From: Thioalkalivibrio sp. ALJ3
Lineage (GTDB): Bacteria; Pseudomonadota; Gammaproteobacteria; Ectothiorhodospirales; Ectothiorhodospiraceae
Reading direction: 5' to 3'
Assembly (NCBI RefSeq): GCF_000377205.1
Contig: NZ_KB897907.1
Location: 124,001-188,000 of the forward strand
Length of the DNA: 64,000 nucleotides
The translations under genes were made by a program, and so were the position numbers. The notes under the pieces are model-generated. The model had not been told where the DNA came from. It searched no databases and saw only the letters and a list, made by a program, of their open reading frames with translations. Position 1 is the first letter of the stretch. Each line of letters starts with the position of its first letter. Below, piece after piece: positions 1-64,000 of this stretch.

Positions 1-13
1 AGGAGGCTAATTC

Positions 14-649
14 GTGGGTTCCCGGGTATTCGCGGTAGTCAATCAGAAAGGGGGCACCGGCAAGACCACCCTCTCCATGAACCTCGCCGCCGGTCTGGCG
101 CGCCGCGGCCGGACCCTGGTCGTCGATGCGGATCCGCAGGGATCCGCCGGTCAGTGGGCGCGGATGTCCTCCGACGAGCGGCCCTTTCCAGCCTCCGTGT
201 TCGCAGTGGCGGGCCCGCTGGAACGCGAACTCAAGGCATTGCGCAAGGATTATGATCACATCGTGGTGGACTGTCCGCCAACGCTTGAGGGTGGCGCGGT
301 GACTGCCGCACTTGCGGGATCCGATGTCGTGTTGATCCCCGTTCTCCCTTCCCCCGTCGACCTTTGGGGCAGCGTCCGGATGGGGCGCGGCCTGGAGGAG
401 GCGCAGATGAAAAACCGTTCGCTGCGCCCCTATATCGTGGTCAACCAGCTCGAGGTCCGCAGTGCACTTTCGCGCGCGATGAAGCACGCACTGATGGAGA
501 TCGACATCCCCGCCCTGGAGCAGTCGCTGCGGCGGCGGGCCATCTACCGGCGCTCCGCGCTGGAAGGCTGTTCCGTGTATGACCTGGGCAAGCCGGGTGA
601 ACCGGCGGCCGAGGAGATCGAAGCCATCATCGAGGAGGTGTCGCAATGA
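14..649 (+). CDS. mcdA: McdA-type ParA ATPase for carboxysome positioning
   Basis: This 211-residue ParA/MinD-family ATPase has the deviant Walker A motif KGGTGKTT near residue 13 and a Walker B-like segment (HIVVDCPP) near residue 82. Proteins of this type form ATP-dependent gradients on the nucleoid that space carboxysomes along the cell. The start is GTG, with a perfect AGGAGG ribosome site seven bases upstream at the very edge of the window. Its stop overlaps the next start by four bases (ATGA), so it is translationally coupled to the McdB-like gene. The assignment to carboxysome positioning rather than plasmid partition rests on this partner and on the cbbQ, cbbO and cbbR genes that follow. 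Confidence 0.88.
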   Translation: MGSRVFAVVNQKGGTGKTTLSMNLAAGLARRGRTLVVDADPQGSAGQWARMSSDERPFPASVFAVAGPLERELKALRKDYDHIVVDCPPTLEGGAVTAALAGSDVVLIPVLPSPVDLWGSVRMGRGLEEAQMKNRSLRPYIVVNQLEVRSALSRAMKHALMEIDIPALEQSLRRRAIYRRSALEGCSVYDLGKPGEPAAEEIEAIIEEVSQ

Positions 650-1059
650 GCAATCTGCAAGACAAACTGGCGGCCGGAGTGCGCAGCGCCCGAGAAGATC
701 AGAACAAGGACAGCAGCGCGGCCGCGGACAGCGCGCCGAAGAAGGACACGAGCACGACCCCCGCGAGTGCTCAAAGCCGTCCGGCGGCGAGCACCAAGGC
801 GGGTGCGACAAAGAAGGCCGCAGCCCCCAAGCGTTCGACCCGTAAAACGGCGACCCGCAAGGCCTCCACGACCAAGCGCAAGGCTCCGGCCCGAAAGCCC
901 GCGGCACAGTCCGCGCGCAAGGCGACCCCAGCCAAATCCGGTGGATCTGCTCCGAGCAGCCGGGGACGTCGGTCAGCCGAGCTGGATCCGAACAAGGCCA
1001 AGGCAACGGCCGACGAGCCGTGGAAGAATCTGCACCCGAATCGTATCTGGCCGGACTAG
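646..1059 (+). CDS. mcdB: McdB-type carboxysome positioning adaptor
   Basis: The protein has 137 residues, is very basic and of low complexity (Ala, Lys, Arg, Ser, Thr rich), and is probably disordered over almost its whole length. It ends in IWPD. A tryptophan at the extreme C terminus is the hallmark reported for alpha-McdB proteins, which link carboxysomes to McdA and tend to phase-separate. The gene overlaps mcdA by four bases. Sequence similarity in a disordered protein is weak evidence, so the call relies on the C-terminal Trp, the charge pattern and its position between mcdA and cbbQ. Confidence 0.82.
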   Translation: MSNLQDKLAAGVRSAREDQNKDSSAAADSAPKKDTSTTPASAQSRPAASTKAGATKKAAAPKRSTRKTATRKASTTKRKAPARKPAAQSARKATPAKSGGSAPSSRGRRSAELDPNKAKATADEPWKNLHPNRIWPD

Positions 1060-1072
1060 GGCTGGGTGGTTC

Positions 1073-1122
1073 GGGGCCGGGGATGGCCGGGGAAGCAGCG
1101 ATCCCGGCCCCCGGCCTTTTTT
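1073..1122 (+). terminator. Intrinsic terminator between mcdB and cbbQ
   Basis: A GC-rich hairpin pairs GGGGCCGGG (from 1073) with CCCGGCCCC (to 1111) and is followed by CCGG and a run of six T. It lies in the 81-base gap between mcdB and cbbQ. It should end or attenuate transcription of the upstream carboxysome operon, lowering cbbQO expression or requiring a separate promoter for it. No clear promoter is visible in the 18 bases that remain before cbbQ. Confidence 0.65.
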
Positions 1123-1140
1123 GATTGAGGAGTCTGGGCA

Positions 1141-1944
1141 ATGCAAGACGATCTGCGCGATCACCTGATCACGGAAGAGCCGTATTACCAGCCGGTCGCG
1201 GACGAGATCGAGCTGTACGAAGCGGCGTACTCGGTGCGCATGCCGATGATGCTGAAGGGACCGACGGGGTGCGGGAAGACCCGCTTCGTCGAGCACATGG
1301 CCTGGAAGCTCGGCAAGCCGCTGATCACGGTCGCCTGTAACGAGGACATGACTGCATCCGATCTGGTGGGACGCTACCTGCTGGATGCCGATGGCACGCG
1401 CTGGCAGGACGGCCCGCTGACCCTGGCCGCGCGCCATGGTGCGATCTGCTATCTCGACGAGATCGTCGAGGCCCGGCAGGACACCACGGTGGTGATCCAT
1501 CCGCTGACCGACAACCGCCGTGTGCTGCCGCTGGAGAAGAAGGGCGAGATGGTCCAGGCGCACGCGGACTTCCAGGTCGTCATTTCCTACAACCCGGGTT
1601 ATCAGAGCCTGATGAAGGATTTGAAACAGTCGACCAAGCAGCGCTTCGGCGCGCTGGATTTCGACTATCCGGGTCACGAGACCGAGGCGAAGATCGTCGC
1701 CCACGAGGGAAAGATTAACGAGGAGATGGCCGGCAAACTGGTCAGCGTGGCCGAGCGCGCGCGCAACCTGAAGGGCCATGGTCTGGACGAGGGCATCTCC
1801 ACCCGCATGCTGGTCTACGCCGCCTCGCTGATCGCCAAGGGGGTGGAGCCGCTGGGTGCGTGCCGCATGGCCCTGGTGCGCCCGATCACCGACGATCCGG
1901 ACATGCGCGACGCGCTGGATTCGGCCGTCACCACGTTCTTCTAG
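1141..1944 (+). CDS. cbbQ: Rubisco activase AAA+ subunit CbbQ
   Basis: This 267-residue MoxR-group AAA+ ATPase matches CbbQ/NorQ. The Walker A motif is GPTGCGKT (residues about 40-47), Walker B is ICYLDE (about 101-106), and a sensor-type Asn lies in [10 protein letters not shown]. CbbQ hexamers work with the VWA protein CbbO to remove inhibitory sugar phosphates from Rubisco active sites. The ATG is preceded by TTGAGGAG. cbbO begins 22 bases after its stop. NorQ of nitric oxide reductase is the nearest alternative, but the carboxysome context and the CbbO partner favour CbbQ. Confidence 0.93.
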
Positions 1945-1966
1945 CGCAGCTCGGGGCGCCAAACCC

Positions 1967-4288
1967 ATGAGCATCCATCTGGAGGACTACCAGGACCTCC
2001 TTGACGATCTGGGGAACCACGCCGCGGGGGTGCTGGAAAGTTCCTGGCAGGAGGCCAGCCGCGCCTTCAGCGCCAGCGGGCTCAAGCGCTACTACCTTGA
2101 AGGTGCGCGTAGTCTCCAGGCCCTGGGGCGCGGTTCCGAGATGGTCGTGGCCTTTGTGCAGGAGGCCCCGGCACTGGCCCAGGAGCTGGGCGAGGATGCG
2201 GTTGCGGAACTGCTCAGCTCCGCGATCAAGATGTACTCCAAGACCTCCGCGGCGGTCATCACCCTGGTGATCGAGACAAGCCCGGTTGCGGCCCAGCGCT
2301 TGGGGGACTATTCGCTGTTCGAAGGTTATCTGCGCCTGCTGGACAACCTGCTGGGGCAGGCGCCGCGTGGCGTGCGTCCGATGCTGGAGCACCTGGACGA
2401 ACTGCTGACCCACCTGACGCTGGGCGGGCTGAGGCGTTGGGCCTCGTGGGGTGCGCAGGCACACCGCACGGACCTGGAGGCCCAGATTGCCTACTTCGGC
2501 CTGGAGTCGCCGGAGTCACGCTCGGTGTTCCAGAAGGAGCGCCGCGGCACGCTGTTCGTGGACGTGCAGCGGCGCATCAACCTCTACTTGCGCTCGCTGT
2601 GGGCACGTGATTTCTTCATGCGCCCGACCAGTGGCGACTTCGAGTCCCGTGAGGGGTACCGCCCCTACATCGACGGCTTCACGATCTTCCTCCCGGATGC
2701 CTATGACGATGTCGAGGGCCTGACCGGGCTGGATCTCTATCGCGCGGCGGCCGCGCATGCGGCGTCGCATGTGGTGCACACCCGCGAGATGCAGCCGGAG
2801 GAAGCCCCGCGGGGCGTGGTCGGCATCCTGACCGAACTGTTCGAGGACGCGCGCGTCGAGTCCCTGGCCATCGCCGCCTTCCCGGGCCTGCGCCAGATCT
2901 GGGTGCCACTGCATACCGCCACGGCGGAGGATGGCGAGACACCGCAGGCACTGCTGGCGCGCACCGCGCGTGCCCTGCTCGATCCCGATTGCCACGACCC
3001 GCATGCGTTCGTGCAGAAGGCCGTGAGTGCGTTTGCGAAGCGCATGGACGATCTCGAGGCCGCAGGGTTCGCCCGCGAGCTGGCCGAAGCGCTGGCGCCC
3101 GAGTTCCCCGAGCAGGGCTACATGAATCCGGCCAAGGTCGCGCCGGATGTCCTCTATCGGGACGACAACCGCTATCTCTGGAACTTCGGCCGCGAGGAGG
3201 AAGAGGCGGAGGTCCTGGCTGCGCATGGCTCCGGGCAGGAGCGTTTCTACGTCACCCCGATGCAGATGATCAATACGCTGGACGTGCCGAATGCCGGCGA
3301 CGATGCCCAGCAGATCCTGGTGCTGGCGACCGAGTGGTTCCGCGACGGCGAAAACGAAAGCATCAACCAGCAGGAGGGCAAGGAGCCGATTTCCCTGCCG
3401 TTCCACTATCACGAGTGGGACTACCAGATGCAGTTGGAACGGCCGCACTGGGTCACGCTGCTGGAGCGGCGCCCGAAAAAGGGCGAGATCGAGGAAATCG
3501 AGGCCATCTACGACAAGCACAAGCCGCTGGTCTCGCGCCTCAAATTCCTGATCGAGGCGATGCAGCCCCAGGGCGTGCAGCGCATGCGCAAGCAGCCGGA
3601 GGGCGACGAGCTGGACGTGAACGCGCTGGTCGAGGCACAGATCGATGTCCGCATGCGGCGCCAGCCCGACGAGCGCATCTATGTGCGCAATCTGCGCCAT
3701 GTGCGCGACCTGTCCGTGCTGGTGTTGCTGGATCTGTCGGAATCGACCAACGAGACGATCGGCGACGGCGAGACGACCGTGGTGCAACTGGCACGCGAGG
3801 CGGCCACGCTGCTGTCCGGTGCGATCTCGCGCATTGGCGACCCGTTCGCCATCCATGGCTTCGCCTCCGACGGGCGCCACGATGTCGAGTACTACCGCTT
3901 CAAGGATTTCGACGCCCCGTTCGACGATACCGCGAAGGCCCGCCTCGCCGGGATGCAGGGCCAGCTCTCCACCCGCATGGGGGCGGCCATTCGCCACGCC
4001 GGCCAGCAGCTGCACAACCAGGGCACGGCGAAGAAGCTGTTGCTGATCATCACCGACGGCGAGCCGGCGGATACCGATGTTCGCGACCCGCAGTACCTGC
4101 GTCAGGATGCGAAGCGGGCGGTGGAGGAGGTTGGGCGCAAGGGGGTGTACACCTTCTGTATGAGCCTCGATCCGAACGCCGACGAGTACGTGGAGCGGAT
4201 CTTCGGGGCCCAGCACTTCATGGTGCTGGACCAGATCGACCGGCTGCCGGAGAAGCTGCCGATGCTGTACGCGGGCCTCACGCGGTAA
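1967..4288 (+). CDS. cbbO: Rubisco activase VWA subunit CbbO
   Basis: The 773-residue protein has the CbbO/NorD architecture: a long helical N-terminal region and a C-terminal von Willebrand A domain. The MIDAS motif is DLSES near residue 588 (DxSxS), and ITDGEPADTD lies further on. CbbO is the adaptor that binds Rubisco and is driven by the CbbQ ring. The ATG at 1967 is chosen because translation from it gives the usual N terminus (MSIHLEDYQ). Upstream in-frame starts would run into the cbbQ reading frame. The spacing suggests co-transcription with cbbQ. Confidence 0.92.
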   Translation: MSIHLEDYQDLLDDLGNHAAGVLESSWQEASRAFSASGLKRYYLEGARSLQALGRGSEMVVAFVQEAPALAQELGEDAVAELLSSAIKMYSKTSAAVITLVIETSPVAAQRLGDYSLFEGYLRLLDNLLGQAPRGVRPMLEHLDELLTHLTLGGLRRWASWGAQAHRTDLEAQIAYFGLESPESRSVFQKERRGTLFVDVQRRINLYLRSLWARDFFMRPTSGDFESREGYRPYIDGFTIFLPDAYDDVEGLTGLDLYRAAAAHAASHVVHTREMQPEEAPRGVVGILTELFEDARVESLAIAAFPGLRQIWVPLHTATAEDGETPQALLARTARALLDPDCHDPHAFVQKAVSAFAKRMDDLEAAGFARELAEALAPEFPEQGYMNPAKVAPDVLYRDDNRYLWNFGREEEEAEVLAAHGSGQERFYVTPMQMINTLDVPNAGDDAQQILVLATEWFRDGENESINQQEGKEPISLPFHYHEWDYQMQLERPHWVTLLERRPKKGEIEEIEAIYDKHKPLVSRLKFLIEAMQPQGVQRMRKQPEGDELDVNALVEAQIDVRMRRQPDERIYVRNLRHVRDLSVLVLLDLSESTNETIGDGETTVVQLAREAATLLSGAISRIGDPFAIHGFASDGRHDVEYYRFKDFDAPFDDTAKARLAGMQGQLSTRMGAAIRHAGQQLHNQGTAKKLLLIITDGEPADTDVRDPQYLRQDAKRAVEEVGRKGVYTFCMSLDPNADEYVERIFGAQHFMVLDQIDRLPEKLPMLYAGLTR

Positions 4289-4302
4289 ACGATACCTCAC
4301 GT

Positions 4303-5325
4303 ATGTCCCAGTCCCCTACGCCAAAGGAGTCCGGTCTCCCGCAGGTGATGCTCAAGTCGGAGCTGCCGGCGCACCTGATCCGGCACGCCACGCTGCGTCA
4401 GCTGCAGGTGTTCGAGGCGATCGTGCGCTTGGGGAGCTTTACCCGCGCGGCGGAAGAACTGCATCTGACCCAGCCAACGGTCTCGATCCAGATCAAGAAG
4501 CTCTCCACGGCGCTGGGGCTCCCCCTGTTTGAATATGTGGGGCGCAAGGCCTTCCCGACCGAGGTCGGTCTGCTGCTGTACGACACCTGCCGCGAGATGC
4601 TCGGCGCATTGACCAATCTCGAGATGAAACTGGCCGAAATGCACGGCCTCAAGCGCGGGCGTCTGCGTCTGGCGGTGATTACCACGGCGCAGTACTTCGC
4701 GCCGAGCATCCTCGGACAGTTCGCCCGGCGGTATCCCGATATCGAGCTGTCGCTGGAGGTCAGCAACTTTGACCGGGTGCTGGAGCGGCTGTCGAACAAC
4801 GACGACGACCTCTACATCATCGGGCATGTCCCCGAGCGGCTGACCGATGTCGCCGTGCACCCGTTCGCGCCCAATCCGCTGGTGGTGATGGCCAGCCGCG
4901 ACCACCCGCTGGTCGGTCGGCGCAATATCCCGCTGAAGGAGCTGGAGCAGGAGACGTTCCTGATGCGCGAGCCCGGCTCGGGTATCCGCGAGGCGACGCT
5001 CAAGCTGTTCCAGGAGCACGGGATCAGCCCGCCCGTGCGCATGGAACTGGGCAGTAACGAGGCGATCAAGCAGGCAGTGATCGGTGGCCTGGGGATTGCC
5101 GTGCTGTCGCTGCACACCCTGAGCGCCGAAGGGGCCGAAGGCCCGGTGGCGCTGCTGGATGTGGAACATTTCCCCATCCATCGCCAGTGGCACATCGTCT
5201 ACCCGAAGAAGAAGGTCCTGTCCGTTGTCGCCCAGACCTTTCTCGACTTCGCCATCCAGGACGAGGCCCGGGTGCGCGGGCAGGTCGAGGACCTGCTGGC
5301 CGCGTTCAAGGCCCAGGCCGGCTGA
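4303..5325 (+). CDS. cbbR: LysR-type regulator, probable CbbR
   Basis: A 340-residue LysR-family protein with an N-terminal winged helix (LRQLQVFEAIVRLGSFTRAA, then LTQPTVSIQIKKL) and a periplasmic-binding-protein-like effector domain. CbbR activates Calvin-cycle and carboxysome operons in response to metabolites such as NADPH or RuBP. The gene is 14 bases after cbbO on the same strand, which is unusual because many cbbR genes are divergent from their target operon. The ATG at 4303 has no strong ribosome site. A GTG/ATG pair at 4345-4350, downstream of AAAGGAG at 4323, is an alternative start that leaves the DNA-binding domain intact. Confidence 0.85.
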   Translation: MSQSPTPKESGLPQVMLKSELPAHLIRHATLRQLQVFEAIVRLGSFTRAAEELHLTQPTVSIQIKKLSTALGLPLFEYVGRKAFPTEVGLLLYDTCREMLGALTNLEMKLAEMHGLKRGRLRLAVITTAQYFAPSILGQFARRYPDIELSLEVSNFDRVLERLSNNDDDLYIIGHVPERLTDVAVHPFAPNPLVVMASRDHPLVGRRNIPLKELEQETFLMREPGSGIREATLKLFQEHGISPPVRMELGSNEAIKQAVIGGLGIAVLSLHTLSAEGAEGPVALLDVEHFPIHRQWHIVYPKKKVLSVVAQTFLDFAIQDEARVRGQVEDLLAAFKAQAG

Positions 5326-5358
5326 CTGGCGGCCATGACAGGCCCGGGAGGGTCCCTT

Positions 5359-5386
5359 GGGAAACGCTGATTGATCGGCGTTTCCC
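5359..5386. repeat. Short palindrome of the AGGGARACRCTGAT family
   Basis: GGGAAACGC and GCGTTTCCC form a perfect nine-base stem around a ten-base centre. The arm matches the ends of the long repeat elements at 30398 and 47735, so this looks like a solo or internally deleted copy. It lies 33 bases after the cbbR stop and may also act as a terminator. Confidence 0.7.
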
Positions 5387-5409
5387 TGCGGCACGGGGAT
5401 GTGCCGCCG

Positions 5410-5506
5410 GAATCGACCACCGTAGGCGGTTGATTCCGAAGCAAGCTGCAGACCGCGTTTGCAGCGCCGCGTGCGCTGAGAAAGCCAAGATGGCTTTATT
5501 CAGCGC
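5410..5506. repeat. Two further hairpins downstream of cbbR
   Basis: The first hairpin (5410-5438) pairs GGAATC with GATTCC around a GC-rich middle. The second (5473-5506) pairs GCGCTGA and AAAGCC with GGCTTT and TCAGCGC. It is followed by TTTCTTTAAAA, so it could be a terminator. The CGCTGA/TCAGCG ends again resemble the repeat family seen elsewhere in the window. With the palindrome at 5359 they fill most of the 238-base gap between cbbR and the carbonic-anhydrase-like gene. Confidence 0.5.
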
Positions 5507-5563
5507 TTTCTTTAAAATTCACGCTTTACCCGGCCGTCAGCGGCCCGAGTGGGAGAACACGCA

Positions 5564-6130
5564 GTGAGCACCGTGACCCGTCCGCGTATCAGCGGCACCC
5601 AGTTCATCAATGCCGACGAGGCGCCGCGTTCGCGCCTGAGCCTGAGCGCCTCGCACCGCGACCAGCATCACCCGGTGACCGGGACGGGCAGCGACATGCT
5701 CGCCGCCGCGATCGATACCCCGCCGAATGAGAGCTGTGTGGTCTGCGCACCCGCCACGCGCCGTCTGGCCGAGGAACTGTTCGACGCCTGGAACGACGCC
5801 CTGCAGACGGGCGATGCCCGTCGCGTGACGGAGCTCTACGCCGATGACGCGGTGCTGCTTCCGACCGTGTCCAACGTCCCGCGTACCAACCACGCCGAGA
5901 TCCAGGATTACTTCGAGCATTTCCTCGAGAAGAAGCCCTTCGGCACGATCAATACGCGCAATGTGAAGCTCGGGTGCAACAAGCTGACCGACGCCGGCAC
6001 CTATACCTTCCGCGTGACCGACGGCAACGAGACGCAGGAAGTTCCTGCGCGCTATACCTTTGTATACGAGAACCGCGACGGGGAGTGGAAGATCGTGCAT
6101 CACCACTCTTCGATGATGCCCACCGCTTAA
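5564..6130 (+). CDS. Iota-class carbonic anhydrase-like protein with CsoS2-like N-terminal tail
   Basis: The 188-residue protein has a C-terminal SnoaL/DUF4440 (SgcJ/EcaC) cone fold, residues about 64-188, that ends in HHHSS (179-183). An HH-x-SS-type ending is the signature of iota carbonic anhydrases, which interconvert CO2 and bicarbonate. Residues 1-57 are an added, probably disordered tail containing RISGTQF (8-14) and HPVTGTGS (36-43). These resemble the VTGT repeats of the carboxysome scaffold CsoS2. The tail and the position next to cbbR suggest a cargo of the carboxysome. Cys58 and Cys61 sit at the tail/domain border. GTG at 5564 follows GGGAGAA at six bases; a GTG at 5549 is less likely. 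The catalytic activity and encapsulation are inferred. Confidence 0.72.
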   Translation: MSTVTRPRISGTQFINADEAPRSRLSLSASHRDQHHPVTGTGSDMLAAAIDTPPNESCVVCAPATRRLAEELFDAWNDALQTGDARRVTELYADDAVLLPTVSNVPRTNHAEIQDYFEHFLEKKPFGTINTRNVKLGCNKLTDAGTYTFRVTDGNETQEVPARYTFVYENRDGEWKIVHHHSSMMPTA

Positions 6131-6216
6131 GCCGGCAGATCCCGATGTTGCACAGGGGGGGATCGACGGCAGGCTCGAAGGGCCGCTTTCACGCTGATTC
6201 GCGTTCCCGGTTGCCG

Positions 6217-6834
6217 ATGACAAGGCGGCTTATGGCTGCGGCCCTGGTTGCGGCCGTTCTCGTGATGCCGGGCGCCGCGTTGGCGGCGGAGTGGCAATTC
6301 CTGCTGGGTGGCTGGACCGCGCACGAGAGGGGCTCGGAACCGGCCGTGCAGGGGCTGCCTGTGGGCACTTCTCGCTGGGTGGATGGTACAGGGGGCTGTC
6401 CTGCCGGGCGTTGCGGCTGGAACGAACGCCACGATGCGCTGATCGCGATTTATCGACCGAATGATTCGCGCTGGGGCGTTGCGGGGGGAATGATGCGTGA
6501 TTCGTTTGCCTATCGCGGACCGGTCGCCGGTATCACCTACACTGTTGGGACCTATCAGCGAGATGACCTCCGGGTTCGCCTGGACGGGGTCGTGGGTGCC
6601 CATTACCGACAGACGACCTGGCGTGCCGAGGACGTGCATCTCGAAGGCAATACCGCGCGGGTGAATGCATGGTCGCGTGAGACCCAGTGGACACCCCTGG
6701 CGATGCCCGCGCTCACGGTGGATTATCGCGGCGTCGGCTTCACGGGCTTCGCCATTCCTCCCTTGCGTACCTCCGGCTGGGATATACCGGGTGTGGTTGG
6801 GGTCTTCCTGTCCGTCAGCCTGGGGGGTGACTGA
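6217..6834 (+). CDS. Secreted or outer-membrane protein of unknown function
   Basis: The 205-residue protein begins with a clear signal peptide (cleavage probably after GAALA, residue 23). The mature part is rich in aromatic residues and alternating short beta-like segments, and contains WNERHD and a GGMMRDSF segment. Small eight-stranded outer-membrane barrels such as the lipid A acyltransferase PagP have a similar layout, but I cannot align the catalytic residues and make no functional claim. The ATG at 6217 is chosen because it gives the signal peptide; a second Met six codons later is possible. Confidence 0.55.
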   Translation: MTRRLMAAALVAAVLVMPGAALAAEWQFLLGGWTAHERGSEPAVQGLPVGTSRWVDGTGGCPAGRCGWNERHDALIAIYRPNDSRWGVAGGMMRDSFAYRGPVAGITYTVGTYQRDDLRVRLDGVVGAHYRQTTWRAEDVHLEGNTARVNAWSRETQWTPLAMPALTVDYRGVGFTGFAIPPLRTSGWDIPGVVGVFLSVSLGGD

Positions 6835-6926
6835 GGGGCCGTTTGCGCCGTTCAGTAATGACGAGCGTTTGTCCCTCGTGGGACGAGCCGCGATACTGGG
6901 CGTTCGCCACCATCGGGAGAAAGGGA

Positions 6927-7409
6927 ATGTCCAAGCGCTCACTCGTGGCCCTGGCCGCCGCCGGCGTGGTGCTGGCCGGCGCCGGCAGCGCGCAGGCCTC
7001 CAACAGCGCCGAACTGGAACTGGACGGCGAAACCTACACCCTGGATGTTCAGATCTGTGACTTCTCCGGCGAGGCCGACGAAGGCGACCTGCAAACACTC
7101 GTTGGCGATGCCGAGACCGATGATGGCCCGATACGCGTGTTTGTCTCGCGCAATGAGGTCAGCGGCATGCTGATGCATACGGTCAGTGTGCAGGTCGGGG
7201 ACGTGATGTCGCCGGAGGGCGAGGTGCTGGAAGCCAATCGCAGCCGCTCGGGCGATCAATGGTTTTCCGCTGCCGACGGTCCCTCCGAACCCCTGATCCG
7301 GATCGACGGTGCGGAACTCACCGCCGAGGGCCTGTTTGCCGATACCGGCATGACGCGAGACCCGGTCGAGGGCCGCCTGACGGCAACCTGCAACGACCCG
7401 GGTGTCTGA
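6927..7409 (+). CDS. Small exported protein of unknown function
   Basis: The 160-residue protein starts with a typical signal peptide ending near GSAQA (residue about 24). GGAGAAAGGGA lies just before the ATG. The mature part is acidic and has only two cysteines (in QICDFSG and TATCNDPG), which could form a disulfide. Its all-beta look recalls small cell-surface antigens, but no family is recognised. The 3' end overlaps the next gene by eight bases, so the two are probably co-transcribed. Confidence 0.6.
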
Positions 7410-8400
7410 GCCCCGTTGCAACGAATCGCAGGCGGCGATAGCCGCCGCCGTATGCGCGGCCACGGGCGCGCGCCGAGCGATCCCCATCGAGCACGTCCAG
7501 ACCCTCTGGAGTGGCTACGGCGAGATCGTCCGCTATAGCCTCGAAGGGGCGTCCGTCCCCACCGTTATCGCGAAGCACATCGTGTTCCCGGACGATCGCC
7601 GCCACCCGAGAGGGTGGTCGGGCGCGCGGGGACACGAGCGCAAGCGGCACTCCTATCAGGTCGAGATGCACTGGTACCGTGACTGGGCGAGGCGCTGCAG
7701 GGACGCCTGTCGCGTGCCGCAATGCCACCTCACGCAGGATCTGGGCGATTCCCACCTGATTGTGCTGGAGGACCTGGACGCCGCCGGTTTTCCGCTTCGC
7801 CACCATCACCTGTCGCTGGAACAGGCCGGGGTCTGCCTTGCATGGCTCGCGGCCTTTCACGCGACCTTTCTGGGTGCCAGACCCTCTGGGCTCTGGACTA
7901 CGGGTACCTACTGGCACCTCGCGACCCGCCCGGACGAGTGGGCGGCCATCGCCGATCCCCGACTGCGCGACGCGGCCCCGAAGCTCGATCAGCGACTCAA
8001 TGCGGCGCGCTTTCAGACGCTGGTGCATGGCGATGCCAAGGTCGCGAACTTCTGTTTCAGCGAGAGTGGCGATCGGGTGGCTGCCGTGGATTTCCAGTAT
8101 GTCGGGGGTGGCTGCGGGATGAAGGACGTTGCGTATTTCATCGGCAGCTGTCTGGGCGAGGCCGATCAGGAGCGCTTCGAGAAGGACCTGCTGGAAGGGT
8201 ATTTCGCAGCGCTGCGCTCGGAGGTTGTCACCACGCACGGAGCGGGTGTGGAACTGGACGCACTGGAGGATGAATGGCGCGAACTGTTTCCGCTGGCCCA
8301 GGCGGATTTCCAGCGTTTTCTGGCCGGCTGGAGTCCGGACCACTGGAAACGCAATGGCTACGCCGAGCACCAGACGCGCAGGGTCCTCGATTGGCTCTGA
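7402..8400 (+). CDS. Phosphotransferase of the APH/EcKinase-like superfamily
   Basis: This 332-residue protein has a protein-kinase-like small-molecule phosphotransferase fold. The catalytic loop is [13 protein letters not shown] (residues about 210-222), the HGDxxxxN Brenner motif, and the metal-binding VDFQYVGGG follows at about 232-240. The layout resembles the ecdysteroid-kinase-like (CHK) branch more than antibiotic kinases, and the substrate is unknown. The start is GTG and overlaps the preceding stop. An N-terminal nucleotide-binding lobe precedes [10 protein letters not shown], the usual hinge. Confidence 0.75.
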
Positions 8401-8685
8401 TGGGGCTGCCGTCCGGGGCCGGAGACGGGAAACGTGTGGGCGGTTTCCATTTGCAGGCCGCGCGCCCACTGGCTAGTCGGGTGGTCGTTGCGGGCAGCGT
8501 GGGTGAGTGGCGCAGGAGGGACTTGGCAGGATGGCACATGCGTCCGAGCGCGTCTTCGAGCATTATGAGACCGTTGTCACGTATCTGGGCCGCAAACCAT
8601 CGTGACGGCGCTTCGACCAGGAGGGGGCGACTCCGGTGAGTGGCTGAGCCTTCGACCTTGTACTCACGGCAGCTTGGCAGCCCGC
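8401..8685 (+). other. Gap of 285 bases with one possible 24-codon ORF
   Basis: No recognisable gene lies here. One short open frame at 8531-8605 starts with ATG after CAGG, with AGGAGG further upstream, and would encode a 24-residue peptide beginning MAHASERVFEHYE. It reads like the N terminus of a longer protein and may be a gene remnant. No convincing terminator or promoter for the downstream polysaccharide cassette is visible. Confidence 0.3.
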
Positions 8686-10110
8686 ATGACCGATACGTCC
8701 GAACAACACGGGAGTGTTTCTCCACACCTGGTGGTGTTCACTCGGCAGGCAGAGTTGGCCGAACAACTCGCAGTCGATCTGGCAGCTACGGCGTTTCCCG
8801 GTCTGGAGGAGTATGACGCCTCCCGGGGCGAATGGGGTCCGGTGACGGCGTTTGTAGTCGACGCCGATTCATTGAACGACGCTGCAGCGATCACCCGAAC
8901 CCTGCGACAGCGCGATGACACCCGGATGCGCCTTGTCTGGCTGCATGGGGAGGCAGATGCGGAAGCGCGGGCGCTGTCCGACGGTGCGTTCAGTTCCGTT
9001 GACAATCCCCGTGAGCGTATTGGCGACTGCGCGGGCCGGCTCGAGGCGGTCAACGGGGGGCGTACACCGCGCAGCCAGGACGAAATACTGCTGGCGCTCC
9101 TGTGGAGTCACCCGGGGCTTTATCTCGTGCCGGTGCGGGACTGGCGCGCCCAGCAGCTGTATCGCTACCCGTTGCTGGAGGCGCTGATCGAAGAAGACAC
9201 CCCGGAATTCTGGCTGCGCGGCCTGCGCCAGCGGCGCCTGGTGGAAGGGCTGGAACTGCTGGATCGCGTGCGTCTTTGCCCGGGCTGCAGACAAGGGCAT
9301 CTGAGCTTTGTGGATGTGTGTCCGGAGTGTGATTCGCTGGATATCCGCACGGAGCCGGGGTTGCACTGCTTTTCCTGTGGGCATGTGGGGCCCCAGCGTG
9401 TGTTTCAGGATGGCGGCATGCTGCGCTGTCCCAACTGCACGGCGGTGCTGCGCCACATTGGCGAGGACTATGATCGACCGCTGGAGAACCACGTTTGTGG
9501 AAGCTGCCAGCACATGTTCATGGAAGGCCGTGTCCGGGCGCGATGTCTGGGCTGCGGTCAGGCACACGATCCTGACGATCTCGAGCCGCTGAGCGTTTAC
9601 CGCTATCGCTTGTCCGAGGCGGGTCGGTTGTTGGCGCGTACCGGCGAACTGGGGGATCTGTACGGCGCCTTCGACGAGATCAACTACGTCAACCCCGAGC
9701 ATTTCGAATACTTTCTCGACTGGTCCCTGAAACTTCGGCGCCGCCACGGAGAGATACGGTTCGGGCTGATCCTGCTGCACATGGGCGGAATGCCCAAGGT
9801 GATTGATGCGCTGGGATACGGGCGTGGCGTGGCCCTGGTGGATTCATTTGCCGAGCGAACCAAGGCACTGGTGCGTTCCACGGACCTGATGACGCGCACG
9901 GGCGAAGATCGGATCTGGCTGTTTCTCCCACAGACCACCGCGAGTGGCGTGGATGTGCTGGCGGGGCGGCTGTCGGAGTTGCTGGAGGACATCGTGAGCG
10001 AGGCGGGCATAAAGCGCCTTGGCAGTGTTTACCACGAGTCCTCCATGGGAATGGCCGAAGCCGAAGACGCGGCAGCCGTGATGGCTCGCCTGGTGTCGCG
10101 TTCGCAATGA
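8686..10110 (+). CDS. Zinc-ribbon signalling protein with pseudo-receiver and degenerate GGDEF domain
   Basis: The 474-residue protein has three parts. Residues about 14-120 resemble a response-regulator receiver. Residues about 195-300 carry six CxxC knuckles (CPGC, CPEC, CFSC, CPNC, CGSC, CLGC), enough for three zinc ribbons, and resemble the TackOD1 output domain. Residues about 310-474 resemble a GGDEF domain, but the active-site loop reads TGEDRIW, so cyclase activity is unlikely. The gene overlaps the GT2 synthase by four bases. It probably controls the synthase, perhaps by sensing c-di-GMP or metal. The ATG at 8686 removes a low-quality upstream extension. Confidence 0.65.
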   Translation: MTDTSEQHGSVSPHLVVFTRQAELAEQLAVDLAATAFPGLEEYDASRGEWGPVTAFVVDADSLNDAAAITRTLRQRDDTRMRLVWLHGEADAEARALSDGAFSSVDNPRERIGDCAGRLEAVNGGRTPRSQDEILLALLWSHPGLYLVPVRDWRAQQLYRYPLLEALIEEDTPEFWLRGLRQRRLVEGLELLDRVRLCPGCRQGHLSFVDVCPECDSLDIRTEPGLHCFSCGHVGPQRVFQDGGMLRCPNCTAVLRHIGEDYDRPLENHVCGSCQHMFMEGRVRARCLGCGQAHDPDDLEPLSVYRYRLSEAGRLLARTGELGDLYGAFDEINYVNPEHFEYFLDWSLKLRRRHGEIRFGLILLHMGGMPKVIDALGYGRGVALVDSFAERTKALVRSTDLMTRTGEDRIWLFLPQTTASGVDVLAGRLSELLEDIVSEAGIKRLGSVYHESSMGMAEAEDAAAVMARLVSRSQ

Positions 10111-11447
10111 CCGACGCGGTGCTCGATTTCCTGGCCCATGTGGTTGCCGCATTGACCGGGCTGTTCGCGGATTCGGACGCGCTGGTTCTCGCCTACATGT
10201 TCATCCCGTTCGTGCTGTTTCTGGAGCTGCCGCTGAATCTGCTGATCTGGCTTGGGGTGCTGCGCCATTACACGCGCCAGATTTATGCCGTGCCGACCTG
10301 GTATCCGTATACACCGCGCATTACCTGCATCGTGACCTGCTATGCCGAGGGGTATTCGGTCCAGGGAACCGTTCGCTCGCTGCTGGAGCAGGTCTACCCG
10401 GGACAGATCGAAATCATCGCCGTGGTGGACGGGGCCGACCAGAATCGTGAAACCCTGCAGGCGTTGCGTGCCATGGAGGCTCATGTCGATGAGTATGCGA
10501 GCCGCCGGTTGGTCATTGTGCCCAAGGTGCCACGGGGTGGTCGGGTCTCGTCGCTGAATGCCGGACTGAACCTGGCCCGTGGAGAGATTGTGATGGCGGT
10601 GGACGCCGACACATCCTTCGACAACACGATGGCCCAGCAGGCGGCTGGGCACTTTCGCGATCCCAACGTGATCGCGATGGCGGGGTCCTTGCGCGTGCGC
10701 AACTGGCGGCAAAACATGCTGACACGGTTTCAGGCGCTGGAGTACATGATCACCATTCACCTGGCAAAGGTGGGCCTGGGCGAGTTTCGCAGTATCAATA
10801 ATATCTCGGGGGCGTTCGGGGTTTTTCGCACCGAGATGGTGCGCCAGATCGGGGGCTGGACCACGGGCTCGGCCGAAGACCTCGACCTGACACTGCGCCT
10901 GAAGCAGTATTTTGGCCGTCACCCGGGGTTCTACATTCCCTTCGAGCCGCGCGCGATCGGGCACACCGATGTCCCGGGCACGGTTGGGGGGTTGCTGAAG
11001 CAACGTCTACGCTGGGACGGTGATTTGTTCTACATGTACGTGCGCAAGCATCGTCATGCGTTCTCGCCCCGCCAGATGGGCTGGTGGAATCTGATCATTG
11101 GCATATGGTTCGGGATGCTGTTCCAGATGGTGATGCCGATCCTGATCGTGCTCTATACGCTATGGCTGGTCGTGGTCGCGGAGCCGAGTGTAGTGGCAGC
11201 CGCGTTCGTTGTGATCATGGGCCTTTACGCCGTATTGACCGCGTTGCTGTACATCACCGCCCTCGTGTTCATCTCGGAGCGCCGCATCACGGATCTGCGG
11301 CTGGCGTGGTTGATTCCGGTATTTCCCTTCTATGCACTGGCGGTCCGGGTCTGGTCACTGGTGGCCATCGTCAACGAATGGTGGCGCCACTCGAACCAGG
11401 AATCGTCAATGGCCCCGTGGTGGGTGCTGCGGAAGAGCAAGCGTTGA
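10107..11447 (+). CDS. Processive family 2 glycosyltransferase, polysaccharide synthase
   Basis: The 446-residue inner-membrane enzyme has N-terminal membrane segments (residues about 5-50) and a GT-A domain. Its nucleotide-sugar and metal motif is VDADTS (about 162-167), the catalytic acidic motif is SAEDLDLT (about 255-262), and QRLRW (about 295-299) matches the QxxRW motif of processive synthases. Three or more C-terminal membrane segments follow. Cellulose, PNAG and hyaluronan synthases share this layout. The product here is not known, although the linked GH18-like domain hints at N-acetylated hexosamine. The start overlaps the upstream stop and the stop overlaps the next start. Confidence 0.85.
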   Translation: MTDAVLDFLAHVVAALTGLFADSDALVLAYMFIPFVLFLELPLNLLIWLGVLRHYTRQIYAVPTWYPYTPRITCIVTCYAEGYSVQGTVRSLLEQVYPGQIEIIAVVDGADQNRETLQALRAMEAHVDEYASRRLVIVPKVPRGGRVSSLNAGLNLARGEIVMAVDADTSFDNTMAQQAAGHFRDPNVIAMAGSLRVRNWRQNMLTRFQALEYMITIHLAKVGLGEFRSINNISGAFGVFRTEMVRQIGGWTTGSAEDLDLTLRLKQYFGRHPGFYIPFEPRAIGHTDVPGTVGGLLKQRLRWDGDLFYMYVRKHRHAFSPRQMGWWNLIIGIWFGMLFQMVMPILIVLYTLWLVVVAEPSVVAAAFVVIMGLYAVLTALLYITALVFISERRITDLRLAWLIPVFPFYALAVRVWSLVAIVNEWWRHSNQESSMAPWWVLRKSKR

Positions 11448-13522
11448 TGGTGATCCGAAGCTCGGCAATTCGGGGCCTGTTGCTGGCGGGGCTGCTGCCG
11501 GTGGCAGCCGCCGCGGACAGCCTCCCGCAGTTGCTGGATGCTGCGGAGCAGGCGCCTTCGCTCCTGGCGGACCAGGCGGCGTTCGAGCGGGCCGAGGCGC
11601 TGCGTGAGCGCCGGCATCAGGAAGGTGGCTGGGAACTGTTCGGGAACGTCGGGGCGGGTACCTACCGTGAACCCGTCGTGGAGGGCATCAATCGGCGCTA
11701 TCGGGGCGGGAGCGGGTCGATCGGCGTACGCCGTCCTCTTCTGGGAACGGACGAACAGCAGCGTCGAGCACAATGGCAGGCACAGGGCGAGGCCGGTGCC
11801 GCCTGGTACCGCTACGAAGAAGCGCTGCAGTCCCTTCGTCGCGATATCGCGGAAGCCTATGCACAGGTATGGCATGCGCGACAGCAACAGCGCCTGAGCC
11901 AGTCGATGCTCGCGGTTGCCCCGGAGCTGGATCGGGCCCTGGGTGAACGTCGTGACGAGCGCTTGATGCGCGAGGACGAAGTCGCAGCTTTGAAACGCAT
12001 GCTGGACGGTGCGCGCCTCGATGCGGACGAGGCAGCGATGGAGGAACGCGAGGCCCGTGTCGAACTGGAGGCCCTGCTGGGCCGGACGGTGCGCCTGGAC
12101 GCGACCCCGGCATGGTTCGACCCGAGCAGGGCCTCCTGCCCGGCGCCCGACCTCGAGGCCGCGCCCGAGGTGCTGGCACTGGAAGAGGAATTGCGGGCGG
12201 CGGAGAAGCGTGAATCCCTGACACGCTTCCATGCCCTGCAATCGGATGTGCAGCTGCGCTACAACTCGACCTACGAGGATGATGTCAGTCGTCTGGGCAG
12301 CGGGCTGGAAATCGTATGGTCCGTCGCGGTCCCGCTGCGCGCGCTCAGGGGCGAAAATGCCCTTCGAAGGGAGGTCCGGGCAGAGCAGAGCCAACTGCGC
12401 TACGAGCGGGCAGCGGCCACCGATGCGGTTGCCCAGCGTCGCGAACTGGCACGGGAGCGTCTGGGCATCCACAAGCGGCGCCTCGACGCGAGCGGGCGCG
12501 ATATGGAGAACGCGGCGCAGGCCCTTAAGGTCGTGCAGGAACGCGCGCAAAGCGGCACCGCAGGTTCATGGGACGAGGTCCTGTCCGCGCGTGAGGCCTT
12601 TTATCGGGCGGCTCACGGCTGGCTGGACGCGGCGCTGGGCGTGTGGCGCGCCCAGATCGGTTGCGACCGGCTGGCCAGCGATCGTCCGCAGCCGGTCAGC
12701 CGGATGAAGGACGCAAGGGGTGTACTGGAGGAAGGTTTGGTGCGCGAGTCGATGCTGCCGGGGCCCGTGCGGATTTACCTGTGGGACAGCGAGCCGGTCA
12801 TTCAGGGAAGCGACCCCGACTTCTGGCCGATACTGGATCGGGCCGGGGTGGACCATGTGTGGCTTTCTCTCGACGCGGACCAGATTGCGCGTTACGCGGA
12901 ACGTCCCGATGCCCTCGAGGCCCTGATGGGCCGGGCGCGTGACCGGGATGTCGAGGTGGGCCTGCTGCTCGGTGAACCGACCTGGGTTTTCCCCAAAACG
13001 CGACAGGATTTGCTCGACATCATCCGCAAACTCGAGCGGATCGGGTTTGCCGACCTGCATCTGGACATCGAGATCGATCAGCTCGACACCGAGGCTTATG
13101 GTCGAGAACGTCTGCTCGATTACTGGCTGGAGACAGTGGAGGCGGTCGCGGAGATCACCCCGTGGCCCGTTGGGCTCAGCGCACATCCGCGCGACTTCGG
13201 GCAACCGGATCGCTGTCTTGTCTGCGAATTCGAGGAAATGGGCGTGGACGAGGTGGCGTTGATGACGTACGTCACGCAAATCGACGGTATTACGCAACGA
13301 CTCGAGCCGGTGCTGGATCGGGACTCCGCAGTGACGATTACGCTGGCCCAGAGTGTTGAATCGGCCCTGCCGGCCAGAAACAGCTGGTTCCATCATGGCT
13401 GGGAGCCGATGACCCGGGGCCTTCGTGCCGCCATGGACGTCCTCGATGAGCCGCGCCTGCCGGTGGCCATCCAGAGCTATTCCGATCTGAAGGACATGTG
13501 GGCCGATGAAGATACGCTTTGA
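11447..13522 (+). CDS. TolC-type outer-membrane channel fused to a TIM-barrel glycosidase-like domain
   Basis: The 691-residue protein starts with a signal peptide (to about residue 22). Residues about 25-420 are long amphipathic helices with two similar halves, as in TolC-family channels. From about residue 438 a second domain begins with RIYLWDSEP. It contains DLHLDIEID (about 536-544), like the acidic strand-4 motif of GH18, and VALMTYVTQ (about 602-610), like the GH18 strand-6 motif. A channel joined to a polysaccharide-cleaving domain would trim or release a polymer during export. TGATG overlap with the synthase gene and a 17-base overlap with the HlyD-like gene mark one operon. Enzyme activity is inferred. 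Confidence 0.75.
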   Translation: MVIRSSAIRGLLLAGLLPVAAAADSLPQLLDAAEQAPSLLADQAAFERAEALRERRHQEGGWELFGNVGAGTYREPVVEGINRRYRGGSGSIGVRRPLLGTDEQQRRAQWQAQGEAGAAWYRYEEALQSLRRDIAEAYAQVWHARQQQRLSQSMLAVAPELDRALGERRDERLMREDEVAALKRMLDGARLDADEAAMEEREARVELEALLGRTVRLDATPAWFDPSRASCPAPDLEAAPEVLALEEELRAAEKRESLTRFHALQSDVQLRYNSTYEDDVSRLGSGLEIVWSVAVPLRALRGENALRREVRAEQSQLRYERAAATDAVAQRRELARERLGIHKRRLDASGRDMENAAQALKVVQERAQSGTAGSWDEVLSAREAFYRAAHGWLDAALGVWRAQIGCDRLASDRPQPVSRMKDARGVLEEGLVRESMLPGPVRIYLWDSEPVIQGSDPDFWPILDRAGVDHVWLSLDADQIARYAERPDALEALMGRARDRDVEVGLLLGEPTWVFPKTRQDLLDIIRKLERIGFADLHLDIEIDQLDTEAYGRERLLDYWLETVEAVAEITPWPVGLSAHPRDFGQPDRCLVCEFEEMGVDEVALMTYVTQIDGITQRLEPVLDRDSAVTITLAQSVESALPARNSWFHHGWEPMTRGLRAAMDVLDEPRLPVAIQSYSDLKDMWADEDTL

Positions 13523-14552
13523 TTCCAGCAGCCGCAGGCAGGCGAATCAGGACAGCGGACTCAAAGTGCGCTACGGGTCGGCTCGCCGTGTCGCATTCCG
13601 TTTGCGCTGGTACCTGATCCTGCTGTTGGTTGCCAGTCCTGTGCTGTACTTCCTGTACACGCTCGTGGACGACGCCCTGTCGACCGAAGTGCCGGCGCTG
13701 GTCTGGTACCCGCAGCATCAGCTCCTGGCGCAGGTGCCCGGGTTTGTCGAGTCCATTGAAGTGGAGCCCTGGGACCGTATAGCACAGGGCGATGAAGTGG
13801 TACGCCAGCACAGCCCGGAGCTGGAACGCCGCGAGCGCCAGATCGAGGATGACCTGGAGCGCCTGCGCACGCGAGCGGAGCGGACCGGTCAGGAACAGCA
13901 ATCGGACCTCGAACGCCGTATCGAACTGCTGCGCGACAGCCTGAGCGAATTTCGCGCGCAGGAGCAGCGCCTGGAGGCGTTGTTCGAACGCGGCTCCGCC
14001 AACCGGGGAGAGGTGTTGCCGGTGCGCACGGAGCGGGCCCGGGTCGAGGAACGTATCGCCGAGCTTGAGGGCGATCTTGCACGTGTGCCGCGGGGAGACG
14101 CGGTGGAATCGTGGCCCGAAAGCCTGCAGCTGCGTCATGACGACTTGTTGAGCGATCAGGCGGAGGTTCGTCAGGAGCGTCGTCAACTGGTCAAGAAGGC
14201 TGATCTGGACGGGGTGGTGACGGAACTGCTGGCAGAGCCTGGCCAGTTCGTCGCGATGGGCACGCCACTGTTGCGTTACAGCGGGACGCGTCTGCGCGTA
14301 GTGGCCTATGTCGAGCCCCGCCACCTGGAGCGCCGGATCGAACGTGGGCGAGAGGTCACGCTGATCCTGCCGGACGGAGAGCGCCAGAAAGCCACGGTGA
14401 CCGCAACCGTCGGGGCTGCCGACCGATTGCCGGCTGCCTTGCGTACCGGTCTCGGCAGCGCCGACAGCACGGTTCCGGTGATCGTCGAGCCGGCCACGGA
14501 CTTGCCGGAGATCTGGCGAGTGGACCGCCTGCCGCTGCGTGTGAAATTCTAG
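13506..14552 (+). CDS. HlyD-family periplasmic adaptor
   Basis: The 348-residue protein has a cytoplasmic N terminus, one membrane segment (residues about 35-55), a lipoyl-like half (AQVPGFVESIEVEPW), a long heptad-rich coiled coil (about 105-215) and a beta-barrel part with a second lipoyl-like half (ADLDGVVTELLAEPGQFVA). Such adaptors bridge an inner-membrane transporter or synthase to a TolC-type channel. It overlaps the channel gene by 17 bases and closes the cassette. The Alg44 and PelB-type systems use comparable periplasmic bridges, so it may carry nascent polysaccharide. Confidence 0.82.
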   Translation: MKIRFDSSSRRQANQDSGLKVRYGSARRVAFRLRWYLILLLVASPVLYFLYTLVDDALSTEVPALVWYPQHQLLAQVPGFVESIEVEPWDRIAQGDEVVRQHSPELERRERQIEDDLERLRTRAERTGQEQQSDLERRIELLRDSLSEFRAQEQRLEALFERGSANRGEVLPVRTERARVEERIAELEGDLARVPRGDAVESWPESLQLRHDDLLSDQAEVRQERRQLVKKADLDGVVTELLAEPGQFVAMGTPLLRYSGTRLRVVAYVEPRHLERRIERGREVTLILPDGERQKATVTATVGAADRLPAALRTGLGSADSTVPVIVEPATDLPEIWRVDRLPLRVKF

Positions 14553-14575
14553 AAAGCGCTGAATAATCAGCGCTT
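14553..14575. terminator. Palindrome between convergent genes
   Basis: AAGCGCTGA and TCAGCGCTT form a perfect nine-base stem around ATAA, immediately after the stop of the HlyD-like gene and followed by CCCTTTCCC. It can terminate the rightward cassette and possibly the leftward ettA gene. Its CGCTGA ends resemble the repeat family in this window. Confidence 0.6.
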
Positions 14576-14633
14576 CCCTTTCCCTGGCCGTCGTCCGGCC
14601 AGTCCCTGCGCCCGAGCCGCGACTTGATCCCGA

Positions 14634-16301
<1,668 letters not shown>

Positions 16302-16432
16302 GATGCTCCTGCGACCAATGCGGTTTGAATGATGGGCAGGCCACTGACGACCCGCGCTGGGCCCGCACTTTACCATCCCAGCCGGTGGGAAGCGCATGAG
16401 GACCGCGTTCGACCTGGGCGATGGTCGGCGTT

Positions 16433-17143
16433 TCAGCCGGTGGCTGTGCCAGAGGATGCCTTTGTGGGGGGCGACCTTGCCGCCTGTTCGGCAATGACTG
16501 ACAGCTTCATCCAGCGCCCGATGCTGCGTTCCAGCTCCAGTCTTCCGAGAACCCGAATATCCCTGCGTTCGATGACCGGCGCGAGGGGTTGCTGGCCAAT
16601 CCATACCGGGCCCATCACCCGCACGGTAGTGGCGATGTACAGGTCGACCTCGAATCCGGGGTCGGACTGGCAGAGGTCGACATCATCGTCTTCGATGACT
16701 AGCCACCAGCGTCGAAGTTCGGGCGGTGCGTCGCTGTAGTCGAACTGGACGACGGTTCGCCCAGGGGGAAGGACCGCGGTATCGATGCGCCGGCGCATGT
16801 CCCACATGAGAACGCCCGCGTCCCAGTCCGGGCCGTCGGCAGCGCTTTCCACCCAGCGCCGCCCCCACAGGCCCATCGAGATGATCACAGGGCCCAGGGC
16901 CTCGCCGGCCTCCGTCAGACGATAGTCCGTACGTTCTCGGACTACGACGCCGTTGGCAATCAGGTCCCGCAGACGGCGGGCCAGCAGTGCACGCGACATC
17001 AGCGGCACGCCGCGATGGATCTCGTTGAAACCCGAGGACCCGCTGATCAGCTCACGCAGAATCAGGGGGGTCCAGCGCGTTGTCAGGATCTCCGCCGCCT
17101 TTGCCACAGGGCAGAACTGACTGTATCCCGTTCGGTCGGTCAT
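16433..17143 (-). CDS. HxlR-family transcriptional regulator
   Basis: The 236-residue protein has an N-terminal HxlR winged helix (residues about 8-95; CPVAKAAEILTTRWTPLILR is the family opening) and an extra C-terminal domain of about 130 residues similar to SCP2-like sterol-binding domains fused to some HxlR regulators. It is divergent from the cupin gene at 17441 and probably controls it or itself from the shared intergenic region. The ligand is unknown. Confidence 0.82.
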   Translation of the reverse strand: MTDRTGYSQFCPVAKAAEILTTRWTPLILRELISGSSGFNEIHRGVPLMSRALLARRLRDLIANGVVVRERTDYRLTEAGEALGPVIISMGLWGRRWVESAADGPDWDAGVLMWDMRRRIDTAVLPPGRTVVQFDYSDAPPELRRWWLVIEDDDVDLCQSDPGFEVDLYIATTVRVMGPVWIGQQPLAPVIERRDIRVLGRLELERSIGRWMKLSVIAEQAARSPPTKASSGTATG

Positions 17144-17198
17144 GGCGCTTCTCCGCAGCCATTTTCCCGATTATGGCTCCGCCAACGGGTGTTTTCCG

Positions 17199-17213
17199 GT
17201 TCATTTTCTGAAC
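17199..17213. promoter_or_regulatory. Candidate HxlR operator
   Basis: GTTCA-TTTTC-TGAAC is a perfect inverted repeat in the 297-base region between the divergent hxlR and cupin genes, 56 bases from the hxlR start. Its size and symmetry suit a dimeric winged-helix regulator. No binding data exist. Confidence 0.4.
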
Positions 17214-17440
17214 TAGCGGGGCGGGTCTCCCCTTCGCAATGCTGATCTCACGGCGTGCCTTGTCTTGCCGTAACCCATCGCAGCCGAAACCAAGGGGAGC
17301 CGACGATGACACTCACATGCGAATCGATCGCCAGTCGAGTCCTTCCACATCAAGCCGCACGGAGTGCGTGCGCGACATACGGCGCCGAGGGTGCCGCTGT
17401 CGGGGAGTGCTCGCCCCAAACAAACTCAAAGGAGAATGTC

Positions 17441-18010
17441 ATGAACAATCCCGGATTCCTTGCCAGGACCAGAGCCGCCATATCCCTCACGGCGTTTACG
17501 CTGCTGGTGCTCCTGGCCACGCCACTGGCACACGCGGACCCCGATCCGATCACGGCCAAGCCATTGACCGAACGTCACGCCTTTAGCGGCGAAGTCTCGA
17601 TGCAGATCACGCAGGAGCTCGACGGTTTGCCCAGGAAGACCTTCGACATTGAAGACGCATCGAATGTCAGCGTATTCGAGTTCACCATCCAGCCGGGGGC
17701 CGTGTTTCCCTGGCATACCCATCCGGGGACGGTACTCATCATGGTCACGGAAGGTGAATTCGTATTCATGTTCGCGGAGGACTGTGTAAGGCGCGAGCTT
17801 GAACCCGGCATGGCCCTGGTCGATCCCGGGAACAGTGTGCACACGGCCTACAACCCCAGCCGGGATGAGCCCACGGTGGTGATTGCCACGCTGCTTGGGG
17901 TTCCGGAAGAGGGTCCGCTGACGATGCCCGTCGACGCGGACGACAACTCCGAACTGGACGAGAAGTGCGGTATTGAGCGCACGGACGAAAGCCGGCTCCA
18001 GGGACATTGA
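17441..18010 (+). CDS. Exported cupin-domain protein
   Basis: The 189-residue protein has a signal peptide ending at about THAHA-like ATPLAHA (residue 30) and a single cupin barrel. WHTHPGTVLIMVTEGE supplies the first metal motif (H, H, E) and NSVHTAYN the second-motif His. Cupins of this type are often periplasmic metal or small-molecule binders. The start at 17441 has AAAGGAG in front and gives a clean signal peptide. An in-frame ATG at 17306, preceded by AAGGGGAG, would add 45 residues and bury the signal sequence, so it is not chosen. Confidence 0.75.
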   Translation: MNNPGFLARTRAAISLTAFTLLVLLATPLAHADPDPITAKPLTERHAFSGEVSMQITQELDGLPRKTFDIEDASNVSVFEFTIQPGAVFPWHTHPGTVLIMVTEGEFVFMFAEDCVRRELEPGMALVDPGNSVHTAYNPSRDEPTVVIATLLGVPEEGPLTMPVDADDNSELDEKCGIERTDESRLQGH

Positions 18011-18027
18011 GGAGGTGATGTTCGGCC

Positions 18028-18056
18028 ACCACGGCCGTGACGGGGGCGGCCGTGGT
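18028..18056. terminator. Inverted repeat between convergent genes
   Basis: ACCACGGCC and GGCCGTGGT pair around an eleven-base loop, 18 bases after the cupin stop. There is no T run, so it is at best a weak or factor-assisted terminator. It also lies at the 3' end of the leftward dab operon. Confidence 0.4.
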
Positions 18057-18094
18057 TGTCGTTGAGCCGTGTGCAGAAGGCACGGCGCTCGCTT

Positions 18095-18421
18095 TCAGCC
18101 CTTGAACTTCACCAGGCGGCTGACCTGGATGTCGGAGATGAAGACGACACCACTGTGCTGGTTGAAGAAGGGCGTGAACCCTTCGAGGATCGGCTCGACC
18201 AGTTCTTCGGGGATCGCCGCGATGATCATGATCAGGACTTCGTCCTCGTTGAACATCAGGTGCCCCGAGTGGAAGCCCTGGCTACCCTTGCCGGAGAGAT
18301 TGCCGATGATGGTGTAGCCCTTGACGCCCGCCCGATCCAGCAGATCGGTGGCAAACGCCTGGTGTTCGCCTTCGAGAATGATCTCGATCTTTTTCAGTGA
18401 TTTGAGATTCAGGTCGTTCAT
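18095..18421 (-). CDS. PII-like protein associated with inorganic-carbon uptake (CPII type)
   Basis: The 108-residue protein has the small alpha/beta fold of PII signalling proteins (LKKIEIILEGEH opening; a GKGSQG segment in the position of the T-loop), but lacks the canonical uridylylated Tyr motif. Related CPII proteins from carboxysome bacteria bind adenine nucleotides and bicarbonate and sit beside bicarbonate transporters. The start overlaps the dabA stop (ATGA), so it is made together with the DabAB pump and probably tunes it to carbon or energy status. Confidence 0.82.
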   Translation of the reverse strand: MNDLNLKSLKKIEIILEGEHQAFATDLLDRAGVKGYTIIGNLSGKGSQGFHSGHLMFNEDEVLIMIIAAIPEELVEPILEGFTPFFNQHSGVVFISDIQVSRLVKFKG

Positions 18422-21400
18422 GCGCGGTTTTCCTCCACGGCAGGTCGGTCGGCCGCATCTTGTGTGGAACGGGGCGGGGGTTCCTCGCGCCAGTCGCCGT
18501 CGGCGAATCGGTACAGCCGGTCGGTTTCCGGGTCGAGGATGACGCACAGTACCCAGCCATTCGCAATCAGGCTCCGGACCTTGGGCACGTTTTCAATGGC
18601 CCGGCGCGCATGCGCGAGTGGGGCCTCGATCAGGGCCAGCAGCCGGATCGGGTCGTGGTAGGGCAGCCCGTCGTAGAGTACGGTCTGGGCGGGCAGGCCG
18701 GTGCGCAGGTCCGAGAGGTTGCCGGTCATCACCCCGACGCGACAGGCGACGTTATGGTAGGCCTTGCTGCCTGAACCGTAGCGTTCGTTGTCGACCGCCG
18801 AGAAATAGTGCTCCATGTTGATCCACTGGGCGACGATCAGCGGGCCGGTGAGAATGCTTTCCAGGAGTCGGCCTTTGGGGTCGACGCGATAGTCGTAGGA
18901 ATGCAGGAACGTGCGTCCCTGCAGGTCGCTCGCCGCGGTCAGGTGTCGCCGGCCGATGATGAAGCCCGCATTGCGTGCCAGGCCCCATTCGGGGCGGACC
19001 TGGGCCCAGTCGACCGTGTTGCGTCGTGCCCGCCGAGCGGCCGTTATGGTATCGGGGGCGTCCTCGAGATCCGGTTCCAGGGTCTGCAGCCGCTCGCGTG
19101 CCGTTCGGCGCGTGGCGGCGCGCAGGCCGTTGCGCAAGCGCTCGAGATAGACCAGGTGGCTGGCCGGCAGCAGGTCGAGATCATGCAGCCGGATCTCGTC
19201 GGATGTGGTGTTGTGCATGGCGGGCAGAAACCAGGCGTCATCGGGGATGTCGATGCCCTGGATCCGCAGTCGCCGGCGAACCTCGGGCTTGTTGCCCATG
19301 TGTGCGAGTACTCGCGCGCTGACGATACCGTGGCTGCCGCCGCAGGCACCGCAGTCCAGCGCCGATTCGTAGGGGTTGTTGTCCGACTGGCTGCCGTGCC
19401 CCGTGAGGATGATGAAACGCGAGAACTGTTCGGTCAGGCCGATGGAGCGCAGCGCCTGGGCGACAAAGTAGGCCTGCTCTTCGAGGGAAAAGCCGATTCG
19501 TCCCAGTCGCTCGAGCTGCATATGGGCATAGGAACGGTTGATCCGATAGTCGCTCCGCAAGGTCTTGATGAAATCCCACTCGGCACTCTCGCTCAGGCCG
19601 AATTCGCGGGCGAAGACGGTCGGTCCGCTGCTGTTTCCCATTGCCGTCTCGCGCAACTCGCGGATCATGGAGTCGGTGATCGCTTCGCGTTCGATGTCGA
19701 ACTGCTGGTGAATCGCCTGAACGATGATGACCCGCTGCTGGGCGCGAACCACCGAATCCGCCTGTTCACGGGTAAGCTTGTCGACCATCAGACGAGTCGA
19801 GGGCTGGTCCGACTCGATCTTGTCACGCCATCGGTGGTAGGCCGCCGGTGCGACGGTCTTGCCAATCATGTCGAATCCGAACAGCAGACCAATGGCCTCG
19901 ACGGTGAAATACGGCGACAGCACGGAGTGCTTCAGGTCGTGCAGCAGGTATTCCGCCGAGGAGTACAGGTCCAGGTCCAGTTGCTCGGCGCCCGTGGTCA
20001 CCTCCAGCACGAGGTTTTTCGGTGTGACCACGACCGGGCAGAGGTGATCCTCGCTGCCCTTGCCGAGCGCGATGAAGCTCACCGGTACCCCGAAGAAGCC
20101 GGCAATGCCGTAGGTCTGGTAGTCGCCGATGGTCTCGAGTTGACGCCGGACACGTTCGGAACGCACGTCGATGCAGAACAGCAACTGCGCGAACGGGCGT
20201 TTTTCGCGCGGCGCGGGCGGTTCGAGTCTCAGGCCGGACAGAACGCTGCGGCGGTAGGTCGCCTCCATGGCCTCCAGCCAGACCATACCCTCGTGCCGCT
20301 CGAACTCGCCAAGCTGTTCCAGCACGGCGTGAAGCTGTCCGCGCTCGAGCCCGTCAAACAGCGAGGGATTCCCGGCGAGCGACGCCAGGGCGTGAAGCGC
20401 GCGGGCCTGGTCGCGGCTTTCCGCGCGGCGTTTGGCCGGCAGGTAATGCTCCAGCTGCCGGGCGATCTCGGCCGGCCTGCCACGCGCGATGGCGTCTTCG
20501 ACAAGCTCGGCCTGAGTCGGCAGTACGGCTCCGGTGAACAGTTCGTGGCGCAGGTAGGCCTCGCCGGGCCGCTCGGTCAGGAAGGCCTCGAGCGCCTTGC
20601 GGTCACCGGGCAACTTGTGCCGACGGCCATGTTCGCGGATCAGCGACAGCGCGAGCACCAGGCGGATGGCCAGGAAATCAATCAGGTCGGCCGGATGTTC
20701 GCGTGCCCAGTGATAGTGGCTTGCCGTCGAGCGCCAGCGGATGAAGCCGGCCCAGCCGTGCAGGCGAGTCAGTTCGTGAACGATCAGATCGGGCCAGGCC
20801 TCTTCGGGGATCCCGATCGCGTCCAGGACATGGGCGATGATCGCCTCGGGACTGTCACACTCCGCCAGGATTTTGTGAGTGTGCTGGCCGCGCAGGAACA
20901 GGCGCGGATGGTGATGGACGACGGTCTTCCACGCGGCGAACAGGCCTTGTTCGCGGCCGGGCATCTGCCATGCCGACTGACCTTCGTCGAAGTAGTCCAG
21001 GCAGATCCTGATCAGTTGTTCGTCCAGCGTGGGCCCGACACGTGTGCCGAACAGCGAATCGAGCGCCTCGTAGAGCGGCCGCATAGCCGGAAACGCTGCG
21101 TGCAGCCGTTTGGCGAGTATCCCGGTATCCGTCGCAGAGGGTGTGTGTTCGCGACCGTTCAGGGCGGCCGCCACGTCGTCGGCATCGGCGAGCGTGCGCG
21201 GCGTGATCACCGGATCATGGCATTCGGTCAGCAGCGTGCAGAGCAGGTCGAGCCCGCCAATCGCCCTAAGGGCCGGGTGGCTCTCAAGAGCGGCATCGAC
21301 GCGCGCCTCGAGGGTGTCGCGGTCCACGCGGCCCTCGCGGAACAATCGCTGGTAGTCGGCTCGGGGCAGGAATCCCCGCCCGTGAAACAGCTCTTCACCG

Positions 21401-21552
21401 CGCCGGATCGCGTCCGGGAACGGCAGGTCCTCCAGCCCGTGAAGCGGGTTGTGATGGATGAAGGTGCGCATGGGCCAGAAGTTGGCAATCGGCTCGGCCG
21501 CCATGTGCACCATCGAGCGGATCTTGAGCTTGCGTCCGAGGGTCAGCTTCAC
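18418..21552 (-). CDS. dabA: DabA, carbonic-anhydrase-like subunit of the DAB inorganic-carbon pump
   Basis: The 1044-residue DUF2309 (UPF0753) protein carries the zinc-site motifs of DabA: LLFCIDVRSE (Cys and Asp, near residue 457) and LTGHGSQSDNN followed by CGACGG (His and Cys, near 717-735). DabA is thought to hydrate CO2 directionally to bicarbonate, coupled to cation flow through DabB. GTG at 21552 is chosen because GGAGG lies six bases upstream and it overlaps the preceding stop (GTGA). Translation from further upstream would run through the neighbouring gene. It is third in a four-gene leftward operon. Confidence 0.94.
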   Translation of the reverse strand: MKLTLGRKLKIRSMVHMAAEPIANFWPMRTFIHHNPLHGLEDLPFPDAIRRGEELFHGRGFLPRADYQRLFREGRVDRDTLEARVDAALESHPALRAIGGLDLLCTLLTECHDPVITPRTLADADDVAAALNGREHTPSATDTGILAKRLHAAFPAMRPLYEALDSLFGTRVGPTLDEQLIRICLDYFDEGQSAWQMPGREQGLFAAWKTVVHHHPRLFLRGQHTHKILAECDSPEAIIAHVLDAIGIPEEAWPDLIVHELTRLHGWAGFIRWRSTASHYHWAREHPADLIDFLAIRLVLALSLIREHGRRHKLPGDRKALEAFLTERPGEAYLRHELFTGAVLPTQAELVEDAIARGRPAEIARQLEHYLPAKRRAESRDQARALHALASLAGNPSLFDGLERGQLHAVLEQLGEFERHEGMVWLEAMEATYRRSVLSGLRLEPPAPREKRPFAQLLFCIDVRSERVRRQLETIGDYQTYGIAGFFGVPVSFIALGKGSEDHLCPVVVTPKNLVLEVTTGAEQLDLDLYSSAEYLLHDLKHSVLSPYFTVEAIGLLFGFDMIGKTVAPAAYHRWRDKIESDQPSTRLMVDKLTREQADSVVRAQQRVIIVQAIHQQFDIEREAITDSMIRELRETAMGNSSGPTVFAREFGLSESAEWDFIKTLRSDYRINRSYAHMQLERLGRIGFSLEEQAYFVAQALRSIGLTEQFSRFIILTGHGSQSDNNPYESALDCGACGGSHGIVSARVLAHMGNKPEVRRRLRIQGIDIPDDAWFLPAMHNTTSDEIRLHDLDLLPASHLVYLERLRNGLRAATRRTARERLQTLEPDLEDAPDTITAARRARRNTVDWAQVRPEWGLARNAGFIIGRRHLTAASDLQGRTFLHSYDYRVDPKGRLLESILTGPLIVAQWINMEHYFSAVDNERYGSGSKAYHNVACRVGVMTGNLSDLRTGLPAQTVLYDGLPYHDPIRLLALIEAPLAHARRAIENVPKVRSLIANGWVLCVILDPETDRLYRFADGDWREEPPPRSTQDAADRPAVEENRA

Positions 21553-22301
21553 GGGACACCTCCAGTCCACAGCAGTCCGGATACCACCAGCAATGCCACC
21601 AGTCCGGCGAAGGCCCATACCGATGTGGCCGGCAGGTCCTCGGCGATGGCGCCACTGCGCGGCCCGAACACTGTTCCTTGCAGCAGCCGCGCCCCTGCCC
21701 AGCTCCACAGCAACCAGGTCAGCAGGACCCCGAGGGCAGCCCCGGGCGTGGCACCACCCAGCAGCGTCAGCAGAGCGAAGAAGCCGGGGAACAGTGGCAG
21801 GGCCATTGCGCAGAGCGTGGCTACCACGATCATGCCCGACAGGCGGGGGAGATCCCGCGCCAGTCCGCCATGCAGTCCGGTATAGGCGGTCTCCAGCCGT
21901 CGAACAAGCGCATCGCGTACCAGGAGCATCAGCAACGGGGCGGCTGTCATCGCGAGGGCGAAGCCGATCACGTCCGTTTCAGCCGGCAGCTGCAAGGCGA
22001 ACAGCCACACCAGGGGCCAGGTGGAGCTGGCCAGCAAGGCCGCCCAGCGCCCGACGTCGCGGATGGTCAACAGGCGAAAGGCGTACAGGATCGCACTCAG
22101 GGTCGCCCAGACGACAAGCACTCCAGCGAATGGTGCGATATCACCCCACAGGATCAGTGCCACGCCGATCTGCGGCCAGGCCACGAAAAGCGCCACCTGC
22201 ACGTAGGTGTTGGTGATGCGCGCAGCCAGCGCATTGAACGCCAGGCTCATCGGGAACAGTGGCAGGAAGAATGCCGCGACGAGGATCAGCAGAGCGGACA
22301 T
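21549..22301 (-). CDS. Half-size NuoM/MrpD-like membrane subunit of the dab operon
   Basis: The 250-residue protein is almost entirely membrane-spanning, with about seven or eight segments. The stretch GLHGGLARDLPRL followed by ALPLFPGFFALLTLLGG resembles the HGGL...P...LPGxxGF region of NuoM/MrpD antiporter-like subunits, but the protein is only half their length. It lies between dabB and dabA, one base after dabB and overlapping dabA by four bases. It may be an extra proton- or sodium-conducting subunit. The homology is by eye and modest. Confidence 0.62.
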   Translation of the reverse strand: MSALLILVAAFFLPLFPMSLAFNALAARITNTYVQVALFVAWPQIGVALILWGDIAPFAGVLVVWATLSAILYAFRLLTIRDVGRWAALLASSTWPLVWLFALQLPAETDVIGFALAMTAAPLLMLLVRDALVRRLETAYTGLHGGLARDLPRLSGMIVVATLCAMALPLFPGFFALLTLLGGATPGAALGVLLTWLLWSWAGARLLQGTVFGPRSGAIAEDLPATSVWAFAGLVALLVVSGLLWTGGVP

Positions 22302-22302
22302 C

Positions 22303-23985
22303 TCAACCCCACCTCAGCCAGAGATTCAGGCGCCGGGACAGCGCCAGCAGCGAGACTGTCATGCGAGTGTAGAGCTCGGCGACGTAGAACTCGCGGGAGA
22401 ACAGCGAGTACAGCGTCAGCCAGGTTCGTCCATGTTCGCGGTCGACTCGCTGGCGGCGCACGTGGGTCAGATAGGCGCCCATCCACCCGGCCACCATGAC
22501 CAGCGCCAGCAGCGCGATCAGCACACCGAAGGTGATTTGGTCGATGCCTGCCGCGGTATAAAGCGCTTCGCGGAACTCGGCATCCGGATACAGGAAGCCC
22601 TCGAAGCTGTGCCCGACAAAGCTGTAGCCGACCACGATCACCGCGAATGACAGGACGATCAGGGCCATCATGCGCAAGGGATTGCCGGTATCCAGCCGGT
22701 GCGTGGCGAACAGCACCTGGACGCCCGTGATCCAGCCAAAGAACAGGAGCACGATCGCGCCCTGTTTCTGGAAGAAGTCCGGGGCTACCCAGTAGTGTGC
22801 CAGCACCAGGATCACCAGCGGCACGATCAGCATCGCAGCCCCGATCAACAGCCACGGCAGTCGGGCCGGGGCCGACTTGCGTTCGACCAGAAAGTCGTAG
22901 AGGGGATCGTTGGGCACGCCGTCGTGTTTGCGCGCGGCGCCGATCACCTTGCCGGCACCGAGGAACAGGGTTCCCTTGAACAGGCCGTGGGCAATCAGGT
23001 GGAAGATCGCCAGCGCGAACGCACCCGCACCGGTCTCCATGATCATGAAGCCCATCTGGCCCACGGTGGAATAGCCCAGCGACTTCTTGATGTCGTTCTG
23101 CGCGAGCATCAGCATCGAACCGAGTACCGCCGTGAACAGGCCCACGATGAACAGCAGATGCAGGACCTCGCTGCTGTGGACGAATACCGGCGCGAAGCGA
23201 TTGATGATGATGCCGCCGGCGTTGACGATACCCGCGTGCATCAATGCCGAAACCGGTGTCGGTCCCTCCATGGAATAGGGCAGCCAGGTGTGCAACGGAA
23301 ACTGAGCGGATTTGGCAAACGCCGCCAGCGCCACCAGGAAGGCCACGGTTCCGGCGACCGGCAGGTCCAGGAACGTACGGGCGTCCGGCGTCGCTTCGAT
23401 GCGGGCGAACAGGGTGGGGAAGTCCAGCGCCCCGTAGGCCTGGAAGAGCACCATCGCGGCCAGTACCAGCGGCAGGTCACCCAGGCGATAGGTAATGAAC
23501 GTCCAGAACGCGTAGCGCTGCGCGTTGACGGGTTCGGTGTTGTGCGCCAGCAGGAAATAGAGGAAGACGCCGATCAGGTGCCAGGCCACCAGCAGGGTGA
23601 TCAGATCGCCGGCCATGACCATCAGCAGGATCGAGCCGGTCATCAGGTCCAGCAGCATGAAAAAGCGGGCGTAGCCCGGCTCCTCGATCATGTAGCGGAT
23701 CGAGTAGATGTGGACCACCAGACTGATGCCGGCGACCACCAGCGCCATGATCGCGCTCAGCGGGTCGATCTGCAGGCTGCCCAAACCGCCGGCGAGGGCC
23801 GCCCATTGGGGCCCTGTGTCGTTGACGATGTAGGCGGTCAGCTGGAATGCAGCCACCAGCACCACGACCAGGTTGATGCCGACACTCAGTTGCGCGACGC
23901 GCTTGCCCAGCCGGGCACCAGACAACTGGACCAGTAACGCCGAGAGAAAGGGGAGGAGAGGGATCAGCCACTGCGTCTCGATCAT
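22303..23985 (-). CDS. dabB: DabB, antiporter-like membrane subunit of the DAB pump
   Basis: The 560-residue protein belongs to the NuoL/MrpA-type antiporter-like family, with about 14 membrane segments. The usual motif is visible as FPLHTWLPYSMEGPTPVSAL, with LMHAGIVNAGG after it, and IKKSLGYSTVGQMGFM supplies the conserved Lys region. DabB carries the cation flux that energises DabA. ATG at 23985 is chosen for MIETQWLIPLLPF; the ribosome site is weak, and an in-frame GTG four codons upstream is possible. It heads the leftward dabB - NuoM-like - dabA - PII operon. Confidence 0.92.
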   Translation of the reverse strand: MIETQWLIPLLPFLSALLVQLSGARLGKRVAQLSVGINLVVVLVAAFQLTAYIVNDTGPQWAALAGGLGSLQIDPLSAIMALVVAGISLVVHIYSIRYMIEEPGYARFFMLLDLMTGSILLMVMAGDLITLLVAWHLIGVFLYFLLAHNTEPVNAQRYAFWTFITYRLGDLPLVLAAMVLFQAYGALDFPTLFARIEATPDARTFLDLPVAGTVAFLVALAAFAKSAQFPLHTWLPYSMEGPTPVSALMHAGIVNAGGIIINRFAPVFVHSSEVLHLLFIVGLFTAVLGSMLMLAQNDIKKSLGYSTVGQMGFMIMETGAGAFALAIFHLIAHGLFKGTLFLGAGKVIGAARKHDGVPNDPLYDFLVERKSAPARLPWLLIGAAMLIVPLVILVLAHYWVAPDFFQKQGAIVLLFFGWITGVQVLFATHRLDTGNPLRMMALIVLSFAVIVVGYSFVGHSFEGFLYPDAEFREALYTAAGIDQITFGVLIALLALVMVAGWMGAYLTHVRRQRVDREHGRTWLTLYSLFSREFYVAELYTRMTVSLLALSRRLNLWLRWG

Positions 23986-24235
23986 CGTCTTGACCACTCT
24001 TGGGGCTGTTGACTGACCGTCGGGGCGTTTACTGCTACTCCCCGGATAATAGGGTAAAGCGGCCCTCAAACCCACGGGGTTCGGAAGTAGAACAGGAGGC
24101 GGATTGCAAAGTCTGGGCTTTCGTCACGGGCGGCCTGACAGTGATGACGCGTGTGCGGCCCCGGAACATCCGCACCGTCAGGTGGCTGAACAAGCCGGAC
24201 ACCGCGATCAGGCCTGGAGCCAGCCCGGCGGCCGT
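23986..24235 (-). other. 250-base intergenic region upstream of the dab operon
   Basis: No gene is seen. The region probably holds the leftward dab promoter. A TATTAT hexamer lies about 65 bases before the dabB start, but no good -35 element is spaced correctly. A GTGCGG/CCGCAC hairpin in the centre could end transcription of the upstream P-type ATPase gene. Confidence 0.35.
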
Positions 24236-26944
<2,709 letters not shown>

Positions 26945-27158
26945 GTGTACCCCTGATGGGTGGAGGCTGTGCATTGCTTCCGGTTGTCCCGATCACGCGC
27001 CGGGAAAGGCGATGTGGCAGGGCTTGTCGATGAACAGGCGCACCAGCGTGAGCCAAAGCATGGCCAAATTGCATTTGAACAGATCCGTGGAGGGCGGTGA
27101 ATCGCCGCGCCGAATGCAAATGCTCGACAGGGCGGCTGCGGGCACAGACAATGCCGCC
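26945..27158. other. 214-base divergent intergenic region
   Basis: The region separates the leftward P-type ATPase from the rightward crcB pair and must hold both promoters. I see no strong -10/-35 pair. I looked for the fluoride riboswitch that often precedes crcB and could not find its conserved core. Confidence 0.3.
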
Positions 27159-27554
27159 ATGATCGTCTGGTGGGAGGGCCTTGTGCTGGTGGGGGCAGGG
27201 GGCGCGCTGGGAGGGCTGGCGCGCTTCTGGCTGTCGCAGTGGATTGATAACCACACCGGAGGCCGTTTCCCGTGGGGAACGCTGGCCGTGAACGCCTCGG
27301 GCGCGCTGCTGATCGGCGTGGTGCTTGGGGTCGTGGCGGACCCCTCCGGAGCGTCCTGGCTCTGGTTGTTGCTGGTGGTGGGAGTGCTCGGCAGTTTCAC
27401 CACGGTCTCCTCGTTCAGCCTGCAGACGGTGGGTGTTGCGGAACGCGACGGCTGGCGCCCGGCGATTGCCTACGTCCTGTTGACACTGGGCGGTGGGCTG
27501 ACGCTGGTGTTTGTCGGCCATGTCCTGGGCCGTGCCGCGGGTGGCGCGGGATGA
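27159..27554 (+). CDS. crcB: Fluoride channel CrcB, first copy
   Basis: The 131-residue protein has four membrane segments and the Fluc signatures GGALGGLARF, PWGTLAVNASGALLIG and GSFTTVSSFS. Fluc/CrcB proteins export fluoride passively as antiparallel dimers. The start is set at 27159, where the N terminus aligns with the family. It overlaps the second crcB by four bases (ATGA), the arrangement seen when two different subunits form a heterodimeric channel. Confidence 0.9.
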   Translation: MIVWWEGLVLVGAGGALGGLARFWLSQWIDNHTGGRFPWGTLAVNASGALLIGVVLGVVADPSGASWLWLLLVVGVLGSFTTVSSFSLQTVGVAERDGWRPAIAYVLLTLGGGLTLVFVGHVLGRAAGGAG

Positions 27555-27967
27555 CGGGGTACTCGCTGCGCCTGTCCGCGTTCGTCGCCCTGGGCGCCGC
27601 ATTGGGCAGCATGGCGCGCTATGCCCTGTCGTGGACCGGGCTGCACCTGATGGGGGCCGGGTTTCCCTGGGACACGCTGGCGGTGAATGTGGCCGGGTCC
27701 TGGCTGATCGGGCTTTACGCCGTGATCAGTGCCCCGGAGGGGTGCCGGCCCGCCGATCCGGTGATCCGCCAGTTTGTCCTGGCCGGCTTCTGCGGGGGCT
27801 TTACGACCTTCTCGGTATTCAGCCTGGAGAGCCTGTGGTTGCTGGAGACGGGCGATCCCGGACGTGCGGCGCTGTATGTGTCCGTATCTCTGGTGCTGTG
27901 GCTGGCGGGCGTGTGGCTGGGCAGCGCGCAGGGGCGCCGCTGGAATGCCGCCGCGTTACGTGGCTGA
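27551..27967 (+). CDS. crcB: Fluoride channel CrcB, second copy
   Basis: The 138-residue paralogue of the preceding gene carries GAALGSMARY, PWDTLAVNVAGSWLIG and GGFTTFSVFS. Fluc channels need an antiparallel arrangement. In organisms with two genes each subunit usually has a fixed orientation, so this pair is likely heterodimeric. Its start lies inside the stop of the first copy. Confidence 0.92.
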   Translation: MTGYSLRLSAFVALGAALGSMARYALSWTGLHLMGAGFPWDTLAVNVAGSWLIGLYAVISAPEGCRPADPVIRQFVLAGFCGGFTTFSVFSLESLWLLETGDPGRAALYVSVSLVLWLAGVWLGSAQGRRWNAAALRG

Positions 27968-27983
27968 GGCCGAGCGGGCCTGA

Positions 27984-29342
<1,359 letters not shown>

Positions 29343-29357
29343 GTTGATTCAGTTGGG

Positions 29358-30392
29358 GTGGATGTGAGCCAATTCGGAAAGCTAGGTGCGTTCGTCAGTC
29401 TGCTGGCGCTGTTGCTGTGCTGGCCGCTGTGGGCACAGGCCGAGATCGAGGAGGGTTTCGATTTCGACGATGCGCCGCGCATCATCGGCCTGCACACCCC
29501 GGACTGGTTTGAACTCAGTTTCCTCGACTTGCCGGAAGACCTGGAGCGCGCGGTGGAGCGTGGCAAACAGGGGCTGGCGGTGTACTACGGGATGGACGAT
29601 TGTCCGTACTGCGAGGCCCTGTTCGAGGTGAATTTCGAGAAAGACGACATTCGCGCGCAGCTATCGGACAACTTCGACGTGGTGGCGATCGACGTCCTCG
29701 GGAGCCGCGAGGTCACCGGGCTTGATGGCAAGGTCAGGTTCGAGCGCGAATACGCCTCAGAACAGAGGCTTAATTTTACGCCTTCGATTGCTTTCTATGA
29801 CGCCGAGGGCGAGCGCATCCACCAGATGCGCGGCTATTATCCGCCATATCGTTTCCGCGCGCTGCTCGACTACGTGACCGAACGCCACGACCGCGAGATG
29901 AGCTTCCGCGAGTACTTGGATCGCGCCGACCCCCCGCCCAAGTTCGATGTCGAGGACATCAACGAGCGCGATTTCTTCATCAACAAGCCGTATGCGCTGG
30001 ATCGCAGCAGGATCCGCGCTCAGCGCCCCTTGGTAGTGTTCTTCGAGCGCGAGGCCTGCCATGCCTGCGATATCCTGCATACCGAGCCGTTGCAGGAAGA
30101 CGCGGTGCTGGACCGCATCGCCCTGATGGATGCCGTACAACTGGACGCCGAGGACAGTGACACGCCGGTCCTGACCCCGGATGGTCAGCGTACCAACCCG
30201 CGCGACTGGGCGGCGGAACTCGACGTGCACTGGGCCCCGACACTGATCTTCTTCGACGAGGCAGGCGAGGAGATCATCCGCATCGACTCGGTCGTGCACC
30301 TGAACCGGCTGCGCAACGTGATGGACTATGTGCTCACGCGCGGTTACGAGGATTATCCGACCTTCGAACGCTGGCGCGCCCAGCAACCATAG
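29358..30392 (+). CDS. Exported protein with two thioredoxin-like folds
   Basis: The 344-residue protein has a signal peptide (cleavage near AQA, residue about 28) and two thioredoxin-like domains. The first has MDDCPYCEALF (about residues 79-89) and resembles SoxW or DsbD-gamma domains. The second has EREACHACDIL (about 229-239). cis-Pro segments FTPSIAFYD and WAPTLIFFD follow each. It is probably a periplasmic thiol-disulfide reductase or reductant relay, possibly linked to sulfur metabolism. The start is GTG at 29358 or 29364; the latter sits directly after GGGGTGG. Confidence 0.78.
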   Translation: MDVSQFGKLGAFVSLLALLLCWPLWAQAEIEEGFDFDDAPRIIGLHTPDWFELSFLDLPEDLERAVERGKQGLAVYYGMDDCPYCEALFEVNFEKDDIRAQLSDNFDVVAIDVLGSREVTGLDGKVRFEREYASEQRLNFTPSIAFYDAEGERIHQMRGYYPPYRFRALLDYVTERHDREMSFREYLDRADPPPKFDVEDINERDFFINKPYALDRSRIRAQRPLVVFFEREACHACDILHTEPLQEDAVLDRIALMDAVQLDAEDSDTPVLTPDGQRTNPRDWAAELDVHWAPTLIFFDEAGEEIIRIDSVVHLNRLRNVMDYVLTRGYEDYPTFERWRAQQP

Positions 30393-30397
30393 TCGTA

Positions 30398-30682
30398 AGG
30401 GAAACACTGATGAATGTACACACTCGCATTGGTACCCCAGGTTTTCCGAGACAAGTCGCGTCGCGTAGCGGGTAGTGGTTCTACCCGCCCGTTTTTGATG
30501 AATGCGGGGCGCAACGCAGGATCGGGGAACCTGGGGTGTCAACCCCAAAGGGGCTCGGCCTCTTTGGCGTGGGAACGGCGTCGCGGTTCCCTTGTGCAGA
30601 ATGACTGCACGGCAGTCACTGCGCCTTGTTCGCACGCAAAAGCGACTCGAGCGCGAGCGTGTACATTTATCAGTGTTTCCCT
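30398..30682. repeat. Full copy (A) of a structured ~285-bp repeat element
   Basis: The element begins AGGGAAACACTGAT and ends ATCAGTGTTTCCCT. Its 30-base ends (30398-30427 and 30653-30682) are complementary at 28 positions. Inside, TTGGTACCCCAGGTT (from 30429) pairs along its full length with AACCTGGGGTGTCAA if two G-U pairs are allowed, enclosing a perfect hairpin GCGGGTAG/CTACCCGC. Near the right end TGACTGC-ACG-GCAGTCA forms another hairpin. No convincing protein is encoded. It fills the gap between the thioredoxin-like gene and the next gene and ends 14 bases before that gene's ATG. Confidence 0.85.
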
Positions 30683-30696
30683 AAGGACCGTACTGC

Positions 30697-31107
30697 ATGC
30701 ATTTCGAACGTGACTTCGTCCTGCGCAACCGCGAGGTGCTGGAGGGCATTGTGGCCCGTGCCCACCGTGTCGCGCTGGGGATCTTTGTGCTGACCTTCAG
30801 CGGCTACGGCATTGCCGTCTGGCTGTGGTTCCAGGATCAGATGTGGGCGGCGCTCATTACCGCGACCGTCAGCTATCTGGTCTTCCGCCAGTTCCGCATG
30901 CTGGCACTGGGTATCGCGCGTATGCCGCTTCGCGGTGACCCCGAAGCCCTGGAGGCGACCCGGACACTGGACAATGCGCTGGAAGAGGACCGACCGCACC
31001 CGGTGCTGGCCGAGCTTGAGGCTCACCTGCGGGCACTGGACGAGGAGGGATCTCCTGAAGCGCCGTCGGAGGAGAGTGAAGACGACCGGTCGGGTCGCCG
31101 GGACTAG
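30697..31107 (+). CDS. Two-segment membrane protein of unknown function
   Basis: The 136-residue protein has two adjacent membrane helices (residues about 25-65), a basic cytoplasmic stretch and a strongly acidic, probably disordered C terminus. It is not recognised. Its ATG lies just downstream of the right end of repeat element A, so transcription or translation may depend on sequence supplied by that repeat. The next feature is a short repeat derivative that probably terminates transcription. Confidence 0.6.
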   Translation: MHFERDFVLRNREVLEGIVARAHRVALGIFVLTFSGYGIAVWLWFQDQMWAALITATVSYLVFRQFRMLALGIARMPLRGDPEALEATRTLDNALEEDRPHPVLAELEAHLRALDEEGSPEAPSEESEDDRSGRRD

Positions 31108-31153
31108 GAAGACGCTGATTTCATCGCACGTCCGCGCTCAATCAGCGTCTCGC
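31106..31153. repeat. Internally deleted derivative of the repeat family
   Basis: About 30 bases match the left arm of copy B (GACGCTGATT, then ATCGCACGTCCGCG). They are followed directly by the terminal bases of the right arm (AATCAGCGTCT), as if the centre had been lost. An eleven-base stem remains. It lies exactly between two convergent genes and abuts the cyaY stop, so it can serve as a bidirectional terminator. Confidence 0.7.
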
Positions 31154-31476
31154 TATAGCTCGACGCGCACGCCCAGCTTCTGACCGATCACGCGGGCCAC
31201 AGTCTCGCGCAGGTCGTCCCCGTTGCGATCATCCAGCCAGGCATCTTCGTCCTCGTTGTAGCCGAAGTGGGCCGGCCCCTCGGGCGAGGACAGCCAGATC
31301 TGCTGCGCGGCCTCTTGGCGGTTCAGGATCATCTGCGCGCCGTCCTCGAACTCGAGGGTCAGGACACCATCGATCAGGTCGATGTCCAGGTCGTCGAGAC
31401 CGTCCTGGTCGCTGAGGGAGTTGTAGATCTCGTCGAGGGTCTGTTCGGCGAATACGGCGAAGGAGGGCTGGCTCAT
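31153..31476 (-). CDS. cyaY: Frataxin-like protein CyaY
   Basis: The 107-residue protein has the frataxin fold, with an acidic first helix and strand (DDLDIDLIDGVLTLEFEDG) that binds iron and the conserved NRQEAAQQIWLSSPEGPAHF. CyaY binds the IscS-IscU machinery and regulates Fe-S cluster assembly. The length equals that of the E. coli protein. Convergent with the upstream membrane protein gene. Confidence 0.95.
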   Translation of the reverse strand: MSQPSFAVFAEQTLDEIYNSLSDQDGLDDLDIDLIDGVLTLEFEDGAQMILNRQEAAQQIWLSSPEGPAHFGYNEDEDAWLDDRNGDDLRETVARVIGQKLGVRVEL

Positions 31477-31574
31477 GGGTCTCTCGGTTCGGTTATTGCC
31501 TCTGGGCGCGGGCAGTATAAGTCAGAGAAAGCGGATGAACGCGATACTGGCCTTCCGGGCGTGGGCAAACCTTC

Positions 31575-31967
31575 CTATGCCCGCCAGGCGGCGATTGCCA
31601 GGCCCAGCCAGCCGAGGATAAAGGCGGTGCCGCCCAGTGGCGCGATGGCCCCCAGTACGCGCGGGGCGCCCAGGGCCAGGGCGTAGAGGCTGCCGGCAAA
31701 GAGCAGGATGCCGAGCACGAAGGCCACGGCGCTGGCGGTGGCCCAGCCGGTGGCCAGGTGCGACCACAGCGCCGCCAGCAGGAGCAGGGCGAGGGCGTGG
31801 ATGAAGTGATACTGGACGCCGGTCTGCCAGGTGGCCAGCGCGCGCTCGGACAGTCGTTCCTGCAGGGCGTGCGCGCCAAAAGCACCGAGTACCACTGCGA
31901 CGGCGGCGAGCAGCGCCGCGATCACGACCAGCGCGCGGATCATCGGCTCGGTTTCCGTACCTGGCAT
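31575..31967 (-). CDS. DUF423 family membrane protein
   Basis: The 130-residue protein has four membrane helices. The DUF423 (YgdD-like) marks are LGAFGAHAL near the N terminus, TGVQYHFIHALALL in the middle and LGGTAFILGWLGLA at the end. Its biochemical role is unknown. The ATG at 31967 is preceded by AGGGGAAACACTA, which is both a usable ribosome site and a variant of the repeat arm seen in this window. An ATG eight codons later (31943) also gives a full domain. Confidence 0.85.
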   Translation of the reverse strand: MPGTETEPMIRALVVIAALLAAVAVVLGAFGAHALQERLSERALATWQTGVQYHFIHALALLLLAALWSHLATGWATASAVAFVLGILLFAGSLYALALGAPRVLGAIAPLGGTAFILGWLGLAIAAWRA

Positions 31968-31983
31968 TAGTGTTTCCCCTAGG

Positions 31984-32322
31984 CTAGGCGTCGTCGCCCA
32001 TCTCGTTGTCGACGTCCTGCCCGGCGACCCAGCCCTGTTCGCGGGCCCGTTCGATGGCGGCATCGTGGATGCGCGTGTGGCGCTCGCGAATCTCGGGTGG
32101 AAGGTTGGTAATGCGCAGGTCGTACTTGTCCCACTCCGCGTTAACCTGGTCGTGAAGCTGCTGGATGCGGCCTACATCCCAGCCCTCGCAGGTCTCGGTC
32201 TCGGGCAGAAAGCCGAATACCCAGGCATCGCGGATAATATTGCCGATCGGCGTCATGCCGCCGTACAAGTCGTTGTGGATGCCGACATAGTGGCGGCTTC
32301 CAGAGCGTCTGGCCGTGTTCAT
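31984..32322 (-). CDS. Conserved hypothetical protein
   Basis: The 112-residue soluble protein contains HNDLYGGMTPIGNIIRDAWV and LPPEIRERHTRIHDAAIERA. These look strongly conserved in style (Gly/Pro/aromatic-rich turns and charged helices), but I do not recognise a characterised family. There is no signal peptide. It is followed after 16 bases by the DUF423 gene on the same strand, so the two may form a small operon. The start is chosen at 32322 because upstream codons are low-complexity. Confidence 0.6.
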   Translation of the reverse strand: MNTARRSGSRHYVGIHNDLYGGMTPIGNIIRDAWVFGFLPETETCEGWDVGRIQQLHDQVNAEWDKYDLRITNLPPEIRERHTRIHDAAIERAREQGWVAGQDVDNEMGDDA

Positions 32323-32386
32323 GCGCGTAGTGTAGAGGCACGGCGGCCGGGCGCAAAGCACATTTCGTATACAGCGGAGAACAAAC

Positions 32387-32947
32387 ATGCATCCCGCGGG
32401 CGACAGCCTGAACCGAATGCGTCTGCGCGTCCTCATGAAGCTGATGGTGCTCGGCGCCGCGATCGTGTTCGTCGGCATTCTGGGGAGCTACGCGCTGTCC
32501 ATGCTGGGGGGTGGCGAGACCGAACGTCGCATCGTGGAGCTGGATGCGATTGCCCCTGGCGAGCTCAAGCGGCTGAACTGGGAGGGTCGGCGCATCCTCG
32601 TGTTGCACCGAGATTCAGCCCTTCAGCAGGCGCTGGGCGAGGACGAGGAGTTGGTGGATCCACGTGCCCGGCGGGGCCAGCAGCCGGATGGACTGGAACT
32701 GCCGCTGCGCAGTCTGAGACCGGAGTGGCTGGTTGTCATTGGCGAAAGCACCGATCTCGGCTGTGAGCTGGATCTGGTGCACCCGGACGAGGCGGAGGAC
32801 TGGTCCGGTGGGTTCGTCGATCGCTGCCGTGGGGGGCGTTATGACGCCGCCGGGCGGGTGTATGACGGGCAGGACGCCCGGCGAAACCTGCCGATTCCTG
32901 AGTACCGCTTCTCCCGAGACGACCGGCTGATCCTGGGTGGTCCGTAA
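32387..32947 (+). CDS. Membrane-anchored Rieske-fold protein lacking cluster ligands
   Basis: The 186-residue protein has an N-terminal anchor (residues about 17-42) and a domain that follows the cytochrome bc1 Rieske pattern: APGELKRLNWEGRRILVLHR, then ESTDLGC in place of CTHLGC, then GGFVDRCRGGRYDAAGRV in place of GGFxCPCHGSxYDxAGRV, then NLPIPEYRF. All four [2Fe-2S] ligands (Cys, His, Cys, His) are replaced by Ser, Asp, Asp and Arg, while the two cysteines that form the structural disulfide remain. It probably keeps the fold without a cluster. Its role is unknown. No petBC genes are adjacent. Confidence 0.72.
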   Translation: MHPAGDSLNRMRLRVLMKLMVLGAAIVFVGILGSYALSMLGGGETERRIVELDAIAPGELKRLNWEGRRILVLHRDSALQQALGEDEELVDPRARRGQQPDGLELPLRSLRPEWLVVIGESTDLGCELDLVHPDEAEDWSGGFVDRCRGGRYDAAGRVYDGQDARRNLPIPEYRFSRDDRLILGGP

Positions 32948-32980
32948 TCGGTGAGGTGGGGGTGGGCCCGCGGGCCGGAT

Positions 32981-33736
32981 TCAGGCGTGCGCGGCGGGTG
33001 CGTAGACGTCGAAACGCACGCTCTTGCCCCTGACGCTGCCCTGGGGCGTGTCGGGACCCAGGGCGGGGGCATGCAGGGGCCGCTTCACGACGACCCGCCG
33101 CGTGGCTGCCTCGCGTAGCCGCTGCAGCGTCTTTTCCGGGTCGGGGTCCGGGTCACCTTCCATCAGGGCCTGGGTCAGCTGCATGTCCTTCTTGACCGCG
33201 GCGCGCTTGGCCCGCTCCGGAAACATGGGATCGAACACGGCGGCGACGGGCGGCGTGCTCAGGCTCGCCGGCGTGGCCAGGCCCGCGTGTAGCGTTATGC
33301 GCTCGACGATCGAGGCCAGCGCCTCGTCATGGGCGGCGCGCTGCAGGGCATCCGCCAGCAGCAGGTAGACAACCGGTTGGCGTTCCCAGGCATCCACGCG
33401 GAAGCCGTGCGCGGCCAGCAGCAGCGTATCGCGCCCCAGGCCGGCGGTGGCGTCCACCACATGGCTGTCCCGCGGGATATTGCCCATGGCCCGGATCAGG
33501 CCCTCTCGCTGATGCCCGCTATGGGCCAGGCGATACCCCTGACGGCCGGTGGCAAAGTCCAGATGTAGACGCAGTTCGCGCCGACCTTCCTCGCGGGTCA
33601 GCGACAGTCCGTCCGCGCCGACCTCCAGTACCAGGGGCGCCTCGCCCAGATGCCGATATCCGTGGGCTTGCAAGTAGTGCTCGACCTCCCGGGCTCGGGG
33701 CTCCTGCCCCGGTTCTGCGCGGACTTGAAGGGTCAC
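32981..33736 (-). CDS. rsmJ: 16S rRNA (guanine-1516-N2)-methyltransferase RsmJ
   Basis: The 251-residue Rossmann methyltransferase matches RsmJ (UPF0341). VVDATAGLGRDTLLLAAHGF is the SAM-binding motif, followed by VFDPMFPERAKRAAVKKDM and RRVVVKRPLHAP, all characteristic of this family. It methylates G1516 of 16S rRNA. GTG at 33736 is two bases after the slyX stop, giving coupled translation and a length close to the E. coli enzyme (250). Confidence 0.93.
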   Translation of the reverse strand: MTLQVRAEPGQEPRAREVEHYLQAHGYRHLGEAPLVLEVGADGLSLTREEGRRELRLHLDFATGRQGYRLAHSGHQREGLIRAMGNIPRDSHVVDATAGLGRDTLLLAAHGFRVDAWERQPVVYLLLADALQRAAHDEALASIVERITLHAGLATPASLSTPPVAAVFDPMFPERAKRAAVKKDMQLTQALMEGDPDPDPEKTLQRLREAATRRVVVKRPLHAPALGPDTPQGSVRGKSVRFDVYAPAAHA

Positions 33737-33738
33737 GG

Positions 33739-33981
33739 TCAGTAGTGCGGCGGAGGCGGCTCGTTGCCGTCTCCGGGGCCGCCGCCCTGGTCCTCGAGTT
33801 CCCGCAGCCGGTCGCGGAGCCACTGGAGCTGGCGGCGCAGCTCCTGGTTGTCCTGCTGGAGCTCATGCTGGACGCGAGCCTGCTCTTCCTGGGTGTACTC
33901 CTGATGGGCCAGGCGAACCTCCAGCGCCTCGATCCGTGCGATCAGTTCGCGGTCGGTGCGGGATGGATCAGCTGACGACAT
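33739..33981 (-). CDS. slyX: SlyX protein
   Basis: The 80-residue protein is one long coiled coil (residues about 10-65) with the proline-rich ending PPPPHY that marks SlyX. Its function is not established. The start overlaps the end of the hydroxyacid dehydrogenase gene by 14 bases and the stop is two bases before rsmJ, making a three-gene leftward unit. Confidence 0.9.
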   Translation of the reverse strand: MSSADPSRTDRELIARIEALEVRLAHQEYTQEEQARVQHELQQDNQELRRQLQWLRDRLRELEDQGGGPGDGNEPPPPHY

Positions 33982-34948
33982 GCCGGGGCTGTCCCTTGGC
34001 GAAAGAGCGGATGTTGGTCGCAGTCTCCTCGATCACGCGCTGGCGGGCACTGCGGGCTGCCCAGGCGGTATGCGGCGTCAGCACGAGGTTCGGGATTTCC
34101 GCTGCCAGCAGGGGGTGGTCCGCTGGCGGGGGTTCGGGCTCCAGGACGTCGATGCCGGCACCGCCCAGGCTTCCGGCCCGAAGATGGCGTGCGAGGGCCT
34201 CGGGGTCGACCAGGCCACCGCGCGCGGTATTGAGCAGGATCGCCCCCGGACGCATGCGCCGCAGCGCGTCATCGTCGATCAGGTGGCGGGTTTCGGGGGA
34301 CAACGGGCAATGCAGGCTGACCACGTCGCTGGTCGCAAGGAGCTCCGGCAGCGGGACTCGATCCTCGTCATCCCCGGGCGAGGGCGCCGCTTTTCGCAGG
34401 GTCGCGGCCACCCGAACCTGCATGCCGAAGGCTCGGGCCACGCGCGCCGTGGCCTGACCCAGTACGCCATAGCCGATGATGCCCAGGCGCATGCCTGCCA
34501 GGGTCCGGATCGGATGATCCAGCAGGCAGAACTGTTCGGAGGCACTCCAGTGGCCGGCGCGGACATCGGCGCGATAGTCGTCCAGCCGCGTGACCAGCGT
34601 CAGCAGCAGGGCCAATACATGCTGCACGACGGAGCCCGTTGCGTAGTCGCGCGCGTTGCTGACGGTGATGCCTAGCCGGTTTGCGGCGGCAACATCGATA
34701 TTGTTGGTGCCGGTGGCCGCCGCGCAGATCAGCTTCAGCTTGGTGGCCGAGGCGAGCAGTGTTTCGTCGAGCACGACCTTGTTCGTGACCACGACATCGG
34801 CATTCGCGATGCGAGCGGCGATATCCCCGGGTTCCGTACGCGGGTGCAGATCCCAATCGGGCAGGGCCTCGCGCAGGGGGGCGAGGTCCAGGTCGTCACG
34901 ATCCACCGTGGACAGGTCGAGAAATACCCCGTGTCGCAGTCCAGTCAT
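33968..34948 (-). CDS. D-2-hydroxyacid dehydrogenase (glycerate dehydrogenase type)
   Basis: The 326-residue NAD(P)-dependent enzyme has the dinucleotide motif GIIGYGVLGQATA (residues about 149-161), catalytic Arg in LLNTARGGLVD, Glu in GIDVLEPEPP and His in LTPHTAW. The family reduces 2-oxoacids; the sequence best fits hydroxypyruvate/glycerate dehydrogenase, which would suit photorespiratory 2-phosphoglycolate salvage in an autotroph. That substrate is an inference. The gene leads a leftward operon with slyX and rsmJ. Confidence 0.85.
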   Translation of the reverse strand: MTGLRHGVFLDLSTVDRDDLDLAPLREALPDWDLHPRTEPGDIAARIANADVVVTNKVVLDETLLASATKLKLICAAATGTNNIDVAAANRLGITVSNARDYATGSVVQHVLALLLTLVTRLDDYRADVRAGHWSASEQFCLLDHPIRTLAGMRLGIIGYGVLGQATARVARAFGMQVRVAATLRKAAPSPGDDEDRVPLPELLATSDVVSLHCPLSPETRHLIDDDALRRMRPGAILLNTARGGLVDPEALARHLRAGSLGGAGIDVLEPEPPPADHPLLAAEIPNLVLTPHTAWAARSARQRVIEETATNIRSFAKGQPRHVVS

Positions 34949-34961
34949 GGCGGTACCAAGG

Positions 34962-34986
34962 AAAAGGGCCCCGCATCGCGGGGCCC
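34962..34986 (-). terminator. Intrinsic terminator downstream of the YccA-like gene
   Basis: Read leftward, GGGCCCCGC and GCGGGGCCC form a perfect nine-base stem with a three-base loop, followed by four T. It lies 28 bases beyond the stop of the Bax-inhibitor-family gene and insulates the hydroxyacid dehydrogenase operon. Confidence 0.85.
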
Positions 34987-35013
34987 GAATCGCTTGCTTG
35001 TCAGCCGCTGCTG

Positions 35014-35703
35014 TTAGTTGTCGCCCATGAAGGCGTGGAACAGGTTCAGCAGGTGGAGGAACATCACGTAGAGGTTCGCGTACAGCGAGACCGTCATCAT
35101 GATGTAGTTGGCCTCCGGGTCGTGAATCATGCGGCTGGTGTCGAACAGGATCGCCGCCGACAGCAGAAGTACCACGGCCGCCGAGATGGTCAGCGACAGC
35201 GCCGGGATCGCCAGGAAGAGGTTGGCGACAATCGCCAGCAGGGCGACGATCAGGCCGACCACCAGGAAGCCACCCAGGAAGCTGAAGTCCTTCTTGGTGG
35301 CCAGGGCATAGCCGGACAGCGCGACAAAGGCGACCGCCGTGGCGGTAAAGGCATTGCCGACGATCTGCGGCCCGTTGGGCAGGCCCAGGTACATGCTCAG
35401 GATGGGGCCGAGGAAGAAGCCCAGCACGCCGGTGAAGGCGAAGGTCAGCACCAGTCCGAGCGCGGAATTGCGCGCGGCATGGATGGCAAACGGCCCGCCA
35501 ATCAGCACCGCCAGCAGGACCAGCCAGTGAACCGCCGGGGCGCCCACGGCCATCGCTACGAAGGCCATCACTGCGCTGAATGCCAGCGTCACCGACAGCA
35601 GCATGTAGGTCTGGCGGATGACCTTGTTGGTCGAGATGGTCTCGCTGATGGAGCCAGTGCTAGACGGGTTGCGACTCGAGCGAACGATCTGGTCTCGGGA
35701 CAC
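35014..35703 (-). CDS. yccA: Bax inhibitor-1/YccA family membrane protein
   Basis: The 229-residue protein has seven membrane helices and the BI-1 family signature near the C terminus (LFDTSRMIHDP). YccA modulates FtsH proteolysis in E. coli, and related proteins conduct Ca2+. The N-terminal 30 residues are Ser/Thr rich and cytoplasmic. It is a single-gene unit ending at the terminator at 34962. Confidence 0.92.
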   Translation of the reverse strand: MSRDQIVRSSRNPSSTGSISETISTNKVIRQTYMLLSVTLAFSAVMAFVAMAVGAPAVHWLVLLAVLIGGPFAIHAARNSALGLVLTFAFTGVLGFFLGPILSMYLGLPNGPQIVGNAFTATAVAFVALSGYALATKKDFSFLGGFLVVGLIVALLAIVANLFLAIPALSLTISAAVVLLLSAAILFDTSRMIHDPEANYIMMTVSLYANLYVMFLHLLNLFHAFMGDN

Positions 35704-35799
35704 GGGTCAACTCCTCATTGGGTTCGTAACCTGCTCAGTGTAGCGACTGACGCCGGTGGTTGCAGCCCTTTTCGCCGTCCGTGGCGGGGGCTTCCGGCA

Positions 35800-37872
35800 T
35801 CACTTGATCGGTTCCCCCACGCGCTCGGAGATCTCCTTCACCGCGTGGTCTGTGGACTTGAAGATGTTGTCCTTGCCGATGATGTCCTCGAGCCCGGTGC
35901 GCTGCATGACCTCCAGGACCTGCGCCTTCACGCCGGCGAAGACCAGGGTGATGCCGCGCGCCTTCAGGCGGTGGACCAGCTGGTGGATGACTTCTTCGCC
36001 GGAGGCGTCGATCTCGTTGATGCCCTTGCCGACCACGATCAGATACTTGGCCTGCGGGTGGCGCGCCAGCAGATCCAACACCGCATCCTCGAAGTAGGGG
36101 ACGTTGGCGAAGTACAGCGAGCCGTCGAAGCGCATCAGGCCAACCTTTTCGTTGGTCTCCAGGCCGTAGCGCTGGGCCTCGCGCAGGGTCCCGTCCTCAA
36201 AGCGGGCCAGTTCGGACACGCGTGGCTGCATGGTGCGATACAGGTACAGCACGATGGCCAGTCCGGCGCCTATCAGGATGCCGTAGTCCAGGTTCGGGGC
36301 CATCGCCAGTGTGGCGACAAAAGTCACGACCGCTGCAGTACCGTCATGCTTGTTGGCCACCCAGGCATGCTTGATTGCCTTGAAGTTAATCAGTCCGACC
36401 ACGGCCATCATGATGATGGCTGCCAGCACTGATTGTGGCAGGTGGTAGATCAGCGGCGTCAGGAAGAGCAAAGCGATGCCGATGATTACGGCCGTGAAAA
36501 CCGAGGCCAGGCCGGTTCTCGCACCGGAATTCAGGTTCACCGCCGAACGTGAGAACGACCCACTAACGGGGTAGCCCTGGGTAAAGCCGCCAGCGATGTT
36601 GGCCATGCCCTGGGCCATCAGCTCCTTGCTGGGATCCAGGCGCTGTCCGGTGCGCGCGGCCATCGCCTTCGCGATCGCGATGGCTTCGGTGAATCCGACT
36701 AGCGCGATAACGAACGCGGTGGTCAGCAGCGTGGTGATGGTGCCGAAGCTGATCTCCGGCGCCGAGATCGAGGGCAGGCCCTGGGGCACGTTGCCGACGA
36801 CCGCACCGCCGCCATTCAGGGTCACGTCATTGCCGTCCACTCGCTCGATTCGCCAGGCGGTGCGCTCGGCACGCTCGCGTTCGGCGTCCGTCAGGTGGTC
36901 ATCGGCGACAAAGCGCTCGGGTTCGTCGTCGGTCGCCGGGAGGCGTCGCAATGTAATACCGCGCAGTTCTTCGCGCAGTGGGGCCAGTTCGGCGCGCAGC
37001 TCGTCGCGCGCCAGTCGCACCTGTTCCTGCTGGAAGCGCAGGGCCGGCGCATCGCCGCGAGCGGCCTCCTCAATCTCCACTTCCAGTTGGCGTATACGCT
37101 CCTCGAGTTCCGCTCTCTCGGTCCGCTTGTCCTCGACCTGCTGCGCGAGTTCGACGATCTCGTTCGGAGCGATCTGGTCCAGCGTGGAGTCGGCCTTGCG
37201 TTCGTAGCCGATCAGCCAGGAGATCAGGATGGTCACGATGACAGCGACCAGCACCCCGGGAATCTTGGGCGCGACGCGCTTCATCCCCACCATCACTGCG
37301 ATGGCGCCCAGTCCAAACGCGAGGGTAGGCCAATGGGTGTTGCCCAACTCGAGCACGACACCCCACAGGCCCAGCAGGAAGTGGCCCGACGTGTCGATCG
37401 GTACGCCCAGCAACTTGTTGAGCTGAGACAGGCCGATGATGATCGCCGCGGCGTTGGTGAAGCCGACGATCACGGGGTGAGAGATGAAACTGACCAGCGC
37501 GCCCAGCTTGAAAAGGCCCATGACCAGCTGGATCACGCCCACGATCAGGGCCAGCGCGATCGCCAGCATGATGAACTCGGAAGAGCCCTCGGCCGCGAGA
37601 GGCACCAGGGCAGATGCGGTGAGCAGCGACACCACTGCGACCGGGCCGGTCGCGAGCTGATTCGAAGACCCCCATAGCGCCGCGACCATGACCGGCAGCA
37701 GCGAGGCATAAAGGCCATAGACCGGCGGGAGGCCGGCAAGCTGGGCATAGGCCATGGACTGGGGAATCAGCACCAGTGCCACGGAGATCCCCGCGATCAG
37801 ATCCGCGTTGAGCGTTTGTTTGGTCGGACGCCAGCTCAAGAACGGAAAGATGCGCAGGAGGATCGGGTTCAT
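35800..37872 (-). CDS. SulP-family anion transporter with coiled-coil insert and STAS domain
   Basis: The 690-residue transporter has the SulP membrane core (LNADLIAGISVALVLIPQSM, LPPVYGLYASLLPV) and a C-terminal STAS domain (residues about 555-685). A segment of about 130 residues, roughly 225-355, interrupts the membrane domain before the conserved VPQGLPSIS. It is rich in Glu, Arg and Gln with heptads, as a coiled coil. SulP proteins move sulfate, bicarbonate or other anions. In a sulfur-oxidising autotroph either sulfate export or bicarbonate uptake is plausible. The start at 37872 gives the family N terminus; an in-frame start further upstream lies within a structured leader. Confidence 0.88.
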   Translation of the reverse strand: MNPILLRIFPFLSWRPTKQTLNADLIAGISVALVLIPQSMAYAQLAGLPPVYGLYASLLPVMVAALWGSSNQLATGPVAVVSLLTASALVPLAAEGSSEFIMLAIALALIVGVIQLVMGLFKLGALVSFISHPVIVGFTNAAAIIIGLSQLNKLLGVPIDTSGHFLLGLWGVVLELGNTHWPTLAFGLGAIAVMVGMKRVAPKIPGVLVAVIVTILISWLIGYERKADSTLDQIAPNEIVELAQQVEDKRTERAELEERIRQLEVEIEEAARGDAPALRFQQEQVRLARDELRAELAPLREELRGITLRRLPATDDEPERFVADDHLTDAERERAERTAWRIERVDGNDVTLNGGGAVVGNVPQGLPSISAPEISFGTITTLLTTAFVIALVGFTEAIAIAKAMAARTGQRLDPSKELMAQGMANIAGGFTQGYPVSGSFSRSAVNLNSGARTGLASVFTAVIIGIALLFLTPLIYHLPQSVLAAIIMMAVVGLINFKAIKHAWVANKHDGTAAVVTFVATLAMAPNLDYGILIGAGLAIVLYLYRTMQPRVSELARFEDGTLREAQRYGLETNEKVGLMRFDGSLYFANVPYFEDAVLDLLARHPQAKYLIVVGKGINEIDASGEEVIHQLVHRLKARGITLVFAGVKAQVLEVMQRTGLEDIIGKDNIFKSTDHAVKEISERVGEPIK

Positions 37873-37941
37873 TGCGGTACTCGCTTGGCCTGTTCGTGAC
37901 GTAGACGACGGCGCGTCGAGCGATCCCGCATGCCCGGCGTA

Positions 37942-38001
37942 CCCGGGCCGTGTGGCTGCCAGGGCCGTCGTCACGCTTTTGGCAGCCATCTCTGGCCCGG
38001 G
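37942..38001 (-). promoter_or_regulatory. Structured leader upstream of the SulP gene
   Basis: Two nested stems are visible: an outer eight-base stem CCCGGGCC/GGCCCGGG and an inner eight-base stem GGCTGCCA/TGGCAGCC, separated by short internal loops. A leftward TATAAT (38033-38038) lies just upstream, so the hairpin would be in the 5' untranslated leader, some 70 bases before the ATG. It may control expression of the transporter. The -35 element is poor. Confidence 0.45.
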
Positions 38002-38133
38002 CTCAGGCCGGGCGCAGTCGGGGGAAGGGGCGATTATAGAGCGCCGCCTTATTTTCTTCTATCAAAGACATTCAATACGAAACATAGCCTACAGGAAATG
38101 CATTTGTGGCTCGTGCGGACGCAGGATCCATGT

Positions 38134-38167
38134 AAAAACGCCCCGGTCACCAGCGGCGATCGGGGCG
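38134..38167 (-). terminator. Intrinsic terminator of the Q-rich protein gene
   Basis: Read leftward, CGCCCCG and CGGGGCG pair around a fifteen-base loop and are followed by five T. It begins 26 bases after the stop of the gene at 38193. Confidence 0.75.
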
Positions 38168-38192
38168 CAGTAGCGTCAGGTGTAGGTGTGAC

Positions 38193-38777
38193 TTACTGCG
38201 GGGGTGCCATGCCCGGGCTGCCACCCTGCTGCATTTCCTGCTGCAGGCTCTCCAGACGCGCGATGATGTCATCGATCTCCGGATTCTCTTCGCGCATCGC
38301 GGCCATGAGGTCTTCGCGCAGCGATTCCTGGGCGGAGATGATCTCCTCGTCCTGCGCGACGGCCTGCTGGGCCTCCTGCAGGTTCATCTGCGCCTGCTGG
38401 ACGTCTTCGGACTGGATTACCTGCTGGCGTTCCTCGGCGCTCAGATCCGGGTCGCGCAGGCGTTCTTCGGCACCTTCCAGGGTTTCGAGATCCTGACGCG
38501 GCTGATAGCCAGCCTGTTCCATCTTGTCGAGGACCAGGTTTTCAAGCTCTTCGCCCTTTTGCTCCAGATCGGGGTTGTTTTCGATTGCCTGCTGCTGCGT
38601 CTCGGCCAGGGTCTGCTGCAGCTGCTGCATTTCCATTTGCGGATTGGCGCCGCCTTCCTGCTGCCCCTGCTGGCCCATGCCTTGCTGACCCATGCCCTGG
38701 GCCATGACCAGCGGGCTGGCCAGCGCGAGCGCGGCGGCGGCAATCAAACCGGCGAGAGGCCGGAAACGGTTCGTCAT
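38193..38777 (-). CDS. Exported Gln/Glu-rich helical protein
   Basis: The 194-residue protein has a signal peptide (cleavage near VMA, residue about 26), a Gly/Gln/Met-rich linker with repeated MGQQG, and a long charged helical region. The size, envelope location and DPDLSAEERQQ-type helices loosely recall Spy/CpxP stress chaperones (LTxxQ family), but no diagnostic motif is present. The ATG at 38777 has GAGGAG at seven bases. The ATG two codons upstream would be only one base from it. Confidence 0.6.
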   Translation of the reverse strand: MTNRFRPLAGLIAAAALALASPLVMAQGMGQQGMGQQGQQEGGANPQMEMQQLQQTLAETQQQAIENNPDLEQKGEELENLVLDKMEQAGYQPRQDLETLEGAEERLRDPDLSAEERQQVIQSEDVQQAQMNLQEAQQAVAQDEEIISAQESLREDLMAAMREENPEIDDIIARLESLQQEMQQGGSPGMAPPQ

Positions 38778-38824
38778 GATCATTCTCCTCGTGAAATTAC
38801 GGTGGGAAGCTTAATGAGTGGCAA

Positions 38825-38841
38825 CTTAACAACAGCTTAAC
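38825..38841 (-). promoter_or_regulatory. Tandem GTTAAG sites, candidate OmpR/PhoB-type operator
   Basis: Two GTTAAG hexamers (read leftward) begin exactly eleven bases apart, one helical turn, about 48 bases before the start of the Q-rich exported protein. OmpR-family regulators bind such direct repeats, and CpxR uses GTAAA half-sites spaced like this. Confidence 0.4.
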
Positions 38842-38906
38842 AGGCGCAAGCCGAGGTTTCCGGGGCAGCCCGGTTTTCGTTGCAGGCTTCTCGTTTTCTG
38901 TGTTGC

Positions 38907-39560
38907 TCAGGCCCCCGGGGTGCGAAAGAGTGCGATGTCGTTAGTCGGTAAATGAATCTGCCAACCCAGATGTGCGGCGATCCAGCGCAGGGTGGCGGGC
39001 CCGTAGAAGGCCACATGGGTTGGGTCACGGCGGTAATGCCAGCGATGGAAAATGCACGCGGGGGGTGGCCAGCCGGTCATGATCGCAATCGTGCCACCGG
39101 AGCGTAGCAGGTTGGCCATCGTGTCCAGCGTGGCAAGCGGGCTGTGCAGATGTTCCAGCACCTCGGTGCAGGTGACGAGATCGAAATGGTCGCCGGGAGC
39201 AGGTCGCTCGGGGTCGAACACCGGATCGTATGCCTGCATGGCATAGCCACGCGTGCGCAGCATATCCGCCAGAACCGGATGGGGGCCACAGCCCCAGTCC
39301 AGGCCCTGCGCTGGCGGTGGGCAGTGCGCCTCCAGCGGCGACAGCAGGCGGCCCAGGAAATGCCGATATCCAGCGTCATCCGGCCGGTTCTCGTGGGTCT
39401 GGTAGTACTCGCGCTCGACTTCGGGTGTAGGCCAGCGCGAACGCTCCAGGACAATCAGGGAGCAATGGCGACAGCGCTGGTAATCCCCGGGCGAGGGGTC
39501 ACGCACTCCACGGCTGAAAAACGGGCGCAGAGGGCTGGCGCACAACGGACAGCGGGCCAT
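38907..39560 (-). CDS. SAM-dependent methyltransferase with N-terminal zinc ribbon
   Basis: The 217-residue protein starts with four cysteines in a ribbon arrangement (CPLC and CRHC) and continues as a class I methyltransferase: GLDWGCGPHPVLADML is motif I and LVTCTEVLEHLHSP is motif IV-like. The substrate is unknown. The ATG is preceded by AGGGAGACACTGACGC, an arm of the window's repeat family, which also supplies the AGGGAG ribosome site ten bases from the start. Confidence 0.8.
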   Translation of the reverse strand: MARCPLCASPLRPFFSRGVRDPSPGDYQRCRHCSLIVLERSRWPTPEVEREYYQTHENRPDDAGYRHFLGRLLSPLEAHCPPPAQGLDWGCGPHPVLADMLRTRGYAMQAYDPVFDPERPAPGDHFDLVTCTEVLEHLHSPLATLDTMANLLRSGGTIAIMTGWPPPACIFHRWHYRRDPTHVAFYGPATLRWIAAHLGWQIHLPTNDIALFRTPGA

Positions 39561-39574
39561 GCGTCAGTGTCTCC

Positions 39575-40261
39575 CTAGCGGCGCAGGAAGCGGAACCAGG
39601 ACGCGATGTTCAGCAGGCTCATCAGGGACTGGGCGAGATAGGTATAGGCCGCGGCCTTCAGGATCCGCTGGGCGTGGGGATAGTCCGGGGGGTGAAGGTA
39701 ATTGCCCCGGCGGAGCATCGGCAGGGCGCGGCGAAAGCTCGCGTCGAACTCGGTGGGCAGGGTGACGAAGTGCACCAGGGCGGCGAGCCCCATCGACAGG
39801 ATCCCGGCCAGAAAGAACAGGATGCCCGGTGCCGGATGTCTGGCGATCAGAGTGATCACGGGTATCGCGACCATTAGCCAGGCCCCGATTTGCTGGCCGT
39901 AGCGCGACAGGCATACAAGGTTGCTGCGCATGCGCAGGGGCGGGTAGTCCTGAGCATGCTGGATCGCATGCCCCACTTCGTGCGCGGCCACGGTGATCGC
40001 GGTGAGCGAGCGGCCACCGTGGTTGTCCTCCGACAGCCGTACCGCGCGATCAAAGGGGTCGTAGTGGTCGCCGTCGCGGGTGGATTCGACACGCACGTCT
40101 TGCAGGCCATGGCGATCCAGCAGGTCACGCGCCAGTTCGGCCCCGGTGCCGTTGTAACGGTCCTCCGGCTGGCTGTACTTCTTCATTGTCTGGCGTACCC
40201 ACCAGCTCGGGGCCCAGGCCAGGAGCAGCACGAGCGGTGCGAGCAGAATCAGCAGTCGCAT
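39575..40261 (-). CDS. YugP-type membrane zinc metallopeptidase
   Basis: The 228-residue protein has an N-terminal membrane segment, the zinc motif AAHEVGHAIQHA (HExxH) near residue 92, and two or three more membrane segments after it, as in the neutral zinc metallopeptidase (YugP) family. Its target is unknown. The stop lies 15 bases from the methyltransferase start on the same strand, so they may be co-transcribed. Confidence 0.88.
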   Translation of the reverse strand: MRLLILLAPLVLLLAWAPSWWVRQTMKKYSQPEDRYNGTGAELARDLLDRHGLQDVRVESTRDGDHYDPFDRAVRLSEDNHGGRSLTAITVAAHEVGHAIQHAQDYPPLRMRSNLVCLSRYGQQIGAWLMVAIPVITLIARHPAPGILFFLAGILSMGLAALVHFVTLPTEFDASFRRALPMLRRGNYLHPPDYPHAQRILKAAAYTYLAQSLMSLLNIASWFRFLRR

Positions 40262-40333
40262 GCCTTCATCATGGCGCGACTTCCACTTCGGGGGAAGTCG
40301 TCCGCATAAATCCGTACACCGGTCCTTTCTCGC

Positions 40334-42625
40334 TCAGTCTTCGGCCTCGTCGTAATCGCCCTTGTGCTTCGGATTGGGACGGGCCCGCTGGTCCTTCGAG
40401 TAGTCGCGACCGTCTTCGGTGTCCTCGCCCGTTTCCTGCGTGAGGCGCAGATGCGCGGGCGGGGCCGTCCCGTCCTTTTCCTGACCGAAGTAGACGGTCT
40501 GATGGGGGAACGGGATCTCGATGCCGGCCGCGTCGAAGTGCTTCTTGACGAGGCGGTTGTATGCACGACCCAGGCCGAACTGGGTTCCGGGCAGCGTCTT
40601 GATGCGGATGCGCACGTTGACGGAGCTGTCCGCCAGCGCGGTAACCCCGTGCACTTCCATCTCGTCGAGGATGTTCGGACCCTGATCCGGATCTTCCTTG
40701 AGCTCCTCGAAGGCCTCGCGCAGACGCACGATGACCTCGTCGATGTCCTCGCGATAAGCGACGCCGTACTCGCCGACGTGGTAGGCGTACTCGCGCATGT
40801 AGTTGGAAACGGCATCCACCGACGAGAACGGAATCAGGTGATAGGTGCCGGACAGGTCGCGCAGGCCCATGGAACGGATTGTGAGCTTCTCGACCACCCC
40901 GGTCATGCCGGCCACCGTGACCACGTCCCCGGTGTTGATGGCCTTTTCCAGCTGGATAAATATCCCCGTAATGATGTCCTGCACCAGTTTCTGTGCACCA
41001 AAACCAACAGCGAGGCCAAGGACGCCGGCACCGGCCAGTAGTGGCCCGATATTCACGCCGATCTCCGCCAGCACGATCATGGTGGTCATCACGGCCAGTA
41101 CGATGGCGACTGCGTTGCGGAACAGGGTCAGCAGGGTCTTCTCGCGCGCGCCGGGCTCGCCCTCGCCGGTAGCCGGGCTCAGGCGGTGCTCGATCCAGCT
41201 GGCGAATACGAGCCAGATGGCCAGGGCGGCGATCAGAATCAGGGCGACCGAGATGGCGGTTCCGAGGACGTACATGCCCGCATCGGAGGCGATCCAGGCG
41301 CCAAGATTGAACGCGCCCCAGGCATCCAGGATGACCGCCAGCACGATGAGCAGGATCACCAGGCGCATTGTCTTGAGGGCCATCGGAATGTAGGAGTTCA
41401 GGCGTGCCTCGAGCATCGGGAACTTGACCCGCGTCTCGTCCGGGACCCGGATCTCGCGGCCAATGATCTGGCTGAGCACGTTGGCGACAAAGACGCCGAT
41501 GAAGATGGCCAGTAGCGTCTGTCCGGTGGCCTTGGCCATGAAGGGAAGGGCATCTTCCGGACGGGTAATGCTGACGATCGCCAGGGTCAGGAAGTAGACC
41601 AGCGCGATCCAGTGCCAGGCGTTCGCCAGGAAGGTCAGCGTCATGCGCGTGAAGGCGAACCCGGCGCGGTTGGCGACCAGGATCAGGCGATCATGCACGC
41701 GCTGGCGGTTCTGCAGGATGATGACGGCCGCGTAGAGGAAGGCCGTCAGCATGACCAGCAGCCCCAGCGAACGGCCAGCCTCGCTGGAGAGGTGATTGTT
41801 GGTCAACGGGACCAGCAAGAGCAGGCCGTAACCGATGTAGGTCACCAGGCGCGCCAGCCAGGCATTCCAGTAAGCGGCCTCGTCGCCGGCCATCGGCAGC
41901 AGCCGCAGGCCGTGGTAGCGCGTCGCGAAAATCAGGCGCAGCGCGGCTTTGGTCACCTCGATCAGCAGGAAGGCATTGAGGAACAGCGAATGCCGCATAA
42001 GCATCTCGCCGGATTCCCCGAGCACAAAGAGTGCGAGCCCATAGCCCGCCACCCAGGCCAGGAGAACGATCAGAAAGTCGATCAGTGCCGCCAGGAGGAC
42101 GGCGGGAAGCGCCCGTAGCAGGTGATACTGTCTCGCTGAGTGGATCACCCAGCGGTCCAGGGCGGCGAACATCGGGCTGCCAAGGCGCCGCAGGATCAGG
42201 AAGGCGGCGACCGTCAGCACGATCAGGATTGCCAGGTCCAGCATCCCGGCGCCAAACACCACCGGATCGATCGTGCGCATCTGTTCGCCAATGTCCGCGG
42301 CGATTTCGTTCAGCGCCCGAATCTCCTGCACCGTGCCTTCTGCGAGCGATTGCGTAATCTGGGCAATCTGGCGCGGGATCGACATCGGCTCGTCGGTGTT
42401 GACGGCCTCATCGTCCGCGGCGGCTTCTTCGTCCTCTGGCCGTTCGGCGCGCAGTGTTTCGAGCAGTCGTTCGCGAGCTTCCTCGTTTTCCAGTGCCTCG
42501 ATCAGTGCGTCGTGCAGCTCGCGCCCGTCGCCGTCCTGGGCTTGAGCACCCACAGGCAGCAACAGTGACAGTGTGAACAGGGCGAGGAGAACAAAGGGGA
42601 AGCGCAAGAAGCGGCTCGGGGACAC
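40334..42625 (-). CDS. Large MscS-family mechanosensitive channel
   Basis: The 763-residue protein has a signal peptide (to about residue 27), an acidic periplasmic region, about ten membrane segments, and the MscS core in the last third: AGAGVLGLAVGFGAQKLVQD is the pore helix and the beta domain follows. Large MscS homologues such as MscK and YbiO protect against hypo-osmotic shock, which suits a salt-dependent organism. GTG at 42625 follows GAGGT by eight bases and gives the signal peptide. The C terminus is charged and disordered. Confidence 0.88.
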   Translation of the reverse strand: MSPSRFLRFPFVLLALFTLSLLLPVGAQAQDGDGRELHDALIEALENEEARERLLETLRAERPEDEEAAADDEAVNTDEPMSIPRQIAQITQSLAEGTVQEIRALNEIAADIGEQMRTIDPVVFGAGMLDLAILIVLTVAAFLILRRLGSPMFAALDRWVIHSARQYHLLRALPAVLLAALIDFLIVLLAWVAGYGLALFVLGESGEMLMRHSLFLNAFLLIEVTKAALRLIFATRYHGLRLLPMAGDEAAYWNAWLARLVTYIGYGLLLLVPLTNNHLSSEAGRSLGLLVMLTAFLYAAVIILQNRQRVHDRLILVANRAGFAFTRMTLTFLANAWHWIALVYFLTLAIVSITRPEDALPFMAKATGQTLLAIFIGVFVANVLSQIIGREIRVPDETRVKFPMLEARLNSYIPMALKTMRLVILLIVLAVILDAWGAFNLGAWIASDAGMYVLGTAISVALILIAALAIWLVFASWIEHRLSPATGEGEPGAREKTLLTLFRNAVAIVLAVMTTMIVLAEIGVNIGPLLAGAGVLGLAVGFGAQKLVQDIITGIFIQLEKAINTGDVVTVAGMTGVVEKLTIRSMGLRDLSGTYHLIPFSSVDAVSNYMREYAYHVGEYGVAYREDIDEVIVRLREAFEELKEDPDQGPNILDEMEVHGVTALADSSVNVRIRIKTLPGTQFGLGRAYNRLVKKHFDAAGIEIPFPHQTVYFGQEKDGTAPPAHLRLTQETGEDTEDGRDYSKDQRARPNPKHKGDYDEAED

Positions 42626-42712
42626 GGGCGGACCTCGGGTTTGGACGGGGTTCGCGGGTCGCGCGGAAGAGCAAAATGCGAGCATCCATGCGACAGCGGA
42701 GGAGGCCAGTCT

Positions 42713-42830
42713 AGGGAAACACTGATCAATGTGCACGCTCGCGCTCGAGTCGCTCTCGCGTGCGAACAAGGTGCGGTGACGGCCGTGGAGTCAGTCTGCA
42801 TAAGGGAGTTGCAACGCCGTGTGCGCGCCC
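42713..42830 (-). repeat. Truncated copy (C) of the structured repeat, inverted
   Basis: Reading rightward from 42713, the sequence follows the reverse complement of the right half of copies A and B: the arm AGGGAAACACTGATCAATGT, the GCTCGAGTCGCT block, TGCGAACAAGG, a GTGAC...GTCAG region and AAGGGA. Similarity fades near 42830, and the opposite arm is absent. It lies between the mscS and mtgA genes. Confidence 0.78.
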
Positions 42831-42862
42831 GTTCCTGACAACAACGGGTGACCGCTCCGGGA

Positions 42863-43585
42863 CTATTCCAGCAGCATGGGGTCCAGCCAGGCGATGCCCA
42901 GCTGGGTCATCTGGCGCTCGATCCACGCGATGCGCTGGGTAAGGCGTGGACCCGGGTTGACCGGGTTGTAACTGCCCGGGCTGGGGAGGATGGCGGCCAG
43001 ACGGGCGGCCTGGTTCCGATTCAGTTCGCGCGCCGGTATGCCAAAGTAGTGCTGGGCTGCATTTTCGATCCCGTAGATGCCGGGGCCCCATTCCGCCAGG
43101 TTCAGGTAGACCTCAAGGATACGTCGCTTGGGCCAGACGGTTTCCATGCCCGCCGTGAGTCCGGCCTCGAGTGTCTTGCGGATCCAGGAACGCTCGTGCC
43201 ACAGGAAGAGGTTCTTGGCGGTTTGCTGGCTTATGGTGCTGGCCCCGCGCAGGCGCTGGCCGTGCAGCATGTGGTCATCCACTGCCTGGCGCACCGAGCC
43301 CCAGTCGAAGCCGCGATGCACGGGGAAGTGCTGGTCCTCCGCCGCGATAACGGCCAGCATCAGGTGGCGTGGCAGATCATCCAGCCGCTGCCATTCCGGA
43401 CGCAGCCGCGAGGCGGTCTGCCAGTCCGTAGCGACGACCATCGCCATGCCGTAGGGCGGGTTGACCTTGGCAAACAGTACAATCAGCCCGAGCGCGAACG
43501 TCACCACGAGCGCAAGTGTGCCGGCCAGCAGCCAGGCCAGCGTGCGTATCAGGCGAGCAATCGGTCCGCGCCGTCGGCGGGCCAT
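42863..43585 (-). CDS. mtgA: Monofunctional peptidoglycan glycosyltransferase MtgA
   Basis: The 240-residue protein has an N-terminal membrane anchor (residues about 18-40) and a GT51 domain: AVIAAEDQHFPVHRGFD holds the catalytic Glu, then GASTISQQTAKNLFLWHERS and RILEVYLNLAEWGPG. It polymerises lipid II glycan strands without a transpeptidase domain. It starts at ATG 43585 and is a single gene on its strand. Confidence 0.95.
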   Translation of the reverse strand: MARRRRGPIARLIRTLAWLLAGTLALVVTFALGLIVLFAKVNPPYGMAMVVATDWQTASRLRPEWQRLDDLPRHLMLAVIAAEDQHFPVHRGFDWGSVRQAVDDHMLHGQRLRGASTISQQTAKNLFLWHERSWIRKTLEAGLTAGMETVWPKRRILEVYLNLAEWGPGIYGIENAAQHYFGIPARELNRNQAARLAAILPSPGSYNPVNPGPRLTQRIAWIERQMTQLGIAWLDPMLLE

Positions 43586-43816
43586 CAGGTACTCCCTGGA
43601 TGTGAGCGGCGAGCGGAACTCATGGAAAAAGGATACCTCGACTCGTGCGTCGACCGAGCGCTGTCGGAGGGGCGTTGTGGCAATATTCCATCATCTCGGC
43701 CGGATGAGGAATCTCGTCACCGGGTGAACTGTTTCCATCGTACGTGGCCCAAGTTTTCAAACCGGTCTGTGGCCGGGTGGCTCCATCCCATTCACGCGAA
43801 TCAGAAGGAGAGACCC
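43586..43816. other. 231-base divergent intergenic region
   Basis: The region separates mtgA from the rightward gene at 43817. No ORF or strong hairpin is seen. It should contain promoters in both directions, but I cannot pick a convincing pair by eye. Confidence 0.3.
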
Positions 43817-44143
43817 ATGGACGTGATGCCCTATCGGTATACCACCCCCAGTGGCGAGGCCGTTTCCTTCGAGTTCCGCTTGCACCCCGAGACCGGATCG
43901 GCCGTCCGTGTCCAGCAGTTGCTGGATCGGCTGGTCGACACCCTCGATCACGAGATCGGATTGCTGGGCGATACCTGCAACGGTGATGTACTGCAGGCGT
44001 TGGCGATGGCGCTCGCCGTACGGACCGACATGATCCCCGCACACCCGGAAATGACGCACGACCTGGCACGGGACGTCGTCGAGCGTGCACTGGGGTCGCT
44101 GCAGGCCGAATATCAGTACATGGGCCCGGTGGGCCATGCGTGA
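43817..44143 (+). CDS. Conserved hypothetical protein
   Basis: The 108-residue soluble protein has no signal peptide. A short beta region (PYRYTTPSGEAVSFEFRL) is followed by helices (LLDRLVDTLDHEIGL, ALAMALAVRTDM). I do not recognise the family. AAGGAGAG lies ahead of the ATG, and the stop overlaps the following DUF393 gene by eight bases, so both are probably expressed together. Confidence 0.6.
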   Translation: MDVMPYRYTTPSGEAVSFEFRLHPETGSAVRVQQLLDRLVDTLDHEIGLLGDTCNGDVLQALAMALAVRTDMIPAHPEMTHDLARDVVERALGSLQAEYQYMGPVGHA

Positions 44144-44531
44144 CCGCCTGTCTGGCGACCGGCGTCCAGTTGTCTTTTTTGATGGCGGCTGTCCACTTTG
44201 CCGGCGCGAGATCGGCCACTATCAGCGGCTGGATCCGGTCGGTCGCCTGGACTGGAAGGACATTCATGCCGACCCGGGGCCACTGGAGCCATGGGGAATC
44301 GGCTGGGATGTGGCGATGCGGCGTATGCATGTGGTTGATGCCCAAGGGCGTATCCACAGCGGCGCTTGGGCGTTTGTAGTCGTCTGGCGGCATCTGCCGT
44401 ATTACCGCGCACTGGGGGAGGCGCTGTACCGAGTGCCGGCTGTCGTGTGCCTGATGGACCGGGTGTATGACTGGATTGCCGTGCGACGCTGGCGATCGCG
44501 CTGCAGCGATGGGGCCTGTCGCTCGGATTAG
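44136..44531 (+). CDS. DUF393 (DCC family) thiol-disulfide oxidoreductase-like protein
   Basis: The 131-residue protein opens with VVFFDGGCPLCRREIGHYQ, the DxxCPxC motif that names the DCC family, and continues with a thioredoxin-like layout (WKDIHADPGPL; GAWAFVVVWRHLP). These proteins are predicted redox enzymes of unknown substrate. It overlaps the preceding gene, so translation is coupled. Its stop coincides with the start of another AGGGAAACACT repeat arm. Confidence 0.85.
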   Translation: MRDRLSGDRRPVVFFDGGCPLCRREIGHYQRLDPVGRLDWKDIHADPGPLEPWGIGWDVAMRRMHVVDAQGRIHSGAWAFVVVWRHLPYYRALGEALYRVPAVVCLMDRVYDWIAVRRWRSRCSDGACRSD

Positions 44532-44540
44532 GGAAACACT
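44530..44540. repeat. Solitary arm of the repeat family
   Basis: AGGGAAACACT follows directly on the DCC-family stop codon; no matching right arm is seen nearby. The rest of the gap to 44615 is unremarkable. Confidence 0.5.
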
Positions 44541-44615
44541 GGTGGTTGCTGGTGGGTCAGGTGACTGACTGTTTCGGCGTCTGCTGGCGCCGCGTTACTT
44601 GAGGAAACCGGAGCC

Positions 44616-45191
44616 GTGAAACAGCTGCTGGTGGGGCTCGCTTTCGCAATGGGTATAGTGCTGGGTGCGCCGGGCTGGGCGGATGACCTGGACACAGAGC
44701 GGGCAATTGTGGGCCAGTTGCAGGAGCCCCATCGGATCCTGCTCATGCGCCATGCGGCGGCGCCGGGTATCGGCGATCCCCCGGACTTCGATCTTGCAGA
44801 CTGCGACACACAACGGAATCTCTCCGAGGCGGGCCGGGAACAGGCGCGCGGGCTTGGCGAGCGCCTGCGCGCCGCCGGGCTGGAAGAGATCCGTGTTTTC
44901 GCGGGTCCCTGGTGCCGCAATGCCGACACGGCCCGGCTTCTGGGGTACGGTGAACCGGAAATTCTGGATGCGCTGGGCTCGATCATTTCGTACCAATGAA
45001 CTCGATCGGGAAGCCGCATGCGTGCCTGGCATCAGCATCTTGCGGAAGAATTCGCGCGCGCCGCGGGCCCGGCGGTGTATGTCACGCACCGTGCGAATAT
45101 CATGGAGTTGTCCGGTCGCAACATTGGCGCGGGCGACATGGTGGTGGTGGAGATCGATGCCGAGGGTGGAGCCCGGCCTGTCGCCGACTGA
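44616..45191 (+). pseudogene. Histidine phosphatase family gene interrupted by a TGA
   Basis: A signal peptide is followed by the phosphoglycerate-mutase-like core: LLMRHAAAPG (catalytic RH), DCDTQRNLSEAGREQARGL and FAGPWCRNADTARLLGYG. The frame stops at TGA 44997-44999 after 127 codons. Read on in the same frame, it continues with MRAWHQHL, AVYVTHRANIMEL (the second catalytic His region) and VVVEIDAEG to a stop at 45189. The second half matches what this family needs, so one intact gene of about 190 codons has probably been broken by one nonsense change or by two compensating frame errors. The 127-residue product alone would lack the second His. Confidence 0.7.
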
Positions 45192-45217
45192 GAAGGCGGA
45201 CGCCGACACCCGGACGC

Positions 45218-46501
45218 CTACATGTATGGCCCGATGATGCGCGCGATCCAGCCGTAGATGCGGTACTTCCAGGGCCGGTTTTCCCAGGCCTCGATCGTCA
45301 TGCGCTCGGCCTCGGCCTTGTCTTCCTCGATCAGTGCCCGGATGGAGCGGGCAAAGTCTTCGTCATAGACGTTGAGATTGGTTTCGTCGTTCAGGCGGAA
45401 CGAGCGGTTGTGCAGATTGGCGGAGCCGATGGTGGCCCAGCGGTCATCCACGCTCATCAGCTTGGAGTGGTACATCCGCGGGTGGTATTCGTACAGCTCC
45501 ACACCGGCTTCGAGTATCGGACGCCAGCGATTGACCGACGCGTGGCGCACGAAGCCGAAGGTCATGGTGTCGCCCGGCATCAACACGCGGATCCGGACAC
45601 CGCGTTCGGCGGCCTCGGTCAGGGCATCGAGAAAGTCTGGATCGGGATAGAAATACGCCGTTCCAATCGTTACCTGGTCTTCGGCTGCGGCCAGGGCGTG
45701 CAGGAACATCTTGCGAATGCGATGGCGCCCCTCGCGAGGGGCGCTGACTACGACCTGCGCATCCAGATCACCTTCCTCCTCGAGTTCCGGGTAATAGGCA
45801 TTGCCCAGCAGCAATTCGCCCATGGCATCCAGCCAGGTCTCCATGAAGGCCGCTTGCAGGTTGCCCACCACGGGCCCGCTAATGCGGAAATGGTTGTCGC
45901 GGTAGGGTTCGTGGTCCTCGTCGGGTACCCAGGAATCCGCTACGTTGGCGCCCCCGACGAATCCCGTGTGGCCGTCCACGACCAGGATCTTTCGGTGCGT
46001 GCGGTGGTTGAACCGCGACATCTCGTACCAAGACGGTTTGCGCCAGCGCACGACCTCCGCGCCGGCATCGGTCATGCGGTCGAACTTCTCCTGGGCGGCC
46101 GCCACGGAGCCGATGTAATCGATGACCACGTGCACCTTCACCCCACGCTCGGCGGCGCGCGCAAAGGCCTCAGCGAAGCGGGCGGCCTGATAACCCCAAA
46201 ATTCGTATACCTCGAACGTAACCGTGTGTTCGGCGTTCTCGATCGCCTCGATCTTGGCGTCATAGATGGCCTCTCCGTCGCGCAGCAGCTCCAGACTGTT
46301 GCCGGAGACGATCGGCTGTTGCAGCGTGAGCCCCATTCCGCGGCGAAACGCACTGTCCGAGGTGCCGTAGTCGATGGCCACCGGGACCTTCACCCGGTCG
46401 GGTTTCGGGAGGAGGTTGAAGAGGGCAACGTTTGCCAGCACGAAGGCGAGCGCGAGGCCCAGGAGGATGCCGACAGGGATGCCGATGACGCGGCGGCGCA
46501 T
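45218..46501 (-). CDS. Cardiolipin-synthase-like phospholipase D family protein
   Basis: The 427-residue protein has one N-terminal membrane segment and two HKD motifs: HRKILVVDGHTGFVGGAN (residues about 189-206) and HSKLMSVDDRWATIGSAN (about 366-383). Bacterial cardiolipin synthases have this layout, though a periplasmic or membrane nuclease is possible. The start at 46501 gives the anchor MRRRVIGIPVGILLG; a longer frame upstream is unsupported. It is divergent from the cytosine deaminase gene. Confidence 0.85.
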   Translation of the reverse strand: MRRRVIGIPVGILLGLALAFVLANVALFNLLPKPDRVKVPVAIDYGTSDSAFRRGMGLTLQQPIVSGNSLELLRDGEAIYDAKIEAIENAEHTVTFEVYEFWGYQAARFAEAFARAAERGVKVHVVIDYIGSVAAAQEKFDRMTDAGAEVVRWRKPSWYEMSRFNHRTHRKILVVDGHTGFVGGANVADSWVPDEDHEPYRDNHFRISGPVVGNLQAAFMETWLDAMGELLLGNAYYPELEEEGDLDAQVVVSAPREGRHRIRKMFLHALAAAEDQVTIGTAYFYPDPDFLDALTEAAERGVRIRVLMPGDTMTFGFVRHASVNRWRPILEAGVELYEYHPRMYHSKLMSVDDRWATIGSANLHNRSFRLNDETNLNVYDEDFARSIRALIEEDKAEAERMTIEAWENRPWKYRIYGWIARIIGPYM

Positions 46502-46615
46502 GGAGGGCCTCTTGTATCGAACCCGCTGCAAGGAAACGGGGGGATTGGGTGGCCGGTATCGCACCAGCATCGTTCAGTGTACACAATGCACAGTGAACCA
46601 CCCTGGACGAATGTC

Positions 46616-47056
46616 ATGAATCCGTTTTTGGAAGCCGCACTGGACGAAGCGCGAACCGGTTGGGACGAAGGGGGTATCCCCATCGGCTCGGTGATCGAGC
46701 ACGCGGGACAGATTGTCGGGCGGGGGCATAACCGGCGGGTGCAAAATGGCAGTGCCATCCTGCATGCCGAGATGGATGCCCTGGAGAACGCCGGGCGGCA
46801 ACCTGCAAGCGTTTACCGCGAGTGCACCCTCTACACGACGCTCTCGCCCTGCGCGATGTGCAGCGGGGCGATCGTGTTGTACGGCATCCCGCGTGTGGTG
46901 GTCGGCGAGAACGCCACCTTCATGGGAGAGGAGGACTGGCTGCGCTCGCGCGGCGTGCAGGTCGATGTGCTGCAGGACGCCGCCTGCCAGGAGCTGATGG
47001 CCGCCTTCATTGAACGCCACCCGGATCTCTGGCACGAGGACATCGGTTGCGAATAG
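46616..47056 (+). CDS. Fungal-type cytosine deaminase (Fcy1-like)
   Basis: The 146-residue zinc deaminase has ILHAEMDALENAG (His ligand and catalytic Glu) and LSPCAMCSGAIVLYGIPRV (two Cys ligands). The stretches TLYTTLSPC, YGIPRVVVGEN and the ending DLWHEDIG match yeast cytosine deaminase more closely than tRNA adenosine deaminase TadA or the unrelated bacterial CodA. It would convert cytosine to uracil for pyrimidine salvage. The ATG at 46616 lies just past an imperfect palindrome (46574-46598) shared with the divergent gene. Confidence 0.82.
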   Translation: MNPFLEAALDEARTGWDEGGIPIGSVIEHAGQIVGRGHNRRVQNGSAILHAEMDALENAGRQPASVYRECTLYTTLSPCAMCSGAIVLYGIPRVVVGENATFMGEEDWLRSRGVQVDVLQDAACQELMAAFIERHPDLWHEDIGCE

Positions 47057-47232
47057 CCCCGTTATGACCGGAACGCACTTTCTGGCGGGCGGATCGTGCT
47101 TGCCACCCGGCTCCTGTAGCAGCACAGGCCCGATGACCGAGAAATGCCTCATGGTGCGTTGCGCGCCCAGGTCGGGTGTTCTGGCATGGTTGCTGCTTTG
47201 GTGCCGGGTGCAATGCAGACCAGGAGTACCCC

Positions 47233-47730
47233 ATGATCGATGGCATCGGAATGAACCAGGCGGCCCTGGCACGACCGACCCATTCGGCGCAAAACCTGAA
47301 CAATGCCGGGCAGGCCGGCAACCAGGCACCACAGGCCGGACAGGCGGCCCACGCACAGCCCGCCCAGCCGGCCCAGGCCCAGCAGGCACAGACCGCCACG
47401 CAAGCGCAGTCGAACGGTCAAATCAACGGGCAGGGCGCGGGCGTCTCGACTTCTCCACATGTCGCCCAGCCGGCGTCCACCACGCAGGCCCCCTCGGCAT
47501 ACGAGGCGGCATTCTCGCCCCAGGGCGTGAACGCGACTCCGCCGACGCAGGCCACCGCAATGCCGCTGGCCGGCGGTCAGGTCAACGGGGCCCCGCAGGC
47601 CGACGATGCCTCCCGGATGGACGCCGTTCCGGACGACGAAGTGGACATGGGCCAGACCTTCATGCCCGACGGCTCGGTGCAGTCCAACTCCAACGAGAAC
47701 CTCGGATCGCACTTTGACCTGCAGGCGTGA
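47233..47730 (+). CDS. Low-complexity Ala/Gln/Pro-rich protein
   Basis: The 165-residue protein has no hydrophobic segment and no recognisable domain. Its middle part (residues about 20-110) is almost entirely Ala, Gln, Pro, Asn, Gly and Thr. The acidic ending includes DDEVDMGQTFMPDG. Codon usage and a CAGGAG ribosome site support that it is a gene. The bias may reflect a disordered scaffold or surface protein. It is followed immediately by full repeat copy B. Confidence 0.55.
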   Translation: MIDGIGMNQAALARPTHSAQNLNNAGQAGNQAPQAGQAAHAQPAQPAQAQQAQTATQAQSNGQINGQGAGVSTSPHVAQPASTTQAPSAYEAAFSPQGVNATPPTQATAMPLAGGQVNGAPQADDASRMDAVPDDEVDMGQTFMPDGSVQSNSNENLGSHFDLQA

Positions 47731-47734
47731 CTCT

Positions 47735-48018
47735 AGGGAGACGCTGATTTAATCGCACGTCCGCGTTGGTGCCCCCTGTTTTCCGAGACAAGGCGCGTCG
47801 TGCAGCGGGTAGTGGTTCTACCCGCAAGCGGCGCAACGCAGGATCGGGGAACAGGGGGCACCAACCCCACAAGCCATTGAAAGCAGGGGCTCGGCCGCTT
47901 TTGCGCGCGCACTGCGTTGCGGTTCCCTTGTGCAGAATGACTGCACGGCAGTCACCGCGCCTTGTTCGCACGCAAAAGCGACTCGAGCGCGGACGTGCGA
48001 TTAAATCAGCGTCTCCCT
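47735..48018. repeat. Full copy (B) of the structured ~285-bp repeat element
   Basis: The terminal arms (47735-47765 and 47988-48018) are a perfect 31-base inverted repeat beginning AGGGAGACGCTGAT. Inside, TTGGTGCCCCCTGTT pairs perfectly with AACAGGGGGCACCAA and encloses the same hairpin as copy A, GCGGGTAG/CTACCCGC. The right-hand hairpin TGACTGC-ACG-GCAGTCA is also shared. Arms and inner stem differ in sequence from copy A but keep complementarity. It lies between the Ala/Gln-rich gene and the leftward Crp/Fnr gene. Confidence 0.88.
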
Positions 48019-48036
48019 TGCGCCGGGCGTTTCTTG

Positions 48037-48789
48037 TTATGAGGCCTCACCCATGCAAACGGGGTCTGTCCTGCTCACCCAGTTCGCTTCGCAGTCCAGG
48101 TAGGCGCGATTGAATCCAGAGAAACGCACCAGCCCCTCCATGTCATGGATCCAGATCGCACCGCCATCGGTACGGATGAGATCCCGTTTTCGCAGCTGGC
48201 TGAACGACCGGCTCACATGTACCGCGGACATGCCCAGCGCATCCGCCAGCACGCTCTGGTTCATGGGAAGCCGCACCTCGTGCGACGGACGCTGCAGGCG
48301 GACCTTCATTTCCAGAATGAAATGCGCGAGACGCTCGGCAGCGGGGCGTCGGCCGATGTTGATAATGCGTTCCACCAGCATCGACTGTTCCCTCGCCAGA
48401 ATCAGGAAGAACAACGAGGCAAGTCGTGGTGCCTGCTCGAACACCTCGGTCAGCCTCGTTCGCGGAAAAGGACACGCCTCGATGTCCGTCAGCGCGACGA
48501 AGTCCGAACGGGCTTCGTTGAACCCCATCTCGCGCAGACCCAGGATCTGCCCCGGCAGAAAGATGTCCAGCACCTGACGTCGACCATCGGCCAGGTCGCG
48601 TACCGCACAGGCCCAGCCGGAGCTCAACGTATAGAACCTCTCTGCCTCCTCACCAGCCGCACACAGGCAGGTTTCGGCGGCATAACGCTTCGGGTCCTTC
48701 TCCAGGTCCAGCAGCAACGCCTTCTCTTCGGGTACCAGTTCGGCAAACTGGCCGATCTGCGTGAGGATGCAACCTTCCAGCATTGTCAT
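48037..48789 (-). CDS. Crp/Fnr-family transcriptional regulator
   Basis: The 250-residue protein has an N-terminal cyclic-nucleotide-binding-type beta roll (residues about 15-125), a dimerisation helix, and a C-terminal winged helix with MNQSVLADALGMSAVHVSRSFSQLR as the recognition region. Cysteines are not in the FNR [4Fe-4S] pattern, so another signal is likely. It is divergent from the acetate-module operon and its own promoter region contains a palindrome (48844). Regulation of that operon is an inference from position. Confidence 0.85.
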   Translation of the reverse strand: MTMLEGCILTQIGQFAELVPEEKALLLDLEKDPKRYAAETCLCAAGEEAERFYTLSSGWACAVRDLADGRRQVLDIFLPGQILGLREMGFNEARSDFVALTDIEACPFPRTRLTEVFEQAPRLASLFFLILAREQSMLVERIINIGRRPAAERLAHFILEMKVRLQRPSHEVRLPMNQSVLADALGMSAVHVSRSFSQLRKRDLIRTDGGAIWIHDMEGLVRFSGFNRAYLDCEANWVSRTDPVCMGEAS

Positions 48790-48843
48790 CGCTGGCTCCT
48801 TGTTACGCCAAAGTGCGGTCGTGTCACATAACGAAACACTGGT

Positions 48844-48858
48844 GTTACGTTAAGTAAC
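48844..48858. promoter_or_regulatory. Candidate operator between Crp/Fnr gene and acetate module
   Basis: GTTAC-GTTAA-GTAAC is a palindrome with five-base half-sites in the 189-base divergent region, 55 bases from the regulator start and 120 from the rightward gene. Its spacing is compatible with a Crp/Fnr-family dimer, though it is not a canonical FNR or CRP site. Confidence 0.4.
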
Positions 48859-48978
48859 GATCAGTAGAAAAATCGTACGCCCAAACGACTGATTCCCAAT
48901 ACTGACGATTCGTGGCGTGTTTTTTGCAGGAAATGGGCCATTTCGTGAACCGGTTCACCTCGGAGCCATGCCAACGCC

Positions 48979-50856
48979 ATGACCGATGCGCTCGACAGCA
49001 CCCGGGAATTCCTTGGCGCCCATGCCCCGTTCGATCAACTCGAACCCGACGCGCTGGAATTTCTGCTGCCGCGTCTGGAGAGTCGCTTCTACGCACGCGG
49101 GGCCCGCATTACTGACCCCGATGCCGGCCCCGCTCGCCGCTTTCACATCATCCGACAGGGCCGCATCCGCGGCGAGACGCCCAGCGAAGACGAACAGCTC
49201 TCGGGCAAAGCCTGGGAGCTGATTCCCGGCGAGTGTTTCCCGATTGGCGCCCTGCTTGGCCGCCGCGCCGTCCACACGGTGCACCGCGCGGCCGAGGACA
49301 CGGTCTGTCTGGAACTGGACCTGGAGGACTTCGACCGCCTGCGCTCGCGATCCCGCGTCTTCAATGATTTCTGCACGCGACGGTTGGCCAACCTGCTGGA
49401 CCGCCTGCAGCAGGGGCTGGATACCCTGTCCAGCCGCGACGGGGGCGCGGCCGGACAGCTGAATACACCCCTGGCCCTGCGGATCTCCCGGGGACCGGTG
49501 ACCTGTCGGCCGGACACTCGACTGCGCGAGGTACTGACCACCATGCGCGACGAGCGCGTGGGCTCCGTGGTCGCCGTGGACGACGAACAGCGGCCGGTCG
49601 GCATCTTCACCCTGCATGATCTGCTTTCACGGGTGGTGCTGGAGGATGTCGGCCTGGACGCCCCCCTGGAAGCAGTGATGACATCCGACCCGGTCGCGCT
49701 GGAGGAAAGCGCCCCCGGCTTCGAGGGCATCGAGGCGATGACCGAACACGGGATGACGCACCTGTGCGTGGTACGCGACGGTCGCCTGGTCGGCGTACTC
49801 GGCGAACGCGACCTGCTGACCAGCCAGCCCCTGACCCTGGACGGCCTGGTACGCGAGATCCGCCGCGCCGACAGCGTATCGGCCATCGCCGAGCGGTTGC
49901 ACCAGGTGCCACGACTGATCGAGGCCGTAGTCGGCCAGGGCGCCGAGGCGGATCAGGTGCTGCGCCTGATCACGCGCCTGAACGAACACGCCACCCGCCG
50001 CGTGCTGGCCCTTCTGCGCCCGCAATACGAGGCGATCGAAGGGATCGAGTTTACCTGGCTGGCCTTCGGCTCCCAGGCGCGCGAGGAACAGGCGCTGGTC
50101 ACGGACCAGGACAACGGCATCCTGTTCGACACCGAGGACGGCGATGCGGACGCGATCCGCGAACGCCTGCTGCCCTATGCCCGGGCCGTGAACGAGGCAC
50201 TCGCCGAATGCGGCTTCATGCTGTGCCCGGGCAACATCATGGCAGGCAACCCGGAGTGCTGTCTGAGCAAGACCGAGTGGGACCGGCGCTTTACCCGCTG
50301 GATCGAACAGGGCACACCCGAACATCTGCTCAAGAGCACCATCTTCTTCGACCTGCGTGCGGTGGACGGCGACCACGGCCCTGTAGAGGCCCTGCGTACG
50401 CAGCTGCTGCAGAAGACGGCCTACAACAGCCGCTTCCGTCGCCAGATGGCCGCCAACCAGCAGGCTTTTCGTCCCCCACTGGGGCTGTTTGGCGAGATCA
50501 AGAGCGGCGCGGACGGCATCGACATCAAGAAGCAGGGGCTAACGCCGTTCGTGGATGCGGCGCGCGTGATCGCCCTGGCCGCCGAACTGCCGGCCACGCG
50601 TACCCATGAACGGCTCGATCAGGCGGTCAGCGCGGAGGTCATGCGCGAATCCGACGCGCGGGACTATCACGCCGCCCTGCGCTATCTGCAAATGCTGCGT
50701 CTGCGCGCCCAGCAAAAGGCGCTGCGCGAAGGGCGCGACGACGACAACCGAATCCGGCCGGAGGAACTGGGCACCCTTGAGGGACGCATCCTCAAGGAGT
50801 CCTTCCGGCAGGCTCGCAAGCTGCAAGGCCAGCTTGAAGTGCAGTACCAGCTGTGA
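48979..50856 (+). CDS. cNMP/CBS/DUF294 nucleotidyltransferase-like protein, first copy
   Basis: The 625-residue cytosolic protein combines a cyclic-nucleotide-binding-like domain (residues about 10-130), a pair of CBS domains (about 170-285), a DUF294 nucleotidyltransferase-like domain with GSQAREEQALVTDQDN (about 365-380; the GS and DxD motifs are intact) and a helical DUF294_C domain. The architecture resembles GlnD-type signal transducers. Such genes are commonly linked to DUF4212/symporter pairs, and this one is followed 55 bases later by DUF4212. It probably senses nucleotides and adjusts acetate use. Confidence 0.85.
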   Translation: MTDALDSTREFLGAHAPFDQLEPDALEFLLPRLESRFYARGARITDPDAGPARRFHIIRQGRIRGETPSEDEQLSGKAWELIPGECFPIGALLGRRAVHTVHRAAEDTVCLELDLEDFDRLRSRSRVFNDFCTRRLANLLDRLQQGLDTLSSRDGGAAGQLNTPLALRISRGPVTCRPDTRLREVLTTMRDERVGSVVAVDDEQRPVGIFTLHDLLSRVVLEDVGLDAPLEAVMTSDPVALEESAPGFEGIEAMTEHGMTHLCVVRDGRLVGVLGERDLLTSQPLTLDGLVREIRRADSVSAIAERLHQVPRLIEAVVGQGAEADQVLRLITRLNEHATRRVLALLRPQYEAIEGIEFTWLAFGSQAREEQALVTDQDNGILFDTEDGDADAIRERLLPYARAVNEALAECGFMLCPGNIMAGNPECCLSKTEWDRRFTRWIEQGTPEHLLKSTIFFDLRAVDGDHGPVEALRTQLLQKTAYNSRFRRQMAANQQAFRPPLGLFGEIKSGADGIDIKKQGLTPFVDAARVIALAAELPATRTHERLDQAVSAEVMRESDARDYHAALRYLQMLRLRAQQKALREGRDDDNRIRPEELGTLEGRILKESFRQARKLQGQLEVQYQL

Positions 50857-50911
50857 CGAATCGCATAGACGAGTCACGGCGAACAACAAAACCTATGAGA
50901 GGAGCTACGTC

Positions 50912-51175
50912 ATGTCACAAGAAGACCTGAGCCGGCAGGCCTACTGGCGCGCGCACCTGCGCCTGTTGGCCATCTGCCTCGCCATCTGGTTCTTCGTGTC
51001 CTTCGGGCTGGGGATCCTTCTGGCCGCGCCGCTGAACGCATTCTCCATCGGCGGGTATCCGCTGGGCTTCTGGTTTGCCCAGCAGGGCGCGATCTACACC
51101 TTCATCGTCCTGATCTTCGTTTATGCCTGGCGCATGAACGTCCTGGATCGCAAGTTCAACGTCCACGAGGAGTAA
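50912..51175 (+). CDS. DUF4212 small membrane subunit
   Basis: The 87-residue protein has two membrane helices (residues about 18-42 and 52-75) and the DUF4212 features RAHLRLLAICLAIWF and GGYPLGFWFAQQGAI. It is the usual small partner of the following solute symporter and starts seven bases before it ends the gap to that gene. GAGGAG lies upstream of the ATG. Its role may be in assembly or gating. Confidence 0.92.
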   Translation: MSQEDLSRQAYWRAHLRLLAICLAIWFFVSFGLGILLAAPLNAFSIGGYPLGFWFAQQGAIYTFIVLIFVYAWRMNVLDRKFNVHEE

Positions 51176-51182
51176 GCCTGTC

Positions 51183-52961
51183 ATGGATCAACAGACCCTA
51201 AGTCTTCTCGTGGTCGGGGCGACCTTCGCCCTCTACATCGGTATCGCCATCTGGGCGCGTGCCGGTTCGACCAGCGAGTTCTACGTCGCCGGGCGCGGCG
51301 TCAACCCGATCGCCAACGGGATGGCCACCGCTGCGGACTGGATGTCCGCCGCGTCGTTCATCTCCATGGCCGGCCTGATCGCGTTCCTCGGCTTTACCGG
51401 GGGCGCCTACCTGATGGGCTGGACCGGTGGCTACGTGCTGATGGCCCTGCTGCTGGCCCCGTACCTGCGCAAGTTCGGCAAGTTTACGGTGCCGGAATTC
51501 ATCGGTGACCGGTTCTACTCGAAGGTCGCGCGTGTGGTGGCGGTCATCTCGCTGCTCGCGATGTCCATCACCTACGTGATCGGGCAGATGCGCGGCGTGG
51601 GGATCGCGTTCTCCAACATCCTCGAGGTGCCGCTGGCCATCGGCCTGCTGTCCGGTATGGCGGTGGTGTTCATCTACGCGGTGCTCGGCGGGATGAAGGG
51701 GATCACCTACACCCAGATCGCGCAGTACGTGATCATGATCTTCGCCTATACGGTGCCTGCGGTCTTCATCTCGCTCACGCTCACGGGCCAGGTGTTCCCG
51801 CAGATCGGACTGGGTTCCACCCTGCAGGGCCAGGACACCTACCTGCTGGACGCGCTGGATCAGACCATGGTGGATCTTGGCTTCACCATGTACACGGCCA
51901 CCGAGGGCGGCATGAGCATGCTCAACATGTTCCTGCTGACCCTGGCGCTGATGATCGGTACCGCCGGTCTGCCGCACGTGATCATCCGGTTCTTTACGGT
52001 TCCGCGTGTGCGCGATGCGCGCAAGTCCGCCGGCTGGGCGCTGGTCTTCATCGGCATCCTCTACACCACCGCCCCGGCGGTCGGTGCGATGGCCATCTGG
52101 AACCTCGTCAATACCGTGCATCCGGGTGAGATCGGCACCGAGGAAGGCCACCTGGCCTACGAGGACAAGCCGGCCTGGATGGAGCGCTGGGAACAGACCG
52201 GTCTGCTCGCGTTCGAGGACAAGAACGAAGACGGCCGCATCCAGTACTACAACGAGGACAACGAAGAGTTCGCCGCGATGGCGGAAGAGGAATACGGCTG
52301 GGAAGGCTCCGAGATCGTGACCCTCGACCGTGACATCATGGTGCTGGCCAACCCCGAGATCGCCGGTCTTCCGGGCTGGGTGATCGCGCTGGTGGCAGCG
52401 GGCGGTATCGCGGCCGCGTTGTCGACGGCTGCCGGGCTGCTCCTCGCCATATCGTCGGCCATCTCGCATGACTTGCTGAAGGGGGTCTTCATGCCCCGCA
52501 TCAGCGAACAGGGCGAGCTACTGGCCGGACGTATCGCGATGGCGTGCGCAATCCTGTTTGCCGGCTACCTGGGGTTAAACCCACCGGGCTTTGCGGCCGA
52601 GGTGGTAGCACTCGCCTTCGGTCTTGCCGCCGCCTCGCTGTTCCCGACCCTGATGATGGGCATCTTCATGAAGAAGATGAACAAGGAAGGCGCGATCGCC
52701 GGCATGCTGGTCGGTCTGGTGACCACCCTGCTGTACATCTTTACCTACAAGGGGTGGTTCTTCTTCTCCGGCACCGCCATGCTCCCGGATACCGAGGAGT
52801 ACTGGCTGTTCGGCGTGAACCCGACCGGCTTCGGCGCCATTGGTGCGGTGTTCAACTTTGTCGCGGCCTACATCGTGATGAAGCTGACCAAGGAGCCGCC
52901 GCAGCACATCCAGGAACTGGTGGAAAACGTGCGTGTCCCGCGCACCGACAACCCGAGCTGA
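51183..52961 (+). CDS. Sodium:solute symporter (VC_2705 subfamily), probable acetate transporter
   Basis: The 592-residue protein is an SSS-family symporter with 13 or so membrane segments (FYVAGRGVNPIANGMATAAD and ALSTAAGLLLAISSAISHDL are characteristic). A soluble acidic loop of about 80 residues (about 315-390) is inserted in the membrane domain. The subfamily always pairs with DUF4212 and is related to the acetate permease ActP. The linkage to acs supports acetate or a similar short carboxylate as substrate. Confidence 0.9.
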   Translation: MDQQTLSLLVVGATFALYIGIAIWARAGSTSEFYVAGRGVNPIANGMATAADWMSAASFISMAGLIAFLGFTGGAYLMGWTGGYVLMALLLAPYLRKFGKFTVPEFIGDRFYSKVARVVAVISLLAMSITYVIGQMRGVGIAFSNILEVPLAIGLLSGMAVVFIYAVLGGMKGITYTQIAQYVIMIFAYTVPAVFISLTLTGQVFPQIGLGSTLQGQDTYLLDALDQTMVDLGFTMYTATEGGMSMLNMFLLTLALMIGTAGLPHVIIRFFTVPRVRDARKSAGWALVFIGILYTTAPAVGAMAIWNLVNTVHPGEIGTEEGHLAYEDKPAWMERWEQTGLLAFEDKNEDGRIQYYNEDNEEFAAMAEEEYGWEGSEIVTLDRDIMVLANPEIAGLPGWVIALVAAGGIAAALSTAAGLLLAISSAISHDLLKGVFMPRISEQGELLAGRIAMACAILFAGYLGLNPPGFAAEVVALAFGLAAASLFPTLMMGIFMKKMNKEGAIAGMLVGLVTTLLYIFTYKGWFFFSGTAMLPDTEEYWLFGVNPTGFGAIGAVFNFVAAYIVMKLTKEPPQHIQELVENVRVPRTDNPS

Positions 52962-52967
52962 CGCTCT

Positions 52968-52996
52968 GCCCGGTCATGCCACTGGCATGACCGGGC
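52968..52996 (+). terminator. Hairpin after the symporter gene
   Basis: GCCCGGTCATGCC and GGCATGACCGGGC form a perfect 13-base stem with an ACT loop, six bases after the stop. There is no T run, so it may stabilise the mRNA end rather than terminate strongly. Confidence 0.55.
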
Positions 52997-53009
52997 CTGT
53001 CGGCCCACC

Positions 53010-53097
53010 ATGAATGGATATGCTTAACATTCATGCAAGGAAGGGAGATCACCATCTCCCTGAGGTCGGCTCGGCGCATGCCGGGTCGGCCTTTTTT
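53010..53097 (+). terminator. Cluster of hairpins ending in a T-run terminator
   Basis: Three further stems follow: ATGAATG/CATTCAT (53010-53034), AGGGAGAT/ATCTCCCT (53043-53062, arm similar to the window's repeat family), and a GC-rich imperfect stem GGCTCGGC/GCCGGGTC followed by six T at 53092-53097. The last is the best candidate for the true end of the symporter transcript. Confidence 0.45.
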
Positions 53098-53106
53098 CCT
53101 TCGGGA

Positions 53107-53143
53107 CAATTCTCCAGTGCCCGGGAGGGGCACTGGAGAATTG
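53107..53143. repeat. Perfect 16-base inverted repeat
   Basis: CAATTCTCCAGTGCCC and GGGCACTGGAGAATTG flank a five-base loop, followed by CTCTGACCCC. The form resembles dispersed REP-like palindromes known in proteobacteria. It lies 49 bases before the second DUF294-type gene. Confidence 0.6.
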
Positions 53144-53191
53144 CTCTGACCCCGCCATCCACGCCGCGAAAGAAGGGTGCCCGGAACGCAG

Positions 53192-55039
53192 ATGAACGGT
53201 GAGCTGGAAGAGATTCGCGAATTTCTCGAACGCTGCCCGGAACTCGCGCGGCTGTCCTCCGAGACGCGCACGGGCCTTGTTCGCCGTCTGACCCTGCGCT
53301 ACCTGCGCGAGGACAGCCCGTTCCCACCCAGGGATGCGGAACCCGGCGAACTCTGGATCGTGCGCACCGGGGCCGCTGAACTGTACGACATGCAAGACCA
53401 GCTGCAGGACCGTCTGGGCGAAGGCGACCTGCTCAACACGACGCGGGTCGCCGACCTGCGCGGGCGCATCACCGAGGATGCCCTGATCTACCAGCTGGCC
53501 GCCGAACGCGCCCGCGACCTCGCCGACCGGGATGAAGCCTTCCACGAATTTCTGGAAACCGATTCGGATCGCTTGCGGGCCCAGACCATGACCTGGCCCG
53601 GGGGGGAGCGCAGCCTTCTCACCACTCCCGTGCGCGCCCTGATGACGCCGCGACCGATCATGTCGCCGACCAGCATCACCCTGTGCGAGGCGGCCCAGCG
53701 CATGACCGAGGCCGACATCTCGGCCCTGCTGCTGCACGAGCCGGGGCGGGAAGATGTCCCGGTGGGTATCCTGACCGACACCGACCTGCGCCATGCCCTG
53801 GCCGAAGGCACCGATCCGGGATGCAGCGTGGCCCGATGCATGGCACAGCCAGTGGCCTCGGTCAGCCGCGATACCCCGGCCTTCGACGCCCTGCTCCGCA
53901 TGGCACGACGGGATATTCATCACCTGCCAGTTACCGATGGCGACGATGGCCCACTGGTCGGGATACTCTCCAGTACGGACCTGATCCGCCATCAGGGGAC
54001 GAGCGCGGTCTACCTGGTGCGCGACCTGCGCCGCGCCGATGATCTCGACGCCCTGCGCGACGTAATGCGCGCCCTGCCCAGCCTGCAGGTGCAGCTGGTC
54101 GAGGCGGGGGCCGATGCGACCCAGATCGGCCAGACCATCACCACGGTGATCGACACGCTCACGCAGTGCCTGATCGAGCTGGCGGAAGCGAAGCTCGGCC
54201 CCGCGCCGGCCGCATATGCCTGGCTGGCCAGCGGCAGCCAGGGCCGCCACGAACAAACCGTACACACCGACCAGGATACGGCGCTGGTCTATGACGACAT
54301 GGCACCGCCCGAAGCGGACGCCTGGTTCCAGCGCCTGGCCGACGAGGTCGGGGAGGGCCTTGCGGCCTGTGGCATCCCTCGCTGCCCGGGCGAGGTTGAC
54401 CCGAGCCAGCCACAGTGGCGCCGAACGACCAGCGACTGGGAGCGCGAGCTGCGGCGGGTTTTGAGCCACCCCTCGCCACGCGATGCGATGCTCGCCAGCC
54501 ATTACCTGGACCTCAGGGTCATCCATGGCCCGACGAGCCTGTTCGAACCGATGCGCCACGAGGCCCTGGAACAGGGCTATCGCAGCGAGGCCGTGCTGAC
54601 CACCCTGGCCGACCAGGCGCGGGATCTACGCCCGCCGCTGGGGTTCTTTCGTCAGTTCGTACTTGAACGTGGAGGCGAACACGGCGACACACTGGACCTG
54701 AAGATGCGCGGCCTGATGCCAATCGTCGCGCTGGCTCGAGTGTTCGCCCTGCGCGCCGGTTCGGATGCGCGCGGCACCGTCGAACGACTGCGGGCCGCGC
54801 GACATGCGGGCATTCTGTCGGCGAATACCGGAGCCGACCTGATCGATGCCTGGCAGTTCATCGCCACGTTGCGCGCCCGCCATCAGGCCGACCAGATCGG
54901 GCGGGGCATCGTTCCCGACAATGCCCTGGCCCCGAGCGACTTGTCGGGACTGGAACGCAGCCATCTGAAGAACGTCTTTCGCCTGGTGGCCCATGCGCAG
55001 AAGGCCTCTCTGGCTCAGACCGAGCAGGTGCACGGGTGA
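53192..55039 (+). CDS. CBS/DUF294 nucleotidyltransferase-like protein, second copy
   Basis: The 615-residue paralogue has the same order as the gene at 48979: a shortened, diverged N-terminal beta-roll (residues about 10-115), two CBS domains (about 150-270), a nucleotidyltransferase-like domain with SGSQGRHEQTVHTDQD (about 347-362) and a helical C-terminal domain. The N-terminal domain lacks the Gly- and Arg-rich phosphate-binding cassette of true cNMP domains, so the two paralogues probably sense different ligands. ATG at 53192 is preferred to a GTG five codons upstream that sits directly on its ribosome site. Confidence 0.82.
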   Translation: MNGELEEIREFLERCPELARLSSETRTGLVRRLTLRYLREDSPFPPRDAEPGELWIVRTGAAELYDMQDQLQDRLGEGDLLNTTRVADLRGRITEDALIYQLAAERARDLADRDEAFHEFLETDSDRLRAQTMTWPGGERSLLTTPVRALMTPRPIMSPTSITLCEAAQRMTEADISALLLHEPGREDVPVGILTDTDLRHALAEGTDPGCSVARCMAQPVASVSRDTPAFDALLRMARRDIHHLPVTDGDDGPLVGILSSTDLIRHQGTSAVYLVRDLRRADDLDALRDVMRALPSLQVQLVEAGADATQIGQTITTVIDTLTQCLIELAEAKLGPAPAAYAWLASGSQGRHEQTVHTDQDTALVYDDMAPPEADAWFQRLADEVGEGLAACGIPRCPGEVDPSQPQWRRTTSDWERELRRVLSHPSPRDAMLASHYLDLRVIHGPTSLFEPMRHEALEQGYRSEAVLTTLADQARDLRPPLGFFRQFVLERGGEHGDTLDLKMRGLMPIVALARVFALRAGSDARGTVERLRAARHAGILSANTGADLIDAWQFIATLRARHQADQIGRGIVPDNALAPSDLSGLERSHLKNVFRLVAHAQKASLAQTEQVHG

Positions 55040-55076
55040 TCGGCCCCTTGCCGCCCACCCCCGAGGCACTCCGCTA

Positions 55077-55814
55077 ATGCCCTGCCCGCTGCCCCAGGAC
55101 ACGCCATGGGTACGCCCCATCGGGCACTGGCGCTTTTGCCGCCGCCGCCAAAGGGCCGCACAACGCGCGCCGGCGGGGGCACTGCGCAGCTGCCTGGAAT
55201 CTGTCCTGCCCTCCGCCCGGCAATCCGTTGCGACATGCCGGTTTCTCGCGGTGGATCTCGAAACCACGGGCCTCGACCCGGAGCACGATGTCATCCTGAG
55301 CATCGGCTGGGTCGCGATGGACGGTGTGCGCATCGACCTGGCCACCGCGGATCAGCGGCTGGTGCGCGCGGACTGCCCGGTCCCGGAACAAAGCGCCGTC
55401 ATCCACCGCATTACCGACCGCGAGACGGCCGGCGGAGTCACCGTGGACACTGCCCTGGACGCACTGTTCGCGGCACTCCAGGGCCGCATCCTGGTGGCCC
55501 ATCATGCGGCGCTGGAGCTGGGTTTCCTGGAGCAGGCCTGCCAGCGCTTGTACGACGTAAGCCCCCAGCTAGCCGTAGTCGACACCCTGCGCCTGGCGGA
55601 ACGGCAACTACGCCGGGCGGGGCAACCCATTGCACTGGACGGCATGCGGCTTCACGCCCTGCGGGCACGCTACAACCTCCCCCAGTACCGTGCGCACGAC
55701 GCGCTGTTCGATGCCCTGGCCGCTGGCGAGCTGTTTGCCGCCCTGGTCAGCCAACTTTCCCCGGACGCACAGGTTCCGCTGGAGCGGGTGCTGTTCCGGC
55801 CCGGATGGCTCTGA
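55077..55814 (+). CDS. DEDDh-family 3'-5' exonuclease
   Basis: The 245-residue protein matches DnaQ/PolC-type exonucleases: LAVDLETTGLDP supplies the first Asp and Glu, VAHHAALELGFL is motif II, and YRAHDALFDALA carries the final His and Asp. In motif II the usual Asp is Glu (AALELGF), which may lower activity. A basic N-terminal stretch of about 50 residues (WRFCRRRQRAAQR) precedes the fold. Such exonucleases often accompany DUF294/symporter/acs clusters for unknown reasons. It begins 37 bases after the DUF294-type gene. Confidence 0.85.
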   Translation: MPCPLPQDTPWVRPIGHWRFCRRRQRAAQRAPAGALRSCLESVLPSARQSVATCRFLAVDLETTGLDPEHDVILSIGWVAMDGVRIDLATADQRLVRADCPVPEQSAVIHRITDRETAGGVTVDTALDALFAALQGRILVAHHAALELGFLEQACQRLYDVSPQLAVVDTLRLAERQLRRAGQPIALDGMRLHALRARYNLPQYRAHDALFDALAAGELFAALVSQLSPDAQVPLERVLFRPGWL

Positions 55815-55905
55815 GCGGGCGGATGCCGGCGATTGACATGCTATCCTCACTCCCCAAAAACCCGCGTTTATGTGAACGCGCCCGAACGAAATCACGGAGG
55901 CCCTG

Positions 55906-57864
55906 ATGAGCAACACCATCGAGTCCACGCTGCACGAGACCCGTCACTTTGCGCCGCCGGCAGAGTTCACGAAGAACGCCCGCCTGAAGCCCGAGGATCT
56001 CGAGGCCCTGCACAAGAAGGCCGACGCCGACTACGAGGGCTTCTGGTGTGACCTCGCGCGCGAGAAAATCGACTGGCAGGAAGATTTCACCGCAGGTCTG
56101 GACAGCTCGAATGCCCCGCACTACCGCTGGTTTGCCGACGGGCGCATGAACGTGTCCTACAACTGCATCGACCGTCATCTCGAAGTACGGGGCAACAAGA
56201 CCGCGATCATCTTCGAGGCGGAAAATGGCGAGACCCGCAACCTGACCTACCGCGACCTCTACAACGAGGTTGGCAGGCTCGCCAATGCGCTCAAGTCCAT
56301 GGATGTGGAAAAGGGCGATCGGGTGATCATCTACATGCCGATGAACGCCGAGGCCGTGATCGCCATGCAGGCCTGCGCCCGCATCGGCGCGATCCACTCC
56401 GTGGTCTTCGGGGGCTTCTCCGCCGATGCCCTGCGTGACCGTATCGTCGACTCCGGTGCGAAGCTGGTCATCACAGCGGATGGCGGCGTACGCGGTGGCA
56501 AGACCGTGGCCCTCAAGGCCAACGTCGACAAGGCACTGGATTCCAATCCGGCCGACGTCGAGAAGGTCATCGTCTGCAAGCGCGCCGGCAACGACGTGAC
56601 CATGCAGGACGAACGCGACGTCTGGTGGGACGACGCCGTGGACGGCGAGTCGGTGGACTGCGAACCGGAATGGGTCGAGTCCGAGCACCCGCTGTTTCTG
56701 CTCTATACCTCCGGGTCCACCGGCAAGCCGAAGGGCATCCAGCACTCCAGCGCCGGCTACCTGCTGGGCGCGATCATCACCAACCAGTGGGTGTTCGACC
56801 TGCAGGGCGACGACGTCTACTGGTGCACCGCCGATGTCGGCTGGATCACCGGCCATACCTACGTCGCCTACGGCCCGCTGGCGATCGGCGCCACCCAGGT
56901 CGTTTACGAGGGCGTGCCGACCGTGCCCGATGCCGGCCGCTGGTGGAAGATGTGCCAGGACCACGGCGTGACGGTGTTCTACACCGCCCCGACCGCGATC
57001 CGTGCGCTGATGAAGGCCGGCGACGACTTCCCGTCCCAGTACGATCTGTCGAAGCTGCGCCTACTGGGTACGGTCGGCGAGCCGATCAACCCCGAGGCCT
57101 GGATGTGGTACTACCGCGTGATCGGCGGCGAACGCTGCCCGGTGGTCGACACCTGGTGGCAAACCGAGACCGGCGCCAACATGATCGCGCCGATCCCCGG
57201 CGCGACGACCCTCGTCCCGGGCTCCTGCACGCAACCACTGCCCGGCGTCGATGCCGACGTCGTCGACGAGGGTGGCAACAGCCTGCCGGCCGACCAGGGC
57301 GGATATCTGGTGATCAAGAAGCCGTGGCCCTCGATGCTGCGCACCGTGTGGGGCGACGATCAGCGCTACAAGGACACCTACTGGCCCAAGTTCGGCGGCA
57401 AGTACTACCTGGCCGGTGACTCCGCGCGTCGCGATTCCGAAGGCAACTTCTGGATCATGGGCCGCATCGACGACGTGCTGAACGTCTCCGGCCATCGCCT
57501 GGGCACCATGGAGGTCGAGTCGGCCCTGGTCGCGCATGCCGAGGTGGCCGAGGCCGCCGTGGTCGGGCGTCCGCACGACGTGAAGGGCGAAGCCATCGTG
57601 GCCTTCGTGATCCTGAAGGGCGACCGCCTGACCGGCGACGAGGCCGACGCCATGATCAAGGATCTGCGCAACTGGGTGGCCGATCAGATCGGCCCGATCG
57701 CCAAACCGGACGACATCCGCTTTGCCGACGGACTGCCCAAGACCCGCTCCGGCAAGATTATGCGCCGGCTGCTGCGCTCCATCGCCAAGGGCGAGGAGAT
57801 CACCTCGGACACCTCGACGCTCGAGAACGAGGCCGTGATCCCGCAACTCCAGGGCAAGGCCTGA
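55906..57864 (+). CDS. acsA: Acetyl-coenzyme A synthetase
   Basis: The 652-residue AMP-forming enzyme has exactly the length of E. coli Acs. [11 protein letters not shown] is the P-loop-like motif, [10 protein letters not shown] the adenine-binding motif, and [11 protein letters not shown] holds the conserved Lys that is reversibly acetylated. It activates acetate to acetyl-CoA with ATP. CACGGAGG is upstream of the ATG. A short CGCGTT/AACGCG stem and a TTGACA lie in the 91-base gap, so it may have its own promoter as well as belonging to the acetate module. Confidence 0.97.
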
Positions 57865-57907
57865 GTCACGGGCCGGGGCCCGGCGCCCCGGCCCTGCTTC
57901 GACCTTC

Positions 57908-57980
57908 CTGTAGGAGGCCAGCCCCCTGGCCGATCGGGCGCCGGAAAGGTCCGATCGGCCAGGGGGCTGGCCTCCTACAG
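57908..57980. repeat. REP-type palindrome with GTAG ends
   Basis: A perfect 30-base inverted repeat (57908-57937 and 57951-57980) starts CTGTAGGAGGCCAGCCCCCT and has a 13-base loop. The GTAGGAG beginning matches REP sequences of pseudomonads and xanthomonads that are spread by RAYT (TnpA-REP) transposases. A partial third end (CCTACAG) follows at about 57989. It lies 44 bases after acsA and may stabilise its mRNA. Confidence 0.8.
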
Positions 57981-58030
57981 TTCGCCCCCCTACAGGACAC
58001 CATATCCGTTCCACCCGGGGCACCCAACGC

Positions 58031-58408
58031 ATGACGACGCACCACTCCGATCACCCGCAAACCCCGCGCCTGCGCGTGCTGCTCGGCGAGGTCACGGCCA
58101 TGGGTCCGGGCAAGGCCATGCTGCTGGAGGCCATTCGCGAGAAGGGCTCCATCTCGGCCGCGGCACGCAGTGTAGGCATGTCCTATCGGCGCGCCTGGGA
58201 TCTGGTCGAGACGATGAACCAGAGCTTCCGCGAGCCCATGGTCGAGACGGCCAAGGGGGGCTCGGGTGGTGGCGGTGCACAGGTAACGGAATTTGGCGAG
58301 CGGGTGCTGGCGCGCTACCGGGAGATGGAAGCCCGCGCGACGGCAGCCATCCGCGAGGAGCTGGACGACTTCAGCGAATTCCTGGCCAACCCAGCCCGCC
58401 CGGACTAA
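58031..58408 (+). CDS. ModE-like winged-helix regulator, DNA-binding domain only
   Basis: The 125-residue protein carries the ModE/LysR-type helix-turn-helix (MLLEAIREKGSISAAARSVG, then MSYRRAWDLVETMN) and the Gly-rich wing KGGSGGGGAQVT typical of ModE N-terminal domains. It lacks the molybdate-binding MOP domains. Such short forms regulate molybdate uptake or other genes, but no mod genes are nearby. It converges on the EAL-domain gene, and the stop codons overlap. Confidence 0.85.
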   Translation: MTTHHSDHPQTPRLRVLLGEVTAMGPGKAMLLEAIREKGSISAAARSVGMSYRRAWDLVETMNQSFREPMVETAKGGSGGGGAQVTEFGERVLARYREMEARATAAIREELDDFSEFLANPARPD

Positions 58409-61400
58409 TACTCTTCCGCCACCAACCCTTCGGCCAGCAGCGCGGCAAAGCGCTCGGCGGGTAGCGGGCGGCTGGCCAGATAGCCCTGGTAGTGATCGCA
58501 GCCCAGCTCGCGCAGCGCGCCGAGCTGCTCGCGCGTCTCCACCCCCTCGGCCAGCACGCTCAGACCCAATCCGTGTCCCAGCGCCACGATCGCCCGTGCA
58601 ATCGAGCGGTCATCGGCATCGTGCGCACCCGCCGCCAGGCCATCCACGAAGCTCTTGTCGACCTTCAGCGTGTCGACCGGGAAGCGCTTGAGCTGGGCCA
58701 TGGACGAATACCCCGTCCCGAAATCGTCCACCGCGAAGCTAACACCCCGCTCGCGCAGTCGCTGGAGGATACGCCGGGCGCGCTCGGGGTCGAACATCAG
58801 TGCCGATTCCGTAATCTCCAGCTCCAGATACTTGGCCGGATAACCATGCCCCTCCAGCAGATCAGCCACCTGCTGGTCGATCGCCACCCGCTGAAACTGA
58901 AGTGCGGAGACATTCACCGCCAGGCGCACAGCCGGATAGCCGGCATCGCGCCAGGCCTGCCCCTGCGCCAGCACCCGCCTCAGCACCCAGTCGCCCAGCT
59001 CCACAATCAGGCCAGTCTGCTCCGCCACCGGGATGAAGCGTCCGGGCGATACGGGCCCCAGTTCGGGATCAGTCCAGCGCAGCAGGGCCTCGGCCCCGAT
59101 CAGCACACCATCGCTGACGCGATACTGTGGCTGGTAGTGAACCTCGAGGCTGTCCTGCTCGATCGCACGCCGCAACCGGGCATTCAGGTCGATACGCTCG
59201 CGGGCCGCCTCGGTAAAGGCATCCGAGTAGTAGCGATAACTCCCGCGTCCGTCTTCCTTGGCGCGCGACAGCGCCGTGCCAGCCTCCTGCAGCAGGGTCT
59301 CCGCGTCGGCACCATGATCCGGGAACACGGCGATTCCGATGGTCGCGGCGATCTCGATCTCGACGCCATCGCCGATGTCTGCCGGACGCCCTACCTCGCG
59401 AAGGATGTCCTCGGCGACCAGCGCCGCATCGTCCACGTGGGACAGGTTGTCCGCCAGCACGGCAAACTCGTCGCTGGCCAGACGGGCGACCGTATCGGTC
59501 CCCCGTCGCCCCGCCTGCAGGCGATCGGCGACAATCTTCAGCAGGCGATCCCCAGCCGCATGGCCCCGGGAATCGTTGATGTCCTTGAAGCGATCGACGT
59601 CGATGATCAGCACGGCCAGAAGGCCCTGACGCCGGCGCATCAGCGCAATGGCCTGGGCCAGCCGGGCACGCAACAAACGGCGGTTCGGGAGCTCGGTCAG
59701 GGGATCGTGATGCGCGAGAAAGTCGAGCTCCGCCTCCGAGGCCTTGATACGGGATATGTCCGCAAATACCGAGACATAGTGGGTCAGGCGTCCCTCGCTA
59801 TCGTATACCGCCGTAATGCTTTGCAGCTCGGGGAAGATCTCGCCGCTCTTGCGACGGTTCCAGATCTCGCCCTGCCAGTGGCCCTCGGTTGCCAGCTGGT
59901 GATACAGGTGCGCGTAGAACGCCTGATCATGACGCCCCGACTGGAACATCTTGGGTGTGCGGCCCACCACCTCGTCCTGGGTGTAACCCATCAGTTCCGT
60001 GAACGCGCGATTGACCGACAGGATGTGGGCCGTGGCGTCGGTAATCACCACACCCTCTCGGGTATTCTCGAAGACCACCGAGGCCAGCCGCTGACGTTCG
60101 TCGTGCTCACGGCGTTCGGTGATGTCCTCGATGATTGCAACCACGCGGTCGACGGCGCCATCGGCGGTACGTGTGCACTTCACGTCGATATCGGCGACCA
60201 GCACCCGACCATCGCGGCGCAACAGTCGCTGCTGAACGCTGTAGCCCTCGCGCTCGCCCGCACGCATCGCGGCATCCAGCTCTGTCGCACAACCGCGATC
60301 CTCGGGCACGGTCAGCCTTTCCCATTCGATCCGGGTGAGCTCTTCGGGGGCGTAGCCGAGCATCTGTGCCAGCAGCGGGTTGACCCGCTCCCAGCCTTCG
60401 CCACCCGGGCGCGAGATCGCCATACCGACGAACGGCATATCGAAGAACACCCTCAACAGCCGGTCCTGCTCGGCATGCGAGCGCATCAGTTCCAGGTGGT
60501 GGTGCAACCACTGCTGACGCCACAGCAGTGCCCCGACTGCGAGCATGATCAACCAGACAAACAAGGTGGCCGCACCCATCCAGACCGCCTGCTGGCGGGG
60601 CGCTATGGACAGCGGTGCAAGATCACGTTTCAGGATCAGGTCCCAGCCCGGTACCGCCAGCGGCTGCACGCCAGCGAGAAAGCCGCCCCGGGTGTCGTCG
60701 AAGGATGCTACGCGAACACCCGTCCGTTCCTGATCAAGGATCTGCCCGCGCAGCCGGGCGAAGGCCTGGGGCGGCTCGATAATGTGTCCACCCCTTGCGT
60801 TAATGCGTGCAATCGTGGCCCAGCGGGTGTCGTCCCGCACCACCACATGAGGGTCCACCGAGGCCGCATGCGGTCCTTCACTGATTGCCAGCAACGGGTA
60901 CAGCGTATCGATCCCGGAAGACAGTACGACGACCGCCACCGCCGGCCCCTCGGGGTCCACACGATCCTGCACGGGTACGGCCCAGCTGATCCGGGCCGCA
61001 CCATCGGTATTCGCATGCAGGCGGGGCACGCTCACCGTGCCGCTGGCCAGGGCCTCCGTGACCGCTTCCTCCACGGCTACGTCATCCACCACATTGCGCC
61101 CCACTTCCACGAGCGGCGTCCAGTCACGGTCGATCAGGGCAATGGCATCGTAGTCATAGCGCTCCTGCATCAGCTCCAGGCGATGCCGTACCTGCTCCAG
61201 GGCCAGCGTCGAATGCATCTGGGTAGCGGTTCGCGCAAATACCGAGAAGTCCCGAGCCTCGGCGAGCACCATCGCGTCACCTTCACGCTCGGCCAGCCAT
61301 CGGTCCAGGAGCCCTCCCTTCAGAAAGGCCGAACGCCGAAGATCGTCGCGGGCTTGGTCCACCGCGGAGGTCGCCTGAATCTGCCAGGTGCCAAACGCCA

Positions 61401-61731
61401 TGCCCGCCGTCGACAGAACAACCGCCAGGGCAAGAACGCTCCAGCCACCCGCGCCAAAGCGCTGCGTGATGGAAGGGGCCCGGGATGACCGGACGGTTCC
61501 CGCCACCTGTCCGACTGCACTCCAGCGCATCGCGACATACAAGGCCAGAGCCGATACCGTGATAAAGCCCAGCCCCTTGCCGAGATTGGCCAGCGTCAAG
61601 GCATCGCCAACCCCGGCGCCCAGCCACCAGGCGACGGCAACATCGGACAGGGTGACCCAGAGCAGGCCAACGAAAAAAAAGGTCCCGGCAATCCACTCAG
61701 GCGCACGCGATCGCTCGGTCGTTTCTTGCAA
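58405..61731 (-). CDS. Membrane sensor with PAS, degenerate GGDEF and EAL domains
   Basis: The 1108-residue protein has N-terminal membrane segments, a periplasmic sensor region (residues about 130-410), another membrane segment, two PAS domains (about 450-720), a GGDEF domain and an EAL domain. The GGDEF active site reads ASDEF, so cyclase activity is doubtful. EALLR, EITESA and DDFGTGYSSM show an intact c-di-GMP phosphodiesterase. TTG at 61731 is chosen as start because GGGGAG lies seven bases upstream. The next ATG upstream adds 34 residues with no ribosome site. Confidence 0.85.
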   Translation of the reverse strand: MQETTERSRAPEWIAGTFFFVGLLWVTLSDVAVAWWLGAGVGDALTLANLGKGLGFITVSALALYVAMRWSAVGQVAGTVRSSRAPSITQRFGAGGWSVLALAVVLSTAGMAFGTWQIQATSAVDQARDDLRRSAFLKGGLLDRWLAEREGDAMVLAEARDFSVFARTATQMHSTLALEQVRHRLELMQERYDYDAIALIDRDWTPLVEVGRNVVDDVAVEEAVTEALASGTVSVPRLHANTDGAARISWAVPVQDRVDPEGPAVAVVVLSSGIDTLYPLLAISEGPHAASVDPHVVVRDDTRWATIARINARGGHIIEPPQAFARLRGQILDQERTGVRVASFDDTRGGFLAGVQPLAVPGWDLILKRDLAPLSIAPRQQAVWMGAATLFVWLIMLAVGALLWRQQWLHHHLELMRSHAEQDRLLRVFFDMPFVGMAISRPGGEGWERVNPLLAQMLGYAPEELTRIEWERLTVPEDRGCATELDAAMRAGEREGYSVQQRLLRRDGRVLVADIDVKCTRTADGAVDRVVAIIEDITERREHDERQRLASVVFENTREGVVITDATAHILSVNRAFTELMGYTQDEVVGRTPKMFQSGRHDQAFYAHLYHQLATEGHWQGEIWNRRKSGEIFPELQSITAVYDSEGRLTHYVSVFADISRIKASEAELDFLAHHDPLTELPNRRLLRARLAQAIALMRRRQGLLAVLIIDVDRFKDINDSRGHAAGDRLLKIVADRLQAGRRGTDTVARLASDEFAVLADNLSHVDDAALVAEDILREVGRPADIGDGVEIEIAATIGIAVFPDHGADAETLLQEAGTALSRAKEDGRGSYRYYSDAFTEAARERIDLNARLRRAIEQDSLEVHYQPQYRVSDGVLIGAEALLRWTDPELGPVSPGRFIPVAEQTGLIVELGDWVLRRVLAQGQAWRDAGYPAVRLAVNVSALQFQRVAIDQQVADLLEGHGYPAKYLELEITESALMFDPERARRILQRLRERGVSFAVDDFGTGYSSMAQLKRFPVDTLKVDKSFVDGLAAGAHDADDRSIARAIVALGHGLGLSVLAEGVETREQLGALRELGCDHYQGYLASRPLPAERFAALLAEGLVAEEY

Positions 61732-62023
61732 CGTATTACTCCCCGATTTCGGGTGACAATGCGCGGAAGACGCCCACTGGACACTGCGTCCCAAACACGA
61801 AAAGGTTGAGGCAGGCGGCACGCAACAGGCCACCTGCGGTGGATTCCGCGGAATCCAGTGGAACCCTGTTCAGCAAGGGGCTGTCTCCACACACAGGAGC
61901 CGCGCAGCCGCAGCAGTATGCTGGATTCGCGAGGCACGCGGTTTGAGGCAGATCAATTGCTTCCCGCCAGCCCGACGGGCCGATCGGGCCACCAGTCACC
62001 CACCAGACGACAAGGAGCACGAC

Positions 62024-62248
62024 ATGGAGGCCACACTGAAGGACGGGACCCTGACCCTGAAGATCGACAAGAAGACCGCCGAGAGCATCGCGGAGAACAT
62101 CACCGAGCTTGAGGGCGAGATCAGCAACGGGGCGCGCGCGCTCGGCTCCGTACTGCAGCAGGGCGTCTACGAGCTGGGGAACGAATTCCGCCAGCCGCCG
62201 CATGCCTTCGACGAGCACGCGCCCAAGCAGCCATCGATCGAGGACTGA
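62024..62248 (+). CDS. Small hypothetical protein
   Basis: The 74-residue acidic protein starts MEATLKDGTLTLKIDKKTAE, a short beta hairpin, and continues with a helix (ENITELEGEISNGARALGSV). CAAGGAG lies ahead of the ATG. No family is recognised. It is followed 44 bases later by another small acidic gene with a similar ribosome site, so the two look like a pair. Confidence 0.55.
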   Translation: MEATLKDGTLTLKIDKKTAESIAENITELEGEISNGARALGSVLQQGVYELGNEFRQPPHAFDEHAPKQPSIED

Positions 62249-62292
62249 TCCGAGCCCTCTCGCACGTACACGGAACCCGCAAGGAGGACACC

Positions 62293-62496
62293 ATGCACCT
62301 GGAAAAAGCCGAAAACGGCGAACTGGTGATCACAATGCCGGAGGCGGAGGCCTCCGATACCCTGGCCACGCTGAAAAAGCGCGCCGATGAACTGGACGAA
62401 TGCGAAGAACTGACCGAGGCCCTGGAAGAGGCCGGGATCCAGTTGCCCACGCAGCCCGATCACATACGGCACGAGTACATGCCTCCGGCGGACTAA
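62293..62496 (+). CDS. Small acidic hypothetical protein
   Basis: The 67-residue protein is strongly acidic and largely helical (ASDTLATLKKRADELDECEE), with two Pro-containing turns near the end. AAGGAGG precedes the ATG. It begins, like its neighbour, with a short beta-type stretch (ENGELVITMP). The family is unknown. An intrinsic terminator follows after 14 bases. Confidence 0.55.
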   Translation: MHLEKAENGELVITMPEAEASDTLATLKKRADELDECEELTEALEEAGIQLPTQPDHIRHEYMPPAD

Positions 62497-62510
62497 CCAC
62501 GCGATATACG

Positions 62511-62538
62511 ACCCGGCCCGTCCCCGGGCCGGGTGTTT
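62511..62538. terminator. Terminator between convergent genes
   Basis: ACCCGGCCC and GGGCCGGGT pair around a six-base loop and are followed by GTTTCC. It separates the small acidic gene from the leftward STAS gene, whose stop begins at 62542. Confidence 0.65.
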
Positions 62539-62541
62539 CCG

Positions 62542-62877
62542 TCAAGCGTTGACGCGCTCCACCGCCCCGCGGGGGTCATCGCACACCTCGAGGATGGTCA
62601 GGAAACCGCTGATCTCGAACACCTCGCGTATCGGATCCCCGATCTCGCACAACACCAGTCGCCCCCCGTTCTGCTTGATCTTCTTCGCGGTCATCAGCAT
62701 CACCCGCAGCCCCGCGCTGGAGATGTAGTCGACATCACCGAACCGAATCACCAGCGAAGGGTGTTCCTCCATCCGCTGGAACAGATGGGCCTCGAATTCC
62801 GGCGACGTATTGCTGTCCAGGCGACCGGCCGGACTGACGACCAGCACGCCGTCGATCGTCTCTTCGTTGACTTGCAT
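62542..62877 (-). CDS. STAS-domain anti-sigma-factor antagonist
   Basis: The 111-residue protein has a SpoIIAA/RsbV-like STAS fold. VDYISSAGLRVMLM contains the usual phosphorylatable Ser (D-x-x-S-S-A-G). It should be the switch partner of the HATPase kinase encoded 67 bases upstream. No PP2C phosphatase or sigma factor is within the window. The start at 62877 gives MQVNEETIDGVLVV; an earlier in-frame ATG adds an unrelated stretch. Confidence 0.88.
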   Translation of the reverse strand: MQVNEETIDGVLVVSPAGRLDSNTSPEFEAHLFQRMEEHPSLVIRFGDVDYISSAGLRVMLMTAKKIKQNGGRLVLCEIGDPIREVFEISGFLTILEVCDDPRGAVERVNA

Positions 62878-62944
62878 CGGTTCGCTTTGCCTGTGTTGTG
62901 TTGAGTGGATCTCTCGTCCCGCCACTCGCCCAGCGGCAATCGGA

Positions 62945-63361
62945 TCAGACCGGCTGCTTGCGCAGGGTCAGGCGATTGACGCCATCGGCGGAGTGATAGT
63001 CGATCTCGTCCATCAGCGTCTTCATGAAGTGGATCCCCAGCCCGCCGACCTGACGCGACTCGATATCACCGTCGAGCTGGGCCTCGGGGGCATCGGTCAG
63101 CGGATTGAAGGCCTGGCCATCGTCGGTGACCGTGATCGTCAGTCCGTCGTCCGCCTTGCACAGATTCACCTCGATCGTGTGCTCCGCCTCATCATCGAAG
63201 GCATAGGTGATCAGATTGGTCAGCCACTCGTCCAGCACCAGATTGATCGGGTAGACCGAGGACATCGAAATCCCCGCCTCCTCGCAGAACGCTTCCACCT
63301 GCTCGGCCAGGTGCGGGATCTCCCGCAATTCAGTCCGGATCCGGAAAGCCCGCTGCATCAT
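62945..63361 (-). CDS. RsbW/SpoIIAB-like ATP-binding serine kinase
   Basis: The 138-residue protein has a HATPase_c fold: INLVLDEWLTNLITYAF is the N box, VTDDGQAFNP the G1 box and QVGGLGIHFMKTLMD the G2 box. Such kinases phosphorylate STAS antagonists in partner-switching circuits that act on sigma factors or on other effectors. It lies directly upstream of the STAS gene on the same strand. Confidence 0.88.
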   Translation of the reverse strand: MMQRAFRIRTELREIPHLAEQVEAFCEEAGISMSSVYPINLVLDEWLTNLITYAFDDEAEHTIEVNLCKADDGLTITVTDDGQAFNPLTDAPEAQLDGDIESRQVGGLGIHFMKTLMDEIDYHSADGVNRLTLRKQPV

Positions 63362-63403
63362 GCACTCCCTGATGGCGACCGACGCACGGACCGCCCCGTC
63401 GAA

Positions 63404-63817
63404 TCAAAAGGTGTTCGCGACGCTTGCCACGCCCGGCGCGCGCGAGCGCACCAGGCGCTCGACCACGTTCTTCAGGTCCAGCGTCGAACGCGGACACCCC
63501 ACGCAGGCCCCCTTGAGCCGCACACGCACAGTGCGCCCGTCGAGCTCCACGAACTCGATATCGCCGCCGTCCTGCATCAGGATGCGACGCGCCTCCTCGA
63601 CAGCCGCGCGCACCGCGTCCTCGTCGATCGGCCCGTCCGCCGGGACATCGGCGGCCTCGCGCTCGGCGAAGGTCTGTGCCCGATCCAGGCGCAGTGCCAG
63701 TTCCGGATCGAGCTCCTCGATCGCGTCCAGCTCGTCCTCGCTGTACACATGATCCGGGTCGTCGTTCAGCAGGTGGGAGACATCCACCATCACCTGAGCC
63801 TTGTCGGGTCCCGCCAT
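63404..63817 (-). CDS. NifU C-terminal-domain protein
   Basis: The 137-residue protein ends in a NifU-type domain (residues about 70-137) with LKGACVGCPRSTLDLK, where the CxxC binds an Fe-S cluster. The N-terminal half is acidic and helical and unlike NfuA's A-type domain. It is a probable Fe-S scaffold or carrier. The start at 63817 is preceded by GGAGG. A leftward TATACT (63849-63854) may be its -10 element. Beyond it to 64000 I see no identifiable gene. Confidence 0.83.
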   Translation of the reverse strand: MAGPDKAQVMVDVSHLLNDDPDHVYSEDELDAIEELDPELALRLDRAQTFAEREAADVPADGPIDEDAVRAAVEEARRILMQDGGDIEFVELDGRTVRVRLKGACVGCPRSTLDLKNVVERLVRSRAPGVASVANTF

Positions 63818-64000
63818 CGTCGGTCCTCCGCGTGATCGCATTCGCGCCAGTATAGCAACGGCCCGTTCCCGACCGGCCCGAAGCCGCACGCGCCAACCGG
63901 ATTCCGGTGGCGCGACCGGCGGCCAGCGCAGGCGGACCCGCATCCGCCGCAGATCATCGCGATCCATGCGCGCGGCATGCAGCCAGAGCCGCATCAATCG

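Follow-up and report, generated by a model that had tools for sequence, protein, structure and literature searches.

The genome of Thioalkalivibrio sp. ALJ3 contains two similar sequences of about 280 bp, copies A and B, which fold into nested stems, and this raises the question of whether such a sequence is maintained as a folded nucleic acid, as a mobile DNA element, or as both. The two copies lie in the window, i.e. the whole analysed stretch of 64,000 nucleotides. The initial annotation of copy A had reported 28 paired positions between the 30-base ends of 30398-30682, an inner 15-base stem that is continuous only if G-U pairs are allowed, and a copy B that has changed on both sides of the stems while two loop strings are nearly unchanged. 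Recomputation gave the same result in each respect, the inner stem TTGGTACCCCAGGTT/AACCTGGGGTGTCAA consisting of 13 Watson-Crick and 2 G.U pairs. The folding z-scores of copies A and B are -12.3 and -15.7 (0 of 200 shuffles were as low); the long inverted ends alone would account for much of these values.

A mobile element with IS5-type ends

Copy A, 281 bp long, occupies 30400-30680 on the plus strand. Its terminal inverted repeats (TIRs), 30400-30428 on the left (with a start common to IS5-type ends) and 30652-30680 on the right, are the 5' and 3' halves of the outer stem P1, and they enclose the arm P2 in its long form (30429-30542, own strand plus), the short hairpin P3 (CCCCAAAGGGG, 30543-30553) and the arm P4 (30554-30651, own strand minus), the middle stem of which is decayed in Thioalkalivibrio. 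Copy B, 280 bp long, occupies 47737-48016 on the plus strand directly behind the TGA stop codon 47728-47730, with a short form of P2 (47766-47864, own strand plus), a long form of P3 (47865-47889) and P4 at 47890-47987 (own strand minus). The flanks are TAAG (30396-30399; TTAG in a sister strain) and CTAA (30681-30684; CTAG in sister strains) for copy A, and CTAG (47733-47736) and CTTG (48017-48020) for copy B, so that the outermost bases previously assigned to A (30398-30682) and B (47735-48019) are part of the 4-bp target site. Copy A follows the plus-strand stop codon 30390-30392 by 7 nt, and a plus-strand start codon lies downstream at 30697. No coding capacity was apparent in the element on inspection. 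The window also contains a remnant of two TIR pieces without any core in between (31108-31153, plus strand) and a partial copy of one TIR with most of P4 (42713-42854, minus strand). Short remnants of 71-161 bp, similar to that at 31108-31153, are found in two other genomes (G100 and G247), and beside copy B (window 47733-48060) only half is left of a terminator-like hairpin seen in relatives.

The element occurs in at least 52 places of its own 2.63-Mb genome (the union of the best 40 of 93 and the best 40 of 99 candidates), two of them cut by contig ends. BLAST identified it in 15 of 29 congeners and in none of 28 genomes outside the genus, and an exact-pattern scan for the core found Thioalkalivibrio only, among the 80 matches listed. 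Copy B had no matches in plasmid or phage collections. The set of loci comprises 193 non-identical places, 174 with both ends and 19 without; after exclusion of these 19 partial copies, 172 distinct element sequences were obtained. They are about 241-341 bp long, mostly 267-313 bp, with lengths clustering near 268, 283, 298 and 313 bp, since each of three hairpins is present with or without about 15 extra nucleotides. The Thioalkalivibrio consensus fold consists of P1 (the TIRs), the arm P2, the short hairpin P3 and the arm P4.

The ends of the element start with GGAAAC or GGAGAC and close with the reverse complement. The flanks are mostly CTAG or TTAA, often equal on both sides and often degenerate on one. 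YTAR is the usual target of IS5 elements. The features expected of a miniature inverted-repeat transposable element (MITE) are present: TIRs both in Thioalkalivibrio and in other genera, and a 4-bp target-site duplication seen in equal flanks, in YTAR sites and in an empty congener site. The insertion site of copy A was compared at the 17 of 25 loci listed: the element, or a remnant of it with an internal deletion, is present in the four nearest strains, and 12 other congeners have an empty site. Judged by these sequence features, A and B are firmly assigned to a non-autonomous DNA transposon with IS5-family ends and YTAR sites.

A candidate partner is an insertion sequence (IS) of about 1.2 kb with an open frame of 323-343 aa, found at eight loci in five sister genomes; its ends begin like those of the element, and one of its transposases scores 319 bits on NCBIfam NF033581 (transpos_IS5_4; cut-off 140). 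No PF01609 transposase was found in the own genome, and the sister IS5-family element is the presumed source of transposase in trans. The core did not arise from this IS by internal deletion, as BLAST shows only the first 14-20 bases to be shared. At one locus (L191:1002-2515) a copy of the element immediately abuts an IS5-type element with similar ends.

As the outer arms are thus TIRs like those of an IS5-family transposon, an RNA cannot be deduced from their covariation alone; matched changes are expected there from recognition by the transposase or from homogenisation. One-sided changes in Thioalkalivibrio TIRs show no preference for G.U (about 41 events leading to G.U vs 62 to A.C), and the TIRs of other genera lean to G.U (53:28 cells in 48 elements, read in the direction of the A arm). 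In the alignment of 157 Thioalkalivibrio copies, columns 13-14, which follow CTGAT, show all four pair types, yet the ends stay matched; homogenisation or selection for a perfect hairpin may be the only explanations of this.

Where copies of different strains share similar flanks, they differ in entire hairpin modules, and in four of 21 clusters of such copies both orientations are found at one site (L006/L117, L059/L111, L076/L109 and L066/L067). These differences point to frequent recombination or gene conversion, and covariation within the genus is therefore to be read cautiously. Single arms can also flip: at L155:3173-3470 an in-place inversion of the P2 arm lies between the two halves of its own stem. 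Two sister copies differ from copy A by a paired change in the lower stem of P2, CCCCAGG/CCTGGGG vs CCCCCGG/CCGGGGG.

The same core behind different ends

A covariance model of arm P2 (R1, built from 61 sequences; its E-values are rough, the calibration being short) matched 58 of 369 genomes of the class, the own genome and one congener included, and 46 of 271 genera. A broader model, R2, matched 98 of 398 genomes of the phylum and 54 of 213 genera at E 1e-5. The 152 arm matches of R1 are distributed over 91 loci. At 54 of these, two arms form a head-to-head pair, the plus-strand arm first, with a spacing of 3-8 nt in 50 cases and of 18-25 nt in four; loci with a single arm, of which there are several, arms cut by a contig end and other arrangements are not counted among the 54 pairs. 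At one locus (L282:1369-1626) two arm matches have the reverse, tail-to-tail arrangement and are 58 nt apart.

Together with 32 added elements, the 54 paired loci gave 86 elements from other genomes. The first 12 nt of their TIRs fall into 35 formal clusters; as several of the single-member ones are parsing offsets, we count some 15-20 clear TIR types. YTAR is present at both ends in 48 of the 86 elements, at one end in 18 and at neither in 20, against a chance level of 3.2% per side (104 of 3205 random places). On an Aeromonas caviae plasmid, TIRs of type GGGTCTGTTGACG lie on both sides of an IS5-family transposase gene (ends 1604 and 2459 of L357), and one end of this type abuts an IS5-family gene in Paracoccus; for type TACTCTTTCAAGG, no autonomous partner at IS spacing was found among the matches listed (five genomes). 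A first, strict TIR pattern gave one match only and was dropped as too strict.

Four elements from other genera were searched against plasmids: two matched and two did not. Named plasmid copies are those of Azotobacter chroococcum, Halomonas sp. PA16-9 and Pseudomonas aeruginosa PA83, the last with a tandem gene on either side, at distances of 6 and 30 nt. One element from another genus, searched in E. coli genomes, had no match.

At the level of sequence, the comparison shows the same core inside many unrelated TIRs across Pseudomonadota. The core is thus the part that is kept and the transposon ends are what changes, which suggests that the structured core outlives its ends and does a job of its own.

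No Rfam family matches the window (at the gathering score), copy B (to E 1) or the element in eight loci from other genera (E 0.1), in one of which a group II intron match below the gathering score lies away from the element (L223:2261-2330). Nor was such a family found in the literature, supplements lying outside this search, in agreement with the initial annotation, which knew of no described family with this structure. By its anatomy the element is a MITE with a conserved, structured core. It shares its ends and YTAR target sites with IS5-family ISs and their MITEs and is unlike them in that its core is no internal deletion of an IS and is found within many TIR types. ERIC and Correia/NEMIS are single families with one TIR type each. 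Both, in Yersinia and Neisseria respectively, are described as small mobile repeats co-transcribed with their neighbours; ERIC acts on mRNA in an orientation-dependent manner, and NEMIS via RNase III (PMC2229807). On that account ERIC is a precedent for an orientation-dependent RNA effect. The present core differs from these repeats in that Rfam indicates no homology and in that it is paired, covarying and placed behind changing ends. REP and REPIN sequences, hairpins on opposite strands in many copies, also resemble the core. REPs are given as 20-40 bp long in PMC3733652; here arms of about 100 nt lie inside DDE-type TIRs with target sites. The CIRs of Caulobacter share two long inverted arms with a linker, as described in PMC2229807; in that description they are defined by an exposed GANTC, of which the arm consensus has none, and they are set apart here by description rather than by sequence comparison.

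The core might also be a motif that is already listed, such as MRSC-65-2 or another mobile or repeat candidate of the survey in PMC11109978, but this we consider improbable. The survey covered Thioalkalivibrio, and its motifs numbered 65 are reported to be exclusive to that genus, from which we infer that the present genome is the source of MRSC-65-2. According to its main text, MRSC-65-2 is, like the core of A and B, mobile and structured, has a single long stem that covaries and reaches dozens of copies in a genome. It is distinguished by a repeated UYCCGG, and the main text describes neither paired arms nor TIRs, the supplementary alignments lying outside the comparison. UYCCGG occurs once in five of 102 arms and twice in none, and in two of 173 Thioalkalivibrio copies on either strand; the lack of an Rfam match also argues against a listed motif.

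Covariation and own-strand pairing of the arms

The interior of the element consists of two homologous hairpin arms of about 100 nt in a head-to-head arrangement, one on each strand. Each of them is built of a lower stem of about 20 bp, an internal loop, a middle stem of 7 bp and a tip hairpin. The lower stem is free in sequence with the pairing kept, and the internal loop is fixed as CAAGGC/AACGC. For the analysis of covariation, 249 arms were reduced to 102 of 95-104 nt with less than 85% identity (63 from set A3, 34 from set A4 and five Thioalkalivibrio P2 arms). When covariation was judged on this model-based collection from relatives, as the initial annotation had proposed, by our own tree-based null (cut-off E 0.05), 34 covarying column pairs were found, 31 of them among the 38 pairs of the fold; of the other three, two are displaced by one position from pairs of the tip and the third (22/78) spans the internal loop. 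The conserved bases are C24 A25 A26 G27 G28 C29 on one side and A70 A71 C72 G73 C74 G76 on the other. The commonest base has a mean frequency of 0.56 in paired columns vs 0.73 in internal-loop and apical columns, so that the observation that stems vary while loops stay extends across genera.

Within Thioalkalivibrio the signal is weak, because two subfamilies hold most of the variation. In 157 copies (15 of odd length or divergent sequence were omitted), the tree-aware null left three pairs with E less than 0.05 and a fourth with E equal to 0.05. Subfamily I (106 copies) gave two covarying pairs and subfamily II (51 copies) one, all in the structure, and the Thioalkalivibrio interior alone gave none in the open test and four when only structure pairs were tested. 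The covariation first noticed between copies A and B holds for the arms across genera; two copies were insufficient to establish it.

We counted G.U and A.C on the arm's own strand, with the register fixed by the conserved bases. The G.U:A.C ratios of the middle and lower stems were 29:2 and 59:22 in A arms, 9:1 and 65:20 in B arms, 173:5 and 287:26 in Thioalkalivibrio P2, and 61:8 and 348:270 in Thioalkalivibrio P4, the own strand of which is minus. Counted per arm over the lower stem, 70 of the 102 arms have more G.U, seven have more A.C and 25 are tied; the model search with R1 and R2 may itself lean slightly to G.U. An unanchored count, which also scores the opposed bases of the internal loop, gave G.U:A.C of 94:45 for A and 89:86 for B in 34 non-redundant elements, and 299 G.U vs 431 A.C on the plus strand of Thioalkalivibrio P4. 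The middle stem of P4 has 70% paired cells vs 93% in A, 90% in B and 91% in P2.

From these sequence patterns we conclude that selection acts on the folded single strand of each arm, and does so on the arm's own strand. The proposal of selection on folded RNA or single-stranded DNA accordingly stands for the two inner arms and is not supported for the outer ones, which are the TIRs of a DNA transposon. A single plus-strand RNA comprising the entire interior was also considered and rejected: it rested on the pairing of P4 given by RNAalifold, which favours G.U, and the plus-strand reading of P4 was withdrawn when the anchored register showed that P4 follows its own, minus strand. Pairing between the loops of P2 and P4 (ACAAGGCGCG with CGCGCCUUGU, GCAACGC with GCGUUGC) was rejected as well, its variants being nearly all one-sided; the loops are complementary because the arms are inverted homologues.

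Orientation to genes and the possible role of the core

The position of the copies was analysed relative to genes called by our own script rather than taken from annotation, copies without usable flanks being left out. Of 158 Thioalkalivibrio copies, 78 are oriented like the two co-directed genes around them and 17 opposite to such genes; convergent genes surround 31 copies and divergent genes 32. Per site the with:against ratio is 66:16, or 65:17 if the first member of each site is taken. Where the gap between the coding parts before insertion was less than 100 nt, the ratio is 43:4, and at wider gaps it is 22:13 (Fisher 0.002). At 93 sites with a plus-strand gene on the left, the reading frame enters the junction in 32, and a stop lies within 10 nt in 10 more. 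In other genera, with the better-scoring arm taken as the A arm, the ratios are 28:20 overall and 10:9 at tight sites (85 elements, minus three without called genes on both sides); tight sites differ between other genera and Thioalkalivibrio (Fisher 0.0009). Replication-strand bias was rejected as a cause of the orientation, the mean GC skew, read in the orientation of the element, being -0.000 at sites with both genes on the plus strand and within 0.016 of zero in the other gene contexts. The arms are no more broken in Thioalkalivibrio copies that oppose their genes (mean 2.7 vs 3.0 unpaired cells, p 0.42). The visible difference between Thioalkalivibrio and the other genera is in the arms, P4 having a decayed middle stem, and we tentatively link the decay to the orientation bias, a link based on one contrast, with only one genus having the decayed arm.

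The identity of the element is firm; its function has to be deduced from these patterns, as do its transcription, its action as RNA rather than as single-stranded DNA and any benefit to the host. The core's own job is probably carried out at the RNA level. The best reading, to which we give an even chance, is that the core of this mini-transposon functions as an RNA in cis and affects transcripts that come in from either side. Whichever flank transcription entered from, the first arm made would be in sense. The RNA might then let transcription pass an untranslated insert (polarity relief), or it might shield or process the end of the upstream mRNA; an element behind stop codons and within operons would thereby spare its host, and with one arm decayed, as P4 in Thioalkalivibrio, only one orientation would be tolerated inside operons. 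A cis-acting RNA would be the simplest account because it joins the folding on the own strand, the insertion at stop codons and in operons, and the freedom of orientation that is lost along with the decayed arm.

Alternatively, the arms could work as DNA, with transcripts irrelevant: hairpins extruded from each strand, or bound as single strands, would recruit a transposition or replication protein, as inverted REP pairs (REPINs) do. Arms on opposite strands, pairing on the own strand and conserved loops all suit a hairpin formed from either DNA strand, and the element is certainly mobile, but such a role does not predict the orientation bias of Thioalkalivibrio copies at operon-like sites (43:4), and we regard it as possible but rather unlikely. 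Still further down the scale, and very unlikely in our estimate, is a fold without function, in which the perfection of inverted repeats is due to template switching (quasi-palindrome correction), to gene conversion among copies and to in-place inversion, all of which alter the two sides of a stem together. Such processes would agree with the whole hairpin modules that differ at one site, the two orientations in four of 21 clusters, the inverted P2 arm of L155 and the TIR positions 13-14 that vary freely and stay matched; repair, however, gives Watson-Crick pairs without a strand preference, while the arms favour own-strand G.U (70 vs 7), and unpaired loops are kept across genera. Template switching and conversion are therefore disfavoured for the arms and may well explain much of the TIR matching.

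Returning to a core that acts on transcripts, we tentatively extend this reading, at somewhat below even chances, to a selfish RNA device distributed throughout Pseudomonadota: two inward-reading hairpins would act on transcription from either side, and the core would be the lineage, with IS5-type ends replaceable as the host offers them. Bacterial MITEs are usually viewed as decayed insertion sequences, with the ends as their defining feature. In the present element it is the interior that is conserved and under selection, and this interior recurs in many genera, combined with numerous distinct ends. Should the core act on transcripts, it would show how mobile DNA can become established within operons harmlessly, and the intact two-arm elements and the one-sided Thioalkalivibrio copies form a natural contrast that makes this question testable.
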